Origin: Deltaproteobacteria bacterium
Lineage (GTDB): Bacteria > Desulfobacterota > Binatia > UBA9968
Length of the DNA: 54,773 nucleotides
NCBI GenBank assembly: GCA_016874755.1
Contig: VGTH01000038.1
Span: 1 to 54,773, forward strand
Reading direction: 5' to 3'
The translations under genes were made by a program, and so were the position numbers. Below, in pieces: positions 1-54,773 of the stretch; position 1 is the stretch's first letter; each line of letters starts with the position of its first letter. The notes under the pieces are model-generated. The model saw nothing but the letters and a program-made list of their open reading frames with translations. It did no database searches and had not been told where the DNA came from.

Positions 1-66
1 GTCATAGCAGAATATATAGCGAATCAGATTCATGATCGAGATGATGACTTCAAAGTAGACGGTTAA
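1..66 (+). pseudogene. 3-prime tail of an unidentified CDS, possibly IS200/IS605-type TnpA
   Basis: Frame 1 is open from the window edge to TAA at 64-66 and encodes 21 residues (VIAEYIANQIHDRDDDF then KVDG). The tail is hydrophilic and looks like the C-terminus of a real protein. The YIxxQ pattern followed directly by strong hairpins resembles the end of an IS200/IS605 Y1 transposase gene, but that is inference from memory of the family. The stop codon lies inside the loop of the first hairpin of the array at 55-169. The gene start is outside the window, so it may be intact and merely cut by the edge. Confidence 0.4.
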
Positions 67-169
67 GGCCGTCTACAAACGCCCCTGAGGGCGGAGACTT
101 TGAGCCGGCTCTTAGCCGGAACCAGGACTTTCAGTCCGTTATCCGATGCCACCGCCTTTTAGGCGGTGG
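55..169. repeat. array of five tandem hairpins
   Basis: Five perfect stem-loops follow one another: stem 55-62/69-76 (8 bp), 80-84/89-93 (5 bp), 105-110/114-119 (6 bp), 125-129/133-137 (5 bp) and 149-156/162-169 (8 bp). Loops are 3 to 6 nt. The last is followed by a T-containing stretch (TTGTTCACTTTTT), so it can act as a terminator before gor. The stems differ in sequence, so this is not a direct-repeat array. It may be the structured right end of an IS200/IS605-like element, a structured RNA, or a multi-hairpin terminator region. Confidence 0.7.
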
Positions 170-216
170 TTGTTCACTTTTTAGGGCTACCGCGCATCAA
201 AACAAAGGATTAACCG

Positions 217-1572
217 ATGGCTCAATACGACTACGACCTTTTTACTATCGGCGCCGGCTCGGGCGGCGTGCGCGCCAGCCGCGTCTCGGCATCGTTCGGC
301 GCTAAAGTTGCCGTTGCGGAGGAGCGCTATCTCGGCGGCACCTGCGTCAACGTTGGCTGCATTCCAAAGAAACTCCTTGTCTATGCTTCCCATTACGGCG
401 AAGATTTCGATGATATGGCCGGCTACGGCTGGACCGTGCCAGAAAAAAAATTCGATTGGGCGAAGCTGATCGCCAACAAGAATAAGGAGATCAGCCGGCT
501 AAACGGCATCTACAAAAAATTGCTCGGCGACGCTGGCGTAGAAATCCTTGAAGGCCACGCCACGATTGTCGACGACCATACGGTCTTGGTGGACAGCAAA
601 AGAGTCACGGCTAGGTACATTCTTATCGCGGTCGGAAGCTGGCCAATGTTGCCACAGATTCCCGGTATCGAACATGCCATTAGCTCCAACGAAGCGTTTT
701 ACCTGAGCAAATTGCCGGAGCGCGTGATTGTTGTCGGCGGCGGCTACATCGGCGTCGAGTTCGCCGGAATATTTCACGGCTTGGGCGCACAGACGACTCA
801 ACTGTACCGCGGCGATCTGTTTCTACGCGGGTTCGACGACGATATCCGTAAGACCCTGGCTGAAGAAATGCCCAAGCGCGGCATCGATCTACGTTTCAAA
901 GTGGACATCGCAAAGATTGAAAAGAGGGCTAACGGCCTGAAAGCAACTTTGACCGATGGAAACACTCTTGACGCCGAGCAGATCCTTTACGCCACCGGCC
1001 GCGTGCCGCTGACGAGCAAGTTGGGCGTGGAAAAAGCCGGGGTCTCTCTCAAGGCCAGCGGCGCGATCGCTGTCGATGACTATTCCAAATCCAACGTCGA
1101 TAGCATCTATGCCATCGGCGACTGCACCGATCGCATGATGCTAACCCCGGTGGCGATCGCCGAGGGCATGGCGCTGGCTAACACGTTATTCAACAACAAA
1201 CCGACCCAGCCGAGCTACATTAATGTTGCTACGGCGGTTTTCAGCACGCCCAACTGCGGCACGGTCGGTTTGACCGAAGGACAGGCACGCGAGCGAAAGC
1301 ATAACGTCGATATCTACCGCACCAGCTTCCGGCCGCTGCGCCACACCCTCACCGGGCGCGACGAGCGGACCATGATGAAGCTTGTGGTCGACCACGACTC
1401 GGACAAAGTGCTGGGCTGTCACATGGTCGGCCCCGACGCCGGGGAAATCATCCAGGGGCTAGCCGTCGCCCTCAATTGCGGCGCCACCAAAGCCCAGTTC
1501 GACGCTACCGTCGGAATTCATCCCACCGCCGCGGAAGAGTTTGTCACCATGCGCACGAAGGTCGCTGGATAG
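217..1572 (+). CDS. gor: glutathione-disulfide reductase (pyridine nucleotide-disulfide oxidoreductase class I)
   Basis: The 451-residue protein would reduce glutathione disulfide with NADPH in the cytosol. It has the N-terminal FAD motif GAGSGG (residues 12-17), the redox-active pair Cys43/Cys48 in [13 protein letters not shown], the NADPH-binding [11 protein letters not shown], the second FAD motif around YAIGDCTD, and the C-terminal HPTAAEE catalytic His-Glu. The VNVGCIPKK spacing and length match glutathione reductase rather than lipoamide dehydrogenase, of which a separate copy is at 40236. AAAGGA lies upstream of the ATG. It appears monocistronic, with hairpins upstream and a palindromic repeat downstream. 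Confidence 0.9.
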
Positions 1573-1724
1573 GCAACAGGCATTGGGCAATAGGCAATGG
1601 TCAAAAACCGGTAGGCGAGAGTAGGTTGATAGCGCTGGCGCTGCTGTTGCTCGGTGCCCGATTTCGTTCGTCGATAAATCCGAGTCTTACGGTTGCCTGT
1701 TGCCTACAGCCTTATTGCCTGTTC
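1572..1724. repeat. intergenic palindrome built from repeated GGCAA words
   Basis: The left arm (1572-1600) is made of the words GGCAACA, GGCATTG, GGCAATA and GGCAATG. The right arm (1691-1724) carries the complementary words. Eleven bases (GGCAACAGGCA at 1572-1582) pair perfectly with 1694-1704. The arms flank about 90 bp with no credible gene. It begins at the gor stop and may serve as a terminator. Confidence 0.6.
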
Positions 1725-1797
1725 CAATCGCTGGCATAACGGTTGCTCTATGGACTCGACCAGAAGGGTCGATGATCTAACTAAATAGAGGGGCCTT

Positions 1798-2544
1798 ATG
1801 GACCGGCACACTTTCCGCGAACAGCTGCTCGAAGTCATGGAACGCAAGGACCACTGGGCCTGGCCGGCATTTACTGCCGGGCTCGTGGCCAAGGACCGGC
1901 TCCATTTTCATTTCGAGCAGGAGTACGCCACCTACGTGCGCGATTTTCCGGTCATGGTGGGCTGGGCCTACGTGCGCTGCCCAATTCCCGAGGTGCGCCA
2001 GACTCTGGCGGAAAACCTCTATGAAGAAGCCACGGGCCGACTGACTGCGGGGCGGCCGCATCCCGATTTGTTCTTGGAATATCCCCGCGGTTTGGGCATG
2101 GACTTGAACCGCTTTCGCTCGATAACGCTTTTGCCGGAAGCCAAGGCTTATCGGGATTTGCTCGACCAGGCGATCCAGCATTACGGCTGGGACGTGGCCG
2201 CGGCAATCGTGACGATTTTCGTTGAAGGAACCAAAGACGAGCGCCGCGCCCTCGATCCCGATGCCTCTCACGTTCCTGCGCCGTTGCAAGAGCACCCGCT
2301 CGTCAAACACTACGGCTTACCTGTCGAAAGTTTGGCGTTGACCAAGGCGCATCGCCAAGTGGAGGGCGGGCACCGGACTGCCGCCTGGCGGGCGATTCTC
2401 GATCACGTTACCCCGCTGCGGCGCGGTGCCGTGGTGCGGACAATGAACGATGTGCTGGAGCGTTGGCTTGCTTATAGGGACGCGGTGGCCGCCGTTTGCG
2501 GGGGAGAACGCGCTCATTGTAGCTGCGTGCGGATCGCCGGCTGA
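1798..2544 (+). CDS. heme-oxygenase-like iron-dependent oxidase (TenA/PqqC/CADD-like)
   Basis: The 248-residue, all-helical protein resembles the TenA/PqqC-like fold of heme-oxygenase-like oxidases. Supporting motifs are the helix with HFHFEQEYATYVRDFP, the helix NLYEEATGRLTAGRPHPDLF, and a third carrying IFVEGTKDE and later HRQVEGGHR, which supply Glu/His candidates for a di-iron site. Such enzymes perform oxidative C-C or C-N cleavage or oxygenation of small metabolites; the substrate cannot be read here. GAGGGG lies upstream of the ATG. It stands alone between gor and a convergent Fe-S protein gene. Confidence 0.7.
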   Translation: MDRHTFREQLLEVMERKDHWAWPAFTAGLVAKDRLHFHFEQEYATYVRDFPVMVGWAYVRCPIPEVRQTLAENLYEEATGRLTAGRPHPDLFLEYPRGLGMDLNRFRSITLLPEAKAYRDLLDQAIQHYGWDVAAAIVTIFVEGTKDERRALDPDASHVPAPLQEHPLVKHYGLPVESLALTKAHRQVEGGHRTAAWRAILDHVTPLRRGAVVRTMNDVLERWLAYRDAVAAVCGGERAHCSCVRIAG

Positions 2545-2547
2545 TCA

Positions 2548-2568
2548 GCGGCGCGATAGTCGCGCCGC
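2548..2568. terminator. GC-rich hairpin between convergent genes
   Basis: A 9-bp perfect stem (2548-2556 with 2560-2568, loop TAG) sits just after the stop of the heme-oxygenase-like gene. There is no adjacent T-tract; a TCTTTTTT run lies about 70 nt further on. It lies between two convergent genes and may be bidirectional or act as a processing or stabilising stem. The following 70 nt contain the repeated words GAACGGCT and GAACTGTTT. Confidence 0.5.
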
Positions 2569-2641
2569 GTTCCGACCTCGAAACCTCCGGAAAGCGGCCG
2601 GAACGGCTTGAACTGTTTGAACGGCTGGAACAGCGTCTTTT

Positions 2642-3943
2642 TTAACCGATCGGTTCCCCCCGATAGCTTTTCGCAATAATTTGAATCGGGTTGAGCGGTC
2701 GCTTGCCGGTGCCTTGCTCGATCTGAATCGCTGCCAGGGGACAGTCAGAGCAGGTGGTTTTCGGCTGGCCTTCGGACATCTGTTGAAAAGCGCGATTGCC
2801 CCACTTCATCGAACTCTCGAAGTTTTCCTTTTTCATCGCCCAGGTGCCGTCGTGACCTGAGCATTCCTCCACCACTTTGACCTTCGTATCCGGGAGCAGA
2901 GAAAGTACCTCCCGAGTCTTGTAACCGACATTCTGCGCGCGCAAGTGACAGGGGATATGGTAGCTGATGTTGCCGGCACCGGTCTTAAAGTCTTTCTTTA
3001 GCTTCCCGACGCTCTCGAGCCGGACGAGGAAGTCCATCGGATCGGTGGTTTTGGCTGCTACGGTTTTGGCATCGGCGCTGCTGAGCAAGCGCGGATATTC
3101 CACCCGGATCATCTGCGAGCAGGTCGGATTGGTCGCAATGACAGTGCGGCCGTCCTGCACATGGCGGAGCAGGCTGGCGACATTTTGCTTCGCTGCTTCC
3201 TTCGCGCTCTCCATATCGCCGTTATGCCAATGGGGCATGCCGCAGCAGCGCTCGTAGGCGAATTCAACATCGACGTTGTTGTGGCCCAGCACTTCCAGTG
3301 TATCGATACCGATCTCCGGTTGATTGTAGTTCACGTAGCAGGTCGAGAAGAACGCCACTTTGCCCGCGGGTTCGCCCTTTACTTGAGGCTTTTTTGCGGC
3401 GAATTGCGCGGCTAGCGTCTTTGACGCAAAAGGCGGCAGCTTCTTGTCTTTGTGAATTCCAATGGTGCTTGCCATTAGTTGGCGGTTGAGCCCGTTCTCA
3501 TTGGCCCAGTTGGCGATCGGCGCGGTCATGGTGCCGAGTTTGCCGACGAGGTCTGGGTTGCCGAGCAGTTTGTCGACCAGCGGCACGCCGTTCTTTTTCA
3601 CTTCTTGCGCTTTGCCGCGCGCCATGAGCCGGGGAAAATCGATGGCCCATTCATGATCGCCCGGCGTATAGGGGCATTTGATGTAGCAGAGCTTGCATTG
3701 AAAACAGAGGTCGACGATTTGTTTGACGTCTTCGTTCTTGAGTTTCTTGGTGTTGACCTCGGCGTACTTGCCTTCGGTGCAGTAATCGTCGATGGCGTCA
3801 AATAGTTTGGGAAAGCTGCCGCAGAATTTCACACAGAGCCGGCAATCGGCGCACAAATTGAAAATCCGCTCGACTTCGCCGCGCAAATCCTTGGCGTCGT
3901 AATAACGTGGATCGATCGGATCGTAGGCTGGGTTATTGGCCAT
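2642..3943 (-). CDS. GlpC-like (Fe-S)-binding oxidoreductase with two CCG domains
   Basis: The 433-residue protein has two N-terminal ferredoxin-type cluster motifs (CADCRLCVKFC and CFQCKLCYIKCP) that bind two 4Fe-4S clusters. Two cysteine-rich CCG domains follow (one ending in ERCCGMP, one with HIPCHLRAQ and EECSGHDG), as in GlpC and heterodisulfide reductase subunits D/B. This architecture normally passes electrons between a flavoprotein dehydrogenase and the quinone pool at the membrane face. No GlpA/GlpB or flavoprotein partner is adjacent, so the donor is unknown. The gene is monocistronic, with its own start at 3943. Confidence 0.8.
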   Translation of the reverse strand: MANNPAYDPIDPRYYDAKDLRGEVERIFNLCADCRLCVKFCGSFPKLFDAIDDYCTEGKYAEVNTKKLKNEDVKQIVDLCFQCKLCYIKCPYTPGDHEWAIDFPRLMARGKAQEVKKNGVPLVDKLLGNPDLVGKLGTMTAPIANWANENGLNRQLMASTIGIHKDKKLPPFASKTLAAQFAAKKPQVKGEPAGKVAFFSTCYVNYNQPEIGIDTLEVLGHNNVDVEFAYERCCGMPHWHNGDMESAKEAAKQNVASLLRHVQDGRTVIATNPTCSQMIRVEYPRLLSSADAKTVAAKTTDPMDFLVRLESVGKLKKDFKTGAGNISYHIPCHLRAQNVGYKTREVLSLLPDTKVKVVEECSGHDGTWAMKKENFESSMKWGNRAFQQMSEGQPKTTCSDCPLAAIQIEQGTGKRPLNPIQIIAKSYRGEPIG

Positions 3944-4098
3944 CTACCGCACCCCTTGCTTCTGTAGATTGATTCCACTGCGAGGCACCTCAATCTACCC
4001 CAAGGTTTCGAACTTGGCTATAGCTACTCGGAAATCGCCTTCCTTGTGCGCGTTAACGTCGGAGGGGATGGCCCGTCTAAGTCTGCAAGGAGGTTCCC

Positions 4099-4575
4099 AT
4101 GAAGAAAGTAACCAAAATTGGAATTTTAGCGCTGAGCGTCTTGTCTTTGGTGGCCATTGGTCAACCCAACTCGGCGGATGCCGATTGGCGCAGCCGGCAG
4201 CGCGATCTCGATCGCCGCGCCGCTCGCTCGCACAACTCAATCTGGGCTGAAATCCAGCGCGACCGCGCAGAGCTGCACCGCGATTTGCAAGAGTATCAGC
4301 GGGACCGGCAGGATTTGCGGCGGCTCTACCGCCATGGCGCCAGCCAAGCCGAGATCGATAGGAAACGCGCCGAGCTGCGCCAGGGCAGGGCGGAGATCGA
4401 GCAGGGCAGGCGTGAAATCAGCGAGGGTTTCTGGTCATTGCGCCACGAGCGACCGTACGACCGCTATGACAACGACCGCCGCTACGGCAACCATGGTTGG
4501 TGGGGTCATGGCAATAACTCAGACCGCTGGGGCCGCGGCTACGACCGCTGGGATTACGGTCGCTGGGGCGAATAG
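4099..4575 (+). CDS. secreted coiled-coil protein with a Tyr/Trp/Gly/Arg-rich tail
   Basis: I do not recognise a named family. The 158-residue product starts with a signal peptide (MKKVTKIGILALSVLSLVAIG, probable cleavage near residue 28). Residues about 30-110 are a highly charged helix with repeated R-D-R-A-E-L and R-A-E-I-E-Q-G-R patterns, typical of a coiled coil. The last 45 residues are rich in Y, R, N, G and W. A strong AAGGAGG precedes the ATG, and the terminator at 4612-4645 follows, so it is a one-gene unit with efficient translation. A periplasmic structural or stress role is possible, but function is unknown. Confidence 0.75.
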   Translation: MKKVTKIGILALSVLSLVAIGQPNSADADWRSRQRDLDRRAARSHNSIWAEIQRDRAELHRDLQEYQRDRQDLRRLYRHGASQAEIDRKRAELRQGRAEIEQGRREISEGFWSLRHERPYDRYDNDRRYGNHGWWGHGNNSDRWGRGYDRWDYGRWGE

Positions 4576-4611
4576 CGATTTCATTGCTAATCTTACCCAG
4601 CTATCTTGATG

Positions 4612-4645
4612 AGCCGGGATCGTGAATCTCGATCCCGGCTTGTTT
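4612..4645 (+). terminator. intrinsic terminator
   Basis: An 11-bp perfect stem (4612-4622 with 4630-4640, 7-nt loop) is followed by TGTTTTG. It ends the transcript of the secreted coiled-coil gene and sits at the border of the amidohydrolase remnant. Confidence 0.8.
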
Positions 4646-5105
4646 TGCCGCCCACGGTGGTGGTATCGACGGAGAGACTGCACTGGACCCCGCGCTTGAG
4701 CAGATCGCCGACGTAGGGCAGTCCGGAAGCTAGCCGCGAGGCGGTGAGCGGGGCGCAGCTCACGTGTGATTGGTTGCGGCGATTATCCCGCGCTCTTTTT
4801 CCGAAGTGCTGTAGAAGCCTCAGGCGGCGTGTGGCCGGCGCCGCGCGAAGCGAAGCCCATGGTGAGCATGCCGTCATTGGACGCGCCCATCGATTCCCGT
4901 TTGACCCTGGCAATGGCGTTGAAATCAGCGGTCTCTTTCGGTCTCTGCTGCAAGTTTCGGCTGTAGCCGTAGGAAGCGCGCGCGCATGCCGCAGTCGCGC
5001 AGCGCGCGCAGGTCGGCATCGGCGTATTTGCCATCGATGATGTTGTGCGACCAGTCGTGGATCGTCGGCGCCGATGAATTCCCTTCGGTCAAAAGTGTTT
5101 TCTTT
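4640..5105 (-). pseudogene. amidohydrolase (ATZ/TRZ, cytosine-deaminase-like) remnant
   Basis: Reading the minus strand in shifting frames recovers family segments in order. The first is LLTEGNSSAPTIHDWSHNI, then DGKYADADLRALRDCGMRAR (about 5090-4980). After a frame change comes SYGYSRNLQQ and later DGMLTMGFASRG (about 4975-4830). After another break comes SCAPLTASRLASGLPYVGDLL with CSLSVDTTTVGG (about 4770-4645). These match the metal-dependent hydrolase fold, including the ILDWSHN and SLSVD motifs. The N-terminal metal HxH region, the central part and the C-terminus are missing, and at least two frameshifts occur, so it is not functional. Confidence 0.7.
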
Positions 5106-5248
5106 GCTCATGGTATTCTCTGCGTGGGAACGATGAGGCCGAACAGTAGTCGAAGCGTGAAGCCGCCGTCAAGGGAAATCCCTGTTGCTTTATGCGGTTA
5201 CCCTAGCTACAAAAGAAATCGACCTGGCAGCGTGCCAAAGCCTTCGGA

Positions 5249-5320
5249 GTCCTTCGACAGGCTCAGGACGAACGGACAGAATTCGAGCGAAATCGTTCAT
5301 GGTGAGCTAGTCAAAGCATG
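5249..5320. repeat. dispersed palindromic repeat, copy 1
   Basis: An imperfect inverted repeat of about 72 bp starts with TCCTTCGACAGGCTCAGG and ends with a decayed complement (CGTTCATGGTGAGCTAGTCAA). The same element recurs at 11623-11699 inside the ruv cluster. The right arm here has more mismatches. It fills the gap before acnA. Confidence 0.75.
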
Positions 5321-5375
5321 ATCCGCTTCCATTCAGCCGGCTGCTAGAATTTCTACTCGAAGTAAGGAGCGCCCC

Positions 5376-8066
5376 ATGGCACAGAAGTACGCAAACAGTT
5401 TCGGCACCCGACAAACGCTGAAAGTCGGCGGCGAGAGCTACGACATTTTTCGCCTCGATGTTTTAGAGAAAGCCGGCTTCCCCAACGTTTCCAGGCTGCC
5501 CGTATCACTGAAAGTTTTGCTTGAGAATTTGCTGCGCCAAGAGGACAACCATCACGTTAACAAAGGCGATATCGAAGCGCTGGCCGAATGGAACCCGAAA
5601 GTAAAATCCGAAAAAGAAATCGCCTTCATGCCGGCGCGGGTGTTGATGCAGGATTTAACCGGCGTGCCCGCCGTGGTCGATCTCGCCGCCATGCGCGAGG
5701 CGATGAAGCGGCTCGGCGGCGATCCGAAAAAGATCAATCCACTGGCGCCGGTGGATCTAGTGATCGATCACTCCGTTCAAGTCGATTACTTCGGTTCGGC
5801 GGATGCGTTTCATAAGAACTCTGAAATCGAGTTTGAGCGCAACGTCGAGCGCTACGCATTTCTCCGCTGGGGGCAGATGGCCTTCGATAATTTTCGTTTG
5901 ATTCCGCCGGACGTCGGCATCTGTCATCAAGTCAATCTTGAGTATCTGGCCCCGGTGGTTTTCCGTGCCCAGAAGGACGGCGCGCATTTCGCCTATCCCG
6001 ATACAGTGGTTGGCACCGACTCGCACACGCCGATGATCAATGGCTTGGGTGTAGTCGGTTGGGGCGTGGGTGGCATCGAAGCGGAAGCGGCGCTGCTCGG
6101 CCAGCCGATTATCATGCTGATCCCCGAAGTGATTGGCTTCAAACTCTATGGCAAGCTGCCCGCTGGGGCGACGGCGACCGATCTAGTTCTGACTGTAGTG
6201 CAGATGCTCCGCAAAAAAGGTGTCGTGGAAAAGTTCGTCGAGTTCTATGGGTCCGGCCTGTCGAGCTTGAGCCTGGCCGATCGCGCGACCATCGGCAACA
6301 TGGGGCCGGAGTACGGCGCCACGATTGGTTACTTCCCGATCGATGACGAGACGCTGCGCTACATGACGCTCACTGGGCGCGATCCCGATTTGATCAAGCT
6401 CGTCGAAACCTATGCCAAAGAGCAGGGCATGTTCCGCACCGATTCGTCGCCCGATCCAATGTTCAGCGATACTTTAGAATTGGATCTCGCCAGCGTGGTG
6501 CCGAGCATCTCAGGGCCGCGCCGGCCGCAGGACCGGATTCCCCTCACCGATAGCAAAAAATCTTTTGCTGACGCGCTGCCGTCCTTGATGAAAACCAAAG
6601 ATGCCAGCAAGAAAGTTGCTGTGCAGTTAAACGGCGACAAGTTCGATCTTAAACATGGCTCGGTGGTCATCTCGGCGATCACCAGCTGCACCAATACTTC
6701 GAATCCGTCGGTGTTGATTGGCGCGGGCCTGTTGGCGAAGAAAGCCGGCGAAAAAGGCTTGACGAGAAAACCTTGGGTCAAGACAAGCCTAGCGCCAGGA
6801 TCTCGCGTCGTGACTGAGTATTTGAAAGACAGCGGCTTGCTGCCGCACTTAGAAAAAATCGGTTTTCACGTCGTCGGTTACGGCTGCACGACTTGTATTG
6901 GCAACAGCGGCCCGCTGCCCGATCCGGTGGCCAATGGTATTCAAGAGGGCGATCTGGTCGCCGCTGCCGTCTTGTCAGGCAATAGAAACTTCGAAGGGCG
7001 CATCCACGCCAATGTGCGTGCCAACTATTTAGCTTCGCCGCCGCTGGTGGTCGCCTACGCGTTGGCCGGCAGCATGGACGTCGATCTCTACAACGATCCG
7101 CTCGGCAACGATACGGCCGGCAAGCCGGTCTATTTGAAAGACATCTGGCCGACGCCGGAAGAAGTAGACGCCGTCATGACCAAGTCGGTGCGCCAGGAGA
7201 TGTTCAAAAAAGAATACAGCCAGGCCACCGAGGGTGACGCGCGCTGGAAGGGTATGCCGGTGCCGCAAGGCGAGCTGTTCAAGTGGGACATGCAGTCGAC
7301 CTATGTGCGTGAAGCGCCGTATTTCGAAGGCATGGGCAAAACCCCGGCGCCGATTAAACCGATCGGCGGTGCGCGGGCCTTGGCGCTGCTCGGCGATTCC
7401 GTGACGACCGATCATATCTCACCGGCGGGCTCCATCGAAAAGAACGGCCCCGCAGCGCGCTATTTGACCGGCAACGACGTGCTGCCGAAGGACTACAATC
7501 AATACGGCGCGCGGCGCGGCAACCACGAAGTGATGATGCGCGGGACTTTTGCCAACATTCGTTTGAAAAACATGTTGGCTCCCGGCACCGAAGGCGGGGT
7601 GACGGTCCACCTGCCGGACAACAAGCAAATGTCGATCTACGATGCGGCGATGCAGTATCAAAAAGAAGGCACGTTTTTAATCGTCATCGCCGGCAAAGAG
7701 TACGGCTCCGGCTCGTCGCGCGACTGGGCCGCCAAAGGGCCGCGGCTCCTGGGCATCAAGGCGGCTATTGCCGAGAGCTACGAGCGCATTCATCGCAGTA
7801 ACCTGATCGGCATGGGCATCGTGCCGTTGGTGTTCAAGCCGGGGGAGAACTTACAGACTCATGGCCTTACCGGCTTTGAGAAGTTCGATATCCCCGGCAT
7901 CGGCCCCGATTTGAAACTGCGCCAGGAGCTGACGGTGAAAGCGACGGCCGACGATGGCAAGAGCACCGAGTTTAAAGTTATCTGCCGTATCGATACACCG
8001 GCAGAGCTGGATTACTACCGGCACGGCGGCATTCTGGAGTACGTATTGCGGCAGCTACTTGCATAA
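5376..8066 (+). CDS. acnA: aconitate hydratase AcnA
   Basis: The 896-residue monomeric aconitase interconverts citrate and isocitrate in the TCA cycle. It carries the three 4Fe-4S cysteines, Cys438 (in [11 protein letters not shown]) and Cys504/Cys507 (in [13 protein letters not shown]). It has the full-length swivel domain with [13 protein letters not shown] near residue 780. Length and motif order match the AcnA/IRP1 class rather than AcnB. The ATG has an upstream AAGGAG. The gene is flanked by repeats on both sides and appears to be transcribed alone. Confidence 0.95.
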
Positions 8067-8070
8067 GTAT

Positions 8071-8142
8071 GAATTATGAAAGCGGAATTATGAATTGACC
8101 GAATGCCGGTTTCCGCTTTCATAATTCTGAATTCATAATTCC
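8071..8142. repeat. nested palindrome / terminator made of GAATTATGAA words
   Basis: A 17-bp perfect inverted repeat pairs 8071-8087 with 8111-8127. A second perfect 13-bp pair, 8084-8096 with 8130-8142, overlaps it. The two stems share bases and are mutually exclusive. The element directly follows acnA and ends two bases before the TTG start assigned to the next gene, so it may end acnA transcripts or form the leader of the MBL gene. Confidence 0.7.
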
Positions 8143-8143
8143 A

Positions 8144-9049
8144 TTGATCACTCGACGACAAGCGCTAGCGACCCTCGGCAAATCGTCGCTGGCGCTTTTG
8201 TTTTTAGGCCAACAATCCTGGGCCGCCGAAAGGACCACCATGGACACGCCCGGTTTCATCGGAAAGTTTACGGCTAACAATCCTGGTTTGATGACGCTCC
8301 AGGGGACCAATCAGTACGTCGTCGGCAAAGAGAGCGGCCTGGTAATTGACGTGGCGCTCAGCGCCGACTCGAACATGGACGGCATCATCGAGCAAGCCGA
8401 AGCCATGGGCATCAAGAAGATCGAAAAGATTCTGCTGACACACATTCACAGCGACCACTGCGGCGGCGCGCTGGCGCTGCGCAAACGCTGCGGCGCGAAA
8501 TTGGGCATTCACCGCTCGCGCAAAGGCTACCTTGGTGGTGAAGATTTTGTTTACGACGACAACGATGTGCTGACCTTCGGCGGCGGCGAACTTAAAGTGC
8601 TGCACACGCCGGGCCACGAGTCGGGGCATTGCTGCTTTTACGAAAACAGCGACAAAGTTCTTTTCAGCGGCGATAATATTCTCGGCTATGGGACGGCCGT
8701 CATTCATCCGCCCGACGGCAACATGAGTGATTACATGAAAACGCTGGAGCGTTTGCTCGGTTTTGAAATGACGTTAATTCTTCCCGGCCATGGCCCTTTG
8801 GTTGGCAAGCCAGAAGCCAAAGTGCGCGAATATATCAAGCACCGCTTAGAGCGTGAGCAGCAGGTCATCAACGCCATGCGCAGCGGCCGCAACACCATCG
8901 GCGATATCACCGAAGCGATTTATGTCGACATCTCGGCGGCACTCAAACGCGTCGCCGAGTTCTCCGTGCAGGCGCACTTGGAAAAGTTGGTGCGCGAAGG
9001 CCGGGTGAAAGTAGAAGCGGCGCGGTATTTGCTGTTGAGCGATAATTAG
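8144..9049 (+). CDS. MBL-fold metallo-hydrolase (LACTB2/glyoxalase-II-like), possibly Tat-exported
   Basis: The 301-residue protein has the metal-binding THIHSDHCGG (HxHxDH), a third-ligand region HTPGHESGH, the Asp in LFSGDNILG and the last His in LPGHGPLVG. A C-terminal winged-helix-like tail follows, as in LACTB2-type hydrolases. The first 30 residues (TRRQALATLGKSSLALLF, then SWA-A) look like a twin-arginine signal with a cleavage site, but this start is TTG and lies against a palindrome without a clear ribosome site. An alternative ATG at 8240 has GAAAGGA at good spacing and gives a cytosolic form. Substrate is unknown. Confidence 0.75.
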   Translation: MITRRQALATLGKSSLALLFLGQQSWAAERTTMDTPGFIGKFTANNPGLMTLQGTNQYVVGKESGLVIDVALSADSNMDGIIEQAEAMGIKKIEKILLTHIHSDHCGGALALRKRCGAKLGIHRSRKGYLGGEDFVYDDNDVLTFGGGELKVLHTPGHESGHCCFYENSDKVLFSGDNILGYGTAVIHPPDGNMSDYMKTLERLLGFEMTLILPGHGPLVGKPEAKVREYIKHRLEREQQVINAMRSGRNTIGDITEAIYVDISAALKRVAEFSVQAHLEKLVREGRVKVEAARYLLLSDN

Positions 9050-9110
9050 CCAAGTCATCCGTGACTGATGCGCCAAATCGGTCCTTGTCATTCTGCTGGT
9101 TACTGAAGAA

Positions 9111-9302
9111 TTGCTGAAAACTTTGCACGCTCTCGATCGGGCTGAAGAGTTCCACGTGTTGCAGGTGTTGGTTTCTGACTTGGCTCGGGAGAAAATGGGT
9201 TTGTTTAGGGCTGACACTGAATATTCTGTCGGGTCCCCCTATGATGCGCAGGATGCGGCAGGGACAATGCTTAAGCTGCTGACAAATGATGCGCAATCCT
9301 GA
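9111..9302 (+). CDS. putative 63-residue protein, or remnant, of a small conserved family
   Basis: The peptide from TTG 9111 reads as ordinary protein, with a leucine-patterned helix (FHVLQVLVSDLAREKMG) and then the segment TEYSVGSPYDAQDAAGTMLK. This pattern (ALxRAEKFxVxQxLVxxLA, then YxVWSPYxAxEAA) resembles a small uncharacterised protein family, possibly linked to toxin-antitoxin loci. There is no ATG and no strong ribosome site, and the usual Trp of WSPY is Gly here, so decay is possible. The rest of 9050-9409 shows nothing else convincing. Confidence 0.4.
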   Translation: MLKTLHALDRAEEFHVLQVLVSDLAREKMGLFRADTEYSVGSPYDAQDAAGTMLKLLTNDAQS

Positions 9303-9409
9303 GCGTTATCCTTTCGTTTCGGCCCAGAGCAACCTGGGTGAAGCCGCGCTTCAGCCATTTCTTCCACTCACGTTAAACAGCAGAGACAAATCCCTCACCT
9401 CAACGCCCG

Positions 9410-10132
9410 TTACTTCTCCATAATCACAACCGGGAAGCCTGCCTGGGCTACTTGCTTGGCTTTTTCTTCGGCGGCGCCTCTGTCGGTGAAGGTTCCCAGG
9501 CGCACGCGGTAGTAGGTGGTTGCCTTGGTTTGGATTGGAACGACGTAGACCTCGCCGTGGGATTTGGCGCGGTCGCGCAACTCGTGGGCGTTTTGTAGTT
9601 GGCTGAAGGAGCCCAACTGTAAAGTGTAGTCGAGGGTGGCTCGGATGGTGCTCACCGGAATGGGGCCGTCGAGGACTTCGATGCGCACTGGAATGGTCCC
9701 GGGACCGACGGCGCCGAGGGACTGCGCGGAGGCGTAGGAGAGGTCGAGGATTCTTCCTTTGGCGAATGGGCCGCGGTCGGTGACCGGCATTTCCAGCGAC
9801 CGGTTGTTATCTAAGTTGGTTACCATGATCTTGGTGCCTAGCGGCAGCGTTTGGTGCGCGGCGGTGATTTCGTTTTGGTCGTAGATGTTCCCCATGGCCG
9901 TCGGCTTGCCGTGAAAACCCGGGCCGTACCAGGAAGCGATGCCTGTCTGAGTTGCACGACTGGTGGGGGGCGTCGGTGCCGCTACCGGTGGGACCGATGG
10001 TGCAGGTGATGCCGGCGCGGGTACGCGCGATTGCGGCACCGAACAAGCCGCTAACGTTAACGTGAAGGCACCGAACAAAAAAACTCGCAAAGACATCGAT
10101 CCGATGAGGGGAAAGCTTTTGGTTTTCAACAT
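9410..10132 (-). CDS. rlpA: septal ring lytic transglycosylase RlpA family lipoprotein
   Basis: The 240-residue envelope protein has a signal peptide ending in a lipobox (LTLAAC, Cys about residue 30) and a Pro/Ala-rich linker. The double-psi beta-barrel domain follows (ASWYGPGFHGKPTAMG through PVTDRGPFAKGRILDLSYASA, with the catalytic-type Asp). The last 75 residues are a SPOR domain that binds denuded peptidoglycan at septa. RlpA cleaves naked glycan strands during daughter-cell separation. It is divergent from yebC, sharing a 130-bp upstream region with a perfect palindrome. Confidence 0.88.
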   Translation of the reverse strand: MLKTKSFPLIGSMSLRVFLFGAFTLTLAACSVPQSRVPAPASPAPSVPPVAAPTPPTSRATQTGIASWYGPGFHGKPTAMGNIYDQNEITAAHQTLPLGTKIMVTNLDNNRSLEMPVTDRGPFAKGRILDLSYASAQSLGAVGPGTIPVRIEVLDGPIPVSTIRATLDYTLQLGSFSQLQNAHELRDRAKSHGEVYVVPIQTKATTYYRVRLGTFTDRGAAEEKAKQVAQAGFPVVIMEK

Positions 10133-10164
10133 CGCCCGATGTTACAGAAATCGCTCACAAGTTC

Positions 10165-10183
10165 AATATAATGGCATTATATT
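10165..10183. promoter_or_regulatory. perfect 19-bp AT-rich palindrome in a divergent promoter region
   Basis: AATATAATG, one G, then CATTATATT form a perfect 9-bp inverted repeat around a single base. It lies 33 bp upstream of rlpA and 81 bp upstream of yebC. It contains TATAAT-like hexamers on both strands, so it could be a -10 region serving both directions or an operator. No known regulator site is recognised. Confidence 0.45.
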
Positions 10184-10263
10184 TTAGAACTGCGCTTTGC
10201 ACCGTTTACGCCCCCGCTGGTTTATGGTAGCTTCAAACTCAAATTAAGCGGGGAGTAACAGTT

Positions 10264-11010
10264 ATGTCAGGTCACTCTAAGTGGAGTACGATCAAGCACA
10301 AGAAGGCCGCCAAGGATGCCAAGCGCGGTAAGATTTTCACCAAGCTGATCAAGGAAATTACCGTCGCGGCGCGCATGGGCGGCGGCGATATCAACGCCAA
10401 CCCGCGCCTGCGCACGGCGGTGACTACCGCGCGCGCGGCCAGCATGCCGAGCGATAACATCGAGCGGGCGATCAAGAAGGGCACGGGCGAGCTTGAGGGT
10501 GTGAGCTACGAAGAGATTCAGTATGAAGGCTACGGCCCGGGCGGCACCGCGATCATCGCCCAGGTGTTGACCGACAATAAGAATCGCACGGTGTCGGAGA
10601 TCCGCCGGTTGTTTTCCAAACATGGCGGCAACATGGGGGAGACCGGCTCGGTTTCTTGGATGTTCGACAAAAAAGGTTTGATCACAGTCGAGAAATCGCA
10701 AATCGATGAAGACCGGTTAATGACCATTGTGCTCGACGCCGGCGCCGAAGACGTCCGCGATGAAGAAGATGTGTTTGAAGTGATCACGCTGCCGGAGGAC
10801 TTCAACACCGTCAAAGAGAAACTCGATCAAGAAAAAATCGCCGTCGCCAGCGCCCAGGTAACCTTAGTCCCCAAAAATACCGTCGACGTGGATGCAAAAA
10901 ACGTCGAGCAGATTTTGAAGCTGACAGAGGAGCTGGAGGATCACGACGACGTGCAGAACGTCTCCTCCAACTTCAACATTCCTACCGAGTTATTAGAAAA
11001 AGCGAGCTGA
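10264..11010 (+). CDS. yebC: YebC/PmpR family DNA-binding / translation-associated regulator
   Basis: The 248-residue protein starts with the hallmark [22 protein letters not shown] and continues with [32 protein letters not shown] and the acidic C-terminal half ([14 protein letters not shown]). Full-length family members bind DNA, and some relieve ribosome stalling at prolines. It sits immediately before ruvC with a 5-nt gap, the classic yebC-ruvCAB linkage. The AAGCGGGGAG ribosome site is clear. It begins the long transcription unit running to about 19.2 kb. Confidence 0.95.
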
Positions 11011-11015
11011 AACAC

Positions 11016-11600
11016 TTGCCGGCGAAACGACTCGCAGCAAATACTCCGAGCGAGCGCATCCTGGGCATCGATCCGGGGTCGCTCACCACTGGCTGGGGTG
11101 TGGTCGACGTGAGCGGCAACCAGTTGAGCCATGTCGCCCATGGCACGATTGCGACCGCGGCGGTGCAGAATCAAGCCCAGCGGTTGGGGCGAATCTTCCA
11201 TGGCATTCAAGACGTCATGCGGCGCTACTCGCCGAACGTGATGAGTCTGGAAAAAGTTTTCTTTGCGCGCAACGCGCAAAGCGCACTCAAGCTTGGCCAG
11301 GCGCGCGGCGTCGCGCTACTAGCGGCGGCCGAAAGAGCGATCGCGGTCAGCGAGTATTCGGCCAACGAAATCAAAATCGCCGTGGTCGGCTACGGCCATG
11401 CGACCAAACCGCAGATGCAGAAGATGGTGACGGCGCTCTTGTGCTTGAATGGCGAGCTGCGCGCCGACGCCGCCGATGCCGTCGCCGCGGCGATCTGCCA
11501 CGCGCACCGGCAGGCTTTCCAATCGCGCTTGGCGCAAGCCGCCGGCGGTCGAGTGAAAGTGGTCCGTTGGCGCGACTATCGGCCGGCGGCGCAAAAATAG
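11016..11600 (+). CDS. ruvC: crossover junction endodeoxyribonuclease RuvC
   Basis: The 194-residue Holliday junction resolvase begins with TTG 5 nt after the yebC stop. The catalytic acidic residues are visible: Asp in GIDPGSLTTGWG, Glu in SLEKVFFARN and the Asp pair in DAADAVAAAICHAHRQ. RuvC cuts four-way junctions processed by RuvAB. The product is slightly long at the N-terminus (about 14 residues before RILGIDPG), so an inner start is possible. A palindromic repeat, not a gene, separates it from ruvA. Confidence 0.93.
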   Translation: MPAKRLAANTPSERILGIDPGSLTTGWGVVDVSGNQLSHVAHGTIATAAVQNQAQRLGRIFHGIQDVMRRYSPNVMSLEKVFFARNAQSALKLGQARGVALLAAAERAIAVSEYSANEIKIAVVGYGHATKPQMQKMVTALLCLNGELRADAADAVAAAICHAHRQAFQSRLAQAAGGRVKVVRWRDYRPAAQK

Positions 11601-11622
11601 CGATGTCGCGTTATCCCGTCAG

Positions 11623-11699
11623 AGTCCTTCGACAGGCTCAGGCCGAACGGAAGTTGGACTCGTTTCTCGAATCCGTTCATGCTGCGCTTGTCGAAGCAT
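11623..11699. repeat. dispersed palindromic repeat, copy 2 (inside the ruv cluster)
   Basis: The left arm (TCCTTCGACAGGCTCAGG then CCGAACGG) and right arm (CCGTTCATG then CTTGTCGAAGCA) form a long imperfect hairpin of about 77 bp. It is the same family as the copy at 5249-5320. It sits in the 145-bp gap between ruvC and ruvA, so it would be transcribed and could process or attenuate the operon message. Confidence 0.75.
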
Positions 11700-11745
11700 T
11701 CTTGAATTTCGGCACTAACGAGACTCCTCAGTAGGTCGCTATCCT

Positions 11746-12339
11746 GTGATCGCCCAAATACGCGGCACCCTAGCAGCCAAGATGCCCGGCGAGGTCGTCA
11801 TCGACGTTGCCGGCGTTGGCTATCAAGTCTTCATCCCGCTCAACGTCTTCTACCGTTTGCCGGAGGTCGGCTCGTCGCTGTATTTGCAGATTCACACGCA
11901 TGTGCGCGAAGATGCCATTCAACTATTCGGCTTTCACGACTGGCAAGAAAAGCAAGTGTTTCTCTTGCTCAACGGCGTCGGCGGCATCGGGCCCAAGCTC
12001 GCGCTGAATATTCTCTCGGGCATTCCGGCGCAAGATCTGGCGCGGGCACTGCGCGATGGCGATCAGCTGCGGCTGGTTGCGATTCCAGGCGTCGGCAAGA
12101 AACTTGCCGAGCGGATGATCGTCGAGCTGAAAGACAAGTTCGTGAACTTTTTGGCACAGGCCTCGGCGACCCACACGGACGATGCCGGTTCGGAGCTGTT
12201 TATTGACGCGGTTTCGGCGCTGGTCAATTTGGGCTATCGTAAGGTCGACGCAGAAAAGAACGTTCGTGAGGTGTTAAAGAACGGTTCTGCTGCGTTGGCA
12301 GACGTGCTCAAAGAATCGTTGCGCAACATGAGTCTGTAA
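11746..12339 (+). CDS. ruvA: Holliday junction branch migration protein RuvA
   Basis: The 197-residue protein starts with GTG ([12 protein letters not shown]) and shows the N-terminal OB fold and the tandem helix-hairpin-helix motifs ([16 protein letters not shown] and [19 protein letters not shown]). The C-terminal domain III ([16 protein letters not shown]) binds RuvB. RuvA tetramers hold the junction while RuvB pumps DNA. It ends 7 nt before the ruvB start, so the two are co-translated. Confidence 0.95.
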
Positions 12340-12346
12340 ACCGGCC

Positions 12347-13387
12347 ATGACAACAACACGCAACACGATGGTCGACGGTAGCCGGAGCGACGAAGAGTTC
12401 AGCTTCGATGTCAGCCTGCGGCCGCGCGGTTTCGACGAGTACATCGGCCAGGACAGCGTCAAGGAAAATCTCAAGGTCGCCATCGCCGCGGCGCGGGCGC
12501 GCAGCGATGTCTTGGACCATGTGCTGTTTCACGGCCCGCCCGGTTTGGGCAAGACCTCGCTGGCTTACATCATCGCGCGCGAGATGGGCGTCAATATCAA
12601 AGCGACCTCGGGGCCGGTGGTCGAGCGGCCGGGCGATTTGGCGGCGCTGCTGACCAACCTCGACGATGGCGACATTCTTTTCATTGATGAAATTCATCGC
12701 ATGAATCCGGTCATCGAAGAGGTGCTTTATCCGGCGATGGAAGATTGCCAGATCGACATCATGATCGGCCAGGGGCCGGCGGCGCGCTCGATTAAGCTGG
12801 AGCTGAAACGCTTTACGTTGGTCGGCGCGACCACGCGCTCGGGCTTGCTGACCTCGCCGCTGCGCGATCGCTTTGGCCATATTTTTCGTTTGGACTTCTA
12901 TGACGAAGCGGCGCTGTCGCGGATTCTCAAACGCTCGGCGTCGATCCTCGGCGTCAAAGGCGACGATGATGGCATCCGCGAAATCGCGCTGCGCTCGCGC
13001 GGCACGCCGCGCATCGCCAATCGGCTGTTGCGCCGGGTGCGCGACTACGTCCAAGTCAAAGGCGACGGCGCGATTACGAAAAGCTTGACCGAAGCGGCGC
13101 TAAAAATGCTCGAAGTGGATCGCCTCGGCCTGGACAAGATGGATACGCTACTGCTACTCACCGTCATCGACAAGTTTGCCGGCGGCCCAGTGGGCGTCGA
13201 TACGTTGGCGGCTGCCATCGGCGAGGAGAAGGACACCATCGAAGATGTCTATGAACCGTTCTTGATCCAAGCCGGCTTTTTGCAGCGCACGCCGCGCGGG
13301 CGTGTGGCGACGGCGCTCGCCTTCGATCACTTCGGCCGCAAGCAGGCTGTGGCCGCGCCGAAAAACAATCAAGGAAGCCTGTTCTAG
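12347..13387 (+). CDS. ruvB: Holliday junction DNA helicase RuvB
   Basis: The 346-residue AAA+ motor carries the presensor region [11 protein letters not shown], Walker [11 protein letters not shown], Walker [11 protein letters not shown], sensor 1 (VGATTRSG), the arginine finger region LRDRFG and the C-terminal winged-helix domain ending [12 protein letters not shown]. It drives branch migration on RuvA-bound junctions. Length and motifs are normal. It ends 10 nt before the DUF2905 gene. Confidence 0.97.
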
Positions 13388-13397
13388 CGAGATACCT

Positions 13398-13610
13398 ATG
13401 GGCGGTATCGGTCGCACTCTGATCGTTGTGGGTCTGGCTCTGGTGGCTGTCGGCGTGTTGGTTTCTTTGGCGGGCAAGTTCCCCTGGCTCGGCAATCTCC
13501 CGGGCGATATCAAGATCGAGCGCGACGGCTTTAATTTCTATTTCCCGTTGACCACTTGCATTGTCATCAGCGTCCTAGTTTCGCTTGTCCTTTATTTCCT
13601 GCGACGATAG
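13398..13610 (+). CDS. DUF2905 family small membrane protein
   Basis: The 70-residue protein has two membrane helices (TLIVVGLALVAVGVLVSLAG and CIVISVLVSLVLYFLRR) around the family signature FPWLGNLPGDIKIERDGFNFYFPL. DUF2905 genes are common next to ruvB or queA in many bacteria, but their role is not established. It is sandwiched between ruvB and the kinase gene with short gaps, so it is co-transcribed. Confidence 0.85.
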   Translation: MGGIGRTLIVVGLALVAVGVLVSLAGKFPWLGNLPGDIKIERDGFNFYFPLTTCIVISVLVSLVLYFLRR

Positions 13611-13624
13611 AGTTTTTTTGACCC

Positions 13625-15865
13625 ATGAACGCCCCTGCGACCAGCCTGCCGATTGAAGAGACTCTGCGGCTCGAAGACCTCAAGCGCCGCCGGCGCGAGG
13701 GCATTGTCATCGCCGTGACCGTGGTGATGATTCTGGTGTTTGCTTTCATCGAAGTGCAGCCTCCGGATGCGGCCACAGAGAGCTCGCTGCTCAGCAACAT
13801 CAGCTTTTTTCTCTTGATCAATCTCAATATCATCCTGTTCGGCTTGCTGGCCTTTCTGGTGGTGCGCAATTTGGTCAAAGTATTTTGGGAAAGCAAGCGT
13901 GGTGCGCGCCGGTCCCGGCTGCAGTGGCAATTGGTCCTGGCGATGGTGGGCTTGTCCTTGGGTTCCAACCTGCTTTTGTTTTTCGTTGCCGGAGGATTTG
14001 TCACGCGCGCCTTCGATCGGTGGTTCGATCCGCAGATCGGCGCCGCGGTTAAAGGCGCGGCGGGAATTCAAGAAACCTACTACCAAAGCGCGGCGGACAA
14101 CGCCATCGGTTTCGCCAAGCAGCTGGGCCAGCAGATTTCACAACAACGCTTGGTGGATGCGGGGCGGAGCGATGGCTTGAGAAGCTACGTGCAGGCCAAG
14201 CAGCGCGAATACCGTTTGGGGGCGCTCCAGGTGATTTCCCCTGAAAGGCAAATCCTCGCCGTATCGGTCGACCCGGAAGCCTACAAGGTGGCGCCCATCG
14301 AAGCCAACGGTGAGTTTCTCAAGCAAGCGCTGCGCGGCCAGGAGTCGGTGACGACCCAAGAATTCGGTGAAGGCGAAGTGATTCGCGCGGCCGCGCCGCT
14401 GCGCAATTCCCAAGAGCAAATCGCCGGCGCGCTGGTGGTCGACTACTACGTCGACAAGAGTCTAAGGAAGCAATCCAAGCTGATCTCGGAATCCTACGGA
14501 CAATTCAAACGGCAGGAGGTGATGGAGGGGCCCCTCAAGTACACCTACGTTGGCACACTCTTGCTGGTGACGCTGGTGGTGATTTTGGTGGCGCTCTGGT
14601 TTGGGCTCTACTTGGCGCGCGGCATTACCGTGCCGATACAGAAACTTGCCGATGGCACGCATCAAGTGGCCCAGGGCAACTTAGATTATAAGATCGAAGC
14701 CGCCGGCGATGACGAAGTCGGCGTGTTGGTCAATTCGTTTAACTCGATGACCGCCGATTTGAAGCGCAGTAGGATTGAAATTGAGCGCCATGGCAAACTG
14801 GTCGAGATGCTGCTTGCCAATATTGCCGCGGGGGTTGTCTCGATCGATCCTTCGGGGACGATCACGACGTGGAACAAAGCCGCGGCGAAAATGCTGAATA
14901 TAAGCGCCGCCGGCGCGCTCGGGAAAAAATATCAAGAAGTGTTTCAAGCGGAATTTCTCGCGGCCATGCGTGAGCTGGTCGACAACGCCCAAGGGCAGGA
15001 GACGCTGGACCGGCAGATCCAGCTGCCGCAGGCGGACCCGCCGGTGACTTTGGTCGTTATCGCAGCGGCGCTGTGCGATGAGGATGGCAAGCCTCTCGGT
15101 GTGCTGCTGTTTCTCGAGGACATCACCCAGATTCAGAAAGTGCAGCGCATGGAAGCCTGGCGCGAGGTTGCGCAGCGTTTGGCCCATGAAATCAAGAATC
15201 CGCTGACCCCGATTCAATTATCGGCGGAGCGCCTGCGCAAACGCTACGCGCCGTTGTTGCAGGGCGATGGCGCGATCCTTGACAAGTGCACGTCGACCAT
15301 CATCGCCCAGGTAGAAGAACTGAAAAACCTGGTCAATTCCTTCTCGCAGTTCAACCGTCTGCCGACGGCGCAAATTAGCGCCAACGACTTGAACGAAATC
15401 GTCCGCGATGCGCTCTTCTTGTATCAGGAGGGGCATGATGAGATCGATTTTCAGTTCAACTCAGGGACGCTGCCGGATGTCAATCTCGATCGCGTGCAAA
15501 TGAAACGGGCCTTGGTCAATCTCTTGGATAATGCGGTGGCTGCCGTGCAATCCGAGAACCACAGTGACGGGCAGATTATTTTGACCTCGCAGCACGACGC
15601 TGCCCAAGGCTGTGTGCGCCTCACCATTGCTGATAACGGCGCGGGGTTGCCCGCCCATGTCCGGGCGCAGATGTTCGAGCCCTACTTTTCGACCAAGAAG
15701 AACGGTACTGGTCTGGGTTTGTCGATCGTAAATGCTATAGTGGACGATCATCATGGACGCATTCGCGTTGTGGCCAATGAGCCCAGAGGGACCAAGTTCG
15801 TGATCGAGCTGCCGGCTGCGCAAGTGCAAGAAGCGCAGCGAGCGCGGACAGTTCTTAACAGTTGA
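13625..15865 (+). CDS. NtrY-like membrane sensor histidine kinase
   Basis: The 746-residue kinase has three N-terminal membrane helices (about 27-45, 58-80, 97-120), an extracytoplasmic sensing segment, a fourth helix near 305-328 and HAMP (about 330-382). A PAS domain (about 395-500) and HisKA with His521 in RLAHEIKNPLTPIQLSAERL follow. The ATPase domain has LVNLLDNAV, DNGAGLP and STKKNGTGLGLSIV. This is the NtrY architecture. Its usual partner NtrX is absent; instead the next gene, 11 nt on, is a receiver-LpxC fusion. That protein is the likely phosphoacceptor. Confidence 0.88.
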   Translation: MNAPATSLPIEETLRLEDLKRRRREGIVIAVTVVMILVFAFIEVQPPDAATESSLLSNISFFLLINLNIILFGLLAFLVVRNLVKVFWESKRGARRSRLQWQLVLAMVGLSLGSNLLLFFVAGGFVTRAFDRWFDPQIGAAVKGAAGIQETYYQSAADNAIGFAKQLGQQISQQRLVDAGRSDGLRSYVQAKQREYRLGALQVISPERQILAVSVDPEAYKVAPIEANGEFLKQALRGQESVTTQEFGEGEVIRAAAPLRNSQEQIAGALVVDYYVDKSLRKQSKLISESYGQFKRQEVMEGPLKYTYVGTLLLVTLVVILVALWFGLYLARGITVPIQKLADGTHQVAQGNLDYKIEAAGDDEVGVLVNSFNSMTADLKRSRIEIERHGKLVEMLLANIAAGVVSIDPSGTITTWNKAAAKMLNISAAGALGKKYQEVFQAEFLAAMRELVDNAQGQETLDRQIQLPQADPPVTLVVIAAALCDEDGKPLGVLLFLEDITQIQKVQRMEAWREVAQRLAHEIKNPLTPIQLSAERLRKRYAPLLQGDGAILDKCTSTIIAQVEELKNLVNSFSQFNRLPTAQISANDLNEIVRDALFLYQEGHDEIDFQFNSGTLPDVNLDRVQMKRALVNLLDNAVAAVQSENHSDGQIILTSQHDAAQGCVRLTIADNGAGLPAHVRAQMFEPYFSTKKNGTGLGLSIVNAIVDDHHGRIRVVANEPRGTKFVIELPAAQVQEAQRARTVLNS

Positions 15866-15876
15866 GGGAGGCGCGG

Positions 15877-17166
15877 GTGAGCGTAGCGGTTGCCGAAAAG
15901 ACTATACTTGTCGTCGACGACGAACCGGCGGTCCGGGAGTCGGTGCGCGAAGTCTTAAGTGATGAAGGCTATCGCGTCTTGGACACTGGCGATTGCGGCG
16001 CGGTTTTGCAGATGATCGACCGCGACAAGCCAGGGCTGGTCTTGCTCGATATCTGGATGGCGCAGACCGACGGCATCGAGTTGCTGAAAGAGATCAAACA
16101 CAAGAAACCGCAGCTCAACGTGGTTATGATCTCCGGCCACGGTAATATTCATACGGCGGTGACGGCGACCAAGCACGGCGCGTTTGATTTTATCGAGAAG
16201 CCGCTGTCCATCGATGGGCTACTGTTAACCGTGCGGCGCGCGCTGGGTGAGCTCCCCAGCGATGACGTAGGCGAGCTCGCGCAAAGCCAGACCAAAACCA
16301 AAAAACGCAGCAAAGCGAGCGAAGCGCGCGCCACCGCCGTGCTCAAGCAGAAGACGCTCAGGAAGAGCGTGGTGACTTCCGGACAGGGGCTCCACTCGGG
16401 AGTAAAAACCGGCCTTGTGCTGCATCCGCTGCCGGCCAACAGCGGGATTGTTTTTACCGGCTTGTCGGCGGATGAAACCGTGCGCGCGCACCTGGATAAC
16501 GTCGTCTCCACCGGTTTTGCCACCTCGCTGCGCAACGGCGGTTTTTCGGTGGCGACGGTGGAGCATTTTCTCGCCGCGCTGCACGGCCATGGCATTACGA
16601 ATCTGCTGGTGAAAGTACAAAGTGAGGTGCCGATCTTGGACGGCTCCGCCATCGAGTTTTGCCGCCTGATCGAAGAGGCCGGTGTCGAAGAACAAGACGA
16701 AGAGTGCGGCGAAATCAAAATCGACCGGCGCTATGCTGTCGAGACCCAGGGCGGCGAAGCGATCGCCATCGAACCGGCGGAAGATTTTTCAGTGCGCTAC
16801 GTCTTGAAGTATCCGAAACCGGTGGGGCAGCAAGAGTATCTCTACCGGCACCGCGGCGCGGCCTCATTCAAAAAAGAGATCGCTCCGGCGCGCACCTTTG
16901 GCTTTCTTAAGGACATCGCCATGCTGCAGACCATGGGGCTCGCCAACGGCGGACGCTTGAGCAATTTTATTTTGATCGACGACGAAAAGATCGTCAACAC
17001 GCAGTTGCGTTTCCCCGATGAGCTGGCGCGCCACAAGATTCTCGATATCCTCGGAGATTTCTTTCTACTTGGCAGACCCATTCGCGGCGCGATCACGGCG
17101 CGCATGACGGGCCACTCGGACAACATCGCGCTCCTGCGCGAAATCAGAAAAACCTTAGCTTCTTAG
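15877..17166 (+). CDS. lpxC: response-regulator receiver fused to UDP-3-O-acyl-N-acetylglucosamine deacetylase (LpxC)
   Basis: The 429-residue product has an N-terminal NtrX-like receiver (residues 7-125) with acidic DDE, phosphoacceptor Asp58 (LVLLDIWM), Ser/Thr switch region MISGHG and Lys in FIEKPLS. A basic linker (about 126-157) leads to a full LpxC domain (158-429). LpxC zinc and catalytic residues are all present: Glu229-His230 (VEHFLAAL), His386 and Asp390 (HKILD), and His413 (GHSDN). Spacing between them is close to E. coli H79/H238/D242/H265. LpxC makes the committed step of lipid A synthesis. GTG 15877 with GAGGGAGG upstream is preferred over TTG 15862. The AAA+ and Fis domains of NtrX are absent. 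Confidence 0.93.
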   Translation: MSVAVAEKTILVVDDEPAVRESVREVLSDEGYRVLDTGDCGAVLQMIDRDKPGLVLLDIWMAQTDGIELLKEIKHKKPQLNVVMISGHGNIHTAVTATKHGAFDFIEKPLSIDGLLLTVRRALGELPSDDVGELAQSQTKTKKRSKASEARATAVLKQKTLRKSVVTSGQGLHSGVKTGLVLHPLPANSGIVFTGLSADETVRAHLDNVVSTGFATSLRNGGFSVATVEHFLAALHGHGITNLLVKVQSEVPILDGSAIEFCRLIEEAGVEEQDEECGEIKIDRRYAVETQGGEAIAIEPAEDFSVRYVLKYPKPVGQQEYLYRHRGAASFKKEIAPARTFGFLKDIAMLQTMGLANGGRLSNFILIDDEKIVNTQLRFPDELARHKILDILGDFFLLGRPIRGAITARMTGHSDNIALLREIRKTLAS

Positions 17167-17178
17167 TGGCACGCGGTC

Positions 17179-17628
17179 ATGGCACAGGCAGAAAACTTCA
17201 CCAAGCTTTTCACTATCAACGAAGCCAACGCTTTGCTGCCCATAGTGCGGCCGATTGTTGAAAAAATTCTGGAAAATATTCGGCGCCTGCGCAGCGCCAG
17301 TGAAACCGTCATTCGCACCGAGCGGCTTGATCCCGAAGCGCCCAATCTGCTCGATCGTTTGCAGGAAAACGGCGACATCGCGCGGCTCATCGCTCAAGTG
17401 AAAGAATGGGTCAATGAGATTCAGAGCCACGGCTGCATTTGTAAAGGCGCTGAGCAAGGTTTGATCGATTTTCCCTGCATGCTGGGTAACGAAGTGGTTT
17501 TTCTTTGCTGGCAGATCGGTGAGCCGAGCGTGAATTTCTGGCATCGTATCGAAGACGGGTTCGCCGGACGCAAGCCTTTTCTCGAGCCAGAAGAGTCAGA
17601 TCCCGACAACAAGCCTTCGTTGCATTAA
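17179..17628 (+). CDS. DUF2203 family protein
   Basis: The 149-residue protein matches DUF2203: N-terminal KLFTINEANALLPIVRPIVEKIL, a helical middle and the signature GCICKGAEQGLIDFPCMLGNEVVFLCWQIGEP with FWHRIEDGFAGRKP. The function of the family is unknown. It follows lpxC by 12 nt and precedes queG by 22 nt, so it belongs to the operon. Confidence 0.82.
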   Translation: MAQAENFTKLFTINEANALLPIVRPIVEKILENIRRLRSASETVIRTERLDPEAPNLLDRLQENGDIARLIAQVKEWVNEIQSHGCICKGAEQGLIDFPCMLGNEVVFLCWQIGEPSVNFWHRIEDGFAGRKPFLEPEESDPDNKPSLH

Positions 17629-17650
17629 ACCGCGAGCTGCGGGACCCCCC

Positions 17651-18805
17651 ATGAAGCGGAGTGACTTGGACCCATCCGCGTTGCTGTCGCAAGAGATTAA
17701 AGAACGCGCGCAGCAGTTAGGGTTTGAGCTGGCAGGCATTTCGGCTGCGCGGCCGCCGTTGCACGAGCAGTCTTTCGCCCAATGGCTGCGTGAAGGCTTT
17801 GCCGGTGAGCTGGGCTACATGACGCGCACTGAGCAACTCCGGCGCGAGCCCAAGGAATTGGCGCCCTGGGCGGCTTCGATTGTTTCCGTGGGCATGAACT
17901 ATTACACCTCGGGGTTGCGGCCAGAGCTTTCTAGCGAGCCAGAAGGGTGGATTTCGCGCTACGCCTGGGGCGATGACTACCACGATGTGATGAAAGCCAA
18001 GCTCGACGCGTTGCTCGAAGAGATTCGTGGACTTCATGGCGGCCCGGTGCAAGGGCGATCCTTTGTCGATTCGGCACCGGTGCTGGAGCGCGATTTTGCC
18101 GGCATCGCCGGCCTTGGCTGGATCGGCAAGAACACCCAGCTAATTTCGCCCAAGAAAGGCAGCTGGTTTTTTTTAGGTGAGTTATTTCTCGATCTGCCGT
18201 TGGCCTATGACCGGCCGATCCGCGACCGCTGCGGACACTGCGAGCTCTGTCTGAAAGCGTGTCCGACGCAGGCCTTCGTCGGTCCCTACGTGCTCGACGC
18301 GCGGCGCTGTATTTCCTACCTGACGATTGAGCTAAAAGGTGCCATGCCGCGCCATCTGCGGCCGCTGGTGGGCAATCATATTTTCGGGTGCGACATCTGC
18401 CAGGAGGTTTGCCCTTACAACGTCAAGGCGCAAGCGACTTTGGAGAATGCTTTTCTGCCGCGCGCCGGACTTCATGCGCCGGACTTGATCGCGCTGCTGT
18501 CGATCACCGACGACGAGTTTCGCCGCCGTTTTCGCGGCAGCCCGATCCTGCGTGCCAAACGCCGCGGCTTGTTGCGCAATGTCGCAGTGGCGCTCGGCAA
18601 TGTCGGCAACCCCGAGACTGTGCCGGCATTGGCCCTGGCGCTTGGCGATCACGAGCCGTTGGTGCGCAGTCACGTCGCCTGGGCGTTGGGGCGGGTTGCG
18701 ACGCAAGCGGCCCGGCGGGCACTCGACGAGCGCTTAGGGATAGAGGACGACGGCGCCGTGCGGGAAGAAATTCGCTGGGCCTTGGATGAAATAGCGCAGC
18801 GGTAG
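17651..18805 (+). CDS. queG: epoxyqueuosine reductase QueG
   Basis: The 384-residue cobalamin and Fe-S enzyme makes queuosine from epoxyqueuosine in tRNA. It shows the DUF1730 cobalamin-binding half (through FVDSAPVLERDFAGIAGLGWIGKN), two 4Fe-4S motifs (CGHCELCLKACPT and CDICQEVCPYN) and a C-terminal HEAT-like region (LGNVGNPETVPALALALGDHEPLVRSHVAWALGRV). Length matches the longer family members that retain the HEAT repeat. It is in-line with DUF2203 and the thioesterase gene. Confidence 0.93.
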   Translation: MKRSDLDPSALLSQEIKERAQQLGFELAGISAARPPLHEQSFAQWLREGFAGELGYMTRTEQLRREPKELAPWAASIVSVGMNYYTSGLRPELSSEPEGWISRYAWGDDYHDVMKAKLDALLEEIRGLHGGPVQGRSFVDSAPVLERDFAGIAGLGWIGKNTQLISPKKGSWFFLGELFLDLPLAYDRPIRDRCGHCELCLKACPTQAFVGPYVLDARRCISYLTIELKGAMPRHLRPLVGNHIFGCDICQEVCPYNVKAQATLENAFLPRAGLHAPDLIALLSITDDEFRRRFRGSPILRAKRRGLLRNVAVALGNVGNPETVPALALALGDHEPLVRSHVAWALGRVATQAARRALDERLGIEDDGAVREEIRWALDEIAQR

Positions 18806-18825
18806 GGTCGCGCAGCCGTCAGGCG

Positions 18826-19248
18826 ATGAAGCTCAGCACTCCACCGAAGAATACTTGTACCTATCGGGTCATCTATGGTGACACCGATCAGATGGGTGTG
18901 GTGTACTACGCCAATTATTTGCGCTGGTTCGAGCGTGGGCGCTCGGAGTTCCTGCGTGAGATCGGCGTTTCATACTCGACAATCGAGGCAGAGGGGCTGC
19001 ATTTCCCGGTAACCGAAGTGCAGTGTCGCTATTCACAATCGGCGCGCTATGACGACGTGGTTGCGATCGAGACGACGTTGACAGAGATGGGCCGCGCGTC
19101 GCTCGTGTTTAACTATCGGATCACGCGCGAAGCGGACAGAGCTCTTTTGGCGACCGGTTCGACCCAGCATGCCTGCATCGATAACGCGGGGCGGATTGCG
19201 CGTATCCCGAAGGTTCTCCAGGAAGCATTGAATCGGCACGATCGTTGA
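18826..19248 (+). CDS. YbgC-type acyl-CoA thioesterase (4-hydroxybenzoyl-CoA thioesterase fold)
   Basis: The 140-residue hotdog-fold protein has the active-site signature YGDTDQMGVVYYANYLRWFERGR, with the catalytic Asp and the YYANYL helix. This matches Tol-Pal-linked YbgC and related thioesterases that hydrolyse short- or medium-chain acyl-CoA or ACP. The tol-pal genes are not adjacent; here it ends the operon begun at yebC. Substrate cannot be assigned. Confidence 0.85.
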   Translation: MKLSTPPKNTCTYRVIYGDTDQMGVVYYANYLRWFERGRSEFLREIGVSYSTIEAEGLHFPVTEVQCRYSQSARYDDVVAIETTLTEMGRASLVFNYRITREADRALLATGSTQHACIDNAGRIARIPKVLQEALNRHDR

Positions 19249-19257
19249 GGAGCCCCT

Positions 19258-19614
19258 ATGAACCATTGGCATTTGTCGAGAGGTATTCTTGGTCTTACCC
19301 TGCTCATGCTCGGGGCAGGCGGGGCCCAGGCGAATCTTTACTTGGCCAAGCCGGGAGAGCCTGCGGCGTAAGTGCGGATCGGCACCTGCGCCGTCACCGG
19401 TGGTTTCATGCATCTCTACGCTGCTTTGGAAAACCGTTTGTTCGATAAGCATGGCCTCGATGCCGAAGATGTGGTAGTCCGCGGCGGCAGCGTGGCGCTG
19501 GCGGCCGATGAAATCAACTTTCTGTTTTGTAACACCGACGCCAATATCGGCCGGAACTTTTTTTGGGGAACAATTGGCGAGGCGGCGATTGAACCCCTAA
19601 CCGTTTGGTGTTAA
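19258..19614 (+). pseudogene. NMT1/THI5-like ABC substrate-binding protein, nonsense-interrupted and truncated
   Basis: An ATG at 19258 with upstream GAGGAG opens a signal peptide (LGLTLLMLGAGGAQA) and the mature start NLYLAKPGEPAA. A TAA at 19369-19371 then stops it. Reading on in the same frame restores the family sequence (VRIGTCAVTGGFMHLYAALE, then FDKHGLDAEDVVVRGGSVAL and INFLFCNTDANI). Homology ends near 19550 and a stop follows at 19612. Only about 70 of the usual 300 residues remain. The frame is undamaged except for one nonsense codon and the 3-prime deletion, so the loss looks recent. It was probably the importer component of the operon that follows. Confidence 0.75.
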
Positions 19615-19648
19615 GCGAAATACTCAATCCAGCAGGGAAGGAAATTTC

Positions 19649-20170
19649 GTGAGCGCGGAAAGCGCAGCCAAAACAATCGTCAGCGGGTTGAAAGGCGCAG
19701 GCATCAGTCTGATTGCCACGTTGCCCGATATCAATCTGTCCCAGCTGCTGCACGAAGTGGAGGAAGACCGCGACGTTATTCACGTGCCGCTGTGCCGCGA
19801 GGAAGAGGGCATTGGCATCTGCGCCGGCGCTTATCTGGTCGGTAAGAAGTGTGCGGCGATCATGCAAAACGGCGGGTTTTTCAATAGCAATAACGCGATT
19901 GTCAGTACGCTCTTGCAATATCAGATTCCGCTGTTGCTGTTGATTTACTACGCCGGCGACATCGGCGACCGCACCTTTGCCACCAGCGGCAGCATGACCG
20001 AGCCCGTGCTTCAGGCTTTGGGTATCCGCTACTACATCATGCGCGATCCGGACGACGCGCCGGAGCTGATCAAACGGGCACAGATTCTGACGGAAGACGC
20101 CAAGCGTCCGGTGGCGTTGTTGTTGACCAAGGAAGTTTTGGGGCGGCGCTCGGTTCTGAAGTCGCTATAG
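19649..20170 (+). CDS. TPP-dependent decarboxylase alpha subunit (sulfopyruvate/phosphonopyruvate decarboxylase-like, Pyr domain)
   Basis: The 173-residue protein (GTG start, AAGGAAA upstream) is the pyrimidine-binding half of a split TPP enzyme. It has TLPDINLSQLLHEVE, the catalytic Glu region VPLCREEEGIGICAGAYL, and NGGFFNSNNAI with a hydrophobic strand. It resembles ComD, the alpha subunit of sulfopyruvate decarboxylase. The matching cofactor half is the next gene, 11 nt away. Substrate could be sulfopyruvate, phosphonopyruvate or another 3-substituted pyruvate; the sequence alone does not decide. Confidence 0.8.
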   Translation: MSAESAAKTIVSGLKGAGISLIATLPDINLSQLLHEVEEDRDVIHVPLCREEEGIGICAGAYLVGKKCAAIMQNGGFFNSNNAIVSTLLQYQIPLLLLIYYAGDIGDRTFATSGSMTEPVLQALGIRYYIMRDPDDAPELIKRAQILTEDAKRPVALLLTKEVLGRRSVLKSL

Positions 20171-20181
20171 CAGGAACATTT

Positions 20182-20787
20182 GTGAAACGGTTTGATTGTC
20201 TCAAAGCAGTCGCTGCAGAGGCGCAAGACGCCTTAGTCGTTAGCTCGGCAGGCGCGATGACACTGGAGTGGAACGCGCTGCACCCCAGCGACGGCAATTT
20301 TCGCGTGCGCACCCTTGGGCTGTGTTCGTCGATTGCCCTGGGCATGGCGTTAGGGCTTCCGCATCGCAAAGTGATCGCCCTCGACGGCGACGGTTCGTTG
20401 TTGATGAATCTCTGTTCGCTGCCAACCGTCGCGCGCATGAAGCCAAAGAATCTCGTTCATATCGTCTTCGACAACGAGGTCTATGAAGCTTCAGGCAGTA
20501 AAAAGACCGCCACCGGCTGCGGCACCGACTTGGTCGGCATCGCCCGCGCCGCTGGCATTGAAAATTCTTTTTGGGCTGAATCGGTCGATTCATTCGCCAA
20601 GCTGGTTAGGGACGCGGTGGCGGGCAATGCCGGCACGTTTATCGGCGCCAAGGTGACCGCCGAAAGAGTCGATGTGGCGCCGTTTCCCCTCGACGAAGTC
20701 GAAAACAAATATCGCTTCATTCGCCACGTCGAAAAGACCGAGAATATAAAAGTCTTTTCCACCGCCTTGCCGGCGAGCTACGTCTGA
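20182..20787 (+). CDS. TPP-dependent decarboxylase beta subunit (sulfopyruvate decarboxylase-like, PP domain)
   Basis: The 201-residue protein (GTG start) has the TPP-diphosphate motif GDGSLLMNLCSLPTVARM followed by NLVHIVFDNEVYEASG, as in ComE and the C-terminal half of phosphonopyruvate decarboxylases. It pairs with the preceding alpha subunit to build the active site at the subunit interface. The C-terminal 25 residues (NKYRFIRHVEKTENIKVF) extend past the usual domain. It is followed 7 nt on by the LLM oxidoreductase gene. Confidence 0.8.
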   Translation: MKRFDCLKAVAAEAQDALVVSSAGAMTLEWNALHPSDGNFRVRTLGLCSSIALGMALGLPHRKVIALDGDGSLLMNLCSLPTVARMKPKNLVHIVFDNEVYEASGSKKTATGCGTDLVGIARAAGIENSFWAESVDSFAKLVRDAVAGNAGTFIGAKVTAERVDVAPFPLDEVENKYRFIRHVEKTENIKVFSTALPASYV

Positions 20788-20794
20788 TTAGTCC

Positions 20795-21811
20795 ATGAAG
20801 ATCGACATCGAGTTTAACTCCGGCGCGCAGCTTCCGATGGATGCCATTCCCGAGCTGGCGCGTTTGGCCGAGCAGCATGGCTTTGGCTGCGCCTGGGGCG
20901 GTGAGGCGAATAATAAAGACCCGACGGTGATGTTGAGCGCGGTGGCGGCGGTGACGAGCCGCATGAAAATCGGCTCAGCGGTCTATCACATTCTCGGCCG
21001 CACGCCGGCGACGTTGGCCCTGCAAGCGGTCGGTCTCGACGAGCTTTCGCGCGGGCGCTTCTTGCTCGGCGTCGGCTCTTCCAATCCAACGATTGCGCGT
21101 TGGCATGGGCTGACCATGGATCATCCGCTCGGGCGCATTCAGGAGTACTTGGAAATCGTCCGGCGCGCTATGCGCGGCGAGAAGCTCGATTTTGACGGCC
21201 AATACTTCTCGTCCCATGCGTTCAAGATGGCTTTCAAGCCGAGCAAAAATCCCATACCCGTCTACCTCGCTGCGTTCGGTCCGCAAATGACCAAGCTTGC
21301 CGGTCGTATCACTGACGGCGTGTTGATCAACATGGCCAATCCTGCCGAGATTCGTCGCATCGCCGATGCGGTGCGCGAGGGCGGCAAAGAGGTGGGCAAG
21401 GACCCGGCGCAGATGGAGATCATCTGCAAGATTCGCTGCTCGATTGCGCCAACCTATGCGGCGGCGCGCGACGCGTTGAGCCATGCGTTGACCTATTACG
21501 CGCTGGCGGATTATTATCGCGATCTTTTGGGGCGCATGGGTTTCCAAGCCGAAGTGGAAGCGATGCGCGCGGCATGGAAGAGCGGTGGTTTTCATGAAGC
21601 GCGCAAGCTGATTACGGACAAACTCTTCAACAGTTTGCCGATGGCGGCGGCGACTTCTGCCGAGGAAGTTGTGGCACAGATCAAGCCCTATCAAGAAGCG
21701 GGAGCGACGCGGGTGATTCTGCCGTACGTGGCGGCATCCGATGACATAGTTGGTGAGCTTAAGAATTTTATCGAGTACTGGAGTCCGGCAACCACTGGTC
21801 TCAACGGATAG
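20795..21811 (+). CDS. LLM-class flavin-dependent oxidoreductase
   Basis: The 338-residue TIM-barrel protein is of the luciferase-like monooxygenase or F420-dependent family. Indicators are the start IDIEFNSGAQLPMDAIPELARLAEQHGF, the strand RMKIGSAVYHILGRTPATLALQA, FLLGVGSSNPTIARWHG, and the C-terminal AGATRVILPYVA. Relatives include alkanesulfonate monooxygenases (SsuD, MsuD) and F420-dependent reductases; the cofactor (FMNH2 or F420) is not settled by motif reading. It is co-transcribed with the split TPP enzyme and RidA. Confidence 0.82.
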   Translation: MKIDIEFNSGAQLPMDAIPELARLAEQHGFGCAWGGEANNKDPTVMLSAVAAVTSRMKIGSAVYHILGRTPATLALQAVGLDELSRGRFLLGVGSSNPTIARWHGLTMDHPLGRIQEYLEIVRRAMRGEKLDFDGQYFSSHAFKMAFKPSKNPIPVYLAAFGPQMTKLAGRITDGVLINMANPAEIRRIADAVREGGKEVGKDPAQMEIICKIRCSIAPTYAAARDALSHALTYYALADYYRDLLGRMGFQAEVEAMRAAWKSGGFHEARKLITDKLFNSLPMAAATSAEEVVAQIKPYQEAGATRVILPYVAASDDIVGELKNFIEYWSPATTGLNG

Positions 21812-21828
21812 CAGGAGTAAAAGCAGCA

Positions 21829-22230
21829 ATGCCTTTCGAGTTGATCAATCCCAATGGCCTGGAGAAGCCGGTCGGTTACGCCCACGTCGCCAAGATCACC
21901 GGCGGCACGGTGGTCCATATTGCCGGCCAGGCGCCCTTCGACGAAAACGGCCAGGTGGTCGGAAAGGGCGATTTTGTTGCGCAATTCGACCGCGTGATGC
22001 GCAACTTGAAAACCGCCATCGAAGCGGTGGGCGGGCGGCCCAATCAATACGCAGTTTTGACGATTTACGTTACGCAGCTAGAAGCCTATTGGAACAATAC
22101 CAAACCGCTCGGCAGCTCCTATCGCGCGGTCTTTGGCAAGTTCTTTCCCGCCATAACTCTCGTCGAAGTGAAGCGGCTGTACAATCCTGATTGCATGATT
22201 GAGATTTCCGGTATCGCCGTGATCGACTGA
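21829..22230 (+). CDS. RidA/YjgF family protein
   Basis: The 133-residue protein matches the RidA family: GYAHVAKITGGTVVHIAGQAPFDENGQVVG at the start, then FDRVMRNLKTAIEAVGG and the C-terminal FPAITLVEVKRLYNPDCMIEISGIAVI. Arg in EVKRLYNP takes the place of the typical substrate-binding Arg. RidA-type enzymes hydrolyse reactive imines and enamines. It ends the four-gene unit; AGGAG lies upstream of its ATG. Confidence 0.85.
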   Translation: MPFELINPNGLEKPVGYAHVAKITGGTVVHIAGQAPFDENGQVVGKGDFVAQFDRVMRNLKTAIEAVGGRPNQYAVLTIYVTQLEAYWNNTKPLGSSYRAVFGKFFPAITLVEVKRLYNPDCMIEISGIAVID

Positions 22231-22416
22231 TTGTGGGAATTTCCCTGCGCAGGTTGTCAGTTTTTTGAGCGCAGGTGCCAAAGGATCAGCAGAGCTACCG
22301 GCTGGGGGAATATTGGAACCCCCCAATATACCGCGATTTTGCCCTTTCAAGCTGTTGGCATGTTGCTTGCTGTTATGTTTCTGCAGCAGGTTATTCACTA
22401 AGCACGGCGAAAACTT

Positions 22417-22623
22417 ATGCGGCAGACTCCAGCAATCGACACTGATTTGAATCACGATCAAGACTTCCTTGAGTCGGTCTCCGAGGAAGAGATCATCTAT
22501 CTTTGGCGCTCCATTAAGGGTCATGGGCTGTCTGAGGACGAGGCTTGGCAAGCGATTGTCACCGGCATCGCATTGGATATGGCCTTTGCTAAGCCGCGCG
22601 CCGCTCGAGAAATCGAGCATTAA
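22417..22623 (+). CDS. small acidic protein of unknown function
   Basis: I do not recognise a family. The 68-residue product ([20 protein letters not shown], then [23 protein letters not shown]) is predicted mainly helical and soluble. Amino-acid composition looks like real protein, but no strong ribosome site precedes the ATG. It lies about 100 bp upstream of rpoZ on the same strand. The preceding stretch 22231-22416 contains only a short hairpin (GGGGG at about 22315 with CCCCC near 22320-22325). Confidence 0.4.
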
Positions 22624-22729
22624 TTCCCCCGTTTACTGTTTCCCACCTCCAATCGCGGCAGATCGTTCGTTGACTGCCTCGGCGAAATTTGGTTTTATAT
22701 TCATTAAAGTCATAAAAGGGGAGCGTGCA

Positions 22730-22924
22730 ATGTCGCGTATTACCGTGGAAGATTGCTTAAAGAACGTGAACAACCGTTTTGAGCTCGTGATGCTGGCATC
22801 GAAGCGCGCGCGCCAGCTCTTCAAGGGCGCCAAGCCGCTGATCGAATCCGACAACCGTGAAGTTGTCGTGGCGCTGCGCGAGATCGCTGACGGGAAAGTG
22901 CGCAAGGTTGCCAATTCGTTATAG
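22730..22924 (+). CDS. rpoZ: DNA-directed RNA polymerase omega subunit
   Basis: The 64-residue protein ([20 protein letters not shown], then [18 protein letters not shown]) is a clear omega subunit, which helps assembly of beta-prime. It contains the conserved [16 protein letters not shown] helix. AAAAGGGGAG precedes the ATG. It lies just upstream of rpoH. Family length is normal (60-90). Confidence 0.9.
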
Positions 22925-22945
22925 GTTGTTCCACCCAATTTTTTG

Positions 22946-22967
22946 CCGCCGAAATTTCGATAGGCGG
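22946..22967. terminator. weak hairpin after rpoZ
   Basis: CCGCC at 22946-22950 pairs with GGCGG at 22963-22967, enclosing the palindrome GAAATTTC. The stem is short. A T-run (AATTTTTTGG) follows about 10 nt later. It may be an attenuator between rpoZ and rpoH. Confidence 0.35.
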
Positions 22968-23052
22968 TCATTCTCTCAATTTTTGGTCCTAAACGGTTGT
23001 TGCGTCCTTCGCAATCCTTCTTTCTTTGGCAAACTTGGGTTAGGCAGGGCTA

Positions 23053-24012
23053 ATGGCCGAAGAAGATAAAGACCTCCAGGAAGACATCTCCGCCCTCACG
23101 GCAGAGCTTTCCAAAGATCTTGTCAACGATGAGGAGCCGCAAGAGGGCGCCAAAGCGCTGGTTCCCTATGATCCGCTGCAGCGCTACCTCGCGGAGATTC
23201 GCCGATTTCCGCTTTTGAGCCGAGAGGAAGAACACAAACTCGCCGTGCAGTACAAAGAATACGGCGATCTGGAAGCGGCTTACAAATTGGTCACCGGCAA
23301 CCTGCGCTTGGTGGTGATGATCGCGCGGGAATATCAGAAGGCGCTGAAAAATCTTTTGGACCTCATTCAAGAAGGCAATATGGGGTTGATGGAGGCGGTG
23401 AAGAACTTCGACCCCTATCGCGGCGTGCGCTTCCCGTCCTATGCGGTCTGGTGGATTCGCGCCTACATGATTCGTTACATAATGAGTGATTGGCGCATGG
23501 TGAAGATTGGCACCACCCAGGCGCAGCGCAAGCTGTTTTTTAATTTGCAAAAAGAAAAAGAAAAGCTCGAAGCCGAAGGCATCACCCCTGGCCCAAAGCT
23601 GCTCGCGCAACGCTTGAACGTCAAGGAAGACGAAGTCGTCGAGATGGAACAGCGGCTGGCGAGCCGGGACTTATCGGTCGACGTGCCGATTGGCAACGAC
23701 GATGAAGCGACGCTGCTGCATTTTTTGCCTGACGACAAACAGACCCCCGAGGAGCAGTTTGCGGAAACGCAGTACCAGCAGCTGTTACGTGAAAAGATGG
23801 AGACTTTCGCGAAATCGCTCAAGGACAAAGAATTGGTGATCTACCGTGAGCGGCTGCTTAACGAAGATCCCTTAACGTTGCGCGAGATCGGCGAGAAATA
23901 CAGTATCAGCCGCGAGCGCGTGCGTCAGATTGAAGAACGAGTCAAGAAAAAGCTCAAAATCTATCTGAGCAAAGAGCTGAAAGACGTCAAAGACGCTGCC
24001 GGCCTGAGCTAA
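23053..24012 (+). CDS. rpoH: RNA polymerase sigma factor RpoH (sigma-32 type)
   Basis: The 319-residue sigma factor has region 1.2/2 (DPLQRYLAEIRRFPLLSREEE), region 2 (LLDLIQEGNMGLMEAVKNFDPYRGVRFPSYAVWWIRAYM), the RpoH box (QRKLFFNLQKEKEKL) and region 4 (LTLREIGEKYSISRERVRQIE). The RpoH box and lack of non-conserved region 1.1 mark it as heat-shock sigma rather than RpoD or RpoS. It is followed by a 129-bp gap with a short stem (24087-24092 with 24098-24103). Confidence 0.93.
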   Translation: MAEEDKDLQEDISALTAELSKDLVNDEEPQEGAKALVPYDPLQRYLAEIRRFPLLSREEEHKLAVQYKEYGDLEAAYKLVTGNLRLVVMIAREYQKALKNLLDLIQEGNMGLMEAVKNFDPYRGVRFPSYAVWWIRAYMIRYIMSDWRMVKIGTTQAQRKLFFNLQKEKEKLEAEGITPGPKLLAQRLNVKEDEVVEMEQRLASRDLSVDVPIGNDDEATLLHFLPDDKQTPEEQFAETQYQQLLREKMETFAKSLKDKELVIYRERLLNEDPLTLREIGEKYSISRERVRQIEERVKKKLKIYLSKELKDVKDAAGLS

Positions 24013-24141
24013 CCTATAATTCGCTATCTCCGCGCGCCTCTCCCGGTGCGCAGCACCCATCGAGCCCGCTAAAAAACGCGAATTCCCTTGCCTGTTTGGC
24101 AAGCTTCTGATAGCAAAAAATGATCAAGCAAGGAGTCACCG

Positions 24142-24594
24142 TTGCAGTTCGAAAAATCCGTCGATATTCACGCATCTAAAGAAAAAGTCTGGAGCTTCAT
24201 TTGGGACGTCGATCGTTTTATCGCCTGCGTCCCCGGTTGCAAAGAGGCGAAGACCGTTGAAGCCGGCAAGCGCTACGCGGCCACGATGGTGGAGAAGGTC
24301 GGACCCTTCAAAGTGGAATTCCCGACGACCATCGAAGTCCTGGAACGTGAGGAACTGTCGCGCATCAAGGCGCAAGCGTCGGGTGCGGATAACAAGATCG
24401 GCAGCCGCATGAAGATCGATTTAGACGTCCGTCTGCAAGGGGACACTGACAAGACCACACTCAGTTTCACCGCGGGTGTCGATATTCTCGGTAAACTCGC
24501 CGCACTAGGGCACGGCATTATCAAGCGCAAAGCCGATCAGGTGCTCGATGAGTTTGCTCAAGCGGTAAAAAAGCAATTAGAAGGAGATTCCTAG
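24142..24594 (+). CDS. coxG: CoxG-like carbon monoxide dehydrogenase subunit G (SRPBCC fold)
   Basis: The 150-residue helix-grip protein starts with TTG, with AAGGAG 8 nt upstream. The N-terminal FEKSVDIHASKEKVWSFIWDV and CVPGCKEAKTV are typical. CoxG-type proteins are accessory factors to molybdenum hydroxylases (membrane anchoring or cofactor handling). It is 1 nt before the coxM-like gene. Lipid-like ligand binding is possible, but no substrate can be assigned. Confidence 0.83.
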   Translation: MQFEKSVDIHASKEKVWSFIWDVDRFIACVPGCKEAKTVEAGKRYAATMVEKVGPFKVEFPTTIEVLEREELSRIKAQASGADNKIGSRMKIDLDVRLQGDTDKTTLSFTAGVDILGKLAALGHGIIKRKADQVLDEFAQAVKKQLEGDS

Positions 24595-24595
24595 A

Positions 24596-25450
24596 ATGCT
24601 GCGACGTTTCCGCTTAGAGGAGCCGGGTAGCGTAAGCGAAGCCACCGAGCTATTGGGGCGCTTTGGTGAGTCTGCCAAAGTCTACGCCGGTGGGACCGAA
24701 TTGTTGTTGGCGATGAAAGAGGGCCTGGTTCAATATGAACGGCTGGTCAACATCAAAAAACTTCGCTTGAACGAAGTGGCGCGCGATAACGGCGCGATCC
24801 GCATCGGTGCGCTTTGTACCCATCATCAGCTGGAGCAGTCGGCGCTGCTGCAGCAAACCCTGCCGGCACTGGTCAAACTTGAAAACAACGTTGCCAACGT
24901 GCGCGTGCGCCAAGCCGGCACTCTCGGCGGCAATCTATGCTTTGCCGAGCCGCATGCGGACCCAGGCACTTTGCTGATGGCTCTCGATGCGAAGATGATC
25001 GCCGAGAAGGGTGGTTCCAAGCGCGCCATCGCGGCGCAGGATTTTCTCGTCGACGCCTATGAAACATCGCTCGGCGCCGACGAATTGCTCACCGCCATCG
25101 AGGTGCCGGTGCCGGCACCCCGCTCGGGAATCGCCTATTTGAAGTTCGGCTATTTGGAACGACCCAGTGTCGGTGTCGCCGTGGCGATCACGGTCAACGG
25201 CGGTACTGTGAGCCAGGCGCGAGTTGCGGTCGGTTGCGCCGGCCCGGCGCCCAAGCGCGTCGCCGAGGCCGAAGCGCTGCTGCAAGGCAAGAGCACCGAT
25301 GAGGCGACGCGCAATCTCGCGCGGGCTGGAGAGATTGCCGGCAAAGCGTCGCAAGCGATTAGCGATCTGCACGGCTCGCAGGATTACAAAGAACACATTG
25401 TCGGCGTGCTGCTCAAGCGCGCGTTCCAGGCCGCTCTAGCTCAGTGTTAA
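24596..25450 (+). CDS. xanthine-dehydrogenase-family FAD-binding subunit (CoxM-like)
   Basis: The 284-residue protein has the two FAD motifs of the medium subunit (YAGGTELLLAMKEG and the region ending RQAGTLGGNLCFAEPHAD). The C-terminal CO-dehydrogenase flavoprotein domain follows, containing SQARVAVGCAGPAPKRVAEAEALL. It takes electrons from 2Fe-2S clusters in a molybdenum hydroxylase. The partner iron-sulfur subunit is the next gene. The large molybdopterin subunit is missing from the locus. Confidence 0.88.
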   Translation: MLRRFRLEEPGSVSEATELLGRFGESAKVYAGGTELLLAMKEGLVQYERLVNIKKLRLNEVARDNGAIRIGALCTHHQLEQSALLQQTLPALVKLENNVANVRVRQAGTLGGNLCFAEPHADPGTLLMALDAKMIAEKGGSKRAIAAQDFLVDAYETSLGADELLTAIEVPVPAPRSGIAYLKFGYLERPSVGVAVAITVNGGTVSQARVAVGCAGPAPKRVAEAEALLQGKSTDEATRNLARAGEIAGKASQAISDLHGSQDYKEHIVGVLLKRAFQAALAQC

Positions 25451-25469
25451 GTTTCCGGGAGTTAATCTA

Positions 25470-25958
25470 ATGTCTAAGGCGATGTCTCAAACCATTCCGA
25501 TTTCCTTCACTCTCAATGGCCGCTTGCAAGAACTTGAAGTCGAGCCCCACGAGCTGTTGCTCGACGTCGTGCGCGACCGTTTGGGCATGACCGGGGCGAA
25601 GCGTTCGTGCGACGTGCAAGTGTGCGGCGCGTGCACCATCCTCGTGGACGGCCGACCGCTCAGCGCCTGCACGACCTTGGCGTTCGAAGTGCGCGGCAAA
25701 TCGGTATTGACCATCGAAGGTTTGGCCGACGACGGCAAGCTGCATCCGCTGCAGGAAGCTTTTATCGAGCACGGCGGCTTTCAATGCGGCTTTTGCACAC
25801 CCGGGATGATCCTGGCTTCCAAGGCGCTGCTGGATGAGAACCCCAGTCCCACCGAAGAATATCTCAAACATTTCATGCACGGCAATATTTGCCGCTGCAC
25901 CGGCTATAAGAAGATCATCGAATCGATCATGGCGGCGGCCAAGAAGATGCGCGCTTAG
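25470..25958 (+). CDS. (2Fe-2S)-binding subunit of a molybdenum hydroxylase (CoxS-like)
   Basis: The 162-residue protein has the plant-type ferredoxin motif (AKRSCDVQVCGACTILVDGR and ACTT) and a second helical 2Fe-2S domain (GGFQCGFCTPGMI and NICRCTGYKKIIESI). Both clusters look intact. It normally bridges the FAD and molybdopterin subunits. After it the strand flips to UbiD, so no large subunit follows within 100 kb-independent view of this window. Confidence 0.9.
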   Translation: MSKAMSQTIPISFTLNGRLQELEVEPHELLLDVVRDRLGMTGAKRSCDVQVCGACTILVDGRPLSACTTLAFEVRGKSVLTIEGLADDGKLHPLQEAFIEHGGFQCGFCTPGMILASKALLDENPSPTEEYLKHFMHGNICRCTGYKKIIESIMAAAKKMRA

Positions 25959-25970
25959 CGCAGCTTCTTA

Positions 25971-26048
25971 GATTCCAAATTACAGATTCCATATTCCAGA
26001 TTATCGGATCGGCATAGCCTGGCAATCTGGAATCTTGATTTTGGAATC
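25971..26048. repeat. palindrome built from GATTCCA words
   Basis: Nested stems pair 25971-25979 with 26040-26048, 25984-25990 with 26029-26035, and 25993-26002 with 26024-26033. Both arms consist of repeated GATTCCA or TGGAATC words. It lies between convergent coxS and ubiD, where a bidirectional terminator would be expected. Confidence 0.6.
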
Positions 26049-26073
26049 TGGAATGGACTAACCCCTATGGCGC

Positions 26074-27495
26074 TTAGTCCTCGATGCCGTACTCGTGCCA
26101 GCGGGTCGCCACTATCTCCAGGTGTTCTTTGGGCGGCAAGGAGATTGCCGGATATTTATGTTTGCGCGTGGCGTCGATACCGATGCGCGAGCCGACGTAG
26201 CGGCTCGGGTGATGTTGCACGACGTCGGCCGGCGCCTGCGACGGGTCGAGGCCGACAGCCTGCACGTCCCGCTCGATGTAGACATCTTGCGCCGGCCGCA
26301 CATGCCAGCTGAGCGCCCAGTCGACTGCGAAGTCGTCCCAGACGTCGATGTCGTCGTCGACAACGACCGTAAGCTTGCCGAAGCCGGTGCGTTGTGACCA
26401 GGCGCCGTACATGAGCTGGCGCACTTGGCCGTCGAATTGTTTTTTGAGTGAAATAACGAGATAGGCGCCGCTGCCGCCGGCTTCTTTCAAACGCAAGTCC
26501 TTGATCGGAATGCGCAGCGTGTCTTTCAAATGTTTAAACAGCGGCCACTCGCGGCCGATGCCGCGGATGCAGCTCGACTCCGACGGCGGCATCTGGCTGA
26601 TGAACGCTTGATAGAGCGGCTTGTTGCGAAAGGTCATACATTTGATGTTGAAGAACGGCTCGTTCCCCGCCGGACCCATGTAGCCGGTGTATTCGCCAAA
26701 CGGACCCTCGGGCTCGACGGCGTTGGGTGGAATCTCGCCTTCAAGAACAATTTCTGCAGTTGCGGGCACTTCCAAAGGAATCGTCTCGCAGGGCACTAAA
26801 TCGACCGGCTGGCCGCGCAGCGCACCGGCGACGGCGAACTCATCGAGGGCTTCGGAAATCTTGGACACCGACACATAGCCGATGGATGGGTCGGCACCGA
26901 TCACAACCGCGCACGGCGTTGGTTGATTCTTCGCGTTGTTTTTGTAGATGTGCCAGGCCATATCCTGGCGTTTGCCGATCAACAGGCCTGTCTTGTTCTT
27001 GCTTTTGACTTGCATGCGATAGGTGCCGATGTTGCGCACGCCGGTCTCAGGGTCTTTAGTGATCAGATAGGGCGAGGTAAAAAAGGGCGCCGGATCTTCG
27101 CCGACCGTCCAGGTCGGCACCGGCAGCTTGGTAATATCCACATCATCGCCGTGCAGAATGTTTTCCTTGCAAGGCGCGGTTTTGACGATGCGCGGTTCAA
27201 TCGGGTTTTCTAAGGCATGATCCCATTTGCGGTTGATGCCTTCCACCGATTCGGTCTGCAAACCCATCGCGTAGATCTCGCGCGACGCGCCGAGCACTCC
27301 AGCAACAACTGGGATGTCGTAACCTTTGACGTTTTCAAACACCAACGCCGGGCGCTTGTGCGGCGGGATTTTCTTGAAGAGCTGACGGCAAACCGCGGCA
27401 ATCTCCCAATCTTTGTCGACTTCTTTGGTGACCCGTTTCAGTTTGCCATGCTTCTCCAATGTCGCGACGTACTCACGTAGATCTTGGTAAGCCAT
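26074..27495 (-). CDS. UbiD family decarboxylase
   Basis: The 473-residue protein is a UbiD-type, prenylated-FMN-dependent (de)carboxylase. It has the N-terminal LREYVATLEKHGKLKRVTKEV, the EPEGPFGEYTGYMGP segment containing catalytic Glu residues, the SQMPPSESSCIRGIG region, and the C-terminal VVDDDIDVWDDFAVDWALSWHVRP. UbiD relatives act on 4-hydroxybenzoyl-type, ferulic-like or other unsaturated acids. No ubiX-like flavin prenyltransferase is adjacent, so the cofactor must be made elsewhere. Substrate is not assignable. It stands alone on the minus strand with AGGAGG upstream of the ATG. Confidence 0.87.
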   Translation of the reverse strand: MAYQDLREYVATLEKHGKLKRVTKEVDKDWEIAAVCRQLFKKIPPHKRPALVFENVKGYDIPVVAGVLGASREIYAMGLQTESVEGINRKWDHALENPIEPRIVKTAPCKENILHGDDVDITKLPVPTWTVGEDPAPFFTSPYLITKDPETGVRNIGTYRMQVKSKNKTGLLIGKRQDMAWHIYKNNAKNQPTPCAVVIGADPSIGYVSVSKISEALDEFAVAGALRGQPVDLVPCETIPLEVPATAEIVLEGEIPPNAVEPEGPFGEYTGYMGPAGNEPFFNIKCMTFRNKPLYQAFISQMPPSESSCIRGIGREWPLFKHLKDTLRIPIKDLRLKEAGGSGAYLVISLKKQFDGQVRQLMYGAWSQRTGFGKLTVVVDDDIDVWDDFAVDWALSWHVRPAQDVYIERDVQAVGLDPSQAPADVVQHHPSRYVGSRIGIDATRKHKYPAISLPPKEHLEIVATRWHEYGIED

Positions 27496-27620
27496 TCATT
27501 TCCTCCTTGTGACACAGGCGGGATAGATTGAAATTCTCCCGATAGTAATCAGAAGTGGTTTATATATCAACAATCCCAATGCGAAATAGTTTTGCAGAGC
27601 GTTGGCGAGTGACCGCCTGA

Positions 27621-27641
27621 CGGGTTTGAACGCGAAACCCG
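27621..27641. repeat. short hairpin with CGAAAC word repeats
   Basis: CGGGTTT at 27621-27627 pairs with AAACCCG at 27635-27641. The following bases repeat CGAAACCCGAAACG and ACTCGAAACGG. It lies downstream of the ABC permease gene, so it could help end that minus-strand operon. The rest of 27496-27668 shows no gene. Confidence 0.45.
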
Positions 27642-27668
27642 AAACGCCAAACTCGAAACGGATTCCGC

Positions 27669-28592
27669 TCAGGCGCGAATTTCAGCGCGCATGAAGATGA
27701 TATAGGAGATGCCGAAGCAGACCGCGACCAAACCGAAGATGGTCGTGATATGCGGCCAGATGAGATTCAGACTCTGCTCCAACGCGAGGGGGGTCGGCAA
27801 AATACCTTCGGCTTGGCTTTGCAGCGCCATGCCGAAAACCCGCGCCGCCGGGTTCAGCAAGATTCCAACGCTTTCATTGAACAGTGTGCTTGGCGATATG
27901 CGGCCGACGATGTTCTCGATATCCGCGCGCTTTGCCAGCGCTTCAGGGGTCGTCGCTTCGGGGACGATCAAACCGCCGATGGCGGAGCTTACGACTGCGA
28001 CAAATAGTGAGAGAAACAGCCAGACCGCCATCGATGCCAGCGCCGCGGTGACAGTCTTTTGAAACAGCAATGAGAAAAGCATCGCAAGGGCGAGCCAAAA
28101 GCCAACGTAGAAAACCCCAACTGTAGTGAAGATGAGCATACGCCAGATCTCTTCGCCGTTGGGAGGAAAACCGAGCAGCGTGATGCCGAGGCCAATGACC
28201 AGCAGCAGAATTGAGCCCCATAGCACCCCGACGGTGGTCAGGCCGGCGAAAAACTTGCCGTTGATTAGGTTATCGCGATAGATGGGCTGCGAGAGCACGC
28301 GGCTCAGTGTGCCGCGGGCGTATTCGCCGGAGATCGAGTCGAAGCCGAGCGTGATACCTACGAGCGGCCCGAAAAATCCTAAGAAAGTTGCCAGGGAGAA
28401 AAGCGTCTCGCCGCTCGACGTGAGCAGCAGCAAGAAGACGTACTGCGAGGGCACGGTTTCGGTGTTCTGGCGGATCGCCTGGCCAGTGGCGTAGGTCGCC
28501 CACAGGCCGGAGAGCACGATGATGATCAACAGAATCATGAAGCGGCGGCTGCTGAAGTGATCCGCCAACTCTTTCCAAAACACCACGCTCAT
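27669..28592 (-). CDS. ABC-2 type transporter permease
   Basis: The 307-residue integral membrane protein has about six helices (for example FMILLIIIVLSGLWATYATG, FSLATFLGFFGPLVGITLGF, VGFWLALAMLFSLLFQ, and the C-terminal TIFGLVAVCFGISYIIFM). The cytoplasmic signature GEYARGTLSRVLSQPIYRDNLINGKFF is typical of ABC-2 exporters. It forms the membrane part of an exporter with the ATPase encoded upstream, to which it is separated by only 2 nt. Substrate is unknown. Confidence 0.85.
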   Translation of the reverse strand: MSVVFWKELADHFSSRRFMILLIIIVLSGLWATYATGQAIRQNTETVPSQYVFLLLLTSSGETLFSLATFLGFFGPLVGITLGFDSISGEYARGTLSRVLSQPIYRDNLINGKFFAGLTTVGVLWGSILLLVIGLGITLLGFPPNGEEIWRMLIFTTVGVFYVGFWLALAMLFSLLFQKTVTAALASMAVWLFLSLFVAVVSSAIGGLIVPEATTPEALAKRADIENIVGRISPSTLFNESVGILLNPAARVFGMALQSQAEGILPTPLALEQSLNLIWPHITTIFGLVAVCFGISYIIFMRAEIRA

Positions 28593-28594
28593 GG

Positions 28595-29527
28595 CTATGC
28601 CTCGCGAAAATATTTCAGGTAGATTTCTTCGAGGGTCGGGTCCTCGGAGCGCAACTGCAAGAGCGACAGCCCTTTGCGCGTGACCAGTCCAACGACGGCG
28701 CTGCGCACGTCTTCCGTGCAGCGCAGAAACCAGCCGTGGGTGCGCTTTTCCACTTCGTCAACACCGGCAATCGCCTGCAGCTCGCGCTCCAAGCCGTCGC
28801 TATTGCCGGCCACTTCGACAAGGAAATTCCACTGGCGACCCTTCAAGATCGCTTTGCCGAGCGCGTCCATCTCGCCATGCACAATTAGCCGGCCTTTGAC
28901 GATGATGCCGACGCGGTTGCAGATCTGCTGCACCTGCTGCAATTGGTGCGACGACAACATGACCGTCAGCTTGTGCTCGCGATTCAAACCCTTGATCAAT
29001 TCCAGAATGCGAATCGCGCCGTCCGGGTCGAGTCCCAGGGTCGGCTCGTCCAGAATCACGGCCGAGGGTTTTTTCACCAGCACCTCGGCGATGCCGAGCC
29101 GCTGCTTCATGCCGCGGGAGAACTCGCGCACCAAGCGTCGGCCGTCGTCGGACAGGCCGACCTGTTCGAGAACTTCAGCGGTGCGCCGACGCGCTTCCTG
29201 CTCGGGGATCCGATTCAAGCGCGCCATATAGAGCAAGTTCTCCCGCGCGCTGATGTCGTCGTAGAAGCCGGGGTTTTCCGGCAGGTAGCCGACGCGTTTT
29301 TTGACTTCGAGGGAATCGCGGGTCGGGTTGAAGCCGCAGACCGCCACTTGACCGGAAGTCGGCTCGGTCAGACCCAGGAGCATCAAGATCGTGGTGGTCT
29401 TGCCAGCACCGTTGGGTCCCAAAAAACCGAACACCTCACCTTCGTCCACGGTGAGGTTCAGCGCGTTGACCGCAAGTTTCTCGCGGTAGCGCTTGGTCAA
29501 GTTTTTGGTGTCGACAACGGCGCTCAT
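28595..29527 (-). CDS. ABC transporter ATP-binding protein
   Basis: The 310-residue ATPase (start MSAVVDTKNLTKRY) has Walker A GPNGAGKTT, signature FSRGMKQRLGIAEVL, Walker B AVILDEPTLGLDPDG and the switch His in SSHQLQQVQQ. The C-terminal extension (about 220-310) is that of ABC-2 multidrug or copper-exporter type ATPases. The longer reading that starts at 29605 would overlap the upstream gene; the ATG at 29527 overlaps that gene's stop by 4 nt (ATGA), which fits translational coupling. Confidence 0.92.
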   Translation of the reverse strand: MSAVVDTKNLTKRYREKLAVNALNLTVDEGEVFGFLGPNGAGKTTTILMLLGLTEPTSGQVAVCGFNPTRDSLEVKKRVGYLPENPGFYDDISARENLLYMARLNRIPEQEARRRTAEVLEQVGLSDDGRRLVREFSRGMKQRLGIAEVLVKKPSAVILDEPTLGLDPDGAIRILELIKGLNREHKLTVMLSSHQLQQVQQICNRVGIIVKGRLIVHGEMDALGKAILKGRQWNFLVEVAGNSDGLERELQAIAGVDEVEKRTHGWFLRCTEDVRSAVVGLVTRKGLSLLQLRSEDPTLEEIYLKYFREA

Positions 29528-30753
29528 CGGCGGCCCAAGCGGAAGAAAACCAAGCCCAATCCGAGCACGACCAAACCGACGATACCAAAACCGATCCAGC
29601 CCCAAATCGTCGGGGTCGATACCGTGACGCGGAACTCTGCCGATTTGGTCACATCGGCGGCGTTGGCTGTCAGTGTTAGCAGATAGTCACCGGCGATGGT
29701 CCGGTCCGGCGCGAGAATCTCCATTTTGATTTCGCGCACCTCGCCGGGATTCAAAGCATCGATCTTGTCCGGCTTGAATTCGACGGTCCACTTGTCATTT
29801 GGCTTCTTGGTAACGAAAGCCAAGTTGCGAATCGGCGCAGTGCCGGCGTTGCCAACCAGAAAATCGATGGGCGCCTTCTTGCCGGCGGTGACCGAGCTGT
29901 TGAGCGTGCCGCTTGCGGTGCCCATTTTTAGATCCGCCGCGCCTTTGACGCTGACTTTGACCGTGGTGTTGGCCTCGAAAGCGCCCGATCGCGCTGTGAT
30001 CGTGACCGGCTGCTCCTTGGCATCCGCTTTGACCGGCGTGTCGATTTCGACGCTGAGGGTTTCAGAGCCGGATTCTTTTAGCTGGATCGACGAAAGCTGC
30101 TGATCGCCAAACTGCGGCTTGAAACGAATCGTCCAACCTTGCGGCGCTTGCGCAGCCAAATTGGTTGCCAAGGGTTTGTTGGTTTCGTTTTTCAGGTCGA
30201 CGGTGAACTTTAACGTTTGCCCTGAACCAGTGCTTAGCGCCGGATATTGACTCGTGAGCTTGATGCCGCCGGTTTCGACTTTTTTCGAAGTGACACGGTA
30301 GTTGATGGTTTCACTGTAGGACGTCGACCCGTTCTTATCTTTTGCGGTGACCCGAATCGGATAGACTCCGGGTCTAGTAAACTCGGGAATCTTGGCTTTG
30401 AATTCGAGGGTTGTGGATTTGTTGGTATTTTGGTCGCCGCCCGGTACTTGAACTGAGCGGATGGGAAAGCTCGGATAGCGCGAATTGAAGTTTACGTCCC
30501 AACCACCGGGCACTCCCTCAATGGTAAGGCTTATCTCAACCGGCTCTTTGGTCCGGTTGACGACTTCGGCATCCATGGTGGCTTCTTGCCCCTGGCCGAC
30601 GGTTAGATCCTTAAATGGCAGGATCAAATTGAATGTCGCGGAACCGGGTGTGCTTTCGGCTCCGAAGCCCAACGGAATGGCTGCTGACAACAAGAATGTC
30701 GCCAATAGCAGCATAAACTTGGGCATGCGCGATGCATTTACCCGGACCCTCAT
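29524..30753 (-). CDS. ABC-exporter-associated NEW3/CARDB-like domain membrane protein
   Basis: The 409-residue protein has a signal peptide (FMLLLATFLLSAAIPLGFGAE), about 340 residues of repeated Ig-like beta domains (NRTKEPVEISLTIEG, NETNKPLATNLAAQ, GNAGTAPIRNL; NEW3 or alpha-galactosidase-associated type) and one C-terminal membrane helix with a short basic tail (GIVGLVVLGLGLVFFRLGRR). It is anchored with its beta domains outside. It heads the operon with the ATPase and permease. ATG at 30753 has GAGGGGGG upstream, so the longer 30843 reading is unlikely. Confidence 0.8.
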   Translation of the reverse strand: MRVRVNASRMPKFMLLLATFLLSAAIPLGFGAESTPGSATFNLILPFKDLTVGQGQEATMDAEVVNRTKEPVEISLTIEGVPGGWDVNFNSRYPSFPIRSVQVPGGDQNTNKSTTLEFKAKIPEFTRPGVYPIRVTAKDKNGSTSYSETINYRVTSKKVETGGIKLTSQYPALSTGSGQTLKFTVDLKNETNKPLATNLAAQAPQGWTIRFKPQFGDQQLSSIQLKESGSETLSVEIDTPVKADAKEQPVTITARSGAFEANTTVKVSVKGAADLKMGTASGTLNSSVTAGKKAPIDFLVGNAGTAPIRNLAFVTKKPNDKWTVEFKPDKIDALNPGEVREIKMEILAPDRTIAGDYLLTLTANAADVTKSAEFRVTVSTPTIWGWIGFGIVGLVVLGLGLVFFRLGRR

Positions 30754-30896
30754 ATCGACCCCCCTCAGGCAAGAAATTTGGTAGCCATAGATAATCATTC
30801 TAACTCGCAGCGTCAAGGCCTTTTTGGTAATTACCTGGCGCATGCGAGCAGAATTTATTCCAATATTTCCCGTAGCTTGCTCCCCGCTGTGCAGTT

Positions 30897-31349
30897 CTAT
30901 GTCAGCCCCAGTTGACGCAATCCTTCATAGAGCACGATGGAGACAGCGTTGGATAAGTTGAGGCTGCGCACTCCTGTCCCCAGCATCGGGATCCGATAAC
31001 ATCTCGCTCGGTTGGCCGACATCAGCGCCTCAGGTAGTCCACGGGTCTCGGGGCCGAAGACGAGATAGTCATCGTGCTCGTAACGAACTTCGGTGTACGC
31101 AGAGATCGCCTTCTTGGAGAAGTACAACAGCTTCTGCGGCGCTTGACGGGCGATGAAGTCTTCCCACGATTTATGCACATGCAAATCGACAAACTCCCAG
31201 TAGTCCAAGCCGGCGCGTTTCAAGTGCTTGTCGTCGATCTTGAAGCCCAGCGGCTCGATCAGGTGCAGCGGGGTTAGCGTGGCAGCACACAGGCGCGCAA
31301 CGCTGCCGGTGTTGGGCGGGATCTCGGGTTCGTAGAGGACGACGTGCAT
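30897..31349 (-). CDS. trmL: tRNA (cytidine(34)-2-prime-O)-methyltransferase TrmL
   Basis: The 150-residue SPOUT methyltransferase has the family motifs EIPPNTGSVARLCAATLTPLHLIEPLGF, LVFGPETRGLPEAL, and RSLNLSNAVSIVLYEGLRQLG that build the trefoil knot. TrmL methylates the wobble position of tRNA-Leu. It is 3 nt downstream of dtd, so the two tRNA-quality genes are co-transcribed. Length is standard. Confidence 0.9.
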   Translation of the reverse strand: MHVVLYEPEIPPNTGSVARLCAATLTPLHLIEPLGFKIDDKHLKRAGLDYWEFVDLHVHKSWEDFIARQAPQKLLYFSKKAISAYTEVRYEHDDYLVFGPETRGLPEALMSANRARCYRIPMLGTGVRSLNLSNAVSIVLYEGLRQLGLT

Positions 31350-31352
31350 AGC

Positions 31353-31808
31353 TTAAGAATCGAGCACTAACGTCACCGGTCCATCGTTGACAAGGGAGAG
31401 TTTCATGTCGGCGCCGAAGCGGCCGGTCGCCACAGCAAGGCCGGCGGCGCGAAGACGGGCAATAAATTGCTCATAAAGGGGAATTGCGCGGGCCGGCTCG
31501 GCGGCATCGGTAAAAGACGGCCGATTGCCCTTGCGCCCATCGCCGTAAACAGTGAATTGTGATACCACCAAAATTTCGCCGCCGATATCGTTCACCGATC
31601 GATTCATCTTGCCTTGGTCGTCAGCGAAGATTCGTAGATTGCCAATCTTTTCAGCCAGCCAATGGGCCCGCTCCGGCGTATCTTGTTTGTGCACGCCGAG
31701 AAGCACGCAAAGCCCGGCGCCAATCTTGCCGGTGACTTCGGCATCGACGACGACCTGAGCTTCGCTAACTCTTTGAATCACAGCGCGCACGTTGGCTTTA
31801 CGAGACAA
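31353..31808 (-). CDS. dtd: D-aminoacyl-tRNA deacylase
   Basis: The 151-residue protein has the Dtd features [20 protein letters not shown], the [17 protein letters not shown] loop with its catalytic Thr-type motif and the C-terminal GP-V-T-L segment ([11 protein letters not shown]). It removes D-amino acids mistakenly attached to tRNA. The 31808 start is TTG; a GTG at 31790 giving RAVIQRV at position 2 fits the usual family length better. Confidence 0.92.
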
Positions 31809-31830
31809 GGCTTTTTGTTAACAGAGAAAC

Positions 31831-32556
31831 ATGGCACAAACAATCAAACCCATGAGACGTGCAATATTTGCTGGGATTGTTGTTTTGGTGACTTTGGCGG
31901 CGGCCGCGCCCTTCGCGCGAGCCGGTGACAGCGGTCAGCTCAGCGGCCGCGTGATTGTCACCGGGACATGGGCGCGGCCCAAACCGCACCCGGTATTTAA
32001 GAATCGGTCGTTTTGCGGCGCCAACGTCGCAAATGAAACTTTCCAAATCGACCATGACGGGGGGTTGCGCAACGCAGCCGTTATCATGCAGCCGGTGACG
32101 CACGCGCCAGTCGTGCCCGCACAGATCTCACTGGATAACCAAAATTGTGCCTTTGTGCCGCATGTTCAGATCGCGCCGGTGGGTAGTGAATTGTTGCTCA
32201 AGAACAGCGATCCGATCTTGCATACGGTGCACGCCCGCATGGGGCGCGAGACGTTGTTCAATGTCGGCTTGCCAAAGTGGCGCCGGGTTACTAAATCGTT
32301 GACGAGAGTGGGCATCGTGCGCGTCGATTGCGACGTGCTGCATACCTGGATGAGCGCAGCGATTGTGGTTGTCGCGACGCCGTACCATGGGCTTACTGAT
32401 GGCCGTGGTGAATTTCATATTCCAATGGTGCCAGTAGGGGAGTACCGCGTCGATATCTGGCATGAAAAGTTAGGGTCCCAATCGACCCGCGTCGTGATTG
32501 CGCCGGGAGTCACGGCTGTCTTGGAAGTGGTTTACCGCGCCAACGCAGCTCCGTGA
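31831..32556 (+). CDS. secreted cupredoxin-like protein with a C-terminal carboxypeptidase-regulatory-like domain
   Basis: The 241-residue exported protein (signal peptide AGIVVLVTLAAAAPFARA) has an N-terminal region with CGANVANET, a plastocyanin-like core (NCAFVPHVQIAPVGSELLLKNSDPILHTVHA, then VDCDVLHTWMSAAIVVVATPYH) and a C-terminal CarboxypepD-regulatory-like fold (GRGEFHIPMVPVGEYRVDIWHEKLG). Candidate copper ligands are His (HTVHA), Cys (DCDVLHTWM), a later His and Met. It resembles periplasmic copper-handling or methylamine-utilisation-type proteins. It is divergent from dtd and followed by lgt. Confidence 0.7.
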   Translation: MAQTIKPMRRAIFAGIVVLVTLAAAAPFARAGDSGQLSGRVIVTGTWARPKPHPVFKNRSFCGANVANETFQIDHDGGLRNAAVIMQPVTHAPVVPAQISLDNQNCAFVPHVQIAPVGSELLLKNSDPILHTVHARMGRETLFNVGLPKWRRVTKSLTRVGIVRVDCDVLHTWMSAAIVVVATPYHGLTDGRGEFHIPMVPVGEYRVDIWHEKLGSQSTRVVIAPGVTAVLEVVYRANAAP

Positions 32557-32593
32557 GTGCAATTGCACCGACCATCTGTTATCTTTCAGCTCA

Positions 32594-33376
32594 ATGTACC
32601 CAATTGTCTTTCAACTCGGTCCGATTACGATTTACAGCTTTGGCGCGTTCATGGCCTTGGCTGCGATGGCAGGCGCATGGGTCGCGTCGGCGGAACTTAA
32701 ACAGCGTCGCTACAATCCAGAGCTGGCTTCGACGATGGTATTCGCCGCCGCAATCGGCGGCCTGGTCGGCGCGCGGCTCTTGTTCGTTCTCGAAGACTGG
32801 AACAACTTTCTCGCCGCGCCGCTCAATTATGTTTTCACCGGCGCGGGATTTACCTGGTATGGCGGTTTTCTCGGTGGCACCTTGGCGGTTAGCTGGGTGG
32901 TCAAGACAAATAATATCCCTTGGCTGGTCGGCGCCGACATCGTCGCGCCGGCGCTGGCGCTGGCATACGGAGTAGGTCGGCTCGGCTGTCACTTCGCCGG
33001 CGACGGCGATTGGGGCAGTGTCACCGACGTGCCGTGGGGCGTGGCCTACACCAAGGCGATTGTCGGATGGGCCGATCCCAATACCGGAATTCCATACGCG
33101 CCCGGCGTGCGGGTCCATCCGACGCCGCTCTACGAATTTGCCGGCGGTGTGTTGGCTTTTGCTATTCTTTGGTCGCTCAGAAATAAAGACTATGCGCCGG
33201 GTACGCTCGGCTGGTTGTATCTATTCCTCACCGGTGCGGCGCGGCTCTTGGTCGAGTTCTGGCGCATCAATCCGGTGGCGGCTTTCGGTCTGTCGCAAGC
33301 GCAGCTCTTCAGTCTGGCTTTTATGTTGCTTGGGATCATCCTTCTGATGACGCGGCCGATCAGAACAAGCTCTTGA
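32594..33376 (+). CDS. lgt: prolipoprotein diacylglyceryl transferase family protein
   Basis: The 260-residue, multi-pass membrane protein (ATG at 32594) has the Lgt-like start MYPIVFQLGPITIYSFGAFMALA, helices of the seven-TM fold, RLGCHFAGDGDWG in place of the classic GRxGNFINGE loop, HPTPLYEFAGG, and GAARLLVEFWRIN. Lgt transfers diacylglyceryl from phosphatidylglycerol to lipobox Cys. The GDGDWG loop is a divergent form, so either a Lgt variant or a paralogue. RlpA and others here are lipoproteins that would need it. Confidence 0.8.
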   Translation: MYPIVFQLGPITIYSFGAFMALAAMAGAWVASAELKQRRYNPELASTMVFAAAIGGLVGARLLFVLEDWNNFLAAPLNYVFTGAGFTWYGGFLGGTLAVSWVVKTNNIPWLVGADIVAPALALAYGVGRLGCHFAGDGDWGSVTDVPWGVAYTKAIVGWADPNTGIPYAPGVRVHPTPLYEFAGGVLAFAILWSLRNKDYAPGTLGWLYLFLTGAARLLVEFWRINPVAAFGLSQAQLFSLAFMLLGIILLMTRPIRTSS

Positions 33377-33398
33377 AATGGGCTAGATGGGAGAGTTA

Positions 33399-33794
33399 AT
33401 GTTAGTGAAAGTGAGCTTGCATCGGTTATCAATCTTCACTAGCGCGGTGGTTCTGTTTGCGGTCACCGTGGGTTTTGCCGTGGCCAATTGCCAAGCGCTT
33501 GGGCTATTAGAGCAGAGCCGTGAGCCAGCCGCTGCCCATGCGCACGACGGCCACGACCACGAACACCATTCTGAGGGCGGGCCAGCGGTTCACTGCCCCA
33601 ATCCGTTCGAACATTTCGTTCTGTCCCGGTCCTTCGCCCCTAGTTACCAGCAACATGAATATTTCTTTGCACCCGTGGCACGCGTCGTAGCTGGCGGCGA
33701 GTTTCATCCACTCTGTCCCTCTGGGCGCGGTCCGCCGGGAGTTCTAGCCGATTCCATCCCTAGCTACCTTTTCCTCTCCGTGCTGCGCATCTAG
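33399..33794 (+). CDS. small secreted His-rich protein
   Basis: The 131-residue product (MLVKVSLHRLSIFTSAVVLF signal region) has a His/Asp cluster HAHDGHDHEHHSEGG at about residues 47-61 and two cysteine-bearing segments. The cluster would bind Zn, Ni or Cu. I do not recognise a family. The ATG at 33399 has GGGAGAG upstream, so it is preferred over 33387. It follows lgt by 22 nt. Confidence 0.6.
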   Translation: MLVKVSLHRLSIFTSAVVLFAVTVGFAVANCQALGLLEQSREPAAAHAHDGHDHEHHSEGGPAVHCPNPFEHFVLSRSFAPSYQQHEYFFAPVARVVAGGEFHPLCPSGRGPPGVLADSIPSYLFLSVLRI

Positions 33795-33884
33795 CGCGGC
33801 CCCCGTCGCTGCAGCTTTGGTTTTTCCCAACGGTCAGTAAGGCTCGGTTTCCGAGCTGGCAAACTGTTTACAAGTGGAGACCCC

Positions 33885-34472
33885 GTGCAGGTTTTACCCG
33901 TGGTCGGAGTTTTTTCGCTGGTGCTGTCGTTTGTCGCGCCGACGCCATTCGCGGCTGAGCGTTCCATCGCCATGGTCAACGGCTACTGTTACGGCGGCGC
34001 CTTCGTCTCGCTGGCCGCCTGCGACATTGTCATCGCCGCCGACAACGCGACATTTGGTCTGTCGGAAGTAAACTGGGGCATCATCCCCGGCGGCAACGTC
34101 AGCAAAGTCTTCGGCGACATGTGCTCCTATCGCAATGCGCTTTTCTATGCGATGACCGGCCGCACCATCGATGGCAAAAAAGCCGTGGAGCTGGGCATTG
34201 CGACCCTGTCAGTGGCGCCGGAGAAACTGCGCGCGGAAACGATCGAGATCGCGCGCGAGCTAATGGCGAAGGCACCGACGGTGTTGGCCTACACCAAGCA
34301 GGCGATCAAAGCGGTGCGCGGCATGAACATGGACCAGGCTTACGAGTATCTCGGCGCCAAGAGCATGGCGCTGCGCGCCGCCGATCCGGAAAAAACCCGG
34401 GAGCGCGACATGAAAGAGTTTCTCGACGAGAAGAAATATCGGCCGGGCTTAGAACCAGTCAAAAGAAGTTAA
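33885..34472 (+). pseudogene. 5-prime-truncated hydroxycinnamoyl-CoA hydratase-lyase (enoyl-CoA hydratase family) with an unrelated start
   Basis: From about residue 27 the frame matches the C-terminal two-thirds of p-hydroxycinnamoyl-CoA hydratase/lyase: RSIAMVNGYCYGGAF, FGLSEVNWGIIPGGNVS, GRTIDGKKAVELGIA, and the tail MKEFLDEKKYRPGLEPV. The first 100 or so residues of the family, including the oxyanion region CoA-binding loop, are missing. In their place lies a hydrophobic stretch VLPVVGVFSLVLSFVAPTPFA, read from a GTG, that resembles a signal peptide by chance. It is almost surely inactive. It points to a former ferulate/coumarate pathway. Confidence 0.72.
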
Positions 34473-34493
34473 AAATAATGAATTAAAAACATT

Positions 34494-34552
34494 GCGCGAA
34501 GCGGTCCGGCTTTTTTAGTTTTTCATTTTTGATTTTGCATTGCGCTTCGCGC
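34494..34552. terminator. hairpin with T-tracts after the truncated hydratase gene
   Basis: GCGCGAAGC at 34494-34502 pairs perfectly with GCTTCGCGC at 34544-34552. The interior is rich in TTTTT (CTTTTTTAGTTTTTCATTTTT). The right arm supplies the last codons (AKRNAKSKMKN) of the converging small membrane protein, whose stop lies within the element. Confidence 0.55.
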
Positions 34553-34892
34553 ACATGTGGCCAAAGCCGATGGTGAGTAGGCCGAGGATCAGGTGAACGA
34601 CCTCAATGATCCAATGGTTGGGGCCGACCATCAGCGTCATTTGATGTATGCCAAGGAAGAGGGTTGCTAGGCCGATGATGAACGCGATGATCGCCAGCGG
34701 CCAACTGCCGCCGCCAAGCGCCTGGGCGAAGCCGCCGACCCACAGCGCGACCACGGCGATGATGCCCAAAAGCATGTGCATGGAGATGAGATGCAAGGCG
34801 TTGCCGGTCCAAAATAGCAGGCCGAGAATCAACGCGAGCACGCCGGTAAGCGTTAATAGAAGAGTCGCGTAACGGATGACCATTTTAGCCAC
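34515..34892 (-). CDS. small four-helix membrane protein
   Basis: The 125-residue protein has four predicted membrane helices (YATLLLTLTGVLALILGLLF, MHMLLGIIAVVALWVGGFAQ, WPLAIIAFIIGLATLFLGIH, WIIEVVHLILGLLTIGFGHM). No family is recognised. A GTG start at 34892 overlaps the upstream gene; an ATG at 34883 is an alternative. Its basic C-terminal tail comes from the palindrome at 34494-34552, so that tail is probably not part of the original protein. Confidence 0.6.
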   Translation of the reverse strand: MAKMVIRYATLLLTLTGVLALILGLLFWTGNALHLISMHMLLGIIAVVALWVGGFAQALGGGSWPLAIIAFIIGLATLFLGIHQMTLMVGPNHWIIEVVHLILGLLTIGFGHMCAKRNAKSKMKN

Positions 34893-35223
34893 CCATGCGC
34901 GCGTACTCGCAGCGCGGGCACGGTTGGCCCACCAAGACGGGCCAGGTGCAGTCGGCGCAAAGCGTCGTCGGCTCGCCGAGCAGGCCGCGCACCAGGGAGC
35001 CGCAGCGCCGGCCGCCGCAGGGACCGGTGCCGACGCCGGTGCGCTTGCTCACTTGGGCAAAGTCCTTGGCGCCGGCTTGGATCGCTTTCAACACGGTGCC
35101 TTTGCGGATCTTGTTGCAGATGCAAGCGGGTTTGAGGTTTTCGATCACCGCTTGCTGCTTGGCTTTTTGTTCTTCTTCGTTAATGGTGCGGACCCGCCTT
35201 TCGGTATGGGCGTGATCAATCAC
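34885..35223 (-). CDS. BFD-like [2Fe-2S] protein with a C-terminal zinc-ribbon
   Basis: The 112-residue protein has a BFD/NifU-like [2Fe-2S] domain: ACICNKIRKGTVLKAIQAGAKDFAQ, then GVGTGPCGGRRCGSLV (C-x-C and C-x4-C). A zinc-ribbon-like segment follows, with CADC and CPRC. BFD-type domains usually donate or sense electrons for ferritin, nitrite reductase or similar; the added ribbon is unusual. It starts with GTG (35223) without a strong ribosome site. No bacterioferritin gene is in the window. Confidence 0.65.
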   Translation of the reverse strand: MIDHAHTERRVRTINEEEQKAKQQAVIENLKPACICNKIRKGTVLKAIQAGAKDFAQVSKRTGVGTGPCGGRRCGSLVRGLLGEPTTLCADCTWPVLVGQPCPRCEYARMGG

Positions 35224-35270
35224 GTCCCGAGAATTATTTGCAATTTAGTTTAGCACACTGCTGAGTTAAA

Positions 35271-36260
35271 TCACTTGTGCGCGATGACGAGAGATGAGGT
35301 CATGGGCGGCGGCAGATCGATTTGCTCGACCTTGGTCAATCCGGCTTGCTCCATCCAGATTTTGATTTCATCGAAACTGTAGCAGCGCCCGCCGTCGGTG
35401 GTGAGCAGCATCAGCATGCTAAAAATCGCGCCCACTGGCGGATGGGCACGGGTGTCGTCAAGTATATGGTCTTTGATGACGATCCGGCCGCGCGGATGCA
35501 GATTCTCCGCGAGCTTGCTCATGAGAGCGGCGTTCTTGTTGCCATTCTCGCCGTGGATAATGTTCGACAGGAAAATGACGTCGTAATTTCCCGGGATCGG
35601 GTCGCTGCGATAATCGCCGGCGACCAGCTCGATGCGGTCTGTTAGCTCAGCCGCGCGGACAAAGCGCTCGGTGATTTTCAGGGTTCCAGGCAGATCGTAG
35701 AGGGTCGCGCGCAGCAGCGGGAATGCGCGGCACAAATGAATTGGGTAGGTGGCTGGGCCGGAGCCGATGTCGAGGAGCGAGGTCACCTTTTGCCAGTCAA
35801 GCGCCTGCGCCAGGACCGCCGCGTCGCCGCGGGCTTTGACCAGCGAGTCCATCGCTTCGATGAAAATCGCGGTGGCCTGTGCGTCGTCCTGGTACATGTT
35901 CGGTACGCGCGCCGGTTTGCCGCTGCGCACGGAGTCGGCGAGTTTACTCCAGCAGTCCCAGGTTGACGATTCAAAGCGGATCATACCGCACAAGGAGTGA
36001 GGCGAGCTGCCAACGAGATATTTTTCCGCCGTCGCGCTGAGCGAATAAAGATTCTCAGTCTTTTCCAAGAGCCGCAGCGCCACGAGACTGTTGAGCAAAA
36101 GTTCGCTGGCCGCCGCGTCCGTGCGTAGGGCGGCCGCAAGTTGCTCGACGGTGAGTTGTTTGCCAGCGAGGCCATCGAAGATGCCGAGATCGACGGCGGC
36201 GTGGATGATGCGTGCTTCAGCGTGGGCGCCGATCAAACCGCTGAGTTGGGAAAAGTCCAT
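35271..36260 (-). CDS. O-methyltransferase (acetylserotonin-type / ubiquinone-type), SAM-dependent
   Basis: The 329-residue protein has an N-terminal winged-helix dimerisation domain (AHAEARIIHAAVDLGIFDGL through LRLLEKTENLYSLSATAEKYL) and a class I SAM methyltransferase domain with motif I LLDIGSGPATYPIHLC, then LVAGDYRSDPIPGNYDVIFLSNIIHGE and IVIKDHILDDT. The His in SNIIHGE is the catalytic base of this type. Such enzymes methylate hydroxyls of aromatic or polyketide-like substrates. The acceptor is unknown. Confidence 0.82.
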   Translation of the reverse strand: MDFSQLSGLIGAHAEARIIHAAVDLGIFDGLAGKQLTVEQLAAALRTDAAASELLLNSLVALRLLEKTENLYSLSATAEKYLVGSSPHSLCGMIRFESSTWDCWSKLADSVRSGKPARVPNMYQDDAQATAIFIEAMDSLVKARGDAAVLAQALDWQKVTSLLDIGSGPATYPIHLCRAFPLLRATLYDLPGTLKITERFVRAAELTDRIELVAGDYRSDPIPGNYDVIFLSNIIHGENGNKNAALMSKLAENLHPRGRIVIKDHILDDTRAHPPVGAIFSMLMLLTTDGGRCYSFDEIKIWMEQAGLTKVEQIDLPPPMTSSLVIAHK

Positions 36261-36268
36261 GGGCGCGA

Positions 36269-37714
36269 CTAGAGCCGCTCGATGATTTTGTAGCTCCGGC
36301 TCTTCGGTTTGAGCGGCGCCACTAAACCGTTCTTCACCATGTTTTTAATCTCACGGTAGGCGGTGTCGCGGTCGACCTCGGCGATGCGCTCATACTCTGC
36401 CGTGGAGAAGGTTTTGCCGTGGCAGTAGGCGTAGGCGAGCAGGCGGCGCTGGCGAAAGCTGATCTCGTTGGGGCGAAACTGGCTCAACCAGCGCAGCGTG
36501 TCTTCGTCGTAGATCGGTGTGTTGCGCAGGGTGACGACGAAGAGAAAGCCTTCGATGGCAAATTCCGGCGGGCGCAGGCCCGAGTGCTCCATTTCATCGA
36601 ATATGCGCGGTATGCCTTCGCCCATTTCGCGCAGGTAGCCGAGCTCGGCGAGCACGCGGACCGTTAATGGATTACGCGAAAAATGCACGCTGCGATGTTG
36701 TTGCAGTTGTTCCAGGGTGACCGGCGGCGGCGGCGGCCCGGGGCTGCGCACTTCGATGCGGTCGTCGAACATCCAGACTTCAATCGACGCGCCGGAGATA
36801 GCGTAGTCGCGGTGCGCCACGGCGTTGACCAGCGCTTCCTGCCAAGCGAAGGTCGGATACTCCAGCCGCTCGCGAAAAAACAGGTCATGGAGAATCGTGC
36901 GCTCGCGCACATGTTCGCGAATGCGGCCGACCGCTTCGTCGATCAGCCTGACCAAAGGCGCGTCGAAGCGGATCCTTTTGACCACGTTGTGACTGGCGCC
37001 GTATTGGCGCGCGGTGCCTTCGTATTTGACGAAGTCGATGCCGCAGCGCGGATGCCAGCGGGTGGGCTCTTTGCCGAACAACAGGAGCGCGGCCAAATTG
37101 GGTGCCGCTTGGCCGCGCGAGTTGTCGAGCAGATGATAGGACTGGCTGAGGGCCACCTGCGGCTCGCGCAGCTCGTTAGTTTTTTGTGTGAAATATTCAA
37201 CCACTGTCGGGTCGAGGTCTGCCCAGCGCGCGTCGGCCGGCTGCTGCCGCTCGTAGGCGACGTGGCGCTTCGATTCTTTGAGGCTCTGCACCTGCTCGGT
37301 GGGCAGGGACGGGGTTTCCGTTGCGATGCGATAATAGGAGCGACCGGCGGTGACGCGATGGGCTTCCAACGCAGCCGTGACTTCGAACTTGAGCAAAAGC
37401 AGGTTGCCGAGATGGATTTTATCCCAGGCCGGCACCAACGGCGGGGTGAGGAGCGTCTGTGAGGCGTGGATAAGGGTTTGCAGCTCGTCGCCTTCGTGCG
37501 GAATGCCGGTGATGGTCTTGTCGGGCTCGACGCCCACTAGCAACGCGCCGCCGTCGGCATTGGCCATGCCGGAAAGCACGCGGGCGATCTCCCGCGCTAG
37601 ATCGTCCGGATGTTTTTTCTGGGAGGCGTTCTTGCGGAACTCGAAGGCGCTCAAGAAATCAAGAAACTGCCCGCGCTCCTGCTTTAGGAGTCTGCCGATC
37701 TCTTCACCCTGCAT
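36269..37714 (-). CDS. AlbA_2/Schlafen-like putative DNA-binding, ATP-binding protein
   Basis: The 481-residue protein has an AlbA_2 N-terminal domain (KKHPDDLAREIARVLSGMANADGGALLVGVEPDKTITGI), a middle AAA-4 / ATP-binding-like region (EALVNAVAHRDYAISGASIEVWMFDDRIEVRSPG, a GHKL-like RecG-associated fold) and a C-terminal winged-helix HTH (YERIAEVDRDTAYREIKNMVKNGLV). This set (COG2865 type) is a predicted transcriptional regulator; some relatives act in defence or silencing. It starts 9 nt upstream of the methyltransferase on the same strand, so the two may be co-transcribed. Confidence 0.75.
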   Translation of the reverse strand: MQGEEIGRLLKQERGQFLDFLSAFEFRKNASQKKHPDDLAREIARVLSGMANADGGALLVGVEPDKTITGIPHEGDELQTLIHASQTLLTPPLVPAWDKIHLGNLLLLKFEVTAALEAHRVTAGRSYYRIATETPSLPTEQVQSLKESKRHVAYERQQPADARWADLDPTVVEYFTQKTNELREPQVALSQSYHLLDNSRGQAAPNLAALLLFGKEPTRWHPRCGIDFVKYEGTARQYGASHNVVKRIRFDAPLVRLIDEAVGRIREHVRERTILHDLFFRERLEYPTFAWQEALVNAVAHRDYAISGASIEVWMFDDRIEVRSPGPPPPPVTLEQLQQHRSVHFSRNPLTVRVLAELGYLREMGEGIPRIFDEMEHSGLRPPEFAIEGFLFVVTLRNTPIYDEDTLRWLSQFRPNEISFRQRRLLAYAYCHGKTFSTAEYERIAEVDRDTAYREIKNMVKNGLVAPLKPKSRSYKIIERL

Positions 37715-37765
37715 CGCTGCAATCCATGGAAAGTTCTGTGGCGGAGAGGCAAATGGTCGTCAGCC

Positions 37766-38923
37766 TCAGCGCGAAGTTTGCGACGTCGCGTTGAGCTTGA
37801 CGGTTTCCAAAACCATCTGTGCCGACAAGTAAAGGTCTTTCAAATCGAGCCATTCGTTGACGGTGTGGATCGCCCGCATGCCGGTGGCCAGATTCGCCAC
37901 TTCGAGGCCCCTCTGGTTGAGCACGTTGGCGTCGCAGCCGCCGCCGGTGGCGGTGGTTTCAATGTTGACGTTCAAATTTTTCGCCGCGGCTTTGACCAGC
38001 TGAACGATCGGCGCGCCGTCCGGCACGTCCATGCGATCGTAGTCGCGCTCGACTTTCGCCTCGACGCGCGCCTGATGGTTTTTGCCGTCTAGCGCCAAGC
38101 TGTGGCGCGCCGCGGCGGCTTCGAGACAATGGCGCATATGATCCGTCTGCGCCTGCAGCTTCTCGCTGCTGTGGCTGCGCGCTTCGCCTTTCAGCACCAC
38201 GGTGTTGGGCACGATGTTGACCGCCAGGCCGCCTTCGACCACGCCGAGGTTGGCGGTGGTCTCGTGATCGATGCGCCCAAGCTTCATTTGCGCGATGCCT
38301 TCGGCGGCAACTTTGATGGCGTTGATACCTTTTTCGGGGCAGACGCCGGCGTGGGCTTCAAGGCCATAGACGCGAAACTCCATGCGGTTGGCCGCCGGCG
38401 CTTTCGTAAATAGAAAGCCCACCGAGTCGCTGTCCAAAACCAGGCCGGTGCGCGCGCGCAGCCGGCTGACGTCCAAGTGCTTGGCGCCGTTCAGACCCAG
38501 CTCTTCGCAGATGGTAAACACCACGTCGATGGCGCCGCAGGGGAGTTTGTTTTCAATCATCACCCGCAGCACTTCGCAGATGATCGCCACGCCGCTCTTG
38601 TCGTCGCCGCCGAGCACGGTGGTGCCGTCGCTGCGCAGAATATCGCCGTCCAGGATCGGCTTGACGCCTTCGCCTGGTACGACGGTGTCCATGTGGGCCG
38701 ACAGCAGCAGGGGACGCGCGTGGGGATTGTTGCCGGGGAAATGCGCGATCAAGTTACCGACGTTGCCGCCAACTTTTTCGCCGGCGTCATCGATGGTGAC
38801 CGTGGCGCCGAGCTCTTCCATGTCGCGCTTGAGGCGCATCGCGACATCGCGCTCCTTGCGCGACAGGCTGTCGATTTTGATCAACTCGATCAACAGATTC
38901 TTGAGTCTCGCTTGGTTAATCAA
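37766..38923 (-). CDS. PepT-like M20 family metallopeptidase
   Basis: The 385-residue dizinc peptidase has SAHMDTVVPGEGVKP (first metal His and Asp), GGDDKSGVAII (bridging Asp) and the catalytic EELGLNGAKHL Glu pair. The lid domain lies at about 185-295 and the last His is near MRAIHTVNEWLDL. It resembles tripeptide aminopeptidase PepT-like M20 members. It starts with TTG (38923); no ATG is near. A palindromic 198-bp element lies just upstream. Confidence 0.88.
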   Translation of the reverse strand: MINQARLKNLLIELIKIDSLSRKERDVAMRLKRDMEELGATVTIDDAGEKVGGNVGNLIAHFPGNNPHARPLLLSAHMDTVVPGEGVKPILDGDILRSDGTTVLGGDDKSGVAIICEVLRVMIENKLPCGAIDVVFTICEELGLNGAKHLDVSRLRARTGLVLDSDSVGFLFTKAPAANRMEFRVYGLEAHAGVCPEKGINAIKVAAEGIAQMKLGRIDHETTANLGVVEGGLAVNIVPNTVVLKGEARSHSSEKLQAQTDHMRHCLEAAAARHSLALDGKNHQARVEAKVERDYDRMDVPDGAPIVQLVKAAAKNLNVNIETTATGGGCDANVLNQRGLEVANLATGMRAIHTVNEWLDLKDLYLSAQMVLETVKLNATSQTSR

Positions 38924-39066
38924 AAGGCGCCCTCGAAAAAATTTCTTCGATCTATGCCTGGGATAAAAGGTACTGCCAAGGCGAATGTGTCACAGTTTTC
39001 GGCGCAAGCCAACCACCTAAAATCGGTGCGAAATCGCGCCTCTAGAGTGGAATTATTCGCGACGTG

Positions 39067-39264
39067 GCGCGATCGAGGTGGAACCCTTCCGGAGCGAAGG
39101 CAACAGGGCATGGCTTCGACGCCGCTTGCGGTGGCGACCGGACGGTCGCCCTGCTTTGCGACAATTTGCAAAAGAGCGCAGGTGGTGGTGCCAAGCATCG
39201 ACTAAGCTAACCGAAAAGTCTGCGCTCATGCCTTCGCTCCTACAGGGTTCCACCTCGATCGCGC
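39067..39264. mobile_element. MITE-like element with 36-bp imperfect terminal inverted repeats
   Basis: The left end (39067-39102) and right end (39229-39264) are complementary over 21 + 12 bp (GCGCGATCGAGGTGGAACCCT and GGAGCGAAGGCA on the left), separated by a 3-nt mismatch. The 126-bp interior has no gene but contains a further stem (GGCGACC with GGTCGCC at about 39133-39150). No clear target-site duplication is seen. It fills the 388-bp gap between pepT and the exonuclease gene. Confidence 0.65.
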
Positions 39265-39311
39265 GATCTCGCATGGTTTCTTTTCGCCGTGAATAGTCAA
39301 GGCCGCCGCCC

Positions 39312-40190
39312 TCACCAGAGTCGCTGGTGTTGCAGCAGCAGCAAGAGATTGGCAAAGCCCAGCTCGTTGAAGAGCGGCTCGGCACAACTCCAATCGGGAG
39401 CCCGACATAGCAGGTCGTCGACACCCATGTGGATCGGGACGTCGGCTTTGGCGGTGGCCAAGCGCCGGCTGAGAAAGGCCTGTTCTTTGCCTTCCTCAAG
39501 CAGTTCGCGAATGCGATGGGCGCCGCGCAGGCGCAGCCGTTCGACCTCTGCCAAACCGTCGAAGAGGTCTTCGAGCGTCATGAAGTGGCCGATCAAGGTG
39601 CCGGCGGTCTTCGGGCCGATACCGGAGACGCCCGGAATATTGTCCACCGGATCGCCGGTCAACCCCATCACTTCCACGACCTGTTCGGGGGCGACGCCAA
39701 ACTTTTTTCTGACTTCCGTGGGGCCGATCCAACGATTCTTTGCGCAATCGAATAATTGGATCTGATCATTAACGAGCTGCATGAGGTCTTTGTCGCTCGA
39801 CACGACCACGCAGTCGCATTCGTCCGCACAGATGCGGCAGAGGGTTGCGATGATGTCGTCCGCTTCATAGCCGGCATACTCGATTAGCGGGATGCCCAGG
39901 TTCTGCAAGACTTTTCGTACATAGGGGAGCTGCGCCGTGAGCTCTGCCGGCGGCTCACTGCGGTTGGCCTTGTAATCAGAAAATAATTGGTGGCGGAAGT
40001 TGCGCCGATCGGCATCGAGGGTGACGACCAGGTAGTCGGGACGGTGCTGTTTGAGCAAATCAATGACGGTATTGATGAAACCAAAGACCGCGTTGGTCGG
40101 CAACCCCGCGGCGCTGTAGACCTGGGGCAGAGCGAAGAAGGCGCGAAAGATGTAGGAGTTGCCGTCGATGAGAAAAAGCCGCGGGCGCAT
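39312..40190 (-). CDS. stand-alone 5-prime-to-3-prime exonuclease (PolA N-terminal domain-like)
   Basis: The 292-residue protein matches the FEN/PolA 5-prime nuclease domain alone. It starts LFLIDGNSYIFRAFFALP with a metal Asp, and contains VVTLDADRRNFRHQ, EADDIIATLCR, VVSSDKDLMQLV and the helix-3-turn-helix GVSGIGPKTAGTLI. Polymerase domains are absent, and length matches a free-standing exonuclease that removes primers and flaps. It ends about 45 bp downstream of lpdA and may be read through from the PDH operon. Confidence 0.88.
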   Translation of the reverse strand: MRPRLFLIDGNSYIFRAFFALPQVYSAAGLPTNAVFGFINTVIDLLKQHRPDYLVVTLDADRRNFRHQLFSDYKANRSEPPAELTAQLPYVRKVLQNLGIPLIEYAGYEADDIIATLCRICADECDCVVVSSDKDLMQLVNDQIQLFDCAKNRWIGPTEVRKKFGVAPEQVVEVMGLTGDPVDNIPGVSGIGPKTAGTLIGHFMTLEDLFDGLAEVERLRLRGAHRIRELLEEGKEQAFLSRRLATAKADVPIHMGVDDLLCRAPDWSCAEPLFNELGFANLLLLLQHQRLW

Positions 40191-40235
40191 GCCGTCCAGG
40201 TCGTTCAGCGGTGCGCCCGCAGGACTCGCAATCGA

Positions 40236-41666
40236 CTACTTCGCATCCGGGCTACTCCGGCGCGCTGACAGTGTGTGGGTGGCGGTGCCGTAAAAAGATT
40301 CGGCCGCTTCCATCAAGGTCTCGGACAGGGTGGGGTGCGGATGCACCGACTCGGCGAGGTCGCGGGCGGTGGCGCCCATCTCGACGGCCAGCACCCCTTC
40401 GCTGATCAATTCGCCGGCGCCGTGGCCGACGATGCCGACACCTAACATGCGCTCGCTTTCCGGTTCGATGATCAGCTTGGTCAAACCGTCGGGCCGGTCC
40501 AACGTGAGCGCGCGGCCCGAGGCGCCCCAGAGAAACTTGGCCACTTTGATTTCGATATTTTTTTGTTTGGCTTCGCTTTCGGTGAGGCCGCACCAGGCGA
40601 TCTCGGGGTCGGTGTAAACAACCGCCGGCACCACGATGTTTTCGAAGGCACTCGGCTCGCCGAGAATCGCATCCACCGCGATGCGTCCCTCGCGGCTCGC
40701 GCGGTGGGCGAGCAGCGTGCCGCCGTTGATGTCGCCAATGGCGTAGATGTTGGGATCTTCGGTTTGCTGCTGGGCGTTGGTTTTGATGAAACCCTTGTCG
40801 TCTTTGGTTATCCGGGTGTTGTCCAGGCCAATGTCGACGTAGTTCGGCACGCGCCCGACGCTGACTAAGACGCGATCGTAAAGCTCGTCGCGACTCTCTT
40901 TGTCGATTTGCATCGTGACTTTAATCTGCTTGCCAACCGTGGCCATCTTGGTGACTTTGGTGTTGACGCGCACCTCTTTGAAATTCTTCTGCGCGTAGCG
41001 CATCACCGGGCGCGCCAGATCGGCGTCGACGCCGGTCAAGATCGACGGCAGGGCTTCGAGCACGACCACGCTGCTGCCCAGCGTCGCGTAGACCGTGCCG
41101 AGCTCCATGCCGATATAGCCGCCGCCAATGACCAAAAGATTTTCCGGGACCTCGGGGACGTCCAGCGCTTCGCTGGAGGTCATGACACGGCGGTTGCCAA
41201 GATCGAACGCCGACGGCATGGCCGGCTTGGAACCGACGGCGATGATCGCCTTGTCGTACTTGATAAATTGCTGGCCTTCCTTGGTCTCCACTCGCAAGGT
41301 TTGTGAATCTTCAAAATGGCCGCGGCCTTGGATCAGCTGGACATTGCGCTTCTCGCCCAGGGTCTTGATGCCCTGGCCGAGCTTCTCCAGAATCGAGTCC
41401 TTCCAACTGCGCAGCCGATCTAGATTGATTTGCGGTGTGCCGAGCTCGATGCCGCGGGCGGCTGAGTCCTTCATTTCGCGGATGATCTCGGTGGCATGCA
41501 GCAGCGCCTTTGATGGAATGCAGCCAACGTTCAAGCAGACGCCGCCCAGCCGCGCACTCTGTTCAACCAGAACAACTTTCTTACCGCGATCGGCGGCGTA
41601 AAAAGCGGCGGTGTAGCCGCCTGGGCCGGCGCCCAGCACAACGATTTCAGTGGTGATCGGTTCCAT
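40236..41666 (-). CDS. lpdA: dihydrolipoyl dehydrogenase (E3)
   Basis: The 476-residue flavoprotein re-oxidises the lipoyl arm of the pyruvate dehydrogenase complex with NAD. It has FAD motif GAGPGG (12-17), redox Cys44/Cys49 (GGVCLNVGCIPSK), NAD motif GGGYIGMELG and C-terminal HPHPTLSE. The ATG at 41666, 2 nt after the aceF stop, is the right start; the longer reading into aceF is a shadow. It closes the aceE-aceF-lpdA unit. Confidence 0.96.
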   Translation of the reverse strand: MEPITTEIVVLGAGPGGYTAAFYAADRGKKVVLVEQSARLGGVCLNVGCIPSKALLHATEIIREMKDSAARGIELGTPQINLDRLRSWKDSILEKLGQGIKTLGEKRNVQLIQGRGHFEDSQTLRVETKEGQQFIKYDKAIIAVGSKPAMPSAFDLGNRRVMTSSEALDVPEVPENLLVIGGGYIGMELGTVYATLGSSVVVLEALPSILTGVDADLARPVMRYAQKNFKEVRVNTKVTKMATVGKQIKVTMQIDKESRDELYDRVLVSVGRVPNYVDIGLDNTRITKDDKGFIKTNAQQQTEDPNIYAIGDINGGTLLAHRASREGRIAVDAILGEPSAFENIVVPAVVYTDPEIAWCGLTESEAKQKNIEIKVAKFLWGASGRALTLDRPDGLTKLIIEPESERMLGVGIVGHGAGELISEGVLAVEMGATARDLAESVHPHPTLSETLMEAAESFYGTATHTLSARRSSPDAK

Positions 41667-41668
41667 GC

Positions 41669-42985
41669 TTACTTGAGTTTCACGTCGGCATCGGAGAACG
41701 ACAGCAGGTTGGCGAGAATGTCTTTCAAAAAGCGCACCGCATCGGCGCCGTCGAGCACGCGGTGGTCGTAGGAAAGGCACAGCGGCAGCAAGGTGCGAAT
41801 GGCGATTTTTCCATCGACGACGACCGGTTTCTGCGATCCTTGGCCAACTCCCAGTATCGCCACCTGGGGCGCGTAAATGATCGGCGTGAAGTGGCTGCCG
41901 CCGATGCTGCCCTGATTCGAGATGGTAAAGGTTCCGCCCTGGAGCTCTTCCAGGGAGATCTTGCGCTGGCGCGCCTTGTCGCTCAACTGCGCCAACTCTA
42001 GAGATATATCCAAAAGATTTTTCTGATCGACGTTGCGCAGCACCGGCACGATCAGGCCGGCCTCGGTATCCACCGCCACGCCAATGTGGCAGTAGTCCTT
42101 CAAGACGATTTCTTGGGCGGCTTCGTCGATGCTGGCGTTGGCTTTCGGATGTTTTTTGAGCGCCGCCGCGATGGCCTTTATCAGAAATGTAGTAATCGTT
42201 AGCCGCGCATCCTTTTTCTCGTAGGCTGGAGCGTGCTTTTTGCGCAGCGCCAAGAGATCGGTGATGTCGACATCGTCGAACTGATCGATCTTAGGGATGG
42301 CCGTCCACGACTCGGCCATGCGTTGACTGACCGTGCGCCGCAGCGCCGTCATCTTCTCACGCCGGACCGGTCCCCACTTACTGAAATCGGGCGCTTCGCT
42401 GGGGCGCGCCACCGGCGCCGCCGGCGCCGCCATGGGCGCTTGCAACGGGGCGCCGCCTTGAAAGGCGAGCTGTTGCAGCCGCTCGATGTAGGCGCGGATG
42501 TCTTCCAGGACGATGCGGCCGCCGGATTCGCTGCCGCGCACACGGGTCAAATCGATGCCGAGGTCGCGGCTGAGTTTGCGCAGCGACGGCGCCGCCGGCG
42601 GCGCCGCACCGCTCTTGGACTCGTGGCGATAGGAGTCGAACGCGGCGGGCGCGTGATCGCGGCGCTCCGGGGGCGCTGGCGCAGGCATCGGACTTAAGGC
42701 CGGGGCTTGGGCCGGCGCCGTGGCGCTCTGTGTCGGCGCAGCCGCTGCGGCGCCGTCATTGCCAATGGAGATCAGCAACTGGCCGACGCTCACCTCCATG
42801 CCTTCCTTGACGTAGATTTTGCTGACAACGCCGCTGGCGGGCGCGGGAATGGAGCCCACCGCTTTTTGGGTTTCGAGCTCCAAGATCGGCTGGTCTTTCT
42901 TTACTTCCTGGCCTTCTTTGACCAGGATGTTGACGATCACGCCGCCTTCGACGTTTTCTGCGAGCTGCGGAAGCTTAACATCCAT
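41669..42985 (-). CDS. aceF: dihydrolipoyllysine-residue acetyltransferase (pyruvate dehydrogenase E2)
   Basis: The 438-residue E2 has one N-terminal lipoyl domain (1-78, lipoyl Lys41 in ETQKAVG), a long Ala/Pro linker, the E3/E1-binding domain (about 130-170, LRKLSRDLGIDLTRVRGSESGGRI) and the catalytic acetyltransferase with YDHRVLDGADAVRF at the C-terminus. A single lipoyl domain makes it shorter than the E. coli three-domain form. It lies 30 nt downstream of aceE. Confidence 0.95.
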   Translation of the reverse strand: MDVKLPQLAENVEGGVIVNILVKEGQEVKKDQPILELETQKAVGSIPAPASGVVSKIYVKEGMEVSVGQLLISIGNDGAAAAAPTQSATAPAQAPALSPMPAPAPPERRDHAPAAFDSYRHESKSGAAPPAAPSLRKLSRDLGIDLTRVRGSESGGRIVLEDIRAYIERLQQLAFQGGAPLQAPMAAPAAPVARPSEAPDFSKWGPVRREKMTALRRTVSQRMAESWTAIPKIDQFDDVDITDLLALRKKHAPAYEKKDARLTITTFLIKAIAAALKKHPKANASIDEAAQEIVLKDYCHIGVAVDTEAGLIVPVLRNVDQKNLLDISLELAQLSDKARQRKISLEELQGGTFTISNQGSIGGSHFTPIIYAPQVAILGVGQGSQKPVVVDGKIAIRTLLPLCLSYDHRVLDGADAVRFLKDILANLLSFSDADVKLK

Positions 42986-43015
42986 GGAAAAATTGCCGCA
43001 TAGTCCTTTATGAAG

Positions 43016-45733
<2,718 letters not shown>

Positions 45734-45793
45734 CTAGACTCTCTCCTGGTTTCGTAGGAGACAATAAATCATCTGCAAAAGCAACAAAATCGA

Positions 45794-46516
45794 ATGAAAT
45801 ATCTCGACCTCACACTGCCGTCACCCGAGGAAAATCTCGCTTGCGATGAAGCGTTGCTGCATTTTTGCGAGAACCACGAGGAGGAACCGGGCGCGCTACG
45901 CTTCTGGGAGTCGCCGAACCATTTCATCGTACTCGGTTATTCTAACAAGTTGAATGCCGAAGTTCACGTCGAAAAATGCAAAACGCGGGGCGTGCCGGTT
46001 TTGCGCCGTTTTAGCGGCGGCGGCACGGTGGTCCAGGGGCCGGGTTGTCTCAATTACGCCCTCGTCATGGCCAATCACCAATTAGGCGACACCCTCGACA
46101 TTATCGCGTCGTTCCATTTTGTCTTGGAACGCCACCGCGACGCAGTGGCCAGACTGTTGGGACAGGAGGTTCAGATCGCCGGTATCAGCGATCTTGCTGT
46201 TGACGGTGTGAAGTTCTCCGGCAACGCGCAATATCGTAGCCGCAACTTCACGCTGTTTCATGGGACGTTTCTCTTGGGGTTCGACGTGGCGCTGATCGAG
46301 GCGCTCTTGCCGATGCCTTCCCGACAGCCGCATTATCGCCGCGCCCGCGGCCACAAAGATTTCGTCAGAAACATTCCGCTGGGTCGACACGAGTTGTGCG
46401 CGGCGCTCAAACACGCGTGGCAAGCGCTCGCGCCAGCCGAGCGGTTCAATCCCAGTACGGTTGGACAATACGTGAAGCAGCGCTACGGCCGAGCCGAATG
46501 GATTGGAAAATTTTGA
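45794..46516 (+). CDS. lplA: lipoate-protein ligase A family protein
   Basis: The 240-residue BPL/LplA-fold protein has RRFSGGGTVVQGPGCLNYAL and the catalytic Lys140 in VDGVKFSGNAQYRS. It attaches lipoate (or transfers octanoyl) to the E2 Lys. Being divergent from aceE by only 60 bp, it likely lipoylates the complex made next door. It lacks the LplA C-terminal accessory domain, so it may be an octanoyltransferase-like LipM type. Confidence 0.88.
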   Translation: MKYLDLTLPSPEENLACDEALLHFCENHEEEPGALRFWESPNHFIVLGYSNKLNAEVHVEKCKTRGVPVLRRFSGGGTVVQGPGCLNYALVMANHQLGDTLDIIASFHFVLERHRDAVARLLGQEVQIAGISDLAVDGVKFSGNAQYRSRNFTLFHGTFLLGFDVALIEALLPMPSRQPHYRRARGHKDFVRNIPLGRHELCAALKHAWQALAPAERFNPSTVGQYVKQRYGRAEWIGKF

Positions 46517-46526
46517 GCCGCAGGTG

Positions 46527-46565
46527 GAAAATTGGGTGGCGTGGACAGAGGGGAACTGCCGGCGC
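46527..46565 (-). repeat. degenerate copy of the 3-prime end of tRNA-Met (possible att site)
   Basis: About 38 bases here match the 3-prime end of the tRNA gene at 51778-51854, in the same orientation, with roughly 85 percent identity and two small gaps. The shared blocks AAAATTGG, TGGC, TGGACAGAG and GAACTG cover the bases after the CCA end, the acceptor arm and the T arm. The rest of the tRNA is absent. A partial tRNA 3-prime copy at the far side of a segment is the expected footprint of integration into a tRNA gene. Confidence 0.55.
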
Positions 46566-46623
46566 AGGGTAAGTCTTGATAGGGTGCCGGAGCAAAATGC
46601 GGACCCAGAGCCACGATGCTTGT

Positions 46624-47076
46624 CTAGTCCGAGGCAATCTCTTTTTGGTAGTGTAGCATCTTGCCGTGAACGAAGCCCAGACGGTCGAAGAAATGCTGCA
46701 TCGCGCTCTGGTTGCTTGTGATCAGAGTAAAAATCGTGCGAATGCCGTGGTCTTCCGCGGATTCTGTGAATTTTTGGACCAGTTCTTGGGCGACGCCACG
46801 GCAGCGAAAGACCGGATCGACGCCGATCATTTCGATCCACGCGACCGTGCCGGGCAGGCCGAATTCGAGCTCGCCCGTCCGGCCTAAGATAAAGCCAACG
46901 ACGCGATTGTCGATCTCGGCCACTAGCGAAGGCCAGTGCGGACGAATCGCTTCGGACATCTCGATGCGTTTCTCCCAGTAGTGCGGCCGCGCCACGCCGG
47001 TTTGGCGCTCTTCCATGTCGACGATGGCCGGTATGTCGCGTTTTTCTAAATTTCTAACATGGATGTCTTTGTCCAT
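46624..47076 (-). CDS. GNAT family N-acetyltransferase
   Basis: The 150-residue protein has the GNAT fold: RNLEKRDIPAIVDME at the start, beta strands with AEIDNRVVGFILG and EMIGVDPVFRCRGVAQELVQKF (acetyl-CoA-binding motif A with RxxGxA pattern), and NQSAMQHFFDRLGFV at the end. Such RimI-like enzymes acetylate amines; the acceptor is unknown. It is the first gene inside the presumed island. Confidence 0.85.
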   Translation of the reverse strand: MDKDIHVRNLEKRDIPAIVDMEERQTGVARPHYWEKRIEMSEAIRPHWPSLVAEIDNRVVGFILGRTGELEFGLPGTVAWIEMIGVDPVFRCRGVAQELVQKFTESAEDHGIRTIFTLITSNQSAMQHFFDRLGFVHGKMLHYQKEIASD

Positions 47077-47114
47077 GATCGCCTCCGGGGCACTGGAATC
47101 GGATACTAGTTTCT

Positions 47115-47209
47115 CACCACGAAGACACGAAGGACACGAAGTTCGGAAAAAGGACTTTTATAAAATTATTTGCTTTTCTGCCCCTCGCGCTCTTCGTGTC
47201 TTCGTGGTG
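47115..47209. repeat. palindrome built from CACGAAG words
   Basis: CACCACGAAGACACGAAG (47115-47132) pairs perfectly over 18 bp with 47192-47209. The left arm repeats ACACGAAG and GGACACGAAG words. The interior is AT-rich. Similar sequence is familiar from intergenic regions of many environmental genomes. It lies between the GNAT gene and the hydratase fragment. Confidence 0.65.
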
Positions 47210-47228
47210 AATGTTTGCATCTCCGAAA

Positions 47229-47573
47229 TCAGCGGTTAAACCGCAGCGGGCGCTTTTCAATAAACGCGTTGTAGCCCTCGATAAAATCCGCCGTCTCCAT
47301 GCAGCGCGCCTGCGCTGCGGCTTCCATTTCCAGCGCGGTTTCTAAATCGACGTTGCCTTCGTATTCGAGCAATTCTTTAGTCACGCCAATCGCGTACTGC
47401 GGACCGTCTTTCAAACGCGCAGCCCATTTGTGGGCTTCTTCCATCAAGCTATCGCCAGGAACGACGCGGTTGGCCAAACCGATGCGGTGCGCTTCTTGGG
47501 CGTCGATGGTGTCGCCGAAGTAAACCAGCTCGGTCGCTTTTCCCAAGCCGACAATGCGCGGCAGCCACGATCC
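47229..47573 (-). pseudogene. C-terminal fragment of an enoyl-CoA hydratase
   Basis: The frame GSWLPRIVGLGKATELVYFG, then AQEAHRIGLANRVVPGDSL, and the end FIEGYNAFIEKRPLRFN matches the last 40 percent of crotonase-family proteins. A TGA closes the frame just before GSWLPRIVG (about 47573), where family sequence should continue. So the N-terminal 150 or so residues, including the oxyanion-hole NH region, are gone. The upstream side is a palindromic repeat at 47644-47702. Confidence 0.7.
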
Positions 47574-47643
47574 TCAGAAAAGTTCCTTCCCCCGTTTCGG
47601 GACTGTGTCGTAATGCGCAAAATTCCCGGGTTTGTCATCCTGA

Positions 47644-47702
47644 GCGCAAGCGAAGGATCTGCTTTTTCGCGCGGTTGCATGCAGTAGATTCTTCGCTTGC
47701 GC
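47644..47702. repeat. palindromic repeat (GCGCAAGCGAAGGATCT family)
   Basis: GCGCAAGCGAAGGATCT (47644-47660) pairs with AGATTCTTCGCTTGCGC (47686-47702) with one mismatch. GTCATCCTGA precedes the left arm. This type of element (GTCATCCTGAGC...GAAGGATCT) is widely known as an intergenic repeat. It abuts the break of the hydratase fragment. Confidence 0.6.
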
Positions 47703-47779
47703 AGCCGCCACCGGCCCTGCCGCAAAACGAGAAAACCAAAGAAGAAAAGATCGACGAAATGCTGAAGAAAGGACTTTAG
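47699..47779 (+). pseudogene. 3-prime tail of an unidentified CDS
   Basis: A frame ending in TAG at 47777-47779 encodes a proline-rich stretch (AQPPPALPQ) followed by NEKTKEEKIDEMLKKGL. This reads like the C-terminus of a real protein. It starts in the right arm of the palindromic repeat, so only the tail survives. Source is unknown. Confidence 0.35.
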
Positions 47780-47809
47780 GACGAATCAACTCAACGGAAG
47801 GAAAGCAAA

Positions 47810-47974
47810 ATGAAAAAGGTTACAGAGTCGAAACGAGTATCTGAAAGATTCCGCGACGCATGGTTAGTATTCATGACCAGGCGCGCCGCCGAATTTGCCA
47901 AAGGGAGTGCGGGCGCCGGCCAGGAGAACGATCTCATCTCGGTTAGCGGCTATAGGGTTTATTCTTGGGGATAA
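47810..47974 (+). CDS. possible 54-residue ORF with a strong ribosome site
   Basis: ATG 47810 is preceded by GGAAGGAAAG at good spacing. The product (MKKVTESKRVSERFRDAWLV, then RRAAEFAKGSAGAG) is basic and predicted helical. It overlaps the convergent PBP gene end by 32 bp. No family is recognised. It may be a fragment or a spurious ORF in a debris region. Confidence 0.25.
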   Translation: MKKVTESKRVSERFRDAWLVFMTRRAAEFAKGSAGAGQENDLISVSGYRVYSWG

Positions 47975-50900
47975 GGGATGCGTTAGGCGGGTTAGCCCGG
48001 TAGGCGTTGACACGGGGTTCCGATTGCAGCCGCGTGTTAATAGCCGGTGCCAGGAGCTTCAACACGGATACCGGTAGAGCGCTGGTAAAATGGTAGTGCG
48101 CTGCTTCGGGGCCTGAGACCGAGGCGGTAATGACGCCGAAGTAGCGCTCGCCCAGGTAAAAAACAAACGCGGCCGTGCGGCTGGTTGCACGCGACGAAGT
48201 AACCCCGCCATACCGATTGAACGTTTCGAAACGGTTATCGCCCGATCCCGTTTTGCCACCAACCCGAAGTGGCGTATCGTCTGCAGCAAGGAATGCACCG
48301 GCGATGCGTTTGGCAGTGCCGAGGTCAACAACTTCCTTGAGCACCTCGCGCACAGTGCGTGCTACCGCCGGATCTATCACTCGTTCATCGCGCCATGAAT
48401 TCGGCGCGAGCACTGTTTCATAGGCGGTGCCTGCGGCAAACCGCAGCGAGTTTATGTCTATGGTCGCGCGACGGAGGCCATCGTGGACGATAATCCCCAT
48501 CAGTTCGGCCAGCGCGATCGGCTTGTCCGATGAATTGCCAATCGCCGTGGCGAGCGACGGAACGAGATGGGCGAAAGGAAAGCCCAATCGCTGCCAGGCT
48601 GGTGTCATGCGAGCAAAAGCGTCGGCTTCGATGCGGATACGCAAGCGCAAATCCTGCGCGCCACGGTTGCGCGTTTTGAAAAGCCAGGCAGAACTAGCGC
48701 GGCGCGCCTCGGCGCTGCGATTCCACAGCTCGTCCCAAGTGAGATTCGGTCGATCGAAGAATTGCGCCGCGCTCCACAGATCGAGCGGATGGCGCGCCAG
48801 CAGATAGGCGTAGTCCGCGAGGTTCAAACGCGGGTTGCTGTAGGCCTTAAACAGTTTATGGATATCTTCGGGAGTGAGGCCTTTTATAAATTGTCTTAGC
48901 CAGGCAGCCAGCCCGTCCTCGTCATTGCCACGCTGCCAGGCAAAATAGAGGATCGCCAGATGGCGCGGCGAGGCGTCTCGCTGCGGCAGCAAACGAGCGA
49001 TCAAATCTTTTTGCGAGAGCCCGTAAAAGCTTTTGTATGCCCGTCGCAGGGTGGCCTGTTCCTCTTTTACAACGATCTCGTCGAGCATCTGCTTTCGCAG
49101 AGGGTGATGCACGTCGCTCAAGATCGCGTCCGCATCGTAGCCGAGATGGGCACGGTGATAGCGCACCAAATCGCGCATCAGGCGAATAAACACGAGATTG
49201 ACCGAGCGTTGGAACCCTTCGCGCAGCGGCGTGATCCGGCTATTGTCCGCCGGATCGAAGTTGTTGAATGAGTGAACCCCACCGCCGGTGAAAAAGCTTT
49301 CATAGGGACTGGCCGAATAGCGCCGGTCCATCACGGCGGCGAGCATCTGGTTCAAGCTCTGGCCTGGGTTTTCGAGCAAACTTTTCGCTGCCCATTGGGT
49401 GATTGGGTCGCCGGCGCTGGTGGCGTGCGCAGCCAAACTGACAGGATTGAGAGAGGACAATTCGTGATGCAGCTGGGCGACGACTTCCAGATAGTGGATC
49501 AACGTGCGGAGTTTCGCCGTGCTACCGAGTTCTAACTTGATGCCCTGATTGAAATCTAACGGCCTATTGGCGTTATCAGCCTGCACGCGGATCAAATTGG
49601 CCTGCGCGCCACGCTCCAGCAGGAGAAATGTGTAGATAACCTTACGGGGATCGCTGTTTTCCAACATTTGCCTTTGGTCGAGTCCCTGAGCATGAGTGAA
49701 TTTGACATCGCCCAGCGCCCGTAACAGGTTCGCCACCTTCGTTTGCATTTTGGCGTCAAGCGTAGTTTCGACTTCAAGGTCAAGACGGTCGAGATCATAA
49801 AGATTGCCGACGCCGAGTTGCTTGGCCAGCCGATCGCGCGCGATGGCGGTACCCTTGTCGCGGCTGTACAGGGGGACTGGTTGTGGTGACGCGGTGTCGG
49901 CAAAGACCAGTGGTTGTTTCACCAGCGCCTCGGCAAGAGCGTTGCTAATAACTCCCGCTTTTGCCAGCAGCCGTGTATATTGATCGGTCTTGCGTTCCAG
50001 CGCGGCATGATTTTTCACTAGCAGAGCCGTCGGCGCGCGCGTCGCCAGCAACAACGCGAGCGTATGTTTATAAGCATGGACTTGGGAGCCCTGATCTGCT
50101 GCGCTCGTGAGTGCTTGGCGCACATCCTCCAGCTCCAAACCGAACCAGGCCTGCAATGCTTCGCCTAGCCCATAAACCTCTCCGTAGCCTGGTGCGGCGG
50201 CGAGAGGCAATGTGTTCAAGTAGTCGAGCACGATGGCGCGTCGTTCTTCGGTGGTATCCGGGCCATCGCGGTAGGCTTTAAGGCTTGCAGCAACCAGTTG
50301 ACGCAATTTTTCTGTCGGCGAGCCGGTGCGTCCAGCCGGAGAATGGCGAAACTTTTCCAGTTGAACGGCAAGCGTGCTACCCCCCTCAGGCGGCGTCGGC
50401 AGACCGAGCTTGCCGCCCGAATAAGAGAGGAGCGCTTTGGCAAGTCGGCTCCATTCGATCGCCGGATGGCCATTGGCTTGATGTTGTCCCTCTAGCTCAC
50501 GGTTCTCAATAAAGAGCAGCGTGTTGACGAGCAACGGTGGTACGGCTTCAAACGTTTCAAAATGACGCCCGCGGTCTCGTTCTCCAAAGTCATACAGCGG
50601 CTTGCCGTCAGCGCTGCGGATCTTGAGTCCGGCCGTCGTCGATTCCCGCACCGGTGGCGCGATGCCTAAGGAGATCAGCCATGACAAAGCCCGCGAAGCG
50701 CGAACCTGTTCGGTGATCCGATAATTGGCTTTCTCCAGACGTTGAATGAATTTGGGTATGCGATTGTAGCCGCGTCGACCGTCGAGCGGACCCCCGCGTG
50801 GAAAAGCCACCCGCGAGCTCGGGCCGGAGACGACTTCGTAGACCAGCCATGAGTTGACATGCGTAAATAACCAGCTTTGAACCGCGGCCGTGCGGACCTC

Positions 50901-51089
50901 GACGCCAACGGTCGCGATCAAAGACAGGGTGAAGATCCGCCAGCGCCATTTTCTAATAATCGCGAATGCATGGGTCCAGGTAAGATCGAATTCACCTTCG
51001 AACCGCTGAAGAAACTGGAGAACCTTCGCACTCATACGGTTGCTCTTAAGCTGGCTGACTAGGCTTTTGCCCGAGTGCTTAAGCCCCAC
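47943..51089 (-). CDS. large bifunctional transglycosylase/transpeptidase (class A PBP-like)
   Basis: The 1048-residue protein has one membrane helix near residues 50-75, a GT51 transglycosylase region (ENRELE as catalytic-type Glu, then GGSTLAVQLEKF), and a penicillin-binding transpeptidase with SxxK (STAK, about 522), SxN (SVN, about 630) and KTG (about 944). The GT motifs are divergent from the usual EDRxF and GGSTITQQ, and the SxN-to-KTG gap of about 310 residues is unusually long. It would polymerise and cross-link peptidoglycan. GTG at 51089 is used; ATG at 51035 with AAGAG upstream is a plausible alternative. Confidence 0.82.
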   Translation of the reverse strand: MGLKHSGKSLVSQLKSNRMSAKVLQFLQRFEGEFDLTWTHAFAIIRKWRWRIFTLSLIATVGVEVRTAAVQSWLFTHVNSWLVYEVVSGPSSRVAFPRGGPLDGRRGYNRIPKFIQRLEKANYRITEQVRASRALSWLISLGIAPPVRESTTAGLKIRSADGKPLYDFGERDRGRHFETFEAVPPLLVNTLLFIENRELEGQHQANGHPAIEWSRLAKALLSYSGGKLGLPTPPEGGSTLAVQLEKFRHSPAGRTGSPTEKLRQLVAASLKAYRDGPDTTEERRAIVLDYLNTLPLAAAPGYGEVYGLGEALQAWFGLELEDVRQALTSAADQGSQVHAYKHTLALLLATRAPTALLVKNHAALERKTDQYTRLLAKAGVISNALAEALVKQPLVFADTASPQPVPLYSRDKGTAIARDRLAKQLGVGNLYDLDRLDLEVETTLDAKMQTKVANLLRALGDVKFTHAQGLDQRQMLENSDPRKVIYTFLLLERGAQANLIRVQADNANRPLDFNQGIKLELGSTAKLRTLIHYLEVVAQLHHELSSLNPVSLAAHATSAGDPITQWAAKSLLENPGQSLNQMLAAVMDRRYSASPYESFFTGGGVHSFNNFDPADNSRITPLREGFQRSVNLVFIRLMRDLVRYHRAHLGYDADAILSDVHHPLRKQMLDEIVVKEEQATLRRAYKSFYGLSQKDLIARLLPQRDASPRHLAILYFAWQRGNDEDGLAAWLRQFIKGLTPEDIHKLFKAYSNPRLNLADYAYLLARHPLDLWSAAQFFDRPNLTWDELWNRSAEARRASSAWLFKTRNRGAQDLRLRIRIEADAFARMTPAWQRLGFPFAHLVPSLATAIGNSSDKPIALAELMGIIVHDGLRRATIDINSLRFAAGTAYETVLAPNSWRDERVIDPAVARTVREVLKEVVDLGTAKRIAGAFLAADDTPLRVGGKTGSGDNRFETFNRYGGVTSSRATSRTAAFVFYLGERYFGVITASVSGPEAAHYHFTSALPVSVLKLLAPAINTRLQSEPRVNAYRANPPNASLIPKNKPYSR

Positions 51090-51185
51090 AAGCCGCCGGC
51101 CACTGCAGGTCGCGCGCTTCTAGAGCCTGAAGAAATAATACCAGGTTCAAAATAAATTCTGTGCACGCTATTGCAGGATGTCAAC

Positions 51186-51206
51186 GTAGAAAATTTTATT
51201 TTCTAC
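51186..51206. repeat. AT-rich hairpin upstream of the AMP-binding remnant
   Basis: GTAGAAAAT (51186-51194) pairs perfectly with ATTTTCTAC (51198-51206) around a TTT loop. It sits 46 bp before an ATG, in a leader or promoter region. No function is known. Confidence 0.45.
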
Positions 51207-51251
51207 CTGGAACTACTCGCACCCGGTGCTAGCGTGTAATGGGGTGTTATC

Positions 51252-51767
51252 ATGAGTCCTCAATGGTGGACTTCAGTCAAAAGTTCGATTCAACGACTGT
51301 TGCAAAGAATAAAGGGTAGGGTCCAACGCGGTGGGACGGCGGGTGAATGCTATCCGTGGGAAGTCTCGTACCCAAAGGGGATTAGTTGGCGCCTCGAAAT
51401 TGCCCCGGCGCCCCTGCAAACCTTGCTCCTTGAGTCAATCCGGGCTTACCCCGACCACCGGGCCGTGAGCTTTCTCGGCAAAAGGTTTACCTACAAAAAA
51501 ATCGGCGAACTGGCAGCGCGAGCGGCCAAAGGATTTCAAATTTTAGGTGTCCAGCAAGGCGTGAACGTCGGTCTCTGCTTGCCCAATTCACCGTACTACG
51601 TTGTTTGCTACTACGGTGTCCTCCAAGCAGGCGGCACGCCGTTAAAAACCCTGGAGGCCAATCTGGAGGCCAATCAAAGGCCGTCAAAGGCCAAAAGATG
51701 CTCGATCTGGCCAACTTGGAAAAAATCCGAGAAGCTGCGAAAGTCCTCGAAAGTCTTGGATTTTTAA
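51252..51767 (+). pseudogene. 3-prime-truncated AMP-binding (long-chain acyl-CoA synthetase) remnant
   Basis: The first 133 residues look like a FadD N-terminus: YPWEVSYPKGISWRLEIAPA, then AYPDHRAVSFLGKRFTYKKI and PNSPYYVVCYYGVLQAGGT. Family sequence stops at the point where NPLYTERE should follow. A tail of slippage-like repeats (GGAGGCCAATCT twice, AAAGGCC twice) takes over and the frame closes at 51767. The adenylation motifs are all absent. The break is about 90 bp from the tRNA gene. Confidence 0.75.
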
Positions 51768-51777
51768 GAGAAAAAAT

Positions 51778-51854
51778 TGGTGGCGGTGGACAGAGTCGAA
51801 CTGTCGACGCCGCGGATATGAGCCGCGTGCTCTGACCAACTGAGCTACACCGCC
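51778..51854 (-). tRNA. tRNA-Met (CAT anticodon)
   Basis: Read on the minus strand the gene starts GGCGGTG and ends CACCGCC plus discriminator A and an encoded CCA (51780-51778). The D arm is GCTC/GAGC, the anticodon stem CGCGG/CCGCG with loop CTCATAT (anticodon CAT) and the T arm GACAG/CTGTC with TTCGACT. Elongator Met is most likely, though a lysidine-modified Ile tRNA also has CAT. The 3-prime end is followed by a T-rich stretch (TTTTTT). It is partly copied at 46527-46565. Confidence 0.92.
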
Positions 51855-51888
51855 ACGTGGCGTAAGGTACGTTGGGTTGGCAAAAAGA

Positions 51889-52617
51889 TCAAGGAGTCCA
51901 AAGCGGCGGGCGGCTTTCCCATTTCTTAGCAATGGAACTTTGCTTCACCGATTTTTTGCCTCGCTTTATTTGATACAGGATTTTCGCGTCGGTATCTAGA
52001 CAGCTCAATAAATTGCCATACACCAAACCTGTGTCTAGGCCGATCTTGTAGGGCAAGTCGAAGAAAACTTCGTTCTGCGGCGTGTGGCCGAACAACACGG
52101 TATAGGGGAGGCGATGTGAGCGGTAGATGAATTGATTGCGGATCCAGAGCATTTCCGTTTCGCTTTGAGCTTCGAGCAGTATTGCCGGATGGATGCCGGC
52201 ATGCACGCAAAAATAGGAGCCCATCACATAGAAACTTTTTAGCTCCCGGTAGAACTGCAGGTGCTCCTTCGGCATGCGCATGGTGAGCTCGCGGAAGTCA
52301 TCGACCGCGCTCGGCACGCCGTAGCTCTCGAGCGTTGGCTTGCCGCCGTTGGCTAGAAAAACGTCGCCGTGATTGCCGCCGAAGCCAAGATAGGAAAGCA
52401 GCATGTCTTCGTGGTTGCCTTTGAGAAAAACCAAGTCGTAGCTATTTTCACGTTGCAGATCCAATAGGTAGGAGATGACGCCCTTGGAATCGGGGCCGCG
52501 GTCGATATAGTCGCCGAGGAAGACCAAGCGATCGCCGCTCGCTAGCGGCAGATCTTCGATTAAGTAGCTGAGCTCGGATAGACAACCGTGGATGTCGCCG
52601 ATAACGAAGGAGCTCAT
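51889..52617 (-). CDS. metallophosphoesterase, PP2A/ApaH-like serine/threonine phosphatase family
   Basis: The 242-residue protein has GDIHGCLSEL (first metal motif), FLGDYIDRGPDS (second) and FLKGNHEDML (third), then HAGIHP and GHTPQNE. This is the bacterial PPP family that includes PrpA/PrpE-type protein phosphatases and diadenosine tetraphosphatases. The substrate cannot be read off. It is monocistronic, downstream of the tRNA on the minus strand. Confidence 0.87.
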   Translation of the reverse strand: MSSFVIGDIHGCLSELSYLIEDLPLASGDRLVFLGDYIDRGPDSKGVISYLLDLQRENSYDLVFLKGNHEDMLLSYLGFGGNHGDVFLANGGKPTLESYGVPSAVDDFRELTMRMPKEHLQFYRELKSFYVMGSYFCVHAGIHPAILLEAQSETEMLWIRNQFIYRSHRLPYTVLFGHTPQNEVFFDLPYKIGLDTGLVYGNLLSCLDTDAKILYQIKRGKKSVKQSSIAKKWESRPPLWTP

Positions 52618-52722
52618 ACCACAACATCCTAAGCTAGTTCATAGGCGAGATCAATTCGGGGGCCGCGAACGAGCCGACGGCAAATTGACGCCAGCGCGAT
52701 ATTCTGTTACCCAAGTCGTACC

Positions 52723-53112
52723 ATGACGCTGCGCGATCTCTACTCCAGCCGGCCGTTCCTCGCCGGTGCGGTGTTGTTAATACTGGGCGCGGCGAACTGG
52801 GGCGTCGGAGCCCATGAAACCAATCGCTTTCACGGCATCATTCACAAGACTGCGCGCACCGGCTTGGAGGATTCCTACCGACATTTCCGTGAGCTCGATC
52901 ATCAGAAAAATCAAGAAGTGCTGCGGCGCATCAATGCCGATCGCGAGAAATACAACGCGGCAAAAGTGAAGTTGAATTTTTACTACGTGGTTGCCGCCGG
53001 CGGCAAATTGTTTTGTCTGGCCGGCGCCGCGTTAACTCTGTTTTCTTTAGTGGGGCTGATACGGCGCGACAGCGCTTTTAAAATAGAGAAGCTCGCGGCG
53101 CAGCGGGATTGA
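52723..53112 (+). CDS. small membrane protein with a coiled-coil middle
   Basis: The 129-residue product has two membrane helices (FLAGAVLLILGAANWGVGA and FYYVVAAGGKLFCLAGAALTLFSLVGLI) on either side of a charged helix (FRELDHQKNQEVLRRINADREKYNAAKVKL). No family is recognised. It stands alone between two minus-strand genes. Composition looks genuine. Confidence 0.6.
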   Translation: MTLRDLYSSRPFLAGAVLLILGAANWGVGAHETNRFHGIIHKTARTGLEDSYRHFRELDHQKNQEVLRRINADREKYNAAKVKLNFYYVVAAGGKLFCLAGAALTLFSLVGLIRRDSAFKIEKLAAQRD

Positions 53113-53126
53113 TGCTTGGATGAGGC

Positions 53127-54149
53127 CTACTTTAGAGTCTTGGATTTTTGGTATTTCCGGTAGTCGTAGCCGGTTGCCATAGCCAGCAGAATGTCTTCCA
53201 TGCCGCCGTTTTTTTCGCGCCGCAGGATCGACAGGCGGTCGTAAAATTCCTTGTAATCTTTGTAAACCCGCTGGTTCTCGTCGAGCTTGCGCAGGAAAAA
53301 ATCTTTGATCCGCGTCACCGTAAAGCGCAACGCGGAGAAACGCAGTTCGTTGGGGAAAGAGTCCCATTCCGGCAAGGAAAGCGGACGCAGGCTTTCATAG
53401 CCGGCAATCAACGCCTCGAAACGATCGATTCGATAGCGCTCGTCAATATAGCATAGTGCGTTGACTGCGGTTGCCAAATCGTAGATCAATTTGCCGCGGC
53501 AGGCCGCCTCGAAATCCATCACGCCGGTAAGCCGCCCACCCTTGAATTTGACATTGTCGGGGAACAGGTCACCGTGGATGATGCCCTTCGGCAGATTGTT
53601 GTCGAGATAATTCTCCAGATAAACGAACTCGTCGTCGAGTACGCGAATGATATGCTTAAGATGAGTCGGCAACTGCCGGCGGACATCACGATAGATGGCG
53701 GTTATTCGGCTAAACCCGAACCGGTTGTCGATGCCTTTCTTGTAGGTGCGACCGATCAGGTGCAGGTTGGCTAAGGTGTGTCCAAGCGCGTTCAGTTGAG
53801 CATTGGTGAGCGCCTCAACCGCGATCTCTGTCCCTTCGACAAACCGGCTGACGGTCAGACATTTTCCTTCGAAGGTCATGTAGAGTCGGCCGCTTTTGCT
53901 TTTCAGGGGTTGCAGGCATGGAAAACTCTGTTTTCTCAAATGAAACAACAGATCAAGCTCTTGCTTTACTTCGACTTCGCTTTTCACCTCATCAATCTTC
54001 GCAAAGAAACGCCCGCGCTTGGTTTCGATGAGATAGTGGGTGTTGACTGAACCATTCTTAACGCCGGAAAAGGCCACAAGATCGCCCAATGCGAACTCTT
54101 CAACGATTCCGCTAATGTCCTTTTTAGTGAGCGTGGTGTAAATCGCCAT
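53127..54149 (-). CDS. thrB: homoserine kinase, type II (ThrB, APH-like fold)
   Basis: The 340-residue phosphotransferase has the type II start MAIYTTLTKKDISGIVEEFALG, GVKNGSVNTHYLIETKRGRFFAKI, the catalytic loop GIIHGDLFPDNVKFKGG and the Mg-binding VMDFEAACRGK. Type II ThrB phosphorylates homoserine in threonine synthesis and is common where the GHMP-type kinase is missing. It has its own promoter at 54180-54208. Confidence 0.9.
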   Translation of the reverse strand: MAIYTTLTKKDISGIVEEFALGDLVAFSGVKNGSVNTHYLIETKRGRFFAKIDEVKSEVEVKQELDLLFHLRKQSFPCLQPLKSKSGRLYMTFEGKCLTVSRFVEGTEIAVEALTNAQLNALGHTLANLHLIGRTYKKGIDNRFGFSRITAIYRDVRRQLPTHLKHIIRVLDDEFVYLENYLDNNLPKGIIHGDLFPDNVKFKGGRLTGVMDFEAACRGKLIYDLATAVNALCYIDERYRIDRFEALIAGYESLRPLSLPEWDSFPNELRFSALRFTVTRIKDFFLRKLDENQRVYKDYKEFYDRLSILRREKNGGMEDILLAMATGYDYRKYQKSKTLK

Positions 54150-54179
54150 GGGTTGTTACGGGTCTTTCTAACTACGCTA

Positions 54180-54208
54180 AATATAATGAAAAAATATGCC
54201 TAAGTCAA
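54180..54208 (-). promoter_or_regulatory. sigma70-type promoter for thrB
   Basis: On the minus strand, TTGACT (complement of 54203-54208) and TATATT (complement of 54180-54185) are separated by 17 bp. It lies 31 bp before the ThrB ATG. The match to TTGACA/TATAAT is five of six at both hexamers. Confidence 0.6.
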
Positions 54209-54359
54209 TATAAAAAGATTTATCTGTGGTTTTTAGGATAGTTCTCGACATTTTCTCAGGTAACAATTTGGAAAAAGTGGCTGCCGTTGGATCGGTGTCC
54301 CGGCCAATTTGCGATTGGTGCCCATGACTCGATTCTTCCTAAATCTAGGAAATTTTCCC

Positions 54360-54387
54360 TTGACAATGACCGGCGTGGTTATTTAAT
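54360..54387 (+). promoter_or_regulatory. sigma70-type promoter for the cold-shock gene
   Basis: TTGACA at 54360-54365 and TTTAAT at 54382-54387 are separated by 16 bp. Transcription would start near 54395, giving a leader of about 65 nt before the ATG at 54460, as is usual for cold-shock genes. A stem TTCCTA/TAGGAA lies just upstream. The rest of 54150-54359 shows no gene. Confidence 0.6.
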
Positions 54388-54459
54388 GTCCCGCCCTGAT
54401 CGGCAGCCGTGCTGGTTGCACAACAGGCGGCCTGTCGAATTCGAAAAGGAGGCTGGGCG

Positions 54460-54681
54460 ATGACGACAGGAAAGGTGAAGTGGTTCAACAATCAAAAGGG
54501 CTTTGGGTTCATTGAGCGCGAGGGCAGCAGCGTTGATGTTTTTGTTCATTATAGTTCGATTCTCTCCGATGGTTTTAAGTCGCTTGCCGAAGGGGACCTG
54601 GTCCAGTTCGAGATTAAGGATGGAGACAAGGGACCGCAGGCGATCCGAGCCGTTGTCAATAGGTGTGTAAAAAGATACTAG
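54460..54681 (+). CDS. cold-shock protein, CspA family
   Basis: The 73-residue protein is a standard cold-shock domain: [19 protein letters not shown] (RNP1), DVFVHYSSI (RNP2) and the closing GPQAIRAVV. It binds single-stranded RNA and DNA as a chaperone. The ATG at 54460 follows AAAAGGAGG at 7-nt spacing; the longer frame upstream is not coding. Two or more Csp paralogues are usual, so no gene letter is given. Confidence 0.93.
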
Positions 54682-54773
54682 GCGGCGACCCTCATCTCTT
54701 TGCCATTGTCATACTTCGTCCCGCGCGCTACTTTTCCGACAAGCTGTGGTGCGTTCAGTTTGCGGAAGCTCTT
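54678..54773 (-). CDS. 3-prime end of an unidentified CDS running off the window
   Basis: The minus strand is open from the edge to TAG at 54680-54678. It encodes [18 protein letters not shown] followed by [13 protein letters not shown]. This pattern (FRKLNxPxLVxxVxxG) resembles C-terminal tails of some transposases, from memory only. It converges on the cold-shock gene and overlaps its stop by 4 nt. Confidence 0.45.

Follow-up and report, generated by a model that had tools for sequence, protein, structure and literature searches.

The window, that is, the whole stretch of 54,773 nucleotides analysed, carries on its forward strand a gene encoding a protein of 429 amino acids (positions 15877–17166, GTG start), in which a receiver domain is fused to LpxC. 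The receiver, of the NtrX type, occupies positions 15904–16233 (PF00072, E = 1.1e-29) and includes the codons of the phospho-acceptor Asp58 (16048–16050, counted from the GTG at 15877) and of the conserved Lys in the motif FIEKP (16198–16200). It is followed by a linker at 16234–16347, predicted to be disordered, and by a complete LpxC deacetylase domain at 16348–17145, which matched positions 1–266 of the 268 in PF03331 (E = 1.2e-83). No match to an AAA+ or HTH domain was obtained in the fusion by domain search. A likely ribosome-binding site, GGGAGG (15866–15871), was read just ahead of the GTG; an in-frame TTG at 15862 is a possible alternative start, but a less likely one. The intact receiver and the complete LpxC thus lie in one frame from the GTG at 15877 to position 17166, as the original prediction had stated.

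The genes upstream, also on the forward strand, are a yebC-ruvC-ruvA-ruvB block (10264–13387), which also precedes lpxC in two relatives with stand-alone LpxC (L217 and L226), a frame encoding a DUF2905 protein (13302–13610), and an NtrY-like histidine kinase with HAMP, PAS, HisKA, and HATPase_c domains (13625–15865), the stop codon of which ends 11 nt before the GTG of the fusion. The NtrY_N domain (PF19312) was not matched in this kinase at E = 1e-3; it was found in the kinases of L044 and L045, two loci with a longer form of the fusion. A DUF2203 protein is encoded downstream on the same strand (17179–17628). Further along the window (19649–20787), two adjacent frames look by eye as though a thiamine-diphosphate enzyme had been split between them.

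In the window genome (5.56 Mb, 99.55% complete, 101 contigs), a profile search with PF03331 matched only the LpxC of the fusion. The fusion scored 242.3 bits against TIGR00325, above the curated equivalog cut-off of 187.25, and 139.3 bits against the NtrX model NF051870, below its cut-off of 600. By score and residues, the protein is a predicted LpxC that would deacetylate UDP-3-O-acyl-GlcNAc, and, judged from its sequence, it is derived from NtrX but is not itself an NtrX. The best match to the NtrX model in this genome was an NtrC-type regulator gene with one in-frame TAG (L256, G000:C8:142205-143560). The LpxC tail after the last catalytic His had a median length of 16 residues in the fusions and was equally short in some stand-alone relatives.

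An AlphaFold model of the fusion, built from 38 rows, had a mean pLDDT of 84.8 and a pTM of 0.71, with pLDDT below 50 in the linker (residues 125–146) and within LpxC (338–346 and 350–371). The best Foldseek matches were to Pseudomonas aeruginosa LpxC, and for the best 60 PDB chains among the matches listed, each best match covered only one of the two domains. Fixed packing of the receiver against LpxC was not supported, because the linker is disordered and the pTM is moderate. The basic linker described in the original prediction was found in the window and in several near relatives, which belong to its family; linkers elsewhere in the class are not basic, and basic character was rejected as a functional element on that ground.

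Distribution of the fusion

Among 148 genomes sampled from the class, which is Candidatus Binatia going by named relatives, LpxC was found in 140, with 141 matches, of which 133 lay in frames of at least 410 amino acids. Frame length alone is no proof of a receiver, which was confirmed by search in all 40 of the class regions fetched; a receiver was also present in shorter loci with a complete frame. Of the eight shorter matches, seven were apparently cut, most of them at contig ends, and one was stand-alone. The latter (L002, G129:C171) is a second, ordinary LpxC from a genome of the same family that is 80% complete; it sits on a short contig and may represent contamination. No LpxC match was obtained in eight of the 148 genomes, including three that are >90% complete (G056, G058, and G102). 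Among the named relatives at 66–72% identity is a Candidatus Binatia record (L036), and more records of that name occur at 56–57%.

Comparison with the LpxC proteins of related genomes, which had been proposed as a check, therefore showed that the close relatives are likewise fused and do not encode the two parts separately. That an assembly or sequencing artefact joined two genes is vanishingly improbable: although the window genome is a 101-contig assembly of probable metagenomic origin, the identical architecture occurs across many genera, in genomes of one to four contigs (G006, G007, G116, and G117) among others. Because it recurs in so many independent assemblies, assembly error can be excluded.

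Fusions were also found outside the class. In a sample of Nitrospirota, the phylum of the genome containing L071, nine of 148 genomes had a divergent frame of 444–496 amino acids, and all four frames fetched were receiver–LpxC fusions; four of the nine genomes had an ordinary LpxC as well. In the LpxC tree, these sequences fell with the other fusions on a long branch. Judged by eye, all four (L267–L270) have Ser at the equivalent of Thr191 and Leu in place of the window's His in GLHSG; these divergent proteins may have another substrate or role. Within the home phylum, fused and stand-alone genomes occur side by side in three families (f26, f43, and f64) and, by score, in a fourth (f99), which suggests gene transfer. 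In a sample of 188 genomes from the phylum of L052, whose genome is named Myxococcales, 89 had LpxC. Of the longer frames, 14 were fetched and none of these had a receiver, so that their extra length is probably due to a frame left open by chance. The translations of three long frames (L271, L272, and L276), judged by eye, resemble LpxC-FabZ.

Descent from NtrX and decay of its output domains

In the receiver tree, the fused receivers and six NtrX proteins grouped together against 26 other NtrC-type regulators (SH-aLRT 98), the six NtrX sequences being scattered within this group at low resolution. In the PDB, the receiver was matched best by 4d6x, a Fis-family regulatory protein, and 5m7n, a nitrogen assimilation regulatory protein. 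Both results bear out the NtrX-like nature originally attributed to the receiver. The fused LpxC domains fell on one side of a branch separating them from 22 stand-alone sequences (SH-aLRT 100, or 99 with the Nitrospirota forms included), after removal from the stand-alone rows of L041 and L043, two fusions truncated where their contigs end. When the receiver and LpxC alignments were joined, the fused sequences were separated from five separate pairs with an SH-aLRT of 99. Several stand-alone rows in these trees have long branches. In one tree, the stand-alone LpxC sequences nearest to the fused group were from a single family (L127 and L220, of G230 and G158), and NtrX was not found in these two genomes.

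The genes for LpxC and NtrX are often neighbours where they are separate. Of the 10 stand-alone regions fetched for the neighbourhood survey, three (L218, L222, and L226) contain lpxC, a kinase gene, and ntrX, with the kinase gene lying between the other two; a fourth (L225) contains lpxC and a kinase gene, and a fifth (L217) has only a weak partial match at the end of the region. The kinase of the window matched those of L218, L222, and L226, which lie beside a stand-alone NtrX, with 534–570 bits. On a broader scale, in 42 of 95 stand-alone genomes with both places among the matches listed, the start of NtrX is no more than 7 kb from lpxC, and in 39 of these 42 the distance is 3.3–4.6 kb, which leaves room for a kinase gene. 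For the other 53, again among the matches listed, NtrX is far away on the same contig in six and on another contig in 47.

The long forms of the fusion record the decay of the regulator. The LpxC set contains 17 long rows, with frames of 707–820 amino acids where they are not split, and 16 of them were used in the motif alignment, representing 15 distinct genomes (L044 and L215 are from one genome). The GAFTGA motif was gone in all 16, and the Walker B pair was broken in all 16, the Glu having been lost in every row and the Asp kept in seven; the Gly-Lys of Walker A was kept throughout. All three motifs were kept in the six stand-alone NtrX proteins, and Walker A and Walker B in the 24 other regulators. 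Scores against the sigma-54 domain were 239–253 bits for NtrX but 76–116 for the long fusions, and those against the receiver 106–115 and 101–109, respectively. The HTH of the long forms aligns with that of NtrX but its recognition stretch is altered, and it is unrecognisable in L209 and L213; HTH_8 was matched in three of three NtrX proteins but in none of the three long fusions tested, even at E = 1. In seven short forms belonging to a second group, the receiver is still followed by a stretch resembling NtrX. The original prediction that the AAA+ and DNA-binding parts of NtrX had been replaced thus agrees both with their absence from the fusion in the window and with their visible decay in sister lineages. 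In two loci (L046 and L143), the receiver and the rest of a long NtrX–LpxC are in different frames, reflecting either a frameshift or a sequence error.

These observations bear on the idea that the fusion still acts as a transcription regulator that merely happens to carry LpxC. Most long forms do retain an HTH-like stretch before LpxC, as this idea would expect, but the form in the window has no match to a DNA-binding domain, neither the sigma-54 loop nor the Glu of Walker B survives in the long forms, and HTH_8 went undetected in all three tested; we regard it as highly improbable. The order of events within the fused group is less clear, with the long forms placed inside the short ones in the joined tree at weak deep support, and a single short-form clade not rejected (p-AU 0.105). 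The AAA+ part may have been lost once or several times; a single gain is less likely.

Genomes with the fusion have almost no separate NtrX. A canonical-type NtrX (E ≤ 1e-135) was found in 260 of 395 genomes of the phylum, none of which passed the NF051870 cut-off. When the tally was limited to genomes of known LpxC architecture, which are not independent of one another, such an NtrX was present in none of the 16 fused genomes of the class, in one of the 36 other fused genomes (G421, which has both the fusion and NtrX), and in 13 of the 16 stand-alone genomes, the exceptions being G158, G230, and G214. The receiver was seen directly in 42 of these 52 fused genomes and was inferred from frame length in 10; G193, which has both kinds of LpxC, was counted as fused, and G441 and G189 (partial) were left out. 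A separate search of 40 genomes agreed, with 487–510 bits in six stand-alone genomes, five of which came from the prior neighbourhood survey, and at most 423 bits in 34 fused genomes.

Conserved residues and the linked kinase

Conservation was assessed in 107 fused rows (91 short and 16 long), a set that includes the window twice and some near-copies and excludes the Nitrospirota forms. The acid pair and the phospho-acceptor Asp of the receiver were present in 106 rows, with a gap in the other, and the Lys was present in all 107; Ser or Thr occupied the remaining receiver position in 103 rows and Cys in four. The retention of Asp58 and the FIEKP Lys that had been pointed out in the window therefore extends across the fused rows. 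The same applies to the zinc and catalytic residues of LpxC: the equivalents of E78, H79, T191, H238, K239, D242, and H265 in Escherichia coli numbering were kept in the window and in 107 of 107 rows.

The kinase is closely linked to the fusion in the class. The genes usually run yebC-ruvC-ruvA-ruvB-kinase-fusion, some loci lacking parts of this series, and an NtrY-like kinase lay upstream of the fusion in all 40 fetched class regions, mostly with <100 nt between its stop codon and the receiver. Among the long-fusion loci with at least 2 kb of upstream sequence, the kinase was adjacent in eight of 12 and absent upstream in four, and in the second group of short fusions it was upstream in one of 20 loci and absent in 19, with neighbours that varied among the three loci examined. 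Even where it is unlinked from the fusion, the kinase persists, since 23 of the 24 genomes tested had one match at E ≤ 1e-60. Only G525, which is 75% complete, had no NtrY-like kinase at this threshold; this genome carries two different receiver–LpxC genes (L193 and L194). For six unlinked kinases, no receiver was found within the fetched flanks of ~1.4 kb. In a mirror-tree comparison of the kinase, receiver, LpxC, and RuvB across 30 loci, the correlations were 0.845–0.918, and that between the kinase and receiver was no higher than those with RuvB.

A receiver retained simply for folding or dimerisation, with no control by phosphorylation, would be compatible with the differences in the linker between lineages and with those in gene neighbourhood in the second short group. 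Such a relic would not, however, be expected to keep its Lys in every one of the 107 rows, and its acid pair and Asp in all but one (a gap), while in the long forms the AAA+ and HTH parts were decaying, nor to be accompanied by a kinase in 23 of 24 genomes, and we therefore consider this explanation unlikely.

Proposed control of LpxC and known systems

The reading that we favour as probable is that an NtrY-type kinase and an NtrX-derived regulator with LpxC as its output form a two-component system that sets lipid A flux. NtrY would phosphorylate Asp58 of the fusion, the attached LpxC would change in activity, location, or stability with the phosphorylation state, and a signal from the envelope would thereby set lipid A flux after translation. 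Phosphotransfer to Asp58 and its effect on LpxC are what we infer here, and the conserved site and the adjacent NtrY-like kinase are consistent with both. With regard to origin, an ancestral NtrX gene neighbouring lpxC may have fused to it, after which the sigma-54 AAA+ and DNA-binding parts would have decayed and then been deleted to leave the receiver–LpxC form. We lean, with somewhat less confidence, towards the view that a sigma-54-type regulator became a phosphorylation-controlled LpxC class-wide and that the gene then spread, replacing or joining ordinary LpxC.

A more tentative alternative, which we consider possible but the weaker reading, is that the receiver docks LpxC on NtrY at the inner membrane and that phosphorylation releases or recruits the enzyme with its catalysis unaltered. 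The HAMP match in the kinase of the window and the NtrY_N matches in those of the related loci L044 and L045 suggest a membrane kinase, the flexible linker would suit a tether, and, according to the available part of PMC12444477, the LpxC of Neisseria meningitidis is reportedly brought to the inner membrane by LapB/Ght. Tethering alone would not need every residue of the phosphorylation site, yet all are kept.

If the two-component reading is true, such a system acts directly on LpxC, without a route via genes or protein breakdown, and outer-membrane synthesis could, across a large group of uncultured bacteria, be under the immediate control of a sensor kinase. The steps from a transcription factor to an enzyme switch would also still be preserved in living lineages.

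The stand-alone LpxC of E. coli is regulated by proteolysis through FtsH, LapB, and YejM. LapB was rejected as a marker of such regulation, because its Zn-ribbon model PF18073 also matches Bacillus subtilis and others; the matches in frames of about 460 amino acids are presumably RadA. Stand-alone LpxC (TIGR00325) and the fusion share the same complete catalytic domain, and only the fusion has an N-terminal receiver. The closest working analogy is CheB, a response regulator with an enzyme output, with which the fusion shares the layout of receiver, linker, and enzyme, although LpxC was not found described as such an output. LpxC is also fused in LpxC-FabZ (NF009667), but its partner there is a 3-hydroxyacyl-ACP dehydratase and not a signalling domain.

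No description of a receiver–LpxC fusion was found in the literature searched, most subscription papers and InterPro-like databases lying outside the search, and the available part of PMC12444477 nowhere uses the terms fused, fusion, or response regulator. The controls of LpxC named in the same part are the binding of MurA, transcription, turnover by Lon as a possibility, and LapB/Ght. The activation of P. aeruginosa LpxC by direct binding of MurA, described there, resembles the control proposed for the fusion in acting on the protein and not on its gene or its breakdown, but MurA is a separate metabolic enzyme, whereas the fusion has a covalently attached receiver with a kinase. In Desulfovibrio vulgaris, the response regulator DVU2934 has lpxC as its single reported target according to the portion of PMC3333781 at hand; unlike the fusion, it is a transcription regulator separate from LpxC and acts on the lpxC gene.

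The NtrYX systems of Rhodobacter sphaeroides and Caulobacter crescentus likewise link an NtrY-like kinase and an NtrX receiver to lipid A commitment, and the available parts of PMC7240162 and PMC12444477 state that NtrYX affects the lpxC transcript level in alphaproteobacteria. When NtrYX was lost in R. sphaeroides, the lpxC transcript rose 8.8-fold and LPS increased about twofold, an apparently indirect effect (PMC7240162, as far as available) whose sign need not carry over to the fusion. As these sources describe it in part, NtrX is there a protein of its own that binds DNA and regulates dozens of genes, whereas in the fusion the receiver is covalently attached and the DNA-binding part is gone, so that the link between NtrYX and lipid A, so far apparently indirect, would become directly testable with two purified proteins.
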